Shown here: positions 1 to 37,542 of the stretch, one piece after another | How positions within the stretch are numbered: position 1 is the stretch's first letter | Layout of the letters: every line of letters starts with the position of its first letter | Position numbers and translations under genes: made by a program | The notes under the pieces: model-generated | What the model was told of the DNA's origin: nothing | What the model saw: only the letters and a program-made list of their open reading frames with translations | Databases searched by the model: none | DNA from: Isoptericola sp. QY 916 | GTDB taxonomy: Bacteria > Actinomycetota > Actinomycetes > Actinomycetales > Cellulomonadaceae | Reading direction: 5' to 3' | NCBI GenBank assembly: GCA_026934365.1 | Contig: JADHZE010000017.1 | Span: forward strand, 1-37,542 | DNA length: 37,542 nucleotides

Positions 1-2
1 CC

Positions 3-398
3 GCGGAGCGCGAGCTCGCCGCGGGCGTCGCGCCCGACGACGACGCGACCGCCGCGCGCTGGGCGGCCGCGTCGATGGAGCTCGGCGCCGTCGTGTGCAC
101 CGCGCGGGCGCCGCGCTGCGGGGCCTGTCCCGTCGCCGACCTGTGCGCCTGGCGCGCCGCCGGCCACCCGCCCGACGCGCACGCCCACCGCCGTCGCACC
201 CAGGCCTGGCACGGCACCGACCGCCAGGTGCGCGGCCGCGTCATGGCCGCGCTGCGCGCCGCCGTCGAGCCCGTGCCCCGCTCCCTGCTCGCCGACTCCG
301 GCCCCGACCAGGGCCAGGTCGACCGCTGTCTCGGCGGACTGGTCGAGGACGGGCTCGTCGAGCAGGACGACGCCGGCCGCTACCACCTGCCCGCCTAG
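3..398 (+). CDS. mutY: A/G-specific adenine glycosylase MutY, C-terminal part
   Basis: Base-excision repair glycosylase that removes adenine mispaired with 8-oxoguanine. Only the 3' end is present; the frame is open to the left window edge. It carries the [4Fe-4S] cluster motif C-X6-C-X2-C-X5-C (VVC...RCGAC...LC), preceded by the typical MELGA stretch. The tail after the cluster is short (about 85 residues) and ends HLPA, as in actinobacterial MutY proteins with a reduced C-terminal domain. The cysteine spacing also fits other HhH-GPD glycosylases such as Nth, but the MELGAVVC context favours MutY. The gene converges on the acetyltransferase that follows. Confidence 0.9.
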   Translation, partial: AERELAAGVAPDDDATAARWAAASMELGAVVCTARAPRCGACPVADLCAWRAAGHPPDAHAHRRRTQAWHGTDRQVRGRVMAALRAAVEPVPRSLLADSGPDQGQVDRCLGGLVEDGLVEQDDAGRYHLPA

Positions 399-399
399 T

Positions 400-412
400 C
401 CCACGTCGTGGG
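400..412. terminator. Weak bidirectional hairpin between convergent genes
   Basis: CCCAC-GTC-GTGGG lies in the 18-bp gap between the mutY stop and the end of the minus-strand acetyltransferase. The 5-bp stem has no T-run, so it is at best a weak shared terminator. Confidence 0.3.
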
Positions 413-416
413 CGGG

Positions 417-962
417 TCAGAGCTCGAGCAGCATCCGCGTGTTGCCGAGCGTGTTGGGCTTCACGCGCGCCAGGTCCAGGAACTCGGCGACGCCGTCGTC
501 GTGGGAGCGCAGCAGCTCGGCGTACACCTCGGCGTCGACGGGCGTGCCGTCGATCTCACGGAACCCGTGCGTGCGGAAGAAGCCCACCTCGAACGTCAGG
601 CAGAACACCCGGCGCAGCCCGAGGCGGCGCGCCCGGTCGACGAGGCCCTCGACGAGGGCGTGCCCGACGCCGCGGCCGCGCCACGCCGGATCGGCGGCGA
701 GGGTGCGCACCTCCGCGAGGTCGTCCCACATGACGTGCAGCGCGCCGCACCCCACGACGCCCCCGTCGACGTCGGCGGCCACGAGGAACTCCTGCACGGC
801 CTCGTAGTAGCCGACCATCTCCTTGGCCAGGAGGATGCGGCGCTCGGCGTACGGCTCCACGAGGCGGCGCACGGCACGCATGTCGGCCGGCATCGCAGAA
901 CGGACGGCGAACGACGCGCCGTGGTCCTGGGGCCGGCGGTCCGCGGGCGGTTCCGGAAGCAC
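417..962 (-). CDS. GNAT acetyltransferase, ArgA-like amino-acid N-acetyltransferase
   Basis: 181-residue acetyltransferase resembling the short single-domain N-acetylglutamate synthases of actinobacteria (Rv2747/ArgA type), which acetylate glutamate with acetyl-CoA as the first step of arginine synthesis. The acetyl-CoA pyrophosphate loop RGRGVG is at residues 95-100, preceded by an EVRTLAADPAW strand. The C-terminal FFRTHGFREI block and the full-family ending (LARVKPNTLGNTRMLLEL) also fit. The GTG start at 962 is chosen because a TAGAGT -10 hexamer sits exactly six bases upstream, which suggests a leaderless mRNA; no Shine-Dalgarno is visible. A Met at residue 24 is the alternative start. 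Substrate is inferred from family resemblance; another amino-acid acetyltransferase activity cannot be excluded. Confidence 0.8.
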   Translation of the reverse strand: MLPEPPADRRPQDHGASFAVRSAMPADMRAVRRLVEPYAERRILLAKEMVGYYEAVQEFLVAADVDGGVVGCGALHVMWDDLAEVRTLAADPAWRGRGVGHALVEGLVDRARRLGLRRVFCLTFEVGFFRTHGFREIDGTPVDAEVYAELLRSHDDGVAEFLDLARVKPNTLGNTRMLLEL

Positions 963-968
963 GCCGTC

Positions 969-974
969 ACTCTA
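969..974 (-). promoter_or_regulatory. -10 hexamer TAGAGT for leaderless acetyltransferase
   Basis: Minus-strand TAGAGT followed by six bases (GACGGC) and then the GTG start at 962. This TANNNT-N6-start arrangement recurs through the window and is typical of actinobacterial leaderless transcripts. Confidence 0.55.
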
Positions 975-1019
975 CGAGCGTGATCCCCGTGCGGCGCGCG
1001 CGTCCCGGTGCACGGACGT

Positions 1020-1973
1020 TCACGGTTCCTCCACGAGAGCGGCGGCCGTGACCTCGTCGATCACGAGGTCGGTCACGACGCCGGCCGCGAGCGCCGCCCG
1101 CAAGGGCGCCACCTTGTTGTCGCCCGCGACGGCGCACAGCCGCCGCGGGATGCGTCGCAGCTCGGCGGGCGCGGGCCCGGTGGCGCGGGCGTTGAGGGAG
1201 ATGTCGCGGTAGGTGCCGTCGGCGCGCACGAAGACGGTGCAGACGTCGCCCACGACCCCCTCGGCGTCCAGCACGGCCACGTCGTCGGGATCCAGGTACC
1301 CGGCGGAGTACACGTGCGAGGGCACGCCCCCGGTGAGGGCCCCCACGGAGAACAGCGCGATGTCGGCGCGGCCCTGGACGTCGAGCACGCGGCGCACCGA
1401 CCGCTCCCGCCACATCGCGGCCTTGGTGTCGGCGAAGTCGAAGAACGCCGGCACGGGAAAGTAGTGGACGGACGCGTCGAAGGCCGTGCCGAACCCCGAG
1501 ATCAGGTCGCCCGCGTAGCTCATCCCCGAGGTGCGGGTGTTGGCGGCGCCGTTGAGCTGCACGACGGCGGACCCGCGGGTCGGCTTGTGGGGCAGGTGCT
1601 CCGTGATCGCGGCGAGGGTGGTGCCCCACGCCACACCGAGCACCATGTCGGAGTCGAACCAGCGCGCCAGGAGCCGCGCGGTGGTGATGGACACCTGCTG
1701 CAGGCGGTCGTCGTCGGTGGCGGAGTCCGAGACGGGCACCACGTACGCGTCGATGCCGTGCCGCTCGGCGATCTCCTGGCCGAGTCCGGGCGCGCGCGAC
1801 GGGCCGGGTCGCAGCGTGATCTCGACGACGCCCGTGTCCCGCGCGCGCTTGATCAGCCGGGAGACGGTGGAGCGGGACGTGCGCAGGTGCCGCGCGATCG
1901 TCTCCATCTTCATGTCCTGGAGGTAGTACATCGTCGCGGCCATGACCACGTCGCGTTCCCGGTAGCTCGCCAT
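1020..1973 (-). CDS. SorC/DeoR-family sugar-binding transcriptional regulator
   Basis: 317-residue regulator with an N-terminal helix-turn-helix (about residues 22-45, METIARHLRTSRSTVSRLIKRA) and a C-terminal sugar-phosphate-binding domain of the SorC/CggR class (LGVAWGTTLAAI, GDLISGFGTAFDA, DNKVAPLRAAL). Such proteins sense phosphorylated sugars or polyols. It is divergent from glpD-glpF-glpK, so it is probably the glycerol regulator, responding to glycerol 3-phosphate or a related phosphate (inferred). The ATG at 1973 is chosen over a GTG at 2006 because the palindrome at 1992-2005 would otherwise fall inside the coding sequence. GGAGG stands only one base before this ATG, too close for a normal ribosome site, so the start is probable rather than certain. 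It converges on nothing and is followed on the same strand by the acetyltransferase. Confidence 0.85.
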   Translation of the reverse strand: MASYRERDVVMAATMYYLQDMKMETIARHLRTSRSTVSRLIKRARDTGVVEITLRPGPSRAPGLGQEIAERHGIDAYVVPVSDSATDDDRLQQVSITTARLLARWFDSDMVLGVAWGTTLAAITEHLPHKPTRGSAVVQLNGAANTRTSGMSYAGDLISGFGTAFDASVHYFPVPAFFDFADTKAAMWRERSVRRVLDVQGRADIALFSVGALTGGVPSHVYSAGYLDPDDVAVLDAEGVVGDVCTVFVRADGTYRDISLNARATGPAPAELRRIPRRLCAVAGDNKVAPLRAALAAGVVTDLVIDEVTAAALVEEP

Positions 1974-1991
1974 ACCTCCATGATGCCCTTT

Positions 1992-2005
1992 TGCACGTTT
2001 GTGCA
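1992..2005. promoter_or_regulatory. Palindromic operator TGCAC-N4-GTGCA between regulator and glpD
   Basis: Perfect 5-bp inverted repeat with a 4-bp spacer (TGCAC GTTT GTGCA), in a locally T-rich stretch of the 98-bp divergent intergenic region. The position between the SorC-type regulator and glpD makes it the likely binding site for that regulator, controlling both directions. No second clear copy lies upstream of glpF or glpK. Confidence 0.6.
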
Positions 2006-2071
2006 CCCAGGTTGCGCGGACGTGCTGGCGGTGCTGCTCTGGGAGCGTCGTCCCGATCGGAAGGAACCACG

Positions 2072-3817
2072 ATGGCCTCCACCCGGCTCACAGCCGAGTC
2101 ACGCACCCAGGCCCTCGCCGCGCTCAAGGGCTCGCAGACCCCCAGCGGCGAGCTCGACGTGCTCGTCGTCGGCGGCGGGGTCACCGGCGCCGGCATCGCG
2201 CTCGACGCCGCCACCCGCGGCCTGTCGACCGCGATCGTCGAGGCGCAGGACTGGGCGTCGGGCACGTCCAGCCGCAGCAGCAAGCTCGTGCACGGTGGGC
2301 TGCGCTACCTGCAGATGCTCGACTTCCACCTCGTCAAGGAGGCGCTCACCGAGCGCGACCTCCTGCTCAAGGACATCGCCCCGCACCTCGTCAAGCCCGT
2401 GCCCTTCCTGTACCCGCTGGAGCACCGGCTGTGGGAGCGCGCGTACGTGGGCGCCGGCATCGCGCTCTACGACACGCTCGCGTCCCTCGCCCCGGGGCGT
2501 CGGGCCATGCCGCTGCACCGGCACCTGTCGCGCCGCCGGATGTCCACGAAGTTCCCCGACCTCGCGCACGACGCCGCCATCGGCGCCGTGCAGTACTGGG
2601 ACGCGTCGGTCGACGACGCCCGGCTGGTGTCCACGCTCGTGCGCACCGCCGTCAGCTACGGTGCGCACGCGGCGTCCCGCACCCAGGTCGTGGCGCTCAC
2701 CAAGGGCGCCACCGGCGCGGTGAACGGCGCCGTCCTCACGGACCTCGAGAGCGGCGAGGAGATCACGGTCCGCGCCCGGCACGTCATCAACGCCACCGGC
2801 GTGTGGACGGAGGACACCGAGGCGCTCGCCGGCGACACCGGCGGCCTGCGGGTGCTGGCCTCCAAGGGCGTGCACATCGTCGTCCCGCGCGAGCGGATCA
2901 AGGGCACCGTCGGCCTGATCCTGCAGACCGAGAAGTCGGTGCTGTTCGTCATCCCGTGGTCGCGCTACTGGGTGGTCGGCACGACGGACACCCCGTGGAA
3001 CCAGGACCCGACCCACCCGGTCGCCACCGCGCAGGACATCGACTACATCCTCGACCACGCGAACGCGGTGCTGGCCCACCCCCTGTCCCGCGACGACATC
3101 ATCGGCACCTACGCCGGCCTGCGCCCGCTGCTGCAGCCCGGCACCAAGGAGGGCACCAGCTCCGCCAAGGTGTCGCGCGAGCACACCGTCGCCAGCCCGG
3201 TGCCCGGACTCACCGTCATCGCCGGCGGCAAGCTCACGACCTACCGCGTGATGGCGAAGGACGCCGTGGACTTCGCCATCGGCCAGCGCGCCGCCGCGCT
3301 TCCGTCGATCACGCACCAGATCCCGCTGCTGGGCGCCGTCGGCCTGCAGGCCACGCGTCGCCTCGCCCGCACCTGGGCGGCGAAGTACGGGTGGAAGCCG
3401 CAGATGGTCGACCACCTGCTGCACCGCTACGGCTCGTCGCTGCGCCAGCTCGTCGACCTGTGCGAGCAAGACCCGTCGATGGCCCGTCCGCTCGAGCACG
3501 CCCCCGCGTACCTGCGCGCCGAGATCCACTTCGGCGTCAGCCACGAGGGCGCGCTGCACCTCGAGGACCTGCTGCTGCACCGCACCCGCCTCGTCTACGA
3601 GGTCCTGGACCGCGGCCTGGCAGCGCTGCCCGAGATCGCCGACATCGCGGCACCCCTGCTCGGCTGGGACGACGCGACCAAGCAGGCCGAGATCGACGCC
3701 TACACCGCCCGCGCCCAGGCCGAGGACGCGGCGGAGCACGAGCCCGACGACGCCACCGCGGAGGCCGTACGCCTCCGCGCCACCGACGTCGCCGCCATGC
3801 AGCCCCTGCGGGGCTGA
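2072..3817 (+). CDS. glpD: Glycerol-3-phosphate dehydrogenase (FAD, quinone-linked)
   Basis: 581-residue membrane-associated flavoenzyme that oxidises glycerol 3-phosphate to dihydroxyacetone phosphate and passes electrons to the quinone pool. The FAD-binding Rossmann motif VVGGGVTGAGIALDAATRG is near residues 32-50. The SRSSKLVHGGLRYL block and the GTTDTPW and GGKLTTYR motifs typical of GlpD follow, with the C-terminal DAO_C helical domain at about 400-540. Length matches actinobacterial GlpD. The start ATG is preceded by AAGGAA at about 6 bases spacing. It is the first gene of the glpD-glpF-glpK module and lies behind the putative SorC operator. Confidence 0.96.
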   Translation: MASTRLTAESRTQALAALKGSQTPSGELDVLVVGGGVTGAGIALDAATRGLSTAIVEAQDWASGTSSRSSKLVHGGLRYLQMLDFHLVKEALTERDLLLKDIAPHLVKPVPFLYPLEHRLWERAYVGAGIALYDTLASLAPGRRAMPLHRHLSRRRMSTKFPDLAHDAAIGAVQYWDASVDDARLVSTLVRTAVSYGAHAASRTQVVALTKGATGAVNGAVLTDLESGEEITVRARHVINATGVWTEDTEALAGDTGGLRVLASKGVHIVVPRERIKGTVGLILQTEKSVLFVIPWSRYWVVGTTDTPWNQDPTHPVATAQDIDYILDHANAVLAHPLSRDDIIGTYAGLRPLLQPGTKEGTSSAKVSREHTVASPVPGLTVIAGGKLTTYRVMAKDAVDFAIGQRAAALPSITHQIPLLGAVGLQATRRLARTWAAKYGWKPQMVDHLLHRYGSSLRQLVDLCEQDPSMARPLEHAPAYLRAEIHFGVSHEGALHLEDLLLHRTRLVYEVLDRGLAALPEIADIAAPLLGWDDATKQAEIDAYTARAQAEDAAEHEPDDATAEAVRLRATDVAAMQPLRG

Positions 3818-3824
3818 CCCGACC

Positions 3825-3844
3825 CCGGCCGGACGTCCGGCCGG
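3825..3844 (+). terminator. Perfect 20-bp palindrome after glpD
   Basis: A 10-bp arm (CCGGCCGGAC) is followed directly by its reverse complement. It lies 8 bases after the glpD stop in the glpD-glpF gap. It could act as a partial terminator or 3' mRNA stabiliser within the operon; there is no T-run. Confidence 0.4.
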
Positions 3845-3926
3845 TCTCCCGCAGGGCTCCGCCCGACGCGGGCTCTCTCCGACCCGGAGAGGACAACGTG
3901 GTCCCTCAAGAGAAAGAGATCCGACG

Positions 3927-4688
3927 ATGGACTCATTGATCATGCAGGCGTTCTGGTCCGAGATCCTCGGGACCGCGACGCTGATCCTGCTCGGTGCCGG
4001 AGTGGTCGCCAACGTCATCCTGCCCAGGACCAAGGGCTTTGACGGCGGCTGGCTGCTCATCAACTTCGGGTGGGGCCTCGCGGTCTTCGCGGGTGTCTTC
4101 ACCGCGTACAAGTCGGGCGCGCACCTCAACCCGGCCGTGACGATCGGGCTCTACGCCGCGCAGTCGCCGTTCGCGACGCTCACCGGGCCGGAGGGGCGGG
4201 TCACCGCCACGATCGAGCCGACCGTGGGCAACATGTTCATCTACTTCGCGGCGGAGATGATCGGCGCCATCATCGGCGCGGTGCTGGCCTACATCGTGTA
4301 CAAGAAGCACTTCGACCAGGAGGCGCCCGGCGCCACCAAGCTCGCGGTGTTCTCGACCGGGCCGGAGCTGCGCTCCTACGGCTGGAACTTCATCACCGAG
4401 GTCATCGCGACCTTCGTGCTCGTGTTCTTCGTCGTCATCTCGGGCAAGACGCCGTCCGGGCTCGGGCCGCTCGCCGTCGCGCTCATCGTGGTCGGCATCG
4501 GCGCCAGCCTCGGTGGCCCGACCGGGTACGCCATCAACCCCGCCCGAGACCTCGGGCCCCGCATCGCGCACGCGCTCCTGCCCATCAAGGGCAAGGGGTC
4601 CAGCGACTGGGCGTACTCCTGGGTGCCCGTCGCCGGCCCGCTCGTGGGCGGCGTGCTCGCCGGCCTCCTCGGTTCCGTCTACTCCTGA
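3927..4688 (+). CDS. glpF: Glycerol uptake facilitator (aquaglyceroporin)
   Basis: 253-residue MIP-family channel that lets glycerol cross the cytoplasmic membrane. Six membrane segments can be traced. The two pore motifs are NPA at residues 68-70 (HLNPAVT) and NPA at 204-206 followed by Arg207-Asp208. The Asp after NPAR is the signature that separates glycerol facilitators from water-selective AqpZ. The start is the ATG preceded by the purine-rich AGAAAGAG; a second ATG lies five codons downstream. It sits between glpD and glpK, the usual arrangement for glycerol uptake followed by trapping. Confidence 0.95.
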   Translation: MDSLIMQAFWSEILGTATLILLGAGVVANVILPRTKGFDGGWLLINFGWGLAVFAGVFTAYKSGAHLNPAVTIGLYAAQSPFATLTGPEGRVTATIEPTVGNMFIYFAAEMIGAIIGAVLAYIVYKKHFDQEAPGATKLAVFSTGPELRSYGWNFITEVIATFVLVFFVVISGKTPSGLGPLAVALIVVGIGASLGGPTGYAINPARDLGPRIAHALLPIKGKGSSDWAYSWVPVAGPLVGGVLAGLLGSVYS

Positions 4689-4696
4689 TCCACCCC

Positions 4697-4724
4697 GCCG
4701 GCCGGGCCCCACGGCCCGGCCGGC
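4697..4724 (+). terminator. 12-bp GC hairpin between glpF and glpK
   Basis: A perfect 12-bp stem (GCCGGCCGGGCC with its complement) and a CCAC loop lie 8 bases after the glpF stop and 38 bases before glpK. It is strong enough to terminate or attenuate read-through, or to protect the glpF 3' end. It may set the ratio of transporter to kinase. Confidence 0.55.
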
Positions 4725-4762
4725 ACCCCGCACCACCCACACCGACGTGAAGGGCAACCCCC

Positions 4763-6277
<1,515 letters not shown>

Positions 6278-6291
6278 TCGCACTTGAGCCC

Positions 6292-6394
6292 GCGGCGGGG
6301 AGGAACGTCGTGCGGGCGGTCGCGTTCACGGGCGCCAGGGCGCCCTCCACTTCGGGACGTCTACGACCGCCCGCACGACGTTCCCCCCCGCCGC
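6292..6394. repeat. 103-bp element: 31-bp inverted repeat around a 41-bp core
   Basis: The arms at 6292-6322 and 6364-6394 are complementary at 30 of 31 positions (one A/C mismatch at 6301). The 41-bp core holds a second small inverted repeat (GGGCGCC at 6330-6336 with GGCGCCC at 6339-6345). It starts 15 bases after the glpK stop. No target-site duplication is evident and no protein is convincingly encoded. It may be a very long terminator hairpin, a mobile MITE-like element, or an RNA-processing signal. The remaining gene-free stretch up to 6580 contains only a likely promoter. Confidence 0.75.
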
Positions 6395-6531
6395 TCTGCG
6401 TTCGGACTACGGCGCGTGGTGGGTTCTCTGGTGCTGTGACCCGCGCGTGGACTGCCGGAGCGCCCAAGGCGGGCATGGTCAGCGGCGGATCCCGATCCGG
6501 CGGGCGACGCGCGAGCATCCGGCGATGCGCC

Positions 6532-6537
6532 TAGCGT
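6532..6537 (+). promoter_or_regulatory. Possible -10 TAGCGT upstream of the FMN-binding protein
   Basis: TAGCGT matches TANNNT, 43 bases before the ATG at 6581, and is preceded by a small GCATC-CGGC-GATGC hairpin. No convincing -35 is seen. This is the only regulatory-looking signal between the inverted repeat and the next gene. Confidence 0.35.
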
Positions 6538-6580
6538 CGCGGGGTGCCCACCGACCAAGCGGGCCGCGAGAGGAGACGCC

Positions 6581-7087
6581 ATGAGTGAGACGCCCGCCCA
6601 GGACCGCCCTAGCTCGGGGGAGATCGAGAAGGTTCGCGAGCTGATCAAGGACGAGACGATCGCCATGGTCACGACCGTGACATCCGACGGCAGCCTGGTC
6701 AGCCGGCCCATGGGCGTCCAGGCGGTCGACTTCGACGGGGACCTGTGGTTCTTCGCGGCCGCCGACTCCTCGCTCGCCGCCGACGCCCGGCAGGAGCCCG
6801 CGGCGAACGCCGCCTTCTCGGGCTCGTCGTCCTGGGTGTCGGTGGCCGGACAGGTCACGCTAGTGCGCGACCGCGACAAGCTCCGCGATCTGTGGAACGC
6901 CGTCGCCGACGCATGGTTCCCCGACGGTCCCGACGACCCGAACGTGGCCCTGGTCCGGCTGCGCGCGACGAGCGCCGAGTACTGGGACTCGCCCGGAGGC
7001 CGCGTGGCGACGCTCTTCCGCCTCGTGGCCACGAAGATCACCGGCAAGCCGTACGAGGGTGGCCAGAACGAGACCGTCCAGCTCTGA
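6581..7087 (+). CDS. Pyridoxamine 5'-phosphate oxidase-like / general stress protein 26 family
   Basis: 168-residue protein of the FMN-binding split-barrel superfamily, nearest to the stress protein 26-like group. The N-terminal half has the typical strand pattern ETIAMVTTVTSDGSLVSRPMGVQ and DGDLWFFAAADSS. The middle has FSGSSSWVSVAGQVTLVRDRDKLRDLWN, and the FPDGPDDPNVALVRLRATSAEYWDSP block is characteristic of this subgroup. These proteins bind FMN or another flavin/deazaflavin cofactor; physiological substrates are mostly unknown. GAGAGGAGA gives a strong ribosome-binding site 7-8 bases before the ATG. It appears monocistronic. Confidence 0.85.
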   Translation: MSETPAQDRPSSGEIEKVRELIKDETIAMVTTVTSDGSLVSRPMGVQAVDFDGDLWFFAAADSSLAADARQEPAANAAFSGSSSWVSVAGQVTLVRDRDKLRDLWNAVADAWFPDGPDDPNVALVRLRATSAEYWDSPGGRVATLFRLVATKITGKPYEGGQNETVQL

Positions 7088-7130
7088 AGGCCTCGGTGAC
7101 GGCGGCGGTGACGCCCCCAGGTGGCGCTCG

Positions 7131-7136
7131 TAGGCT
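7131..7136 (+). promoter_or_regulatory. -10 hexamer TAGGCT for leaderless S33 peptidase
   Basis: TAGGCT, then six bases (GACCCG), then the GTG start at 7143. There is no Shine-Dalgarno, which fits leaderless initiation. Confidence 0.6.
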
Positions 7137-7142
7137 GACCCG

Positions 7143-8450
7143 GTGACCGTCACCAGCACCCGCACCTACACGATCCCCGGCGTCCATGTCACCGACCGCA
7201 CCCTCACGGTGCCGCTGGACTGGTCGCACCCCGACGACGGGCGCACGATCTCCCTCTTCGTCCGCGAGCTCGTGGACCCCACGAGGCGCACCGACGACCT
7301 GCCGCTGCTCGTCTTCCTCCAGGGCGGCCCGGGCGGCAAGGGCCCGCGCCCGACCGGTCCCGACGGCTGGGTGGGCGAGGCCCTGAAGCGGTTCCGCGTG
7401 GTGCTGCTCGACCAGCGCGGCACCGGTCGCTCGACGGCGGTGCGGGCCGCCGCGCTCACCGCGCTCGGCTCTGCCGACGCCCAGGCCGAGCACCTGACTC
7501 ACCACCGCGCCGACTCGATCGTCGCCGACGCCGAGCACGTGCGGAAGTCCGTCTACGGCGGCCGACGCTGGTCGACGCTGGGGCAGTCGTACGGCGGGTT
7601 CCTCACGCTCACGTACCTGTCCCAGGCACCGGACGGCGTGGCCGCGTCGTACGTCACCGGCGGCCTCGCCGGGCTCACCGCGAGCGCCGAGGACGTCTAC
7701 CGGCGCACCCAGCCGCGCGTGGTCGCCAAGAACGCGCTCTACCGCGAGCGGTACCCCGACGACGTCGACCGCGTGGCGCGCATCGCCGACCGGCTCGCCG
7801 TCGGCGACGTGCGCCTGCCCGGCGGGGACCCGCTCACCGTCGAGCGGTTCCAGACCCTCGGCATGGCGTTCGGCATGGGGCCGGGCTTCGAGCGCGTGCA
7901 CTGGATCGTCGACGAGGCCTTCGACGAGGGCGCGCCCGACGAGCTGACCGACACGTTCCTCGCCGAGGTCGAGGCCGCCACCGGCTTCGCCACCAACCCG
8001 ATGTACGCCGTCCTGCACGAGTCGATCTACGCGCAGTCCGGCACCGGCGCCACGGCATGGGCGGCGCAGCGGGTGCGCGACGACGACGCGTCGTTCGGGG
8101 CCGACGCCCGGCCGTTGCTGTTCACGGGCGAGATGATCTACCCCTGGATGTTCGAGCAGGTCTCGGCGCTGCGCCCGTTCCGCCCGGCCGCCGAGGCGCT
8201 GGCGGCGCGCACCGACTGGACCGACCTGTACGACCTCGGCGTCCTCGCCCGCAACGGGGCGCCGCTCGAGGCCGCCGTCTACCACGACGACATGTTCGTG
8301 GACGCCGGGCTCTCCCTGGAGACGGCGGCCCAGGTCGGGAACGCTCGCGCCTGGGTGACCAACGAGTTCGAGCACGACGGCCTGCGCCTGGGCGACGTCT
8401 TCCCCCGGCTCCTCGCCCGCATGGACGCCCGCGGGGGCGCACGGTCGTGA
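7143..8450 (+). CDS. Alpha/beta-fold hydrolase, prolyl iminopeptidase-like (S33)
   Basis: 435-residue peptidase-type hydrolase of the tripeptidyl/prolyl aminopeptidase group, expected to release N-terminal residues such as proline from short peptides in the cytoplasm. The oxyanion segment GGPGG is at residues 61-65, DQRGTGRS at 90-97, and the nucleophile elbow GQSYGG has Ser149. The C-terminal region with YHDDMFVD and NARAWVTNEFEHDGLR supplies the cap and presumably the catalytic Asp and His. No signal peptide is seen. The GTG start is set by the TAGGCT box six bases upstream. Its stop overlaps the next gene by GTGA, so the two are co-translated. Confidence 0.88.
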   Translation: MTVTSTRTYTIPGVHVTDRTLTVPLDWSHPDDGRTISLFVRELVDPTRRTDDLPLLVFLQGGPGGKGPRPTGPDGWVGEALKRFRVVLLDQRGTGRSTAVRAAALTALGSADAQAEHLTHHRADSIVADAEHVRKSVYGGRRWSTLGQSYGGFLTLTYLSQAPDGVAASYVTGGLAGLTASAEDVYRRTQPRVVAKNALYRERYPDDVDRVARIADRLAVGDVRLPGGDPLTVERFQTLGMAFGMGPGFERVHWIVDEAFDEGAPDELTDTFLAEVEAATGFATNPMYAVLHESIYAQSGTGATAWAAQRVRDDDASFGADARPLLFTGEMIYPWMFEQVSALRPFRPAAEALAARTDWTDLYDLGVLARNGAPLEAAVYHDDMFVDAGLSLETAAQVGNARAWVTNEFEHDGLRLGDVFPRLLARMDARGGARS

Positions 8451-8920
8451 GCAAAAGGAGCGGCGGCAGTCGGCCCGAGGACAATGTCCCGGACCTCCCC
8501 GCCGGTGCGCCCCGTTCGGGCTGGTACGCGTACGCGCCCCTGTCGGGCGCCGTGTTCGTGCCGAGGGCGGACGCCGGCCCGTGGCCCGACAGCCCGCTGC
8601 CGTCACCGCCGGCGTCGCCCGAGGACCTGGTGACCGTGCGGCTCATGAACGACTACGGGGCGGACTGGCCCCTGTGGCCGAAGCACGCGCTCGAGCTTCC
8701 CGCCGCCGTCGAGGAGTCCGTGGGCGAGGCCCTGGGCGCCAGACTGCGCGCGTGGGCGGCGACCTTCGACCGGCACTACCACTACCTGCACGGCTGGGAC
8801 GACCGTGGAGTGGCCGCGGCGCACCGGGCCGAAGGAGAGTCGCTCCGCGACGCGCTGGCCGCGGTCCTGCCCGAGCCGTGGCGCGTGGAACTCGACTACT
8901 GGGAGACGAACGGCGCGTGA
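8447..8920 (+). CDS. Hypothetical protein coupled to the S33 peptidase
   Basis: 157-residue acidic, tryptophan-rich protein with no family I can name. Its GTG start lies in the GTGA overlap with the peptidase stop. The N-terminal 50 residues are Pro/Gly-rich and probably flexible; the C-terminal two thirds (VRLMNDYGADWPLWPKHA, LRAWAATFDRHYHYLHGWDD, WRVELDYWETNG) look like a compact helical domain. The WPLW and HYHYLHGWD segments resemble small actinobacterial proteins of unknown function. No signal peptide or membrane segment. It ends one base before the convergent NTF2-like gene. Confidence 0.8.
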   Translation: MSKRSGGSRPEDNVPDLPAGAPRSGWYAYAPLSGAVFVPRADAGPWPDSPLPSPPASPEDLVTVRLMNDYGADWPLWPKHALELPAAVEESVGEALGARLRAWAATFDRHYHYLHGWDDRGVAAAHRAEGESLRDALAAVLPEPWRVELDYWETNGA

Positions 8921-8921
8921 C

Positions 8922-9302
8922 TCAGGTCGCTGCGGTCCAGGCCTTCCCCGGCCAGTACGCCCACTCCTCGAAGTCCGCGACGCGGCCGTCGTCGGCGAAG
9001 CGCAGCACCCACAGGTCGCGGTACTCCTGCACCCGGGGCGCGGTGTAGCCCACCTCGACCCGGACGACGGCGACGTCGCCCTCGACGGCGAGCGGCTCGG
9101 CCGCCATCGTGAACGCCGAGTCCTGGTCGACGGTCCAGAACCCGCGGATCGCGTCGTGGCCCACGAGCTCCTCGGGGTCGTAGGGCGAGCGCGCGTACCG
9201 CGCGTCCGGCGTGAACAGGCGCGCGACGGCGTCGGCGTCGCTCTCGCGCCATGCCTGCTCGTACCCCGCGACCCAGCTCCGTACCGACTCCCGGTCCACC
9301 AT
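8922..9302 (-). CDS. SnoaL/NTF2-like nuclear transport factor 2 family protein
   Basis: 126-residue cone-shaped NTF2-fold protein. The opening helix (VRSWVAGYEQAWRESDADAVARLFTPDARYARSPY), then GHDAIRGFW and the strand-rich end (VEVGYTAPRVQEYRDLWVLRFADDGRVADFEEWAYWPGKAW) are typical of the SnoaL-like group. Members are small-molecule isomerases, hydrolases or ligand-binding proteins, and function cannot be set from fold alone. The ATG at 9302 is chosen over a codon 11 positions earlier because CATACT sits six bases before it in the leaderless pattern. It is divergent from the flavin hydroxylase, but the two have no known functional tie. Confidence 0.8.
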   Translation of the reverse strand: MVDRESVRSWVAGYEQAWRESDADAVARLFTPDARYARSPYDPEELVGHDAIRGFWTVDQDSAFTMAAEPLAVEGDVAVVRVEVGYTAPRVQEYRDLWVLRFADDGRVADFEEWAYWPGKAWTAAT

Positions 9303-9418
9303 CCGTGCAGTATGACGGCGGACGGCGCGCCACACCTGTTCGGGACGTCACTGCAGGTGAGGGCCGGTTCTCGCTACCGTGCGGGCGTCGAAACCCTCAC
9401 GACCAGGAGCTGATCGCG

Positions 9419-11254
9419 ATGACCCACGACTCCCCCGCCCCCGACCTCCCCGTGCTCGAGACCGACGTCCTCGTCGTCGGCACCGGGCCCGCGGGCGCCT
9501 CGGCCGCCCTCTTCCTCGCCACGTACGGCACGCGCGTCATGGTGGTGACCAAGTACGGCCGCCTCGCCGACAGCCCCCGCGCGCACATCACCAACCAGCG
9601 CACGATGGAGGCGCTGCGCGACATGGGGCTCGAGGACGCGCTGCTGCGCGAGGCGACGCCATGGGACTCGATGGGCAACACGACGTTCTGCACGAGCCTG
9701 GCGGGCGAGGAGCTCGGGCGCATCCCCTCCTGGGGCACCGACACGGCGCGCCGCGCCCGGTACGAGCTGCAGAGCCCGTGCCCGATGGTCGACGCCCCGC
9801 AGACCATCACCGAGCCGATCCTCGTGCAGGCGGCGCAGGAGCGCGGGGCGACCGTGCGCTTCGACACCGAGTACCTCGACCACGTGCAGGACGCCGACGG
9901 CGTCACCACCACCGTCCGCGACCGGCTCACCGGGGCGACGTACCGGGTGCGCTCGCGCTACCTCGTCGGCGCGGACGGCGCCCGGAGCAGGGTGGCGGAG
10001 CACCTGGACCTGCCCTACGAGGGCCCCGGGGCCGTGGGCGGGTCCCTGAGCATCGTGTTCGAGGCGGACCTCTCCCGCTTCGTGGCCCATCGGCCGTCGG
10101 TCCTCTACTGGATGCTGCAGCCGGGCGCGGAGCGCGAGGGCGTGGGGCTCGGCGTGCTGCGCATGATCAAGCCCTGGACCGAGTGGATGGTCATGTGGGG
10201 CTACGAGGTCGCGGCCGGGCCGCCGGAGCTCACCGACGAGTTCGTGCGCGAGCTCGCCGTGAACCTCGTGGGCACCGACGACTTCGAGATGCGCGTGAAG
10301 TCCGCGTCCCCGTGGACCGTGAACCACCACTACGCCACGACCCTGGCGAGGGGCCGCGTCTTCTGCGTGGGCGACGCCGTCCACCGGCACCCTCCGACGA
10401 ACGGCCTGGGCTCGAACACGTCGATCCAGGACTCCTACAACCTCGCCTGGAAGCTCGCCCACGTCGTCGCCGGGACGGCGGACCCGGCGCTGCTGGACTC
10501 CTACGACGCCGAGCGGGCCCCGGTCGCGCGGCAGATCGTCGAGCGCGCCAACCAGAGCATCGCCGACACGGGCCGCATCCTGGCCGCGCTGGAGCTCGAG
10601 GACACGAGCGACCCCGCGCGGCTCGAGGCCCAGCTGGAGCTCCGCAAGGCGCCGGGCGCGGACGGCGAGCGGGTGCGTGCCGCCCTGCGCGAGGCGATCG
10701 CCTCCAAGCAGTACGAGTTCGACGCGCACGGGGTGGAGCACAACCACCGGTACGCCTCGGGCGCGGTCCTGCCGGACGGCACCCCGGAGCCGGAGTACGC
10801 GCTCGACCCGGAGCTGTACGCCCAGCCCACCACGTGGCCGGGCGCCCGGATCCCGCACACCTGGGTGACCGTCGGCGGCGCCAAGGCCTCGACCCTCGAC
10901 CTCGTCGGGCAGGGGCGGTTCGCCGTCGTCACCGGGATCGGCGGCGAGGCGTGGGTCGACGCCGCCCGGGGGCTCGGCGAGGAGCTCGGGCTCGACCTCA
11001 CGACCGTCGCGATCGGCCCCGGCCGCGACGTCGAGGACCCCTACGGGACGTGGGCGGACCTGCGGGAGATCGAGGACTCCGGGGTGCTGCTCGTCCGCCC
11101 GGACCTGCACGTCGCCGCCCGTCGGGCGAGCGCTCCCGCCACGGCGGCCGAGGCGCGGGCGTGGCTCGCGGACGCGCTGTCCGCCGTGCTCGGCCGCAGC
11201 CCCGCCGCGACGCCCGACGAGCCCGCCGCCGAGGCGGTGCTGGCCGGCGTGTGA
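9419..11254 (+). CDS. FAD-dependent aromatic hydroxylase, TfdB-like
   Basis: 611-residue single-component flavoprotein monooxygenase related to 2,4-dichlorophenol 6-monooxygenase and phenol hydroxylases. It uses NAD(P)H and O2 to hydroxylate a phenolic or aromatic acid substrate. The FAD GXGXXG motif is GTGPAGAS at residues 21-28. Further matches are the substrate-region signature ITNQRTMEALRDMGLED, the second FAD motif YLVGADGARS near 182, and GDAVHRHPPTNGLGSNTSIQDSYNLAWKL near 318-345. The last ~90 residues form the thioredoxin-like C-terminal domain of phenol hydroxylases. The start is the ATG after CCAGGAG; TACCGT at 9375-9380 may be its -10. No ring-cleavage or ferredoxin genes are nearby, so the substrate is unknown. 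Confidence 0.9.
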   Translation: MTHDSPAPDLPVLETDVLVVGTGPAGASAALFLATYGTRVMVVTKYGRLADSPRAHITNQRTMEALRDMGLEDALLREATPWDSMGNTTFCTSLAGEELGRIPSWGTDTARRARYELQSPCPMVDAPQTITEPILVQAAQERGATVRFDTEYLDHVQDADGVTTTVRDRLTGATYRVRSRYLVGADGARSRVAEHLDLPYEGPGAVGGSLSIVFEADLSRFVAHRPSVLYWMLQPGAEREGVGLGVLRMIKPWTEWMVMWGYEVAAGPPELTDEFVRELAVNLVGTDDFEMRVKSASPWTVNHHYATTLARGRVFCVGDAVHRHPPTNGLGSNTSIQDSYNLAWKLAHVVAGTADPALLDSYDAERAPVARQIVERANQSIADTGRILAALELEDTSDPARLEAQLELRKAPGADGERVRAALREAIASKQYEFDAHGVEHNHRYASGAVLPDGTPEPEYALDPELYAQPTTWPGARIPHTWVTVGGAKASTLDLVGQGRFAVVTGIGGEAWVDAARGLGEELGLDLTTVAIGPGRDVEDPYGTWADLREIEDSGVLLVRPDLHVAARRASAPATAAEARAWLADALSAVLGRSPAATPDEPAAEAVLAGV

Positions 11255-11271
11255 CCTGGCCGTGCGCCGTC

Positions 11272-11302
11272 CCCGCCGCCCTCGGCCGTCGAGGGCGGCG
11301 GG
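11272..11302 (+). terminator. 12-bp stem hairpin after the flavin hydroxylase
   Basis: CCCGCCGCCCTC and its exact complement flank a 7-base loop (GGCCGTC), 18 bases after the stop. A likely intrinsic terminator that separates the hydroxylase from the ABC ATPase. Confidence 0.7.
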
Positions 11303-11382
11303 AACCGCGGGGTACCGTCGTTCGTCGGACTGTCGGGCCGGCCCCGTCGTCCGGCGCACGCACACACGAAGGTGACACCAGC

Positions 11383-12174
11383 ATGAGCTCGACCTCCCCC
11401 GCCCCGATCCTGCGCGCGTCCGGCCTCGTGGTCGGCTACGGCGGCCCCGCGATCCTCGAGGGGATCGACCTGGAGCTGCTGCCCGGCGCGGAGCCCGTGG
11501 GCGTGGTGGGCGAGTCGGGCGCCGGGAAGTCGACCCTGGTGCAGGCGCTGCTGGGTCAGCTGCGCATCCGCGAGGGTCACGTGACGTTCCAGGGGCGCAC
11601 CGTCGCCAAGCTCGGCCGGCGCGACAAGAAGAAGTTCCGCGCGGCGGTGCGCACGGTCGCGCAGAACGGGCTCGACGTCGACCTCCGCTGGACCGTGGAG
11701 CGTGCCGTCTCCGGCGCGCTGTCGGACGCCCGCAAGGCCGGCCGCGCGAGCGGCCGCACCGTGGCGGACCTGCTGGACGACGTCGCGCTGGAGCCGCACT
11801 TCGCGAAGCGCGCGATCTACTCCCTCTCCGGCGGGGAGAAGCAGCGCCTCGCGCTCGCCCTCGCCCTGGCCACCCGCCCCGAGGCGCTGCTGCTCGACGA
11901 GCCGCTCACCGCAGTCGACCCGGCGATGCGCGGCGAGATCGTGCGCCGCCTCACCGACGCCACCCGCGCCGAGGGCACCGCCGTGCTGCTGGTCTCGCAC
12001 GACGTCGAGCTGGTCGGACGGCTCTGCCCCACCGTGCATGTGCTCGCGGACGGCACGTTCGTCGCCTCGGGCCCGATGGGCGACGTCCTGGCCGCCGGCT
12101 CCGACGACGACGCGCACCCCGCCGTCCGCGGCCTCGCCGAGGCGGCGCCCCTGGCGGCGCAGCGCTTCCGCTGA
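11383..12174 (+). CDS. Orphan ABC transporter ATP-binding protein
   Basis: 263-residue ATPase with Walker [10 protein letters not shown] (residues 43-51), Q-loop Gln94, signature LSGGE (148-152), Walker B LLLDEP (169-174) and H-loop His206. It most resembles peptide/nickel-type importer ATPases (DppD/DppF, phosphonate or nickel). No permease or binding protein is adjacent, so the transported substrate is unknown; it may energise a transporter encoded elsewhere. The Q-loop context ([14 protein letters not shown]) and the basic RRDKKKFR stretch before it match the dipeptide-type family, where the loop contacts the permease. AAGGTGA precedes the ATG. TACCGT at 11313-11318 could be its -10. Confidence 0.85.
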
Positions 12175-12326
12175 CCTGATCTCTCGCGGCGCCCCCCCGG
12201 TTCCCGACGGGACGTTCCCGCCGGAGCTTTCCCGCCGGAACCGGGCCGCACCGCGACGCGTTCACCGGGTGACGACACCGGGGCGACCGTCGGCGCCTCG
12301 GCCGCCGACCGACCGAGAGGACCCCG

Positions 12327-13628
12327 GTGGACGCGGACACCTGGTGGAACATCGCGCTCGTCCTGCTCTTCGTGCTCCTGGGCGGCGTGTTCGCCGGGAC
12401 GGAGTTCGCCCTGGTCTCGCTGCGGGGCACGCAGATCGACCAGCTCGAGCGCAGCGGCCCTCGCGGCCGCCGGGTGGCCGGGATCGCCCGCGACCCGAAC
12501 CGCTTCCTCGCGGCCGTGCAGATCGGCGTCACCGTGGCGGGCTTCTTCTCCGCGGCCTACGGCGCGTCCACCCTGGCGCCCGACGTCGCCCCCGCGCTCG
12601 AGTCCCTCGGTCTCCCGGAGGGCGCCGCCGCGACGGTCGCGCTCGTCGGCCTGACCCTCGTCATCGCCTACCTGTCGCTCGTGCTCGGCGAGCTCGTGCC
12701 CAAGCGGATCGCGCTGCAGCGCACCGCGCAGGTCGCCCTGGCCGTCGGGCCGCCGCTGGACCGCTTCGCCGTGCTGATGCGGCCCGTCATCTGGCTGCTG
12801 TCGCGTTCCACGGACGCCGTGGTGCGCCTGCTGGGCGGCGACCCCAGCCTGCGCTCGGAGGAGATCACCGAGCAGGAGCTGCGCGACCTCGTCGCCGCCC
12901 ACCCCGGCCTGCACGAGGACGAGCGGCGCATCCTCTCGGACGTGTTCGCCGCCTCGGAGCGCAGCCTCGGGGAGGTCATGCGCCCCCGGGGCGACGTCGT
13001 CTTCCTGCGGGCGGACCTGCCGCTCGCCGCGGCCGAGGAGCGCACTCGCGACCTGCCCTACTCGCGGTACCCCGTCATCGGCGACGACGTCGACGACGTG
13101 CTCGGCTTCGTGCACGTGCGCGACCTCGCCCGCGGCGCGGGGGCGCCGTCGGCCGGCCGACGCACCGTGCGCGACGTCGCCCGGCCGGTGCTCGACCTCC
13201 CGGCGACCGGACGGCTGCTGCCGACCCTCGCCGAGATGCAGCGCACCCGCACCCACCTCGCGCTCGTCGTCGACGAGTACGGCGGGACGGACGGCATCGT
13301 CACGCTGGAGGACCTCGTCGAGGAGCTCGTCGGCGACATCCGCGACGAGCACGACCCGCTCGCCGCGGTGCGCGTGGCGGGCACGTACGACGCCGGCCTC
13401 ACGATCGAGGACTTCGCCCGGCTCACCGGCGTCGAGCTGCCCGACGGTCCGTACGAGACCGTCGCGGGCTACGTCCTGGCACGGCTGGGGCGCTTGGCCG
13501 AGACCGGCGACGCCGTCGTGGTCGACGACGCCGGCCCCGCCACGGACCACCCCGATGCGGACGGCGAGCACGTCCTGCGCGTGACTGCGGTCGAGGACCG
13601 CCGCATCCGCGAGGTCCGCCTCGACTGA
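12327..13628 (+). CDS. CNNM/HlyC-CorC family membrane protein (DUF21 + CBS pair)
   Basis: 433-residue integral membrane protein. Residues 1-185 form the DUF21/CNNM domain with an N-terminal hydrophobic helix ([25 protein letters not shown]) and two more hydrophobic stretches (about 65-80 and 105-130). A pair of CBS domains follows at about 205-330 ([49 protein letters not shown]). A CorC/HlyC transporter-associated domain is at about 350-430. Bacterial members export Mg2+ or Co2+, with CBS domains sensing Mg-ATP; 'hemolysin' is a historical label. The GTG start is preceded by GAGAGGA. The gene converges on the RamB-like regulator. Confidence 0.92.
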
Positions 13629-13672
13629 CCTGCATGCTGTCCCGACCTGCCGACCGAACGTGGTGGGCGCCG

Positions 13673-15151
13673 TCAGGAGGGGTCGGCGGCGGGGGCGTGC
13701 CGTTGCAGGAAGGCGAAGACGTCGGTGTCGTCGACGCCGGGGAACGCGCCGCGCGGCAGCGCCGCGAGCACCTGCTGGTGCATGCGGGCGCTGGGCCAGG
13801 CGACGCCGTCCCACCGCTCGGCGAGCTCGGCGGGCGGGCGCTGGCAGCACGACGGGTCGGGGCACGTGGAGGCGTGCCGCACCTGGGTGTCGCGCCCGCG
13901 GAACCACTTGGCGTGCGCGTACGGCACGCCCACGGTGATGGAGAACTGCCGCCCGTCCGCGCCGGTGCCGGTCTGGACCGAGTCCCAGAAGGTGCCCGCC
14001 GGGGTGTCGGTGTACTGGTACGACTCGGTGGCGCGGTCGCGGCGCGTGAACGCCTCGCGCCCCGCCCACCAGCGGCACACGAGCTGCCCCTCGATGGCGC
14101 CGGTCACGTCCTGCGGCAGGGGCAGCCCGTCGTTGGCGTAGCCGCGGAACAGCGCGCCGTCGTCGCCCACGCGCAGGAAGTGCAGCGGGATGCCGAGGTG
14201 CACGGTGGCGAGGTTGGTCAGGCGCATCGCCGCGGCCTCGTGCGTGACGCCGAACGCGTCACGGAAGTCCTCGACCGCCAGGTCCTTCTCCCGCTTGCGT
14301 CGCTGCAGGAACTCCACCGCGACCGACTGCGGGATGAGGCAGCTCGCCGCGAAGTAGGTGATCTCCACCCGTTGCTGCAGGAACTCGGCGTAGCTGCGCG
14401 GCCGCTCGTGGTCCAGCACGCGGTGCGCGATGGCCTGCAGCGCGAGCGAGCGCAGCCCGTGCCCGCCGGGGATGGACGCCGGCGGCAGGTAGATCCGGCC
14501 GTTCTTCAGGTCCGTGACCGACCGCGCCGACCGCGGCAGGTCGTCCACGTGCAGGATCGTCAGTCCCAGCTGCTCGGCCATCCGCGCCACCGTGCGGTGC
14601 GTGAGGGCGCCCGCCCCCGCGTACCCCGCGCGGTGGGTCAGCTCCTCGCCGAGCGCCTCGATCTGGGGCAGGTAGTTGTCGCGCACCTGGCGCTCGTGGC
14701 GCAGCTCGGTGTTCGCGCGGCGCGCCTCCTCGGGGGTGGCGATCGCCTCCTCCTCGCGCCGCGACAGCTCCGTGTGCAGGCCGACGAGCTGCTCCAGCAC
14801 GGGCATCGGGAGCTTCTGGCTGGGCTTGACCGACGGCAGGCCGAGCGCCCCGAAGAGCGGTCCGCGCTGCGCGCGCTCCAGGGCGATCTCCAGCTCCGCC
14901 CGGCGCGACGGCGGCTCGTCGGCGAGCAGGTCGGGCACGGCCACGCCCACGGCGTCGGCGATCGAGCGCAGCAGCGACAGGCGCGGCTCGCGCCGCCCGT
15001 TCTCGATCAGGGACAGCAGGCTCGGCGCCGATCCCACCCGCTCCCCCAGCGCCTCGAGCGTGAGGCCGCGCGACGTGCGCGCGTGCCGGATGCGCCGGCC
15101 GAGGGTGATGAGGTCCGGCGCATCCGCCCCGGGGACGTCCTTGGCAGCCAT
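13673..15151 (-). CDS. RamB/ScfR-type XRE regulator with ImmA/IrrE-like domain
   Basis: 492-residue transcription factor. An XRE helix-turn-helix is at about residues 15-75 ([24 protein letters not shown]...[15 protein letters not shown]). A linker follows, then an IrrE/ImmA-type region near 215-310 whose metal-site motif is degenerate ([10 protein letters not shown] instead of HEXXH), and a Cys-containing C-terminal domain ([10 protein letters not shown]). This is the architecture of C. glutamicum RamB and mycobacterial PrpR/RamB, which control acetate, propionate and glyoxylate metabolism and sense short-chain acyl-CoAs. It is divergent from pckA with 129 bp between starts, so PEPCK is a probable target. 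TAACGT lies exactly six bases before the ATG, so the mRNA is probably leaderless. Confidence 0.9.
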
Positions 15152-15157
15152 GGTTTG

Positions 15158-15163
15158 ACGTTA
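15158..15163 (-). promoter_or_regulatory. -10 hexamer TAACGT for the RamB-like regulator
   Basis: Minus-strand TAACGT, six bases, then ATG at 15151. It abuts the inverted repeat at 15164-15187, so a protein bound there would cover this promoter. Confidence 0.6.
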
Positions 15164-15187
15164 CGTGAAGATCGGCATTTCTTCACG
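15164..15187. promoter_or_regulatory. Inverted repeat in the ramB-like/pckA divergent region
   Basis: CGTGAAGA, eight bases, TCTTCACG: perfect 8-bp arms. A second, overlapping inverted repeat (GATCGGC at 15170-15176 with GCCGATC at 15188-15194) shares its centre region. The AT-richer stretch next to the regulator's -10 makes this a candidate operator for autoregulation and pckA control. Confidence 0.5.
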
Positions 15188-15280
15188 GCCGATCCGCTGG
15201 AAAGTCGGTGCGGCGGGGAGGGACGCTGGAGACAGCCCACCCGGCGGCGCACGCCGGGGCCTCGACGGACGGAGCACCCG

Positions 15281-17221
15281 ATGACCTTCACCGCGAACCC
15301 GCGCCGCACGCGACTCGCGATCGCCGAGCTCGCCCCGGACGTCCTGGCCCCCAGCGCCCTGGCGCCCGCGGAGCACGCCGGCGCCGCATCGTCGCGCGCC
15401 ACCGCCCCGTCGCCGCGGGACCCCCGCGCCTGGGTACGGGAGATCGCCGAGCTCACGCAGCCCGACGAGGTCGTGTGGTGCGACGGCTCGCCCGCGGAGA
15501 AGCAGCGCCTGCTCGCCCAGATGGTCGATGCCGGCACGCTGATCAAGCTGGACGATGCGAAGCGGCCGAACTCCTACCTCGCCCGGTCGGACCCGTCCGA
15601 CGTCGCCCGCGTCGAGTCGCGCACCTTCATCTGCTCGGAACGCGAGGAGGACGCAGGCCCGACGAACAACTGGCGCGCGCCCGCCGAGATGCGCCAGGTG
15701 CTGACCGGGCCCGACGGCGTCTTCGCCGGCTCGATGCGCGGCCGCACCATGTACGTGGTGCCGTTCTCGATGGGACCCGTCGGCGGCCCGATCTCGCAGG
15801 TCGGCATCGAGATCACCGACTCGCCGTACGTCGTCGTGTCGATGCACGTCATGACGCGGGTCTCGCCGCAGGTCATGGACCTCGTCGACGGCGGGCAGCA
15901 GTGGGTGCCGGCCGTGCACACGGTGGGCGCCCCGCTGGCGGACGGCGAGGCCGACGTGCCGTGGCCCTGCAACGACACGAAGTACATCGTCCACTATCCC
16001 GAGACCCGCGAGATCTGGTCGTACGGCTCCGGCTACGGCGGCAACGCCCTGCTGGGCAAGAAGTGCTTCGCGCTGCGCATCGCGTCGGCGATGGCCCGCG
16101 ACGAGGGCTGGCTCGCCGAGCACATGCTGCTCGTCCGCGTCACCTCGCCGGAGCAGCGGCAGTACCACCTCGCCGCCGCGTTCCCGAGCGCGTGCGGCAA
16201 GACGAACCTCGCCATGCTGCGCCCGACCATCCCGGGCTGGACGGTCGAGACGCTCGGCGACGACATCGTCTGGATGCGCCCCGGCCCCGACGGCCGCCTT
16301 CGCGCCATCAACCCCGAGGCGGGCTTCTTCGGTGTCGCGCCGGGCACGGGCGTCGAGACCAACCCCACCGCCGTCGAGACCTTCACGCACGACGCGATCT
16401 TCACGAACGTGGCCCTGACCGACGACGGAGACGTGTGGTGGGAGGGCCTCACGCCCAAGCCGCCGGCGCACCTGATCGACTGGCAGGGCAACGACTGGGC
16501 GCCCGGCTCCGACACCCCGGCCGCGCACCCGAACTCCCGGTTCACGGTGTCGGCGGCGCAGTGCCCGTCCATCGCGGACGTCTGGGAGGACCCGGCCGGC
16601 GTGCCGGTCGACGCGATCGTCTTCGGCGGCCGCCGCGCCACCAACGTGCCGCTCGTGACCCAGGCGACGAGCTGGGACCACGGCGTCTTCATGGGCGCCA
16701 CGATCAGCTCCGAGCGGACGGCCGCGGCCGAGGGCACGGTCGGCGAGCTCCGTCGTGACCCGTTCGCGATGATGCCGTTCTGCGGCTACAACATGGCCGA
16801 CCACTGGTCGCACTGGCTGGCGGTGGGCAAGGGCCTCGACGCCGACAAGCGGCCCAAGGTGTTCCAGGTGAACTGGTTCCGCAAGGGCGAGGACGGCAGC
16901 TTCCTGTGGCCCGGGTTCGGCGAGAACTCGCGTGTCGTGGAGTGGATCGTCACCCAGCTCGACCGGGCGCGCGGCCTGCGCACCGACGCCGGCGCCGTGC
17001 ACTCCCCCGTCGGCCTGCTGCCCGCAAAGGGCGCGCTGCGCACCGACGGCCTCGACCTGACCGACGACGACCTCGCCGCCCTCTTCGACGTCCCGGCCGA
17101 GGCGTGGCTCGCCGAGACGGCGCTGACCGGCGAGTTCTTCGAGACCTTCGGCGACCGCGTGCCCGACCAGCTCTGGGCGCAGCTCTCCCTGCTGCGCGAG
17201 CGGCTCGGCGCGCGCGGCTGA
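15281..17221 (+). CDS. pckA: Phosphoenolpyruvate carboxykinase (GTP)
   Basis: 646-residue cytosolic enzyme converting oxaloacetate and GTP to phosphoenolpyruvate, CO2 and GDP, the entry to gluconeogenesis. The nucleotide-binding P-loop is FPSACGKTN at residues 301-309. Other family blocks are the [14 protein letters not shown] segment, [11 protein letters not shown] and [22 protein letters not shown]. The GTP type is clear, since the ATP-dependent enzyme lacks these blocks. About 45 Ala-rich residues precede the conserved domain, so the protein is slightly longer than the usual ~600-610; the ATG at 15281 with GGAG nearby is nevertheless the best start. The reading frame is open far upstream, but only because of GC bias. 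Probably controlled by the divergent RamB-like protein. Confidence 0.96.
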
Positions 17222-17231
17222 CCCACAGACC

Positions 17232-17262
17232 CGGGCCCGCCGGAGAGGCACCGGCGGGCCCG
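17232..17262 (+). terminator. 12-bp stem terminator after pckA
   Basis: CGGGCCCGCCGG, loop AGAGGCA, then the exact complement, 10 bases after the pckA stop, followed by TACCCCTC. A strong GC hairpin between the convergent pckA and trpS genes. Confidence 0.7.
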
Positions 17263-17273
17263 TACCCCTCGCC

Positions 17274-17339
17274 CGGCGCGGCAGTCCGGGTTCACGGCGG
17301 CAGTCCGTCCTGCCGCGGCGAGCCGAGACTGCCGCGCCG
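17274..17339. repeat. Nested inverted repeats built on GCGGCAGTC
   Basis: The outer arms CGGCGCGGCAGTC (17274-17286) and GACTGCCGCGCCG (17327-17339) are exact complements of 13 bp. The inner arms GCGGCAG (17297-17303) and CTGCCGC (17310-17316) pair around 6 bases. The unit CGGCAGTC thus occurs twice directly and once inverted in 66 bp. It ends 14 bases before the trpS stop and may be the trpS-side terminator or a dispersed palindromic repeat. Confidence 0.6.
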
Positions 17340-17353
17340 AGCCGCGCCGGGCG

Positions 17354-18460
17354 TCAGGCGTACACCGTGCCCATGAGCTCCCGGACGTCGGCGAGCGTGC
17401 GGTCGGCGACCTCGTTCGCCCGAGCGTTCCCCCGGGCGAGGACGTCGCGCACGACGGCGGGTCCGTCGGCGGCCAGGGCGGCCCGCCGCTCGCGCAGCGG
17501 ACGCAGCCCCTCCACGACCGCCTCCGTCACGACCGCCTTCAGCCGCCCCGCCCCGGCGTCGCCGACCGACGCGGCCAGTGCGTCCGGCGTCGTGCCCGCG
17601 AAGTGCGCGCCGATGCGCAGCAGGTTCGCCACCTCCGGCCGGTCCTCCGGGGCGTAGGCGATGTGCCGCTCGGAGTCGGTGCGGGCGCGACGGAAGAAGC
17701 GCACCGTATCGTCCTCGGTGGCCCGCAGCTCCAGCGCGTTGCCGCGCGACTTGCTCATCTTGGCGCCGTCGTTCCCCAGCACCGTGAGCGACCGCGTGAG
17801 CAGGGCCTCCGGCTCCGGGAAGTACGGGCGGGCGCCTGCGTACCGCTGGTTGAAGCGTCGCGCGACCGTCCGCGTCGTCTCCAGGTGCGGCAGTTGGTCG
17901 AGCCCCACGGGCACGAGGTTGCCGTGGCAGAACAGGATGTCCGCCGCCTGGTGCACCGGGTAGGTGAAGAGCAACCCGGACATGCCCCGCCCCTGCCGCT
18001 TCTCGGCGTCCGCGGCCTCCGCCTTCACGGTGGGGTTGCGCTCCAGCTCAGTCACGCTCACCAGCGACAGGAACGGCAGCAGCAGCTGGTTCAGGGCAGG
18101 CACCGCCGAGTGGGTGAACACCGTGGAGCGCGCCGGGTCGATGCCTGCGGCGAGGTAGTCGAGCACCACCTCGCGCACGACGGCGGGCAGGTCCCCGGCG
18201 TCGTCGCGGTCGGTGATGACCTGGTAGTCGGCGACGACGAGCACCACCTCGACCCCGGCGTCCTGCAGACGCACCCGGTTGTCGAGCGTGGCGAGCAGGT
18301 GGCCGAGGTGCAGCGTGCCGGTCGGCCGGTCGCCGGTGAGGACGCGGAAGCGGCCCGGGTCGCGCGCGATCTCCGCCTCGATCTCGGCGGAGCGGGCCTG
18401 CGCGACGGCGGCGCTCGTCGTCGCGGGGGTGGGGGTGGTCAGGACGGTCGGTGCGGTCAT
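17354..18460 (-). CDS. trpS: Tryptophanyl-tRNA synthetase
   Basis: 368-residue class I synthetase charging tRNA-Trp. The HIGH-type motif is HLGH at residues 51-54 (TGDRPTGTLHLGHL). The KMSKS motif is at 234-238 (AKMSKSRGN), with YPVHQAADILFCHGNLVPVGLDQLPHLE between. In the segment matching the well-studied Bacillus enzyme DQHAIT, this protein has DYQVIT. The His that contacts the inhibitor indolmycin there is therefore Gln here by my unaided alignment. Upstream lies a short leader peptide with three Trp codons and alternative hairpins, so expression is probably attenuated according to charged tRNA-Trp. AGGAG stands eight bases before the ATG. It could be the only TrpRS or an auxiliary copy; the window cannot decide. 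Confidence 0.95.
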   Translation of the reverse strand: MTAPTVLTTPTPATTSAAVAQARSAEIEAEIARDPGRFRVLTGDRPTGTLHLGHLLATLDNRVRLQDAGVEVVLVVADYQVITDRDDAGDLPAVVREVVLDYLAAGIDPARSTVFTHSAVPALNQLLLPFLSLVSVTELERNPTVKAEAADAEKRQGRGMSGLLFTYPVHQAADILFCHGNLVPVGLDQLPHLETTRTVARRFNQRYAGARPYFPEPEALLTRSLTVLGNDGAKMSKSRGNALELRATEDDTVRFFRRARTDSERHIAYAPEDRPEVANLLRIGAHFAGTTPDALAASVGDAGAGRLKAVVTEAVVEGLRPLRERRAALAADGPAVVRDVLARGNARANEVADRTLADVRELMGTVYA

Positions 18461-18486
18461 CGGTTCGGCTCCTCAGGAGGATCGCC

Positions 18487-18563
18487 GCCCGTCGGACCGG
18501 TCCGGACACGAGAACGCCCCGGCTGCGACGGGCAGCTCGGGACGGGGACGTGGGCGCGTCGGG
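18487..18563 (-). promoter_or_regulatory. Candidate trpS attenuator (alternative hairpins)
   Basis: Minus-strand RNA after the leader stop. One hairpin pairs CCCG-A-GCUGC (18541-18532) with GCAGC-CGGG (18526-18518) around loop CCGUC; this is the proposed terminator. The GCUGC arm can instead pair with GCAGC inside the leader (18573-18569), itself able to pair with GGCUGC at 18583-18578 just after the Trp codons. A further exclusive pairing joins GCCCGUCG (18533-18526) with CGACGGGC (18494-18487). No clean U-run follows, so termination strength is uncertain. The CTCC-TGA-GGAG fold at 18479-18469 could also mask the trpS ribosome site. Confidence 0.6.
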
Positions 18564-18608
18564 TCAGGGCTGCGGAGGCAGCCACCACCAGCTCGCGCGC
18601 GTCGTCAT
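18564..18608 (-). CDS. Trp-rich leader peptide (MTTRASWWWLPPQP)
   Basis: A 14-codon open frame ahead of trpS on the same strand with three consecutive TGG codons at residues 7-9 and a TGA stop. TAGGCT lies exactly six bases before its ATG, so it is probably translated from the very 5' end of a leaderless transcript. Trp is rare and three in a row in so short a peptide ahead of a Trp synthetase gene is the classical attenuator arrangement. A ribosome waiting for charged tRNA-Trp would mask the first pairing segment and free the second. Streptomyces trpRS1 is known to be regulated by this kind of ribosome-mediated attenuation. The gene is too short for ORF callers. Confidence 0.85.
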   Translation of the reverse strand: MTTRASWWWLPPQP

Positions 18609-18614
18609 GACGTC

Positions 18615-18620
18615 AGCCTA
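18615..18620 (-). promoter_or_regulatory. -10 hexamer TAGGCT for the trpS leader
   Basis: TAGGCT-N6-ATG ahead of the Trp leader peptide, identical in box and spacing to the S33 peptidase promoter at 7131. It places the trpS transcription start about 148 bases before the trpS ATG. Confidence 0.65.
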
Positions 18621-18731
18621 TGCCCGCGGCCGGGGGACCGGATTCCGCGCCACGGCCGGGCCAGGCCCGCGGCGCGGTGAACCGGGGACGTCCGTGCGCC
18701 GCGTCCGTGCACGCCGTGGTCAGATTCTCCC

Positions 18732-21527
18732 GTGGAGAACGCAGCACGACGCCCGACCGGGACCACCCAGGGCCAGGCCCCGATCCTGGGCCGGGACGCC
18801 GAGCTCGCCCGCGTCGAACGCCTCGCCGCCCCGGGTTCGGGCGGCGTGCTGCTCTTCGTCGGAGAACCGGGACTGGGCAAGACGACCCTGCTGGAGCACG
18901 GTCGCGAGCTCGCCCGCCGGTCGGGACGGCACGTCCTCACGGCGCGGTGCGCGCGCGGCGAGCGCGATCTGCCGTTCGCCGCGCTGCACCAGCTCCTGCT
19001 GCCGCGTCTCGACCGCCTCGACCGCCTGCCGGCGCCGCAGGCCCGCGCGCTCGGGGCAGCCCTCGGCCTGCACGAGGCCACGGCCGTCCCGGACCGGCTG
19101 CACCTGGCAGCGGGGGCGCTCACGCTCCTGTGCGACGTCGGGCCCTCCACGAGCGACGGCTCCAGCGACAGCGGCACTCTCGCCGTCGTCGACGACCTGC
19201 ACTGGGCGGACGACGCCTCCCGCGACGTCCTGCTGTTCTGCGCCCGCCGGCTGGCCGACGCGTCCGCCGGGACGTCCCTCCTCCTGTCCACGCGGCCGGA
19301 GGCACCCGAGCCCCTCCCGACGATCACCCTGTCGAGCCTCGACCCCCGTGACGCCGCCCGGGTCCTCGACCTGCAGCCCGTCCCTCCCGCCGCTGCCGTG
19401 CGGCACGACCTCATCCAGCACGCGGCCGGGAACCCCCTGGCGCTCGTCGAGCTGTCCCGCGCCGACGCCGCGGTGCCCTCGCCCGCGTCGTCCGACGGCC
19501 CCTGGCCGGTGAGCGGGCGGATCGAGCGGGCGTTCGCCTCCCGGCTCCCCGCGCTGCCCGCGCCGACGCGCTGGCTGCTGCTCCTCGCCGCGGCGGCCGA
19601 CGGCGACGACCTCGCGCCCGTCCTCGCCGCCGCCGGTGACGTGCCCGACGACGACCGGCTGGTCGCGTGGGCACCGGCCGAGACCGCGGGCCTCGTCCAC
19701 CTGGACGGGCCCCGCTTCCGGTTCCGTCACCCGCTGGCACGCGCCGCCGTCTACCACGCCGCGCCCTTCGCGGAACGACGTGGCGCACACCTGGCCCTGG
19801 CGGAGGCCGTCGACGACCTCGACCGGCGCGCCTGGCACCGCGCGGCCGCCGCCGTCGGCCCCGACACCGCCGTGGCGACCGACCTCGAGGCCACGGCCGA
19901 CCGGGCCCGCGAGCGAGGGGGCTGGGCCGCGAGCGCCCGCGCGCTCGAGCGTGCGGGCGAGCTCTCGGCAACCTCGGACGAGGCGGCGCGCCGCTTCGTG
20001 CTCGCGGCACCGGCCGCCATGTACACCGGGCGCACGGCCTGGGTGGAGCGCCTGGCGGACCGCGCCCTCGAGGCCACCGACGACGAGCACACGCGCTGGG
20101 AGGCCGACCTCTACGGGGGATGGGCGGCTGCCTCGACGCCCCGCCACCGCGCCGCCGTCGAACGGCTGACGACCGTCGCGCGCCGGGCGGGGGCGTCCGA
20201 CCCCCAGCTGGCCCTCGCCGCGCTGGCCCCCGCCGCCGTGACGGCCTACTACTCCGGCGACGACGAGCTGATCGACGACGTCGCGCGCTGCCTCGAGGCG
20301 CTGCACCCGGACGAGACCGTGCCGGTGACCGCGTGGGTGCGGGCCGCGGCCGCGCCGTTCGCCCCGGCGTCGCGCGCCACGCTGGACGGCGCGGTCCGGG
20401 CGGCCACGCACCTCGGCATCAGCGAGCTCAACGTGCTCGGCGGGGCGGCGTGGATGCTCGACGAGACCGGGCTGGCCGCGCGGTTGCTCGGCGAGCTGCT
20501 GGAGCTGTTCTCCCACGGCCCCACGCAGGGGGCCAACGCCCTCGTCACGGCGACCCTCGCCGCTGCGCTGCACGAGCTCGGCAGGTGGGACGACGCCCAG
20601 GGGCACGTCGAGGACGCGGTGCGCGTCGCGGAGGCGACAGGGATGCCGGTCGTGCGGGCGGCCGCGGTCGAGACGGCCGCCCTGCTCGCCGCCGGCCGAG
20701 GCAGGACGGACGAGGCCCGAGAGCTCGCGCAGCACGCGCTCGCCGACGTGGGGCCCGGGGCGACCCGGTCGGTGGAGGTGCGCGCGCGACAGGCGCTCGG
20801 TCTCGCCTCCCTGGTCGCCGGCGAGCCCGAGGCCGCCTACGACGCCCTCCGCCGGACCTTCGCCCCGGACGGGCGCCCCACCCACCGGCACGCCTCGGTG
20901 CACGGGATCGCGCTGCTCGCCTCCGCCGCCGCTCGCGCGGACCGGCCCGAGCGGCTCGAGGACGCGGCCCAGGTGCTCTCCGCCGTCACGGCACACGTCG
21001 GCGACGCCCCCGGGCCGCGGGTGGCGGCCCTGCTGCACCACGCCCGCGCCCTGCTGGCGTCCCCCGACGACGCGGTGGGCGAGTACCGCGCCGCGCTGGC
21101 CGACCCTGCCGGCGCCACCTGGCCGTTCGAGCGTGCCCTCGTCCGGCTCGACCTCGGCGAGCGGCTGCGGCGCCTGCAGCGTGTGAGCGAGGCACGGACC
21201 GAGCTCAGCGCCGCGCGCGAGACCTTCCTCCGGATCGGCGCCGCCTCGTTCGCGGACCGGGCGAGCGCCGAGCTCCGCGCCGCCGGGGTCGCGGTGGCGG
21301 AGCGCACGCCCGACGCCCTCGCACAGCTCACTCCCCAGCAGCGCCGCATCGTGCGGCTGGCGGCCGAGGGACGCACCAACCGGGAGATCGCGGAGCGCCT
21401 CTTCCTGTCCCCCCGGACGGTCGGGTTCCATCTCTACCGGGTGTTCCCGCTGCTCGGCGTGACGTCGCGCGGCCAGCTGCGCGACCTGGTCGACGCCGGG
21501 GCCTCCGAACCGCGACCAGTCATCTGA
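18732..21527 (+). CDS. LuxR/LAL-family regulator with AAA ATPase domain
   Basis: 931-residue regulator of the large ATP-binding LuxR class. The Walker A motif is GEPGLGKTT (residues 44-52). Walker B is AVVDDLHWAD near 150-160, and the RHPLARAAVYHA segment near 335 is typical of LALs. A long alpha-helical TPR-like region runs to about 850. The C-terminal LuxR helix-turn-helix is at about 865-925 (LTPQQRRIVRLAAEGRTNREIAERLFLSPRTVGFHLYRVFPLLGV). LALs usually activate nearby metabolic operons in response to a ligand. The GTG start is inferred from the first conserved residues and TCAGAT six bases upstream. It is 60 bp before two coupled hydrolases on the same strand, the likely targets or operon partners. 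Confidence 0.9.
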   Translation: MENAARRPTGTTQGQAPILGRDAELARVERLAAPGSGGVLLFVGEPGLGKTTLLEHGRELARRSGRHVLTARCARGERDLPFAALHQLLLPRLDRLDRLPAPQARALGAALGLHEATAVPDRLHLAAGALTLLCDVGPSTSDGSSDSGTLAVVDDLHWADDASRDVLLFCARRLADASAGTSLLLSTRPEAPEPLPTITLSSLDPRDAARVLDLQPVPPAAAVRHDLIQHAAGNPLALVELSRADAAVPSPASSDGPWPVSGRIERAFASRLPALPAPTRWLLLLAAAADGDDLAPVLAAAGDVPDDDRLVAWAPAETAGLVHLDGPRFRFRHPLARAAVYHAAPFAERRGAHLALAEAVDDLDRRAWHRAAAAVGPDTAVATDLEATADRARERGGWAASARALERAGELSATSDEAARRFVLAAPAAMYTGRTAWVERLADRALEATDDEHTRWEADLYGGWAAASTPRHRAAVERLTTVARRAGASDPQLALAALAPAAVTAYYSGDDELIDDVARCLEALHPDETVPVTAWVRAAAAPFAPASRATLDGAVRAATHLGISELNVLGGAAWMLDETGLAARLLGELLELFSHGPTQGANALVTATLAAALHELGRWDDAQGHVEDAVRVAEATGMPVVRAAAVETAALLAAGRGRTDEARELAQHALADVGPGATRSVEVRARQALGLASLVAGEPEAAYDALRRTFAPDGRPTHRHASVHGIALLASAAARADRPERLEDAAQVLSAVTAHVGDAPGPRVAALLHHARALLASPDDAVGEYRAALADPAGATWPFERALVRLDLGERLRRLQRVSEARTELSAARETFLRIGAASFADRASAELRAAGVAVAERTPDALAQLTPQQRRIVRLAAEGRTNREIAERLFLSPRTVGFHLYRVFPLLGVTSRGQLRDLVDAGASEPRPVI

Positions 21528-21562
21528 CAGAAGCGGCCGGCCACCCGCACGGGTGAGGGTGA

Positions 21563-21583
21563 TGTCTCCGACCCTGGGAGACA
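21563..21583 (+). promoter_or_regulatory. Inverted repeat masking the ribosome site of the first hydrolase
   Basis: TGTCTCC, seven bases, GGAGACA. The right arm contains the GGAG ribosome-binding site, five bases plus ACACC before the ATG at 21588. It may fold to limit translation or serve as an operator for the upstream LuxR protein. Confidence 0.4.
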
Positions 21584-21587
21584 CACC

Positions 21588-22415
21588 ATGACCGAGTTCA
21601 GCGCGTCCCGCCGTGCCGTGGTCTTCGTCCACGGCCTGTGGCTCCACGCCGACTCGTGGACACCGTGGATGGACCGCTTCGCGGAGGCCGGCTACGACCC
21701 GCACAACCCGGGCTGGCCCGGCGCCTCCGCCACCGTGGCGGAGGCGAGGGAGAACCCCGAGCTGGCGGGCGGCGTGGGCATCGACGACGTCGTGGCGCAC
21801 TACGCCGACGTCCTCGACGGCCTGTACGTCGACGGTCTCGACCCGCGGCCCGTCGTCGTCGGGCACTCGTTCGGCGGCCTCGTCGCGCAGCGCCTGCTCA
21901 CCGAGGGCCACGCGGCCGCGGCGGTCGCGATCGACCCGGCACCCATGCGCGGGAACATCCTCCTTCCGCCGAGCTCGCTGCGGGTGGCCGCCGTCGCGCT
22001 GACGAGCCCTGCGAGCTTCCGGGGCACCGTCGCGCTGACCCCGGAGGAGTTCCGGTACGGCTTCGCCAACGAGCTCTCGGACGACGAGGCCGCCGCGCTC
22101 TACGACCAGTGGACGATCCCCTCCCCCGGCAGGCCCCTGTTCGAGGACGCGGCGGCGAACCTGCTGCCGGGCTCGCCCGCGCGGGTCGACACCCGCGACG
22201 CGGACCGCGGTCCGCTCCTGTTCATCGGCGGCGGCATGGATCACACGGCGCCCGCGTCCCTGACGCGCACCTCCGCGAAGATCCACCGGAAGCACTCCGG
22301 CGCCGTCACCGACCTCGTCGAGTTCCCCGACCGGGGACACTCGCTCACCATCGACCACGGCTGGGCCGAGGTCGCGGACGCCGCGCTCGCGTGGCTCAAG
22401 GAAAAGGGGCTGTGA
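21588..22415 (+). CDS. Alpha/beta hydrolase
   Basis: 275-residue cytoplasmic alpha/beta-fold enzyme. The oxyanion segment is VFVHGLWLHADSW, the nucleophile elbow GHSFGG gives Ser94, the acid is probably Asp218 (GGGMDH) and the base His251 (DRGHSLT). The sequence belongs to the widespread 'alpha/beta hydrolase' group of actinobacterial esterase/lactonase-like proteins; the substrate is not predictable. Its TGA overlaps the ATG of the next gene (TGATG), so the two hydrolases are translated together. No signal peptide. It lies directly downstream of the LuxR regulator. Confidence 0.88.
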   Translation: MTEFSASRRAVVFVHGLWLHADSWTPWMDRFAEAGYDPHNPGWPGASATVAEARENPELAGGVGIDDVVAHYADVLDGLYVDGLDPRPVVVGHSFGGLVAQRLLTEGHAAAAVAIDPAPMRGNILLPPSSLRVAAVALTSPASFRGTVALTPEEFRYGFANELSDDEAAALYDQWTIPSPGRPLFEDAAANLLPGSPARVDTRDADRGPLLFIGGGMDHTAPASLTRTSAKIHRKHSGAVTDLVEFPDRGHSLTIDHGWAEVADAALAWLKEKGL

Positions 22416-23248
22416 TGCCTTTCATCACCACTTCCGACAGCTCGACCGGTCCCGTCGAGATCTTCTACAAGGACTGGGGCACCGGTACCCCGGTCGTGTT
22501 CTCGCACGGGTGGCCGCTGAACGCGGACGCCTGGGACCGCCAGATGATGGCGGTCACCGACGCCGGCTTCCGCGCCGTCGCGCACGACCGACGCGGCCAC
22601 GGTCGCTCCACGCAGACGGGCGACGGCAACGACATGGACCACTACGCGGACGACCTCGCCGCGCTGCTGGACCAGCTCGACCTCACGGACGTCGTGCTCG
22701 TGGGCCACTCGACCGGCGGCGGCGAGGTGGCCCACTACCTGGCGCGCCACGGCTCGGCCCGCGTGCGCAAGGCGGTCCTGGTCGGGGCCGTTCCCCCGCT
22801 GATGGTGCAGACGCCGGAGAACCCGGACGGCACCCCGATCGAGGTGTTCGACGGCATCCGCGAGGGCGTGCGGACGGACCGCTCGCAGTACTACCGCGAG
22901 CTCGCCGTGCCGTTCTTCGGCGCGAACCGCGAGGGGGCGAACGTCTCCCAGGGCGCGATCGAGCAGTTCTGGCGGCTCTCGATGCAGGCCGGCCTGAAGC
23001 CGGCGTACGACTGCATCGCGCAGTTCTCGGAGGTCGACTACACCGACGACCTGCGCGCGATCGACGTCCCGGTCTTCGTGGCGCACGGCGACGACGACCA
23101 GATCGTGCCGATCAAGGCCGCCGGGATCCGGTCGGCGGAGATCCTCGCCGACGCGACGCTCAAGGTCTACCCGGGCGCACCGCACGGCATCGTCGGGGCG
23201 TACGAGGACGAGTTCACGAAGGACCTCGTGGCGTTCGTCCAGGCGTGA
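22415..23248 (+). CDS. Cofactor-free haloperoxidase / perhydrolase (alpha/beta hydrolase)
   Basis: 277-residue protein that matches the non-heme chloroperoxidase/bromoperoxidase group (CPO-L, BPO-A2). These are really alpha/beta hydrolases that make peracids from a carboxylic acid and H2O2, and the peracid can oxidise halide. The catalytic triad is Ser99 (GHSTGGG), Asp228 (HGDDDQIVP) and His257 (PGAPHGIVG), at the spacing of the characterised enzymes. HDRRGHGRS and FFGANREGANVSQG are family-specific. The start ATG overlaps the previous stop by one base. The natural role of these enzymes is unsettled; with its partner hydrolase it may process an ester or lactone. Confidence 0.92.
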   Translation: MPFITTSDSSTGPVEIFYKDWGTGTPVVFSHGWPLNADAWDRQMMAVTDAGFRAVAHDRRGHGRSTQTGDGNDMDHYADDLAALLDQLDLTDVVLVGHSTGGGEVAHYLARHGSARVRKAVLVGAVPPLMVQTPENPDGTPIEVFDGIREGVRTDRSQYYRELAVPFFGANREGANVSQGAIEQFWRLSMQAGLKPAYDCIAQFSEVDYTDDLRAIDVPVFVAHGDDDQIVPIKAAGIRSAEILADATLKVYPGAPHGIVGAYEDEFTKDLVAFVQA

Positions 23249-23257
23249 CACGACGGT

Positions 23258-23287
23258 GACCCTCCGGCCCTTCGTGGCCGGAGGGTC
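23258..23287. terminator. Bidirectional 12-bp hairpin terminator
   Basis: GACCCTCCGGCC, loop CTTCGT, exact complement. It lies 10 bases after the haloperoxidase stop and 6 bases from the end of the convergent racemase-family gene, so it can serve both. Confidence 0.75.
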
Positions 23288-23292
23288 GCTCG

Positions 23293-24351
23293 TCAGCGGG
23301 ACCGGTCGGCGGGCGGCGTGAGCAGCGGCTCGAGGTCGGAGGCGTCGACCAGCGGGTCGTCGAGGTCCACCGTGATCTGCGACCGCGCCATCACGCGGGC
23401 CGCGCCGGTGACGGCGGAGCGCAGCGCCGGGTAGTCGCCCACCCGGGTGCGCTGCAGCACGGTGCCCACGAACCGGCTGCCGCGCGGCGAGACCGTCTCC
23501 AGCGACTCGCCCTCGCGGATCTCCCCGCGCTGGGCCATGAGCGCGAGCCGCGCCGACGTGCCGGTGCCCGTGGGGCTACGGCAGAGCACGCCCGGGTGCA
23601 CGTAGGTGGCCGACGGCGACTCCCAGCGGCCGTCGCCGACCTGGCGCAGCGGGCCCATGAAGTGCGCGAACGGCAGCGGCCCGACGTCGCCCAGGTCGGG
23701 GTGCTCCTGGCGCAGGCCGGGCCGGGCCGCGCGGACGAAGGCGTCCCCGAACGCGGTCAGCGCGACCTGCTCCGTCGGGCCGATGTCGAACCCGTAGCGG
23801 GACGCGTCGATGAGCGCGTAGTACGCCCCGCTCCACACGAGGTCGAACAGCACGTCGCCGTGGTTCGGCACCTCGACGCTCAGTGCCTCGTCGGCCACGT
23901 ACGCCGGCTCGCCCTCGGTGGTGATGGACACGACCCGCCCGTCGATCACCCGCGCGCTGACCCGGGCCAGGCCCGCGGGGGACTCCAGGACGATGTCCTG
24001 GAGCCCGTCGCCGTCGCGCAGCGGGATGGCCCCGCTCTGCAGCAGCGCCGTGGCCGTGCAGATCGTGTTGGAGCCCGAGTAGAGCGGGTACCCCATCGCC
24101 TCCATGATCACGTAGCCGGCCTGCGCCCGCGGGTCGCTGGGCTCGACGATCAGGTCGACCGACATGGCCGGGTCGCCGTACGGCTCCGACAGCAGCAGGC
24201 GGCGCAGCCCGTCGCCCTGCCGCTCCAGGTAGCGCGCCTTCTCCAGCACGGTCCGCCCGGGCAGCGGCTCGACGCCGGACATGACGACCCGGCTGACGTC
24301 TCCGCCCGACTGCGCGTCGATCAGCTCGATGGTGCGCTCACGGCTGCGCAT
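23293..24351 (-). CDS. Proline racemase-family protein with Ser/Thr active-site pair
   Basis: 352-residue member of the proline racemase superfamily (proline racemase, 4-hydroxyproline epimerase, trans-3-hydroxyproline dehydratase). The scaffold is clear: GRTVLEKARYLER, a GYxxxxGxNTI block and RSPTGTGTSARLA. The two catalytic cysteines are both replaced. The first (normally MCGH) reads YSGS with Ser92; the second (normally SPCGTGT) is Thr261. The His of the first motif is also Ser94, and the N-terminal HTGG motif reads QSGG. Thr at the second site is known in 3-hydroxyproline dehydratases; the Ser/Thr combination is unusual, so activity is open. The ATG overlaps the end of the MDR gene by 14 bases, indicating co-translation. 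Confidence 0.88.
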   Translation of the reverse strand: MRSRERTIELIDAQSGGDVSRVVMSGVEPLPGRTVLEKARYLERQGDGLRRLLLSEPYGDPAMSVDLIVEPSDPRAQAGYVIMEAMGYPLYSGSNTICTATALLQSGAIPLRDGDGLQDIVLESPAGLARVSARVIDGRVVSITTEGEPAYVADEALSVEVPNHGDVLFDLVWSGAYYALIDASRYGFDIGPTEQVALTAFGDAFVRAARPGLRQEHPDLGDVGPLPFAHFMGPLRQVGDGRWESPSATYVHPGVLCRSPTGTGTSARLALMAQRGEIREGESLETVSPRGSRFVGTVLQRTRVGDYPALRSAVTGAARVMARSQITVDLDDPLVDASDLEPLLTPPADRSR

Positions 24352-25450
24352 ACGGTGCCCCCACGCCGTCCCAGTGCCGGTCCGGCACGACGACGAGCTT
24401 GCCGACGTAGGACTTCGCCAGGAACGCGCGCTGCGCGTCGTGCAGGTCGGAGAGCCGGAACGTGCGGTCCAGGAGCGGACGGATCTCGCCGTCGGAGATG
24501 TAGCGCACCAGCCGCCGGAAGGCGGTGCGCGTGCCCTGCGACGACCCGTGCAGCTCGAGCTGCTTGAGGTACATGGTGCGCAGGTCGAGCTGCACGACCG
24601 GGCCGCCGATCGCGCCCGCCGTCGTGTACCTCCCCTCGGGCCGCAGGATGCGCAGCAGGTCGTTGAACATCGGCCCGGCCACCAGGTCGGCGACGACGTC
24701 GACCGGGCCGTCCACCACACGCCCCACCTCGGCGACGAGGTCGGCGGCGTCGCGCAGCACGACGTCCTGCGCCCCGATCTGCCGCAGCGCGGCCTCCTTG
24801 CCGGCGCTCGTCACGGCGTACGGGACGGCGCCGCGCACGCGGGCGAGCTGCACGATCGCCGACCCCACGCCGCCGGACGCCCCCGTCACGAGCACCCGCT
24901 CCCCCGCGGCCAGCCGCGCCCGGTCGAGCATCTGCTCCGCGGTGAGGTAGGCGCAGCAGAACGTCGCGAGCTCGGCGTCGGCGATGTCGGCCGTGATCTC
25001 GTAGGCGTTCTCGGCGGGGGCGGTCATGTACTCGGCGTACCCGCCGTCGCGGCCGTGCCCGATGTAGTCGATGTCCGCCAGGCTGTCGTCGCCCTCGGGC
25101 CGGTGGTAGATGCTGAAGTCCACGACGACGCGCTCGCCGACCCGGCCGGCGGGCACGCCGTCGCCGACGGCGGCGATCACGCCGACCGTGTCCGCGCCCT
25201 GGATCCGGGGGAAGGTGAGCGTGGACCTGCCGCGTCTCCACGTCGAGACGGAGCCCGGGTCCGTCTCCGTGCCGTACGCGCCCTCCCGGACCCAGACGTC
25301 CGTGTTGTTCATGCCGCAGGCGTGCACGTCGACCAGGACCTCGCCCGCGGCGGGCGCGGGCGTGGGCACGTCCTCGCGGTACACCAGCCGGTCGAGGCCA
25401 CCGTGGCCGACGAGCTGGACCGCCTTCATCACCGCCGGGATCTCCGCCAT
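24338..25450 (-). CDS. Zinc-independent MDR alcohol dehydrogenase/quinone oxidoreductase
   Basis: 370-residue medium-chain dehydrogenase/reductase. The N-terminal GroES-like domain has GMNNTDVWVREGAYG where zinc ADHs carry CGxCHTD, and GAD in place of the GHE zinc ligand, so the catalytic zinc site is absent. The nucleotide-binding motif is LVTGASGGVGSAIVQLA in the middle of the chain. Such enzymes reduce quinones, enones or acyl derivatives with NAD(P)H. The ATG at 25450 is supported by TACGCT six bases upstream. It is the first gene of a two-gene unit with the racemase-family protein, which starts inside its 3' end; a joint role on a cyclic amino-acid derivative is possible but inferred. 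Confidence 0.87.
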   Translation of the reverse strand: MAEIPAVMKAVQLVGHGGLDRLVYREDVPTPAPAAGEVLVDVHACGMNNTDVWVREGAYGTETDPGSVSTWRRGRSTLTFPRIQGADTVGVIAAVGDGVPAGRVGERVVVDFSIYHRPEGDDSLADIDYIGHGRDGGYAEYMTAPAENAYEITADIADAELATFCCAYLTAEQMLDRARLAAGERVLVTGASGGVGSAIVQLARVRGAVPYAVTSAGKEAALRQIGAQDVVLRDAADLVAEVGRVVDGPVDVVADLVAGPMFNDLLRILRPEGRYTTAGAIGGPVVQLDLRTMYLKQLELHGSSQGTRTAFRRLVRYISDGEIRPLLDRTFRLSDLHDAQRAFLAKSYVGKLVVVPDRHWDGVGAPYAQP

Positions 25451-25456
25451 CAAGTG

Positions 25457-25462
25457 AGCGTA
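25457..25462 (-). promoter_or_regulatory. -10 hexamer TACGCT for the MDR-racemase operon
   Basis: Minus-strand TACGCT followed by CACTTG and the ATG at 25450; leaderless arrangement, no Shine-Dalgarno. Confidence 0.6.
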
Positions 25463-25504
25463 GGGGCGGGAGGCCCGTCGCGTCATCGGGACGGCGGCAC
25501 GTCG

Positions 25505-25552
25505 CCCGGCCGCTCTCCCGGCCGCTCTCCCGGCCACCCGCCCGACCACCCG
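25505..25552 (+). repeat. Four 12-bp imperfect tandem repeats
   Basis: Two identical units (CCCGGCCGCTCT) followed by two degenerate ones (CCCGGCCACCCG, CCCGACCACCCG), in the divergent gap between the MDR gene and trmL. Probably a slippage-prone minisatellite; copy number may vary between strains. Confidence 0.7.
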
Positions 25553-25576
25553 GGCGACCGGTGGGAGAATCGGGCC

Positions 25577-26077
25577 GTGCCCGACCAGCTCCCGCCCGTG
25601 CCCGCGTCCCCGTTCGCCCACGTCGTGTACTACGAGCCGCGCATCCCGGGGAACACGGGCTCCGCCATCCGCCTCGCCGCCGTCACCGGGGCGCGGCTGC
25701 ACCTCGTGGAGCCGCTGGGCTTCGACCTGTCCGAGGCGAAGCTCAAGCGCGCCGGGCTGGACTACCACGACCTGGCCGTCATGGACGTGCACCCGACGTT
25801 CGACGCCGCGCTCGACGCCCTGCCCGACGCGCGCGTCTTCGCGTTCACCGCGCACGCCGACACCACCTACACCGACGTCGAGTACCGCCGCGGCGACGTC
25901 CTGCTCTTCGGCCCCGAGCCGACCGGCCTGCCCGACGAGGCGATGGACCATCCGCGCGTCACCGACCGCGTGAAGATCCCCATGCTGCCCGGTCGGCGCT
26001 CGCTCAACCTCACCAACGCCGCGTCCATCGTCGTCTACGAGGCGTGGCGGCAGGCGGGCTTCCCGGGCGCCGTCTGA
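25577..26077 (+). CDS. trmL: tRNA (cytidine/uridine-2'-O-)-methyltransferase TrmL
   Basis: 166-residue SPOUT-class enzyme that 2'-O-methylates the wobble nucleotide 34 of certain leucine tRNAs using SAM. It begins VVYYEPRIPGNTGSAIRLAAVTGARLHLVEPLGFDL and has the knot motifs LLFGPEPTGLPDE and IPMLPGRRSLNLTNAASIVVYEAWRQ, which are diagnostic. Length is normal (E. coli TrmL is about 157). The GTG at 25577 is chosen because GAGAAT lies six bases before it in the leaderless pattern and no ribosome site is seen. Confidence 0.93.
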   Translation: MPDQLPPVPASPFAHVVYYEPRIPGNTGSAIRLAAVTGARLHLVEPLGFDLSEAKLKRAGLDYHDLAVMDVHPTFDAALDALPDARVFAFTAHADTTYTDVEYRRGDVLLFGPEPTGLPDEAMDHPRVTDRVKIPMLPGRRSLNLTNAASIVVYEAWRQAGFPGAV

Positions 26078-26179
26078 GCGCGACGCGGCGCGTCTCACGG
26101 CGCCGTCACCCGGGCAGGACGTCGATGAGTCCCCGATACTCCAGCGGCGCACGGTCGTGCACGTTCGTGCCCGGGCTTG

Positions 26180-26938
26180 TCACGCGTCCACGCCGACGAC
26201 GCGGACGAGCTCTCCCAACCTGGCCATGACGTCGGAGCCCGGGTCGGCGTCCGTGACGACGCCCGCGACGGCGTCGAACCCGATCACCTCGAACGGCGAC
26301 GCGGCCCCGACCTTCTCCGACGAGCCCAGCACGAAGGTCTCCGCGGCGCGGCCGGCCAGCGCCCGCTTCATGGCGGCCTCGTCCGGGTCGCCGGTGGTGA
26401 GCCCGGCGTCGGGGTGGATGCCCGTGACCCCGAGGAGGAAGACGTCGGCGGAGATCCGCTGCGCGGCCTCGACCGCGGCCGCGCCGCTCGCCACCGCGGA
26501 GTGCTTGAAGAGCCGGCCGCCGAGGACGAAGACCTCGGCCACGGGGTGCTCGACCAGCACCGTCGCCACGGTCGGGCTGTGCGTGACCACGGTGCACCCC
26601 AGGTCCGGCGGGAGCGCCCGTGCCACCGCGAGCGCCGTCGTCCCGCCGTCGAGGATCACCGTGCTCCCCGGGTCGATCAGCCGCACCGCCGCCGCGGCGA
26701 CGCGCTCCTTGCCCGCCACCTCGACCCGCTGCCGGCCGGCGTAGTCGACGACCGCCGGGGACACCGGCAGCGCGCCTCCGTAGACGCGCTGGCACAGCCC
26801 CTCGGCCGCCAGCTCGCGCAGGTCGCGCCGGATGCTGTCCTCCGACAGGCCGAGCTCCGCCGCAGCCGTCTTGGCCACGACCTTGCCGTCGCGACGGAGG
26901 GTCTCGAGGAGGTGGTCACGCCTCTCGGCAGCGAGCAT
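26180..26938 (-). CDS. DeoR/GlpR-family transcriptional regulator
   Basis: 252-residue repressor with the DeoR N-terminal helix-turn-helix (residues 1-57, ERRDHLLETLRRDGKVVAKTAAAELGLSEDSIRRDLREL) and the DeoRC sensor domain. The latter has the phosphosugar-binding motif ILDGGTTALAVARAL and later SSEKVG. Family members answer to a sugar or nucleoside phosphate. It is divergent from the DUF4406-NUDIX pair with only 52 bp between starts, so it probably controls them and itself. GAGAAG precedes the ATG. It is one of two DeoR/SorC-like regulators in the window; this one is of the GlpR/FruR type and not adjacent to glycerol genes. Confidence 0.9.
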   Translation of the reverse strand: MLAAERRDHLLETLRRDGKVVAKTAAAELGLSEDSIRRDLRELAAEGLCQRVYGGALPVSPAVVDYAGRQRVEVAGKERVAAAAVRLIDPGSTVILDGGTTALAVARALPPDLGCTVVTHSPTVATVLVEHPVAEVFVLGGRLFKHSAVASGAAAVEAAQRISADVFLLGVTGIHPDAGLTTGDPDEAAMKRALAGRAAETFVLGSSEKVGAASPFEVIGFDAVAGVVTDADPGSDVMARLGELVRVVGVDA

Positions 26939-26958
26939 CGCGTCTTCTCGTTTCTTCG

Positions 26959-26983
26959 TAGTCCTGCATATTTGTGTCTAGTC
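26959..26983. promoter_or_regulatory. Direct repeats TAGTC-N15-TAGTC in divergent promoter
   Basis: TAGTC at 26959-26963 and 26979-26983, twenty bases apart (two helical turns), flanked by CGTAG/CTACG inverted ends at 26957-26961 and 26983-26987. The stretch is unusually AT-rich for this genome and lies between the DeoR regulator and the DUF4406 gene, so it is a candidate DeoR operator. The right copy is part of the TAGTCT -10 box. Confidence 0.45.
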
Positions 26984-26984
26984 T
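26979..26984 (+). promoter_or_regulatory. -10 hexamer TAGTCT for leaderless DUF4406 gene
   Basis: TAGTCT, then ACGGGC, then ATG at 26991. Leaderless arrangement overlapping the proposed DeoR site. Confidence 0.6.
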
Positions 26985-26990
26985 ACGGGC

Positions 26991-27368
26991 ATGACCCGAC
27001 CACTGCTCATCCTCGTCGCCGGCCCCTACCGTTCCGGCACCAACGGCGACCCCGCCGCGATGGAGGCCAACCTGCGCCGGCTCGAGGAGGCCGCCTGGCC
27101 CGTCTTCGCCGCCGGGCACATCCCCGTGGTCGGCGAGTGGGTGGCGCTGCCGGTGCTGCGCTCGGCCGGCGCCACGCTGGACGACGACCTCGCGGACGAC
27201 GTGCTCTACCCGACGGCGCAGCGGCTGCTGCAGCACTGCGACGCCGTGCTCCGGCTGCCCGGCGAGTCGACCGGGGCCGACCAGGACGTCGCGATCGCCG
27301 AGAGCCGGGGCCTCCCCGTCTACTACGACGTCGCCGACGTGCCGCGTCTCGCGGACGCCGACCGGTGA
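26991..27368 (+). CDS. DUF4406 protein, nucleoside 2-deoxyribosyltransferase-like
   Basis: 125-residue protein with the small Rossmann-like fold of nucleoside deoxyribosyltransferases. It opens LLILVAGPYRSGTNGDPAAMEANLRRLEEAAWPVFAAGHIPVVGEW and ends with CDAVLRLPGESTGADQDVAIAESRGLPVYYDV, the stretch that holds the nucleoside and catalytic acidic residues in the family. Possible roles are nucleotide-derivative cleavage or salvage. Its TGA overlaps the GTG of the NUDIX gene (GTGA), so both products are made together, probably under the divergent DeoR regulator. Confidence 0.8.
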   Translation: MTRPLLILVAGPYRSGTNGDPAAMEANLRRLEEAAWPVFAAGHIPVVGEWVALPVLRSAGATLDDDLADDVLYPTAQRLLQHCDAVLRLPGESTGADQDVAIAESRGLPVYYDVADVPRLADADR

Positions 27369-28015
27369 GCGGCCTTCCCGGCGTCGACGTCCCCGACCAC
27401 CGCGGCCGGACCGGCCTCGACCGGGCCGGACGGGACCTGCGCCGCAACCCGGACGTGGTCGTGCGCGACGTCGAGCTCACCTCCCGGGGCTGGCACGTGC
27501 TGCGCCGCACGACGTTCGACCATCGCCGGCGTGACGGGAGCTGGCGCACCCTCGAGCGGGAGACCTACGACCGCGGGGACGGCGCCACGATCCTGCTGCA
27601 CGACGACGCGCGGTCCACCGTGCTGCTCACCCGCCAGTTCCGGTTCCCGGCGTACGTCAACGACCACCGGGACGGGATGCTGATCGAGACGGCCGCGGGC
27701 CTGCTCGACGACGACGACCCCGAGACCGCGATCCGCCGCGAGGTGGCCGAGGAGCTCGGTGTCGCCGTCGGCCCGGTCGCGCACGTCTTCACCGCGTACA
27801 TGAGCCCCGGCTCCGTCACGGAGAAGGTCCACTTCTACGCCGCGCCCTACACGCCGGGCGACCGTGTCGGACCCGGCGGCGGGGTCGCCCACGAGGGCGA
27901 GGACATCGAGGCCGTCGAGCTCCACCGCGACGACGCCCTGGCCATGGTCCGCGACGGCCGCATCGTCGACGGCAAGACCATCATGCTGCTCCAGTGGTGG
28001 GCACTGCGGGGCTGA
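27365..28015 (+). CDS. NUDIX hydrolase, NudK/GDP-mannose pyrophosphatase-like
   Basis: 216-residue hydrolase of the ADP-ribose/GDP-mannose branch (NudK, YffH). The Nudix box GX5EX7REUXEEXGU is complete at residues 112-133 (GLLDDDDPETAIRREVAEELGV). The N-terminal beta domain (RTLERETYDRGDGATILLHD) serves for dimerisation, and the YMSPGSVTEKVHFYAA and HEGEDIEAVELH segments fit this branch. Expected reaction: cleavage of a nucleoside diphosphate sugar to NMP and sugar phosphate with Mg2+. The GTG start overlaps the upstream stop. Pairing with a deoxyribosyltransferase-like protein suggests nucleotide-sugar clean-up or salvage. Confidence 0.92.
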   Translation: MSGLPGVDVPDHRGRTGLDRAGRDLRRNPDVVVRDVELTSRGWHVLRRTTFDHRRRDGSWRTLERETYDRGDGATILLHDDARSTVLLTRQFRFPAYVNDHRDGMLIETAAGLLDDDDPETAIRREVAEELGVAVGPVAHVFTAYMSPGSVTEKVHFYAAPYTPGDRVGPGGGVAHEGEDIEAVELHRDDALAMVRDGRIVDGKTIMLLQWWALRG

Positions 28016-28031
28016 CGACAGGATGTGCACC

Positions 28032-28703
28032 ATGCGCAGCAGCCTCTTCCACCACACCGAGCCGCAGGGCGAGCCCGGCAGCTTCCAGCTCGTCAACCCG
28101 CGGATGCTCAAGGTCGACCTCGCCGGCTCCGGTGGGTTCTTCTACGCCAAGCAGGGGTCGATGGTCGCCTACCAGGGCGACGTCGACTTCGCCTACGAGG
28201 GCGCGGGCGGCATGACCAAGCTCTTCAAGAAGGCGTTCACCGGCGAGGGCATGTCCCTGATGAAGGTGTCCGGCAGCGGCGACGTCTTCCTCGCCCAGGA
28301 CGCCGACGAGGTGTTCGTGCTGTACCTGGAGAACGAGAGCGTCACCGTCTCGGGCAGCAACATCCTCGCGTTCGAGAGCTCGCTGACCTGGGACATCAAC
28401 CGCGTGCAGGGCGCGTCGGTGCTCAGCGGCGGGCTGTTCAACACCACGTTCACCGGCTCCGGCGCGCTCGCCGTCACCGCCTACGGCACCCCCGTGGTGC
28501 TCGAGGTCGACGAGCCCACCTACGTCGACATGCAGAGCGTGGTGCTCTGGTCCACGACCCTCACCAGCACCGTGCGCAAGACGGCGAAGCTCGGCGCCGC
28601 CATCGGCCGCGGCTCGGGCGAGGCGTACCAGCTCGGGCTCACCGGCCAGGGCATCGTCGTCGTGCAGGCGTCCGAGGGCCACCCGCTGCCGAACCAGAAC
28701 TGA
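28032..28703 (+). CDS. AIM24 family protein
   Basis: 223-residue beta-rich protein of the AIM24/TIGR00266 family: VNPRMLKVDLAGSGGFFYAKQGSMVAYQGDVDF, FKKAFTGEGMSLMKVSGSGDVFLAQDADEVFVLYL, VYVD-like end. Bacterial members are single-domain beta prisms of unknown biochemical role. The ATG at 28032 follows AGGA by eight bases; a second ATG three codons upstream is less well placed. It comes 16 bp after the NUDIX stop on the same strand and could be the last gene of that transcript. No signal peptide or membrane segment. Confidence 0.88.
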   Translation: MRSSLFHHTEPQGEPGSFQLVNPRMLKVDLAGSGGFFYAKQGSMVAYQGDVDFAYEGAGGMTKLFKKAFTGEGMSLMKVSGSGDVFLAQDADEVFVLYLENESVTVSGSNILAFESSLTWDINRVQGASVLSGGLFNTTFTGSGALAVTAYGTPVVLEVDEPTYVDMQSVVLWSTTLTSTVRKTAKLGAAIGRGSGEAYQLGLTGQGIVVVQASEGHPLPNQN

Positions 28704-28763
28704 CACCGGTCCCGGCGGCGCCCGGCCGTTGGCGCATCCCGGCACGCCTGGGATGCTCGGCCC

Positions 28764-29216
28764 ATGACGCCCCGCGACCGTGCGCTGCCGAGCGATCCCG
28801 AGCATTCCCGCGGACTGGTCATCCGCTGGGCCGGCCCGACGGCGGCGCAGCCCGACATCGAGCTCCTCGCCGTCGACCTCGTCAACGAGGGCACCGAGCT
28901 CTGGACCCCGCGGGAGGAGGACCTCATCGTCGCGGGAGGCCTGCTGCTGTCTCCCGGGGAGGAACGCGCGTCCTTCGGCTTCGGCTTCTTCGGGAGCCAG
29001 GGGGCCGCCGTCCCCTTGGGACCCGGCGACTACGCACGCCTCCCGGTGTCGATCGGCGGCTCCGAGTGGGCGCGTGCGAAGCCCGGCCCAGCGCACGTCC
29101 GCGCCGTGCTCCCCGCGCTCAGCCTCTGGACGGAGGATCTGCTCCCCGTGGACTTGACCGCCGACGTCATCGACCGACACCGCCTGGAGGACCTGCCTCT
29201 CGCGGAGCCGGAGTAG
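28764..29216 (+). CDS. Hypothetical protein
   Basis: 150-residue acidic protein I do not recognise. Its centre is beta-rich (LVIRWAGPTAAQPDIELLAVDLVNEGTELW, FGFGFFGSQGAAVPLGPGDYARLPVSIGG), resembling a small immunoglobulin-like or jelly-roll domain; the end is helical. No signal peptide. GATGCT stands six bases before the ATG, the leaderless pattern, and a short GC-rich spacer separates it from the AIM24 gene. Codon use matches its neighbours, so it looks like a genuine gene rather than a shadow frame. Confidence 0.72.
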   Translation: MTPRDRALPSDPEHSRGLVIRWAGPTAAQPDIELLAVDLVNEGTELWTPREEDLIVAGGLLLSPGEERASFGFGFFGSQGAAVPLGPGDYARLPVSIGGSEWARAKPGPAHVRAVLPALSLWTEDLLPVDLTADVIDRHRLEDLPLAEPE

Positions 29217-29239
29217 GGCGTCCTGGCCGTTCACCGGCG

Positions 29240-29626
29240 TCAGGCGGGCGCGAGCACCTCGACGCGGTTGCCCGCGCCGTCGCGGGTGTGGAACCTCAGG
29301 TACCCCGCGAAGGTCGTCCGCTCGGAGCGGTCGACGGCGAAGCCCGCATTTTCCAGCCGGTCCGCCGTCGCGTCGAGCGCGGCGACGTCGTCCACCACCA
29401 GGGCCGGGTGCGCCTTGCGCGCCGGGACGAACGGGTCCTCCACGCCGACGTGGATCTCCGCGACGACGGCGCCCCGCGCGTCGACCCCCCGGAACCAGCA
29501 GCCGCCGCGTCCCGCCAACTCCGGCGGCTTCGCCACCTCGGTCAGGCCGAGCCCGGCGCCGTAGAACGCGCGTGCCGCGTCTTCGCCGCCCGGCGGGCAG
29601 GCCACCTGCACGTGATGCAGCCGCAT
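29240..29626 (-). CDS. VOC family (glyoxalase/bleomycin-resistance-like) protein
   Basis: 128-residue protein with two beta-alpha-beta-beta-beta modules of the vicinal oxygen chelate fold. It begins MRLHHVQVACPPGGEDAARAFYGAGLGL and ends GYLRFHTRDGAGNRVEVLAPA. Metal-ligand candidates are His5, the Glu/His of VVAEIHVGVEDP and the Glu near the C-terminus, so it is probably a metal enzyme or a ligand-binding resistance protein. The ATG is preceded by GAGGAGA. A palindrome lies 22 bases upstream in its promoter. Confidence 0.85.
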   Translation of the reverse strand: MRLHHVQVACPPGGEDAARAFYGAGLGLTEVAKPPELAGRGGCWFRGVDARGAVVAEIHVGVEDPFVPARKAHPALVVDDVAALDATADRLENAGFAVDRSERTTFAGYLRFHTRDGAGNRVEVLAPA

Positions 29627-29648
29627 GTCGTCTCCTCGTCTCCGAAAG

Positions 29649-29666
29649 TATCTCGACGTCAAGATA
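29649..29666. promoter_or_regulatory. 18-bp near-perfect palindrome upstream of the VOC gene
   Basis: TATCTCGACGTCAAGATA equals its own reverse complement except for one position per arm. It is 22-40 bases before the VOC start and overlaps the end of the 65-residue frame. The pattern resembles operators of MarR-type regulators (ATCTTGA/TCAAGAT). It includes a minus-strand TTGACG that could be a -35, so binding would block the promoter. No MarR gene is in the window. Confidence 0.6.
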
Positions 29667-29856
29667 TCCGGTCGCGTGCGCGCTCTCGACGACGGCGCTC
29701 CGCGGCAGCCCGGACGGCCCACCCGCCGCCCATGAAGATCGGCACATTGACCAGGAACCGGCCGAACGGAGAGAGGTCGGGCGCGAGCGCCTCGATCACG
29801 TAGACCGACGCGCCCGCAAGGGTCACGAACAGCGCAGCGACGAGGACGACTCGCAC
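29659..29856 (-). CDS. Small membrane protein
   Basis: 65-residue protein with two hydrophobic stretches (residues 3-22, VVLVAALFVTLAGASVYVIE, and about 31-50, FGRFLVNVPIFMGGGWAV) and a basic Arg-rich tail (RRRRERARDR), which predicts a small inner-membrane protein with a cytoplasmic C-terminus. The GTG start lies four bases after the ThuA-like stop, with GGAGGG in the end of that gene as ribosome site, so it is coupled to it. Function unknown. Confidence 0.6.
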   Translation of the reverse strand: MRVVLVAALFVTLAGASVYVIEALAPDLSPFGRFLVNVPIFMGGGWAVRAAAERRRRERARDRIS

Positions 29857-29860
29857 CGCC

Positions 29861-30580
29861 TCAGCCCTCCAGGAGCCACGTCGCGGCGCGGCGCAGGAGC
29901 TCGGCGTGGGACGGCGAGTCGTAGGCGCGGACGTCGTGCCCCAGTCCGCTGTACACGGTGCGGCCGCCGTGCGCGTCGGCGACCCACACGGCGGGGTGCC
30001 GCTCCCCGTCGTCGCCGATCACCCAGCCCAGCACCTGCGACGACGGCGCCACGCGCAGGTGGCAGTACCGCTCGTCGACCACCTCGACGGCCCCGATCCC
30101 CTCCGTGATCGCGTGCGCCCCCACGGCCAGCGGCACCGTGGTGGGACCCAGCGGCGGGTGCATCGACTCCCCTGGCACCCACCGGCCACCGAGCACCTCC
30201 TCCCACTCCGGGTGGTCGCCGAACGCGTTCGCCGCCTGGTGCACCGCGAGGATCCGTCCGCCGGCGCGCGCCCACGCGTCGAGGCGCGCGTGGAACGGCG
30301 CCCAGGCCGCGTCGTCGGGGCCGATGCCGGCCTCCCGGAGCCCCGGCCACGGCGTGCCGGCGTTGACGACGAGCAGGTCGATGTCGTCCAGGTCGTCGAG
30401 GGCGTCGGGGAACGTCGAGCGGACGACGACGTCGGGGGCGCCGCCGTCCGGGTCCAGCCCGGAGAGCACCAGCGCCAGCCGGTGCGACGTCGCCGCGTGG
30501 TCGTGCCAGGGGTCCTCGTGGCGGCCGCGGCCGGCGAGGATCAGGATGCGGGGAGGTCGGGAGTCGCGCGTCGTCGTCAC
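29861..30580 (-). CDS. ThuA-like domain protein (class I glutamine amidotransferase fold)
   Basis: 239-residue protein of the ThuA/trehalose-utilisation group: RILILAGRGRHEDPWHDHAATSHRLALVLSG, DDIDLLVVNAGTPWPG, AGGRILAVHQAANAFGDHPEWEEVLGG and RTVYSGLGHDVRAY near the end. The fold is that of glutamine amidotransferases, but a Ser/His/Gln constellation replaces the Cys triad; roles in keto-disaccharide metabolism are proposed for the family. The GTG at 30580 is used because the conserved region starts seven residues later; a GTG at 30619 would add 13 low-complexity residues. Neither has a clear ribosome site. It follows the TetR gene on the same strand. Confidence 0.78.
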   Translation of the reverse strand: MTTTRDSRPPRILILAGRGRHEDPWHDHAATSHRLALVLSGLDPDGGAPDVVVRSTFPDALDDLDDIDLLVVNAGTPWPGLREAGIGPDDAAWAPFHARLDAWARAGGRILAVHQAANAFGDHPEWEEVLGGRWVPGESMHPPLGPTTVPLAVGAHAITEGIGAVEVVDERYCHLRVAPSSQVLGWVIGDDGERHPAVWVADAHGGRTVYSGLGHDVRAYDSPSHAELLRRAATWLLEG

Positions 30581-30649
30581 GACGCCCCATCCTGCCGGTC
30601 GGGACCCGCCGGGGGCCACCGAACGATCGGGATCGATCGCGCCGTCGGG

Positions 30650-31237
30650 TCAGCCGACGACGAGCCGCACGAGCGCGTCGACCCGACGGTCGTCGTTGCC
30701 GGCCGACAGACGCCCCGCCCGGTGCAGCGCGACGAGGCCGTGCACGGCGCCCCACAGCACCTCGGCCGCGGTCGCCGGGTCGGAGGGCGGCGCCTCGAGC
30801 CCCGCCAGCGCCCCCTCGATCGCCGCGAAGCCCGCGCGGAGGGTCTCCGGCGTGTCGTCCGAGGCGAACGGGACCAGCACGGGCAGGAGGAACATCGCGT
30901 CGTAGGTCGCGGGGTGCCGCGCGGCGAAGTCCAGGTACGCCGTCACCAGCGCGCGCACCCGCGCGGCGTCCGTCCCTGTCTGCCCGGACGTCGCGGACGA
31001 GAGGACGTCGGCCAGCTCCTCGAACCCTGCCAGGGCGACCGCGGTGACGATCTCCGTGCGCCCCTGCGGGAAGTGCCCGTAGAGCACCGGCTGGCTGTAC
31101 TCGATCGCGTCCGCGAGCCGCCGGGTCGTCACGGCCTCCCACCCCTGCTCCTCGGCGAGCGCGCGGGCGGCGGCCACGATGCGGTCCCGGCGCTCGGCGA
31201 CCTGGCGGGCTCGTCGTGCAGCGGCAGCGGTCGTCAT
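30650..31237 (-). CDS. TetR/AcrR-family transcriptional regulator
   Basis: 195-residue repressor with the TetR helix-turn-helix at about residues 15-62 (RRDRIVAAARALAEEQGWEAVTTRRLADAIEYSQPVLYGHFPQGRTEIV) and a C-terminal ligand domain of the TetR_C_33/WHG type (YLDFAARHPATYDAMFLLP, AAEVLWGAVHGLVALHRAG). It is divergent from a DUF1772 membrane protein; three identical-pattern operators lie between them and one covers its own -10, so it very probably represses both itself and that gene. The ligand is unknown. Confidence 0.92.
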   Translation of the reverse strand: MTTAAAARRARQVAERRDRIVAAARALAEEQGWEAVTTRRLADAIEYSQPVLYGHFPQGRTEIVTAVALAGFEELADVLSSATSGQTGTDAARVRALVTAYLDFAARHPATYDAMFLLPVLVPFASDDTPETLRAGFAAIEGALAGLEAPPSDPATAAEVLWGAVHGLVALHRAGRLSAGNDDRRVDALVRLVVG

Positions 31238-31244
31238 GCCGGCG

Positions 31245-31260
31245 ACTCTAGCACTGCTAG
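31245..31260. promoter_or_regulatory. Operator 1 (CTAGCACTGCTAG) over the tetR -10
   Basis: CTAGC-ACT-GCTAG at 31248-31260. On the minus strand TAGAGT (31250-31245), seven bases before the tetR ATG, overlaps it, so a bound repressor would block tetR transcription. Confidence 0.8.
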
Positions 31261-31279
31261 ACGATCGCTGATATGTTCT

Positions 31280-31307
31280 CTAGCGCTGCTAGATCTAGCG
31301 GCGCTAG
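31280..31307. promoter_or_regulatory. Operators 2 and 3 (CTAGC-N3-GCTAG twice)
   Basis: CTAGCGCTGCTAG at 31280-31292 and CTAGCGGCGCTAG at 31295-31307, start-to-start 15 bases. They lie just downstream of a plus-strand TATGTT -10 candidate (31272-31277) and before the DUF1772 ribosome site. Together with operator 1 they share CTAGC arms with variable centres ACT, GCT and GGC. Confidence 0.8.
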
Positions 31308-31328
31308 CCCATGGAACGGAGCAGGGTC

Positions 31329-31769
31329 ATGGAGTGGTTGCCGATCGTCGCCGTCGTCGTCACCGGGCTGATGGTGGGGGTCGAGCTGTCCGTCGCGTTC
31401 GTGATGAACCCGATCTTCGACAGCCTGCCCGACGGCGCCGGGATCCTCGCCCGTGCCCACGGCGGCCGGATGCTGGGGCGCCTCATGCCCTTCTGGTACA
31501 TCGGCTCGACTCTGCTGGTCGCCGGCACCGCGCTGGTCGTCCCCGATGCCGCGGTCGTGGCCTGGGCCGCCGTCGGCCTGCTGCTCGTCAGCGTCGTCCT
31601 GTCCGTCACCCTGCTGGTGCCGATCAACGACCGGGCCAAGACCTGGACCGCCGAGACCGCCCCCGCCGACCACCGCGAGCAGGCCACGCGCTGGGACCGG
31701 CTGCACCTGGTGCGCCTCGCGGTGATCGTCGCGGCGTTCGTCCTGGTGACGGTGGCCGCCGCCCGGTGA
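31329..31769 (+). CDS. DUF1772 membrane protein
   Basis: 146-residue integral membrane protein with four hydrophobic helices (residues about 3-24, 56-74, 77-100 and 126-145). DUF1772/anthrone-oxygenase-like signatures are visible: MNPIFDSLP after the first helix and LVPINDRAKTW after the third. Fungal relatives hydroxylate anthrones; bacterial ones are uncharacterised. The ATG at 31329 is chosen because GGAG precedes it by seven bases; an in-frame ATG six codons earlier is possible. Expression is probably controlled by the divergent TetR protein, which suggests induction by a small hydrophobic compound. Confidence 0.85.
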   Translation: MEWLPIVAVVVTGLMVGVELSVAFVMNPIFDSLPDGAGILARAHGGRMLGRLMPFWYIGSTLLVAGTALVVPDAAVVAWAAVGLLLVSVVLSVTLLVPINDRAKTWTAETAPADHREQATRWDRLHLVRLAVIVAAFVLVTVAAAR

Positions 31770-31788
31770 CGGCCACCGTCCGCGCGCC

Positions 31789-32964
31789 TCAGGCCTCCAG
31801 GAGCACCGCGGACCCCTGGCCCCCGCCGCCGCACAGCGCGGCGGCGCCCACCGAGCCGGGCCCGAGCAGCTCCAGCCGCCGGGCGAGGTGCCCCACCACG
31901 CGCGCGCCGGACGCCCCGATCGGGTGCCCCAGCGCGATGGCGCCGCCGTGCGCGTTCACCAGCTCCGGGTCGAGGCCGAGCCTGTCCACCGACGCGAGCA
32001 CGACCGCCGCGAACGCCTCGTTGATCTCGAGGGCGCCGAGGTCGCGCGGGGACAGGCCCGCCCGCTCGCAGGCGGCGGCGATCGCGTTCGCCGGCTGCGC
32101 GTGCAGGCCGACGTCGGGCCCCGCGACGAGCGCGTGGGAGCGCACGCGGACACCGGACAGCCCGCGTGCCTCCGCGACGTGGTCCGCCACGAGCACCAGG
32201 GCCGCCGCGCCGTCGGAGATCTGCGACGCGTTGCCGGCTGTGATGGTGCCGTCCTCCCGGAACGCCGGCCGCAGCCGGCCGAGACCGTCGAGCGTGGAGT
32301 CCGGGCGCACGCCGTCGTCGGCCTCCACCCGCACGGTGCCGCGCCGGCCGGGGACGTCGTAGGGCGCGATCTCCTCCGCCAGCAGGTCGGCCGCCTTGGC
32401 GGCCCGCGTGTGCGACGCGACGGCCAGCGCGTCCTGCGCCTCGCGCGTGTTCCAGGCCGCGGCGGCCATCGCCTCGCCGTGCCGCTCGGTGCTCAGCCCC
32501 ATCGAGTCGTGCTCGAAGGCGTCGGTGAGCCCGTCGTGCGCCATCGTGTCGATCAGCTCGACCGGGCCGAACTTCTTCCCGGCGCGCGAGCCGACCCAGG
32601 CGTGCGGGGCCAGCGTCATCGACTCCATCCCGACCACCGCGACGATCGTCGCCTCGCCGCCCGAGATCAGCCGGTGCGCCTGCACCACCGCCTCCGCCCC
32701 GGACAGGCAGACGGCGTTGAGCGTCACGGCCGGCACGGTCATCGGCACTCCCGCGCCGACACCCGCCTGCCGGGCCGGGTTCTGCCCCGCGCCGCCCTGC
32801 AGCACCTGCCCGCCGACGACGACGTCCACCTCCCCCGGCTCCACGCCCGCCGCCGCGAGCGCCGCCGCCAGCGCGTGCGCGCCCAGCGTCGTCGCCGGCA
32901 CGGACGCGAACGCCCCGTTCGAGCGCACGAACGGCGTCCGCCGGTATCCCGCGATCACGGTCAT
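31789..32964 (-). CDS. Acetyl-CoA C-acetyltransferase (thiolase)
   Basis: 391-residue thiolase that splits acetoacetyl-CoA (or a similar 3-ketoacyl-CoA) with CoA into acetyl-CoA units. The nucleophile is Cys86 ([11 protein letters not shown]), with His347 in [14 protein letters not shown] and the general base Cys378 in [12 protein letters not shown]. It is the last gene of the minus-strand acyl-CoA operon; its ATG overlaps the scoB stop (ATGA) and GGAGGAGG precedes it. Following ScoAB, it would finish conversion of acetoacetate to acetyl-CoA. Confidence 0.95.
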
Positions 32965-33677
32965 CGTCGTCCCTCCTCCACCGCCGCGGCCGAGCCGTCG
33001 CCCGTCCCGGCGTCGTCCTCCGGATCGTCCTCCAGCTCCACGACCAGCTCCGCCTCGGTCGCCTCGCGCACCTCGTCGACGGTCACGCCCGGCGCCAGCC
33101 GCCGCAGCACGAACGCGGCCTCGAGGCCGTGGTCGGTCACGTCGAGCACGGCCCGGTCGGTGACGATCCGGTCGACGACGCCCTCCCCCGTGAGCGGCAG
33201 CGTGCAGCGCCGACGCAGCTTGGGCGACCCGTCGCGGGCCACGTGGTCCATGAGCGCGACGATGCGCCGCGCCCCGACGACGAGGTCCATCGCGCCGCCC
33301 ATGCCCTTGACGAGCTTGCCGGGCACGGTCCAGCTCGCCAGGTCGCCGGTGGCGGACACCTGCAGCGCGCCCAGGATCGCGATGTCGATGTGGCCGCCGC
33401 GGATCATGGCGAACGAGTCGGCGGCGTCGAAGAAGCTCGCGCCGGGCACCGCGGTGACCGTCTGCTTGCCCGCGTTGATGAGGTCCGCGTCCTCGGTGCC
33501 CTCGACCGGGAACGGCCCGATGCCGAGCAGCCCGTTCTCGCTCTGCAGCGTGATCCCCACGCCGGGCGGCAGGTGGTTCGCCACCAGCGTCGGGATGCCG
33601 ATGCCGAGGTTGACGTAGTCGCCGTCCTGCAGCTCGGCGGCGGCCACGGCGGCCATCTCGTCGCGCGTCCAGGTCAT
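32961..33677 (-). CDS. scoB: 3-oxoacid CoA-transferase subunit B
   Basis: 238-residue beta subunit of a two-subunit family I CoA-transferase, which moves CoA from succinyl-CoA to acetoacetate or a related oxo acid. The active-site glutamate is Glu47 in LQSENGLLG, after [26 protein letters not shown] and [14 protein letters not shown] segments fit. The C-terminus carries an extra acidic tail of about 20 residues. It starts in an ATGA overlap with scoA. The family also includes 3-oxoadipate CoA-transferase (PcaJ); the neighbouring lyase and thiolase favour an acetoacetate role. Confidence 0.92.
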
Positions 33678-34432
33678 GCCGCACCTCCCGCCGTCGTCGT
33701 GTCGGCCACGCTGCTCGCCGGTGCGGGGCGCACCGTGCGCTGCTCGATGTCCTTGACCCGCTCGCGCGCGAGCACCAGTCGGTGCGTGTAGATCCCCGGC
33801 GTCACGACGACGTCCGGGTCGATCGGCTCGTCGGTGATCTCCTCCGCCTCGACCACGGTGACCCGCCCGGCCGTCGCGATCACCGGGTTGAAGTTGCGCG
33901 CCGTGTACCGGTAGACGAGGTTGCCGAACCGGTCCGCACGACGCGCGTGCACCAGCGACAGGTCCGCCACGATGGCGCGCTCCAGCACGTACCGCCGGCC
34001 GTCGATCTCGTCGACCGGCTTCCCCTCGGCGACGGGCGTGCCCACCCCGGTGGGCGTGTAGAACGCGGGGATGCCCGCGCCGCCCGCGCGCAGCCGCTCG
34101 GCAAGCGTGCCCTGCGGCACGAACTCCACCTCGAGCGCGCCGTCCAGGTACTGCTGCGCGAACAGCTTGTTCTCCCCCACGTACGACGACAGCACCCGCC
34201 GCACCTGGTCGTTCTCCAGCAGGATGCCGAGCCCCTTGCCGTCCACGCCCATGTTGTTGGACACGACCGTCAGGTCCTTCACCCCGGAGTCGCGCACCGC
34301 CTCGATGAGGTCGTTCGGGTTGCCGCTCAGGCCGAACCCGCCGACGGCGATGGTCATGCCGTCGTGCAGCAGGCCGTCCAGCGCGGCCACGGCGCTGGGC
34401 TGCAGCCGGTCCACCGTCCTCGACACCGTCAT
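33674..34432 (-). CDS. scoA: 3-oxoacid CoA-transferase subunit A
   Basis: 252-residue alpha subunit partnering ScoB. The GGFGLSGNP oxyanion/CoA-binding loop is at residues 31-39, followed by [35 protein letters not shown] and [25 protein letters not shown], all typical of SCOT alpha chains. ATGA overlaps join it to citE-like upstream and scoB downstream. The last 25 residues are low-complexity and lie beyond the conserved domain. Confidence 0.93.
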
Positions 34433-35409
34433 CGTCGTCCCCCGTTCTCCTCGACCGTACGTCCGACGGCGGGGCCGTCGGGAGTGCCTTGCGCGCCCTG
34501 CTCCGCCTGCTCGGACCTGCGCAGCACCGCCTCGGCGTGCCGCAGCAGCGGCGCGTCGACCATCCGGCCGCCGACGGTGAGCACGCCGGAGTCGGCCGAC
34601 ACGCGCCGTCCGTGCTCACCGGCGTGCTCACCGGCGTGCTCACCCGCGATGCCCGCGAGCGCCTCCGCCCGGCCGGACGCCGCGGCGAGCACCTCGCGTG
34701 CCCGCTCCACCTCGGCCTCGGACGGCGCGAACGCGGCGCGCACGACGGCGACGTGGCTCGGGTGCACGCACAGCGACGCGACGAACCCGCTGGCCGCGGC
34801 GTCCTGCGCCTCGGCCCGCAGGCCCGCGAGGTCGTCGAGCTCGAGGTGCACGGCGTCGATCGCGGCCTTGCCCGCCGCGCCGGCCGCGAGCAGCACCGCC
34901 GACCGGGCGTGCCGCGCGACGTCGCGGTAGCCGCCGTCGACGAACCGGCTCGAGGTGCCGTGCAGCGACGCCACCAGGTCCTCCGCGCCCCACGCGAGCG
35001 CGACGACGTCGGGCCGCGCGGCCAGGGCGGGCGCGGCGAGCACTCCCGCCGCCGTCTCGCACAGCGCGACGACGGCGTACGGGCCGCCGTCCGGCGCGAG
35101 CAGCGGGCCGACGAACCGGCCGTCCGCCTTCGGCAGCATCACCGTGCGGTACGGCGTGCGGGCCAGGGCGGCGAGGTCGGCGTCGTGCTCGGGGGTACCG
35201 ACCGCGTTGACGCGCACGATCACCCGTTCCGGGTCCAGCACCGTGTCCACCAGCGCGGCGCGGGCCGCCTCCTTGCGCCCGGGCGCGACGGCGTCCTCGA
35301 GGTCGAGGATCGCCGCGTCGGCGCGGTCCAGGGCCTTGGCGAACCGGTCGGGCCGGTCGGCCGGACAGAACAGGAGCGCCGGCCCGAGCGTGAACGGGGC
35401 GGGGTTCAC
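34429..35409 (-). CDS. CitE-like HpcH/HpaI lyase, probable (R)-HMG-CoA/citramalyl-CoA lyase
   Basis: 326-residue TIM-barrel lyase of the citrate lyase beta-like family. Mg2+-binding residues are seen in ILDLEDAV (residues 34-41) and Glu118 of LCETAAGV; Arg66 in VRVN and GAED at 141-144 complete the site. It has no partner CitD/CitF, so it acts on free CoA thioesters. The order with MaoC, acyl-CoA dehydrogenase and ScoAB is that of M. tuberculosis Rv2498c, shown to cleave (R)-3-hydroxymethylglutaryl-CoA and (S)-citramalyl-CoA in leucine and itaconate breakdown. The GTG start overlaps the maoC stop (GTGA). It contains a 12-bp tandem repeat encoding GEHA near residue 256. Confidence 0.88.
34611..34646. 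repeat. Three in-frame 12-bp repeats inside the CitE-like gene
   Basis: CGTGCTCACCGG twice and CGTGCTCACCCG once, encoding [11 protein letters not shown] (residues 256-266) in the linker before the C-terminal segment. In-frame, so length change would not break the gene. Confidence 0.75.
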
Positions 35410-35924
35410 AGCACGCCCCCGCCGTGCTCGCTGGCGTTCTTGTGCTCGTGCTCCTCGTGGCCCTCGCGCGTCCACATCAGCATCGTCCGCCCCGCCTTCG
35501 CCACGACCTCGCCGTCCTGGTTGCGGCCCACGTGCTCGACGGTCACGACGCCCGTGCCGGGGCGCGAGCGCGACAGCCGCCGGTCGACGACCGTCGTCTC
35601 CCCGTACAGCGTGTCGCCGTGGAACATCGGGTGCGGGAACGCCACCTCCGTGAAGCCGAGGTTCGCCACGAGCGTCCCGCGCGTCAGGTGCGCCACCGAC
35701 AGCCCCACCAGCGTGGCCAGCGTGAGCATCGAGTTCACCAGGGGGCGTCCGAACGGCTGCGTCGCCGCCCACGCCGCGTCCAGGTGCAGCCCCTGCGGGT
35801 TCATCGTGACGGACGTGAACAGCACGTCGTCCGCCTCCGTCATCGTGCGGCCCGGCCGGTGCACGTACCGCACGTCCGGGTCCAGCTCGTCGTAATACAG
35901 CCCGCGCTGCACCTCGTCACGCAT
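35406..35924 (-). CDS. MaoC-family hydratase (Rv2499c-like)
   Basis: 172-residue hot-dog-fold enoyl-CoA hydratase. The hydratase segment [42 protein letters not shown] (residues 36-77) carries His47 and Asp49, and [14 protein letters not shown] with [22 protein letters not shown] fits the mycobacterial Rv2499c type, thought to hydrate itaconyl- or methylglutaconyl-CoA. The ATG at 35924 has a strong GGGAGGG ribosome site. An in-frame ATG 24 codons upstream would run through a hairpin and is less likely. It follows the acyl-CoA dehydrogenase with an 81-bp gap. Confidence 0.88.
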
Positions 35925-35952
35925 CGCGCCCTCCCTCGTCCGTGCCGAGCAG

Positions 35953-35994
35953 GCAGCTGCGCACGTTCTGAGCCGTCTGACGGTGCGCAGCTGC
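35953..35994 (-). terminator. 12-bp inverted repeat between acyl-CoA dehydrogenase and maoC
   Basis: GCAGCTGCGCAC at 35953-35964 and its exact complement at 35983-35994, 18-base loop. It is the only sizeable gap in an otherwise overlapping operon; it may be a partial terminator, a processing site or an operator. Confidence 0.5.
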
Positions 35995-36005
35995 ATGGTC
36001 GGCGG

Positions 36006-37193
36006 TCACGACGCCAGCCCCAGGTCGCGGGCGATGATCATGAGCTGCACCTCCGTGGTGCCCTCGCCCACCTCGAGGATCTTGGAGTCCCGGTAGTGCC
36101 GGGCCACCGCGTTCTCGTTGAGGAAGCCGTAGCCGCCGAAGATCTGCGACGCGTCGCGGGCGTTCGCCATCGCGGCCTCCCCGCCCACGAGCTTCGCCAC
36201 GGACGCCTCCGCCTTGAACGGCTTGCCGTGCACCTGCTTGAGCGCGGCGTCCAGCCAGCACAGGCGGGCCGAGTGCACGCGCGCCTGCATGCGGGCCAGC
36301 GTGAACGCGATGTGCTGGTTGCCGCCGATCGCGTGGCCGAAGACCTCGCGCTCCTTCGCGTAGCGCAGGGCCTCCTCGAGGCAGCCCTGCGCGGCGCCCG
36401 TCGCGAGGGCGGCGAAGGCGATCCGGCCCTCGTCGAGCGCGCGCAGGAAGTTCGCGTACCCACGGCCCTGCTCGCCGAGCAGGTTCCCGGCGGGGACGCG
36501 GACCCCGTCGAGCGTCAGCGGGTGGGTGTCGGAGGTGTGCCAGCCGACCTTGTCGTAGCTGGGCTCCACCGTGAGGCCGGGCGTGCCGGACGGCACGAGG
36601 AACGACGACAGCTCGGGATGGGTCGCGCCGTCCGCGCCGGTGCGTGTCCCGGTCACCGCGGTGACGGTGATGACGCTGGTGATCGGCGTGCCGGAGTTGG
36701 TGATGAACTGCTTGGAGCCGTCGATCACCCACTCGCCCGTGGCCTCGTCCCGGCGCGCCGTGGTGCGCGTGGCGCCGGCGTCCGACCCCGCCCCCGCCTC
36801 CGTGAGGCCGAAGGCGGCGAGCGCGCGGCCGCTGACCAGGTCGGGCAGCCAGCGCTGCTTCTGCTCGTCCGTGCCGTGCCGGAAGATCGGCATGATGCCC
36901 AGCCCGACACCCGCCTCGAGCGTCACCGCGATCGACTGGTCCACCCGCGCGAGCGCCTCGACCGCGAGGCACAGGGACACGTAGTCCTTGCCCTGCCCGC
37001 CCACGTCCACCGGGAACGGCAGGCCGAACAGCCCCAGCTCGCCCATCTGCTCGATGATCTCGACCGGCAGGCGCCGCTCGGTGTCGTACCGGTAGGCAGC
37101 AGGCGCCACCACCTGGTCCGCGAACTCGCGCACCACGGCGCTGAGCTTCCGCTGCCCGTCGCTGAGCACGGTGGACTGGGTCTCGCTGATCAT
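36006..37193 (-). CDS. Acyl-CoA dehydrogenase
   Basis: 395-residue FAD enzyme that makes the alpha,beta-double bond in an acyl-CoA and passes electrons to ETF. The N-terminal helical domain is followed by FGLTEAGAGSDAGATRTTA (FAD/substrate loop) and the C-terminal QIFGGYGFLNENAVARHYRD with GEGTTEVQ. The probable catalytic base is Glu377 in the GEGT motif, the position used by medium- and short-branched-chain enzymes; the alternative base position of isovaleryl-CoA dehydrogenase (helix G) appears to be Gly here. It is equivalent in position to mycobacterial FadE19. Its ATG overlaps the stop of the upstream biotin-carboxylase gene (ATGA). Confidence 0.93.
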   Translation of the reverse strand: MISETQSTVLSDGQRKLSAVVREFADQVVAPAAYRYDTERRLPVEIIEQMGELGLFGLPFPVDVGGQGKDYVSLCLAVEALARVDQSIAVTLEAGVGLGIMPIFRHGTDEQKQRWLPDLVSGRALAAFGLTEAGAGSDAGATRTTARRDEATGEWVIDGSKQFITNSGTPITSVITVTAVTGTRTGADGATHPELSSFLVPSGTPGLTVEPSYDKVGWHTSDTHPLTLDGVRVPAGNLLGEQGRGYANFLRALDEGRIAFAALATGAAQGCLEEALRYAKEREVFGHAIGGNQHIAFTLARMQARVHSARLCWLDAALKQVHGKPFKAEASVAKLVGGEAAMANARDASQIFGGYGFLNENAVARHYRDSKILEVGEGTTEVQLMIIARDLGLAS

Positions 37194-37542
37194 GACGCTC
37201 CTCGGGTGTCGGAGTGTGCTGCCGCCACGGCGGGGTCTGCCGGCGCGGGAGCGTGGTCTTCGGGGGTGTCGACGGGTGGGTCGACATGCTGTTCGGCGGT
37301 CGGATCGACGACGGCGACCACCTGGTCGAGGCGCACCTGGTCGCCGGCGCGCACGTCGAGGCGCACGACGCCGCCGATCGGCGCGAGCAGCGGGTGCTCC
37401 ATCTTCATCGCCTCGACGACGACGACGGGCTGGCCGGCGACGACGACGTCGCCGTCCACGACGGGCACGGCGGACACCGTGCCGGGCATCGCGACGCGCA
37501 CCGGTGCGCGGGTCGCTCCGCCCGCCGCGCCGTCGTCGCCGA
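37190..37542 (-). CDS. Acyl-CoA carboxylase alpha subunit, C-terminal biotinyl domain (partial)
   Basis: The 3' end of an acetyl/propionyl/methylcrotonyl-CoA carboxylase biotin-carboxylase subunit. The frame is open to the right window edge. The biotinyl domain is clear: VAMPGTVSAVPVVDGDVVVAGQPVVVVEAMKMEHPL with the biotinylated Lys in EAMKMEH, then LDVRAGDQVRLDQVVAVVD. An Ala/Pro/Asp-rich tail of about 40 residues follows the domain. It lies first in the visible operon, as accA1 does in the M. tuberculosis leucine locus. A GTG at 37501 is only an internal codon. Confidence 0.88.
   Translation of the reverse strand, partial: GDDGAAGGATRAPVRVAMPGTVSAVPVVDGDVVVAGQPVVVVEAMKMEHPLLAPIGGVVRLDVRAGDQVRLDQVVAVVDPTAEQHVDPPVDTPEDHAPAPADPAVAAAHSDTRGAS

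Follow-up and report, generated by a model that had tools for sequence, protein, structure and literature searches.

The auxiliary tryptophanyl-tRNA synthetase (TrpRS) gene of Isoptericola sp. QY 916 is most probably governed by a ribosome-mediated attenuator: a conserved reading frame with three Trp codons and a set of mutually exclusive RNA pairings, both read from the sequence, predict that expression of this trpS would rise when charged tRNA-Trp is scarce. Leader and gene lie on the minus strand of the window, by which we mean the whole stretch of 37,542 nt analysed here (contig JADHZE010000017.1 of assembly GCA_026934365.1), and their parts are collected in Table 1. An initial annotation of the window had described TAGGCT, six nucleotides and an ATG, then a 14-codon frame with three TGG codons (minus strand, 18620-18564), and ahead of trpS four segments able to pair as 1:2, 2:3 and 3:4 (18583-18515); both descriptions hold. 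Its reading of the region as a Trp attenuator is supported by the conservation of the leader, by the joint change of the segments between lineages, by the geometry of the ribosome on the leader and by the occurrence in the genome of another TrpRS, of the His type. Rfam, including its trp leader and T-box models, gave no match above the gathering score in the window, and at a relaxed threshold two matches, both far below gathering.

Table 1. Parts of the putative trpS attenuator and the gene behind it (positions in the window)
Feature	Position	Strand	Remark
-10 hexamer TAGGCT (TANNNT)	18615..18620	-	6 nt before leader ATG
Leader reading frame MTTRASWWWLPPQP, 14 codons and stop	18564..18608	-	ATG at 18608
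Three consecutive UGG codons TGGTGGTGG	18582..18590	-	inside leader frame MTTRASWWWLPPQP
Segment 1 GGCUGC, predicted to pair with 2	18578..18583	-	sequence and folding
Segment 2 GCAGCC, predicted to pair with 1 or 3	18568..18573	-	sequence and folding
Segment 3 CGUCCCGAGCUGC, predicted to pair with 2, 4 or 5	18532..18544	-	sequence and folding
Segment 4 GCAGCCGGGGCG, predicted to pair with 3; terminator-like hairpin without U-run	18515..18526	-	sequence and folding
GCUGCCCGUCG: end of segment 3, loop of 3:4, single base of segment 4; 11 bp of complementarity with segment 5	18526..18536	-	
Segment 5 CGACGGGCGGC	18484..18494	-	9 nt upstream of trpS Shine-Dalgarno
Likely trpS Shine-Dalgarno GAGGAG	18469..18474	-	sequence
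Auxiliary tryptophanyl-tRNA synthetase gene trpS, 368 aa	17354..18460	-	ATG at 18460; VADYQVIT motif

The surroundings of the gene can be described briefly. A large frame at 18732-21527 (+) runs divergently from the trpS leader, its listed start and the -10 box of the leader being some 110 nt apart, and its product is presumably a large AAA/LuxR-like regulator. Convergent to trpS lies a gene at about 15400-17221 (+), for which the listed frame begins far upstream of the likely start and which, by its sequence, we take to resemble phosphoenolpyruvate carboxykinase; beside it, a frame at 13673-15151 (-) has an N-terminal helix-turn-helix-like region and presumably resembles regulators of the RamB/ScfR type.

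A comparison of the leader across relatives, proposed in the initial annotation, found the Trp leader at all 17 loci examined, one in the window and 16 in relatives (L003-L018). In all 17, TANNNT stands 6-7 nt before the leader ATG, and from this spacing the leader transcript is predicted to be leaderless. Within the genome itself, the pattern TANNNT-N5-8-ATG-N6-33-TGGTGG has nine matches at eight distinct places, and the pattern read backwards has three; among the eight places, three TGG codons in a row (TGGTGGTGG) occur only at the trpS leader.

A covariance model of the leader, built from the 17 sequences, was run on 150 family genomes, many of which are of the same species as L003-L018, so that the two sets overlap. 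It gave 56 strong matches (E < 1e-10), of which 53 lie before a near full-length auxiliary trpS, one before a broken copy (G037) and one before a truncated copy (G145); the remaining match is an orphan (G142). The same 150 genomes hold 67 auxiliary trpS loci, in 66 genomes, when the places listed at 60% identity or more are counted, with two loci in G027 and two pieces in G037 taken as one; the 55 strong matches beside auxiliary trpS, together with eight divergent leaders, account for 63 of the 67. These eight, which come from the 12 auxiliary loci without a strong match, have Trp codons and TANNNT, five of them being weak model matches, and were found by a looser pattern without an antisense control (the frame of G057 reads WRW). 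No Trp leader was found at four of the 67 loci (G035, G020, G010 and G052). In a scan common to both types of gene, WW frames were present upstream of auxiliary trpS at 30 of 30 loci, and upstream of primary trpS at 0 of 21.

Three of the family genomes show less usual arrangements. At G145:C1:567072-567526 (L194) an intact leader stands closely before a remnant of trpS, of which only the final third is left. In G027 there are two auxiliary trpS copies (contigs C25 and C66; L197 and L198), each with its own leader, and a third match was counted in that genome. The orphan at G142:C74:101606-101704 (L124, L196) has no trpS in the fetched DNA and reads CTG at the position of the ATG; loss of the leader start codon where trpS is gone is consistent with a role of the leader in trpS control.

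Outside the family the leader model (R1) matched in 47 of 394 genomes at E <= 0.1, strongly only in G000 and G021 and with the next best match at 6.2e-4; given the weakness of these matches, distant leaders were sought by reading frame instead. WW frames precede 17 of 63 distant auxiliary trpS genes (a set that excludes L024, where there is too little upstream DNA); the antisense strand gave 0 of 63, and shuffles 1.1%. TANNNT lies just before the start in 12 of these 17, and a few of the frames (such as L021 and L078) look like chance. At the level of the class, 21 of 28 auxiliary trpS genes have a WW frame and 0 of 28 have one in antisense, the 28 being the best 28 of 46 auxiliary matches in the 394 genomes, with the window and G021 not among them; here TANNNT was close before the scanned start, which is the start nearest to the Trp codons, in only eight of the 28. 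Weak R1 matches lie upstream of class-level auxiliary trpS in both G265 and G306, and a Trp leader was found in G265 and none in G306. By these counts the Trp leader appears before auxiliary trpS beyond chance.

The attenuator that we propose would work as follows. The leader ATG would be the start of transcription; a ribosome paused on the first Trp codon would cover segment 1, leaving segment 2 to pair with segment 3; a ribosome at the stop codon would cover segment 2, upon which 3:4 would form and transcription would stop despite the poor U-run. In readthrough RNA, and this step is less certain, segment 5 may compete for segment 3, which would then be a hub with three partners, and the switch may touch translation of trpS too. 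The initial annotation had reasoned along the same lines for stall and stop, and the geometry bears this out: in the window the start of segment 2 lies 17 nt past the first Trp codon, with the stop codon beyond segment 2, and with an assumed ribosome footprint of 14 nt from the A-site codon, a stall at the Trp codons would mask segment 1 and not segment 2, and a ribosome at the stop would mask segment 2. The distance from the start of the Trp run to that of segment 2 is 14-20 nt in 29 of 36 loci, and in the remaining seven the program had picked a different hairpin.

Nested transcripts, the folding of which had also been suggested, behave similarly in prediction. If a ribosome occupies the first or the second Trp codon, RNAs that end at 80 and 87 fold best as 2:3, which gives way to 3:4 once segment 4 has emerged; if it occupies the stop, 2:3 is never seen, and 3:4 is present from end 87 onwards other than at 129, an RNA in which segments 3 and 4 are paired with downstream sequence. 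At equilibrium the 3:4 probability exceeds 0.5 in 26, 25 and 24 of 27 loci (without ribosome, stalled and at the stop, respectively), these 27 being those of the 35 loci used below for the fifth segment that were selected for how far segment 5 lies from the Shine-Dalgarno sequence. Since 3:4 prevails at equilibrium whatever the state of the ribosome, control would have to be kinetic; control in the E. coli trp leader is kinetic.

The folding energies in the window are -10.9 kcal/mol for 1:2, -13.7 kcal/mol for segments 2 and 3 with the intervening sequence, and -21.3 kcal/mol for 3:4, which comprises 12 bp with a bulge. The initial annotation had put 2:3 at about 5 bp, which is too low; the fold of segments 2 and 3 also has a further short helix inside. 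As modelled, 2:3 in the window is stronger than had been stated and weaker than 3:4. Taken alone, the 2:3 duplex of the window is not significant, being equalled by 14.8% of 500 shuffles.

For the comparison between lineages, hairpins were picked automatically at the 36 loci (L193, mispicked, is among them and was excluded from the 3:5 test), and segment 2 falls into three classes: GCAG in 23 loci, covering the window's family, its divergent members, Kocuria, Nocardioides L074 and Microbacterium; ACGG in six, from Austwickia, Georgenia, Micropruina, Propioniciclava and two MAGs; and neither in seven, mostly GGCGGC, from Terrabacter, Terracoccus, Intrasporangium, Nocardioides L080, G013 and G099, with GUAGCC in Nocardia. 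The mean 2:3 duplex within these classes is -8.9, -9.5 and -10.7 kcal/mol, whereas across classes it is -5.2 to -7.7 kcal/mol in five of six combinations; the exception is third-class segment 2 with second-class segment 3, which pair well through G-U (-11.2 kcal/mol). Over all 36 loci, the 2:3 duplex of a locus averages -9.5 kcal/mol, compared with -5.6 kcal/mol when segment 3 is shuffled. The segments thus appear to change jointly between lineages, their sets being rewritten as a whole, with one cross-class exception; the 3:4 hairpin is present in lineages of different sequence. Covariation inside the family is weak (34 of 500 shuffles reach the score, and 2:3 is without variation) because the core pairs are nearly invariant, and such a core neither proves nor disproves pairing.

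A fifth segment had been missed by the initial annotation, and the conserved candidate pairing that it would provide, beyond the four segments, is new here. Segment 5 is complementary to the 5' arm and the loop of hairpin 3:4, and for window RNA ending at 129 to 143 the best fold is the 3:5 hairpin. When compared with shuffled downstream DNA, 3:5 reaches p < 0.05 in 21 of 35 loci and p < 0.01 in 12, all loci being counted as they stood, including three with no trpS start (L005, L036 and L056) and three with a wrong one (L182, L048 and L052). A second set, made up of class-level loci not used before, gave 14 of 21 at p < 0.05 and 12 of 21 at p < 0.01; nine of these 21 are close relatives forming the MLVWWLPS group, all nine of them significant, and outside the group five of 12 reach p < 0.05. 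The pairing is not significant in 14 of the 35 and seven of the 21 loci.

The loop offers a separate view of the same pairing. When only the arm is used to set the register, 102 of 146 loop bases are paired, whereas loops swapped between loci average 48%, and 0 of 1000 such swaps, made over unselected loci, reach 102 of 146. In the 27 loci selected above for a segment 5 close to the Shine-Dalgarno sequence, the first loop position is C-G in 11, U-G in six, A-U in four, U-A in three and unpaired in three, and in 20 of the 27 no other stretch of the locus's own leader matches the downstream DNA as well. A broader reading, which we hold tentatively and would put at somewhat below an even chance, is that of a five-segment switch across the Actinomycetes, in which segment 3 would be a hub pairing with 2 (under starvation), 4 (stopping transcription) or 5 (beside the ribosome-binding site of trpS), a single Trp leader would set both transcription and translation of the auxiliary synthetase, and entire segment sets would have been rewritten together in the course of lineage divergence.

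The same segment could point to a leader that is mainly a translational switch, in which 3:4 is no terminator and segment 5 is either sequestered by segment 3 or able to fold across the ribosome-binding site; we consider this rather unlikely. Where 3:5 is significant, segment 5 ends 7-14 nt before the Shine-Dalgarno sequence, a placement that suits such a role. The energies, calculated in 22 loci chosen by this distance and also by p < 0.06, cut both ways: when the RNA stops at segment 5, the stability of 3:5 equals or exceeds that of 3:4 in 11 of the 22 (differences from -6.9 to +9.7 kcal/mol), but once the RNA extends over the trpS start, the 3:5 fold is inferior to the best fold in 21 of them, by 2-21 kcal/mol. 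Forcing 3:5 mostly opens the Shine-Dalgarno sequence (opened in 12 loci, closed in two) and the AUG (15 and three), as a translational switch would have it; if 3:5 opens the site, however, a stalled ribosome, with its 2:3 pairing, would be of no help, and the effect would have the wrong sign. Nor does the predicted openness of the Shine-Dalgarno sequence depend on the state of the ribosome, being greater in 0 and smaller in two of 27 loci.

The absence of a U-run after the hairpin, named as the weak point in the initial annotation, is real: the tail in the window reads UUCUCGUGUC, and most of the 46 distinct family leaders examined likewise have no U-run after 3:4. The 10 nt that follow the 3:4 stem nevertheless contain 24% U versus 10.6% further on, with the higher value after the stem in 35 of the 46. 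The poor U-run favours translational control, against which stand the U-runs found after 3:4 in seven of the 21 class-level loci (L211, L215, L216, L217, L225, L228 and L232); six of these seven leaders are without significant 3:5, unlike those that have no U-run. In the first set U content showed no correlation with 3:5 (Spearman -0.16, p 0.39, n=32). A window without a U-run would also agree with Rho-dependent termination, as proposed for actinobacterial cys leaders without terminators in the accessible text of one study (Seliverstov 2005, PMC1262725), with a stalled or missing ribosome exposing or hiding a Rho loading site that the hairpins only shape. This we regard as quite improbable, in view of a 3:4 hairpin that is present across lineages of different sequence and is followed in some of them by U-runs.

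The leader peptide itself deserves attention, as its conserved end, WWWLPPQP followed by the stop codon, might stall the ribosome directly. TnaC, too, ends in Pro-stop, and LxxQP is found in most of the family leaders listed, with L105 ending in QS; yet it is the paired GGCUGC and GCAGCC that encode the retained residues, those in between are variable (PP, PS, HP, HS, HE, HL, RQ, QQ), and other lineages combine unrelated tails with similar hairpins. Given that the kept residues track the paired bases, we rejected the leader as an arrest peptide, the probability of which we judge to be very small. A fortuitous WWW frame in a GC-rich upstream region has a negligible chance of being the explanation, refuted as it is by conservation across loci, by the zero count of antisense frames and by the single place of TGGTGGTGG in the genome.

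A search of the genome for a second trpS, as the initial annotation had advised, found a His-type TrpRS on contig C8 that is 36% identical to the TrpRS of the window. At the place of Bacillus His43, with the position matched by motif, the C8 enzyme reads VVDLHALT and the window enzyme VADYQVIT, so that the Gln claimed earlier for this position is seen against His in the second enzyme. Among named proteins, those closest to it come from Isoptericola. By sequence, the solved structures that best match the window TrpRS are 1yi8 and 2a4m (the second bears the name tryptophanyl-tRNA synthetase II); we take both to be from Deinococcus. The motifs AADI and VPVGLDQ (VPVGxDQ) are retained in the window TrpRS, again by motif match, and presumably correspond to Bacillus Asp132 and Gln147. 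In Bacillus TrpRS, His43 is implicated in indolmycin sensitivity, with H43N leading to resistance, and Asp132 and Gln147 are determinants of indolmycin binding (accessible text of PMC4899734); S. griseus has a second, indolmycin-resistant TrpRS according to the accessible part of a review (PMC6804068). With a second gene in the genome and a changed residue at this place, the window TrpRS would fit the auxiliary, indolmycin-resistant type of Streptomyces trpRS1.

Resistance may not be the whole purpose. In G010, G075 and G096 only an auxiliary-type TrpRS was found, the His type having been searched for there and not found; G075 and G096 keep the leader, and none was found in G010. Among the matches listed for class-level genomes, G386, G379 and G285 each have a single TrpRS, of the auxiliary type and without a WW leader. 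The presence of the leader hence does not depend on the enzyme being a spare one, nor does a sole enzyme require it. Of the earlier proposal of a synthetase inducible by starvation or antibiotic, the Trp-attenuator part has been strengthened and the antibiotic part weakened: because the leader stands before the only TrpRS found in G075 and G096, antibiotic resistance alone is unlikely as its purpose, and the switch may serve the balance of tRNA charging as well. Its wider significance lies in a synthetase leader found in many lineages of one bacterial class with lineage-specific pairing codes, which offers many natural replicates of one predicted switch and points to a conserved pairing beyond the textbook four segments.

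The classical model is the attenuator of the E. coli trp operon, with its 1:2, 2:3 and 3:4 logic, its stop codon by segment 2 and its 3:4 pairing more stable than 2:3. The window shares all of these features with it, but differs in that a synthetase would be controlled, the transcript is likely leaderless, the U-run is poor and a fifth segment lies near the trpS start. Closer to the window is trpRS1 of S. coelicolor, for which Vecchione and Sello reportedly described, in 2010, ribosome-mediated attenuation of a gene that encodes an auxiliary, indolmycin-resistant TrpRS and is preceded by a Trp leader; the window likewise has an auxiliary TrpRS gene, a Trp leader and predicted attenuation, a likeness at the level of description.

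Related leaders have been reported in other streptomycetes. A trpS2 attenuator was predicted in S. avermitilis, and trpS and leuS attenuators in some Streptomyces (accessible text of Seliverstov 2005, PMC1262725), while in S. lividans TK24 a leader, trpL2, precedes trpS (accessible text of PMC8079986). The window resembles both the TK24 trpL2-trpS and the S. avermitilis trpS2 arrangements, as those texts present them, in having a Trp leader before trpS with hairpins; trpL2 is leaderless and without a U-rich stretch, and the window leader is predicted to be leaderless and has no U-run. They differ in that trpL2 has one Trp codon (MMTRTCTQLWRAA) and the window leader three, and in the fifth segment of the window, none being described for either system in the accessible texts. 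No description of such a segment was found in any of the accessible texts cited here. Literature searches on trpS leaders with Cellulomonas found nothing; those on attenuation and leader peptides with Micrococcales found, in the text accessible, only histidine in Corynebacterium, and those on TrpRS1 leaders in Streptomyces, with the same limit, only work on Bacillus cereus.

The nearest parallel to the fifth segment is the LEU element before leuA in Actinobacteria, which, in the accessible text (PMC1262725), also combines a leader of regulatory codons with a distant pairing that reaches the Shine-Dalgarno region; in the LEU element the leucine codons pair with the Shine-Dalgarno sequence itself, whereas in the window the loop and 5' arm of 3:4 would pair with a stretch before it. 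Judged on its sequence, the window leader is best read as a ribosome-mediated attenuator resembling that reported for Streptomyces trpRS1, to which a further conserved candidate pairing is added.
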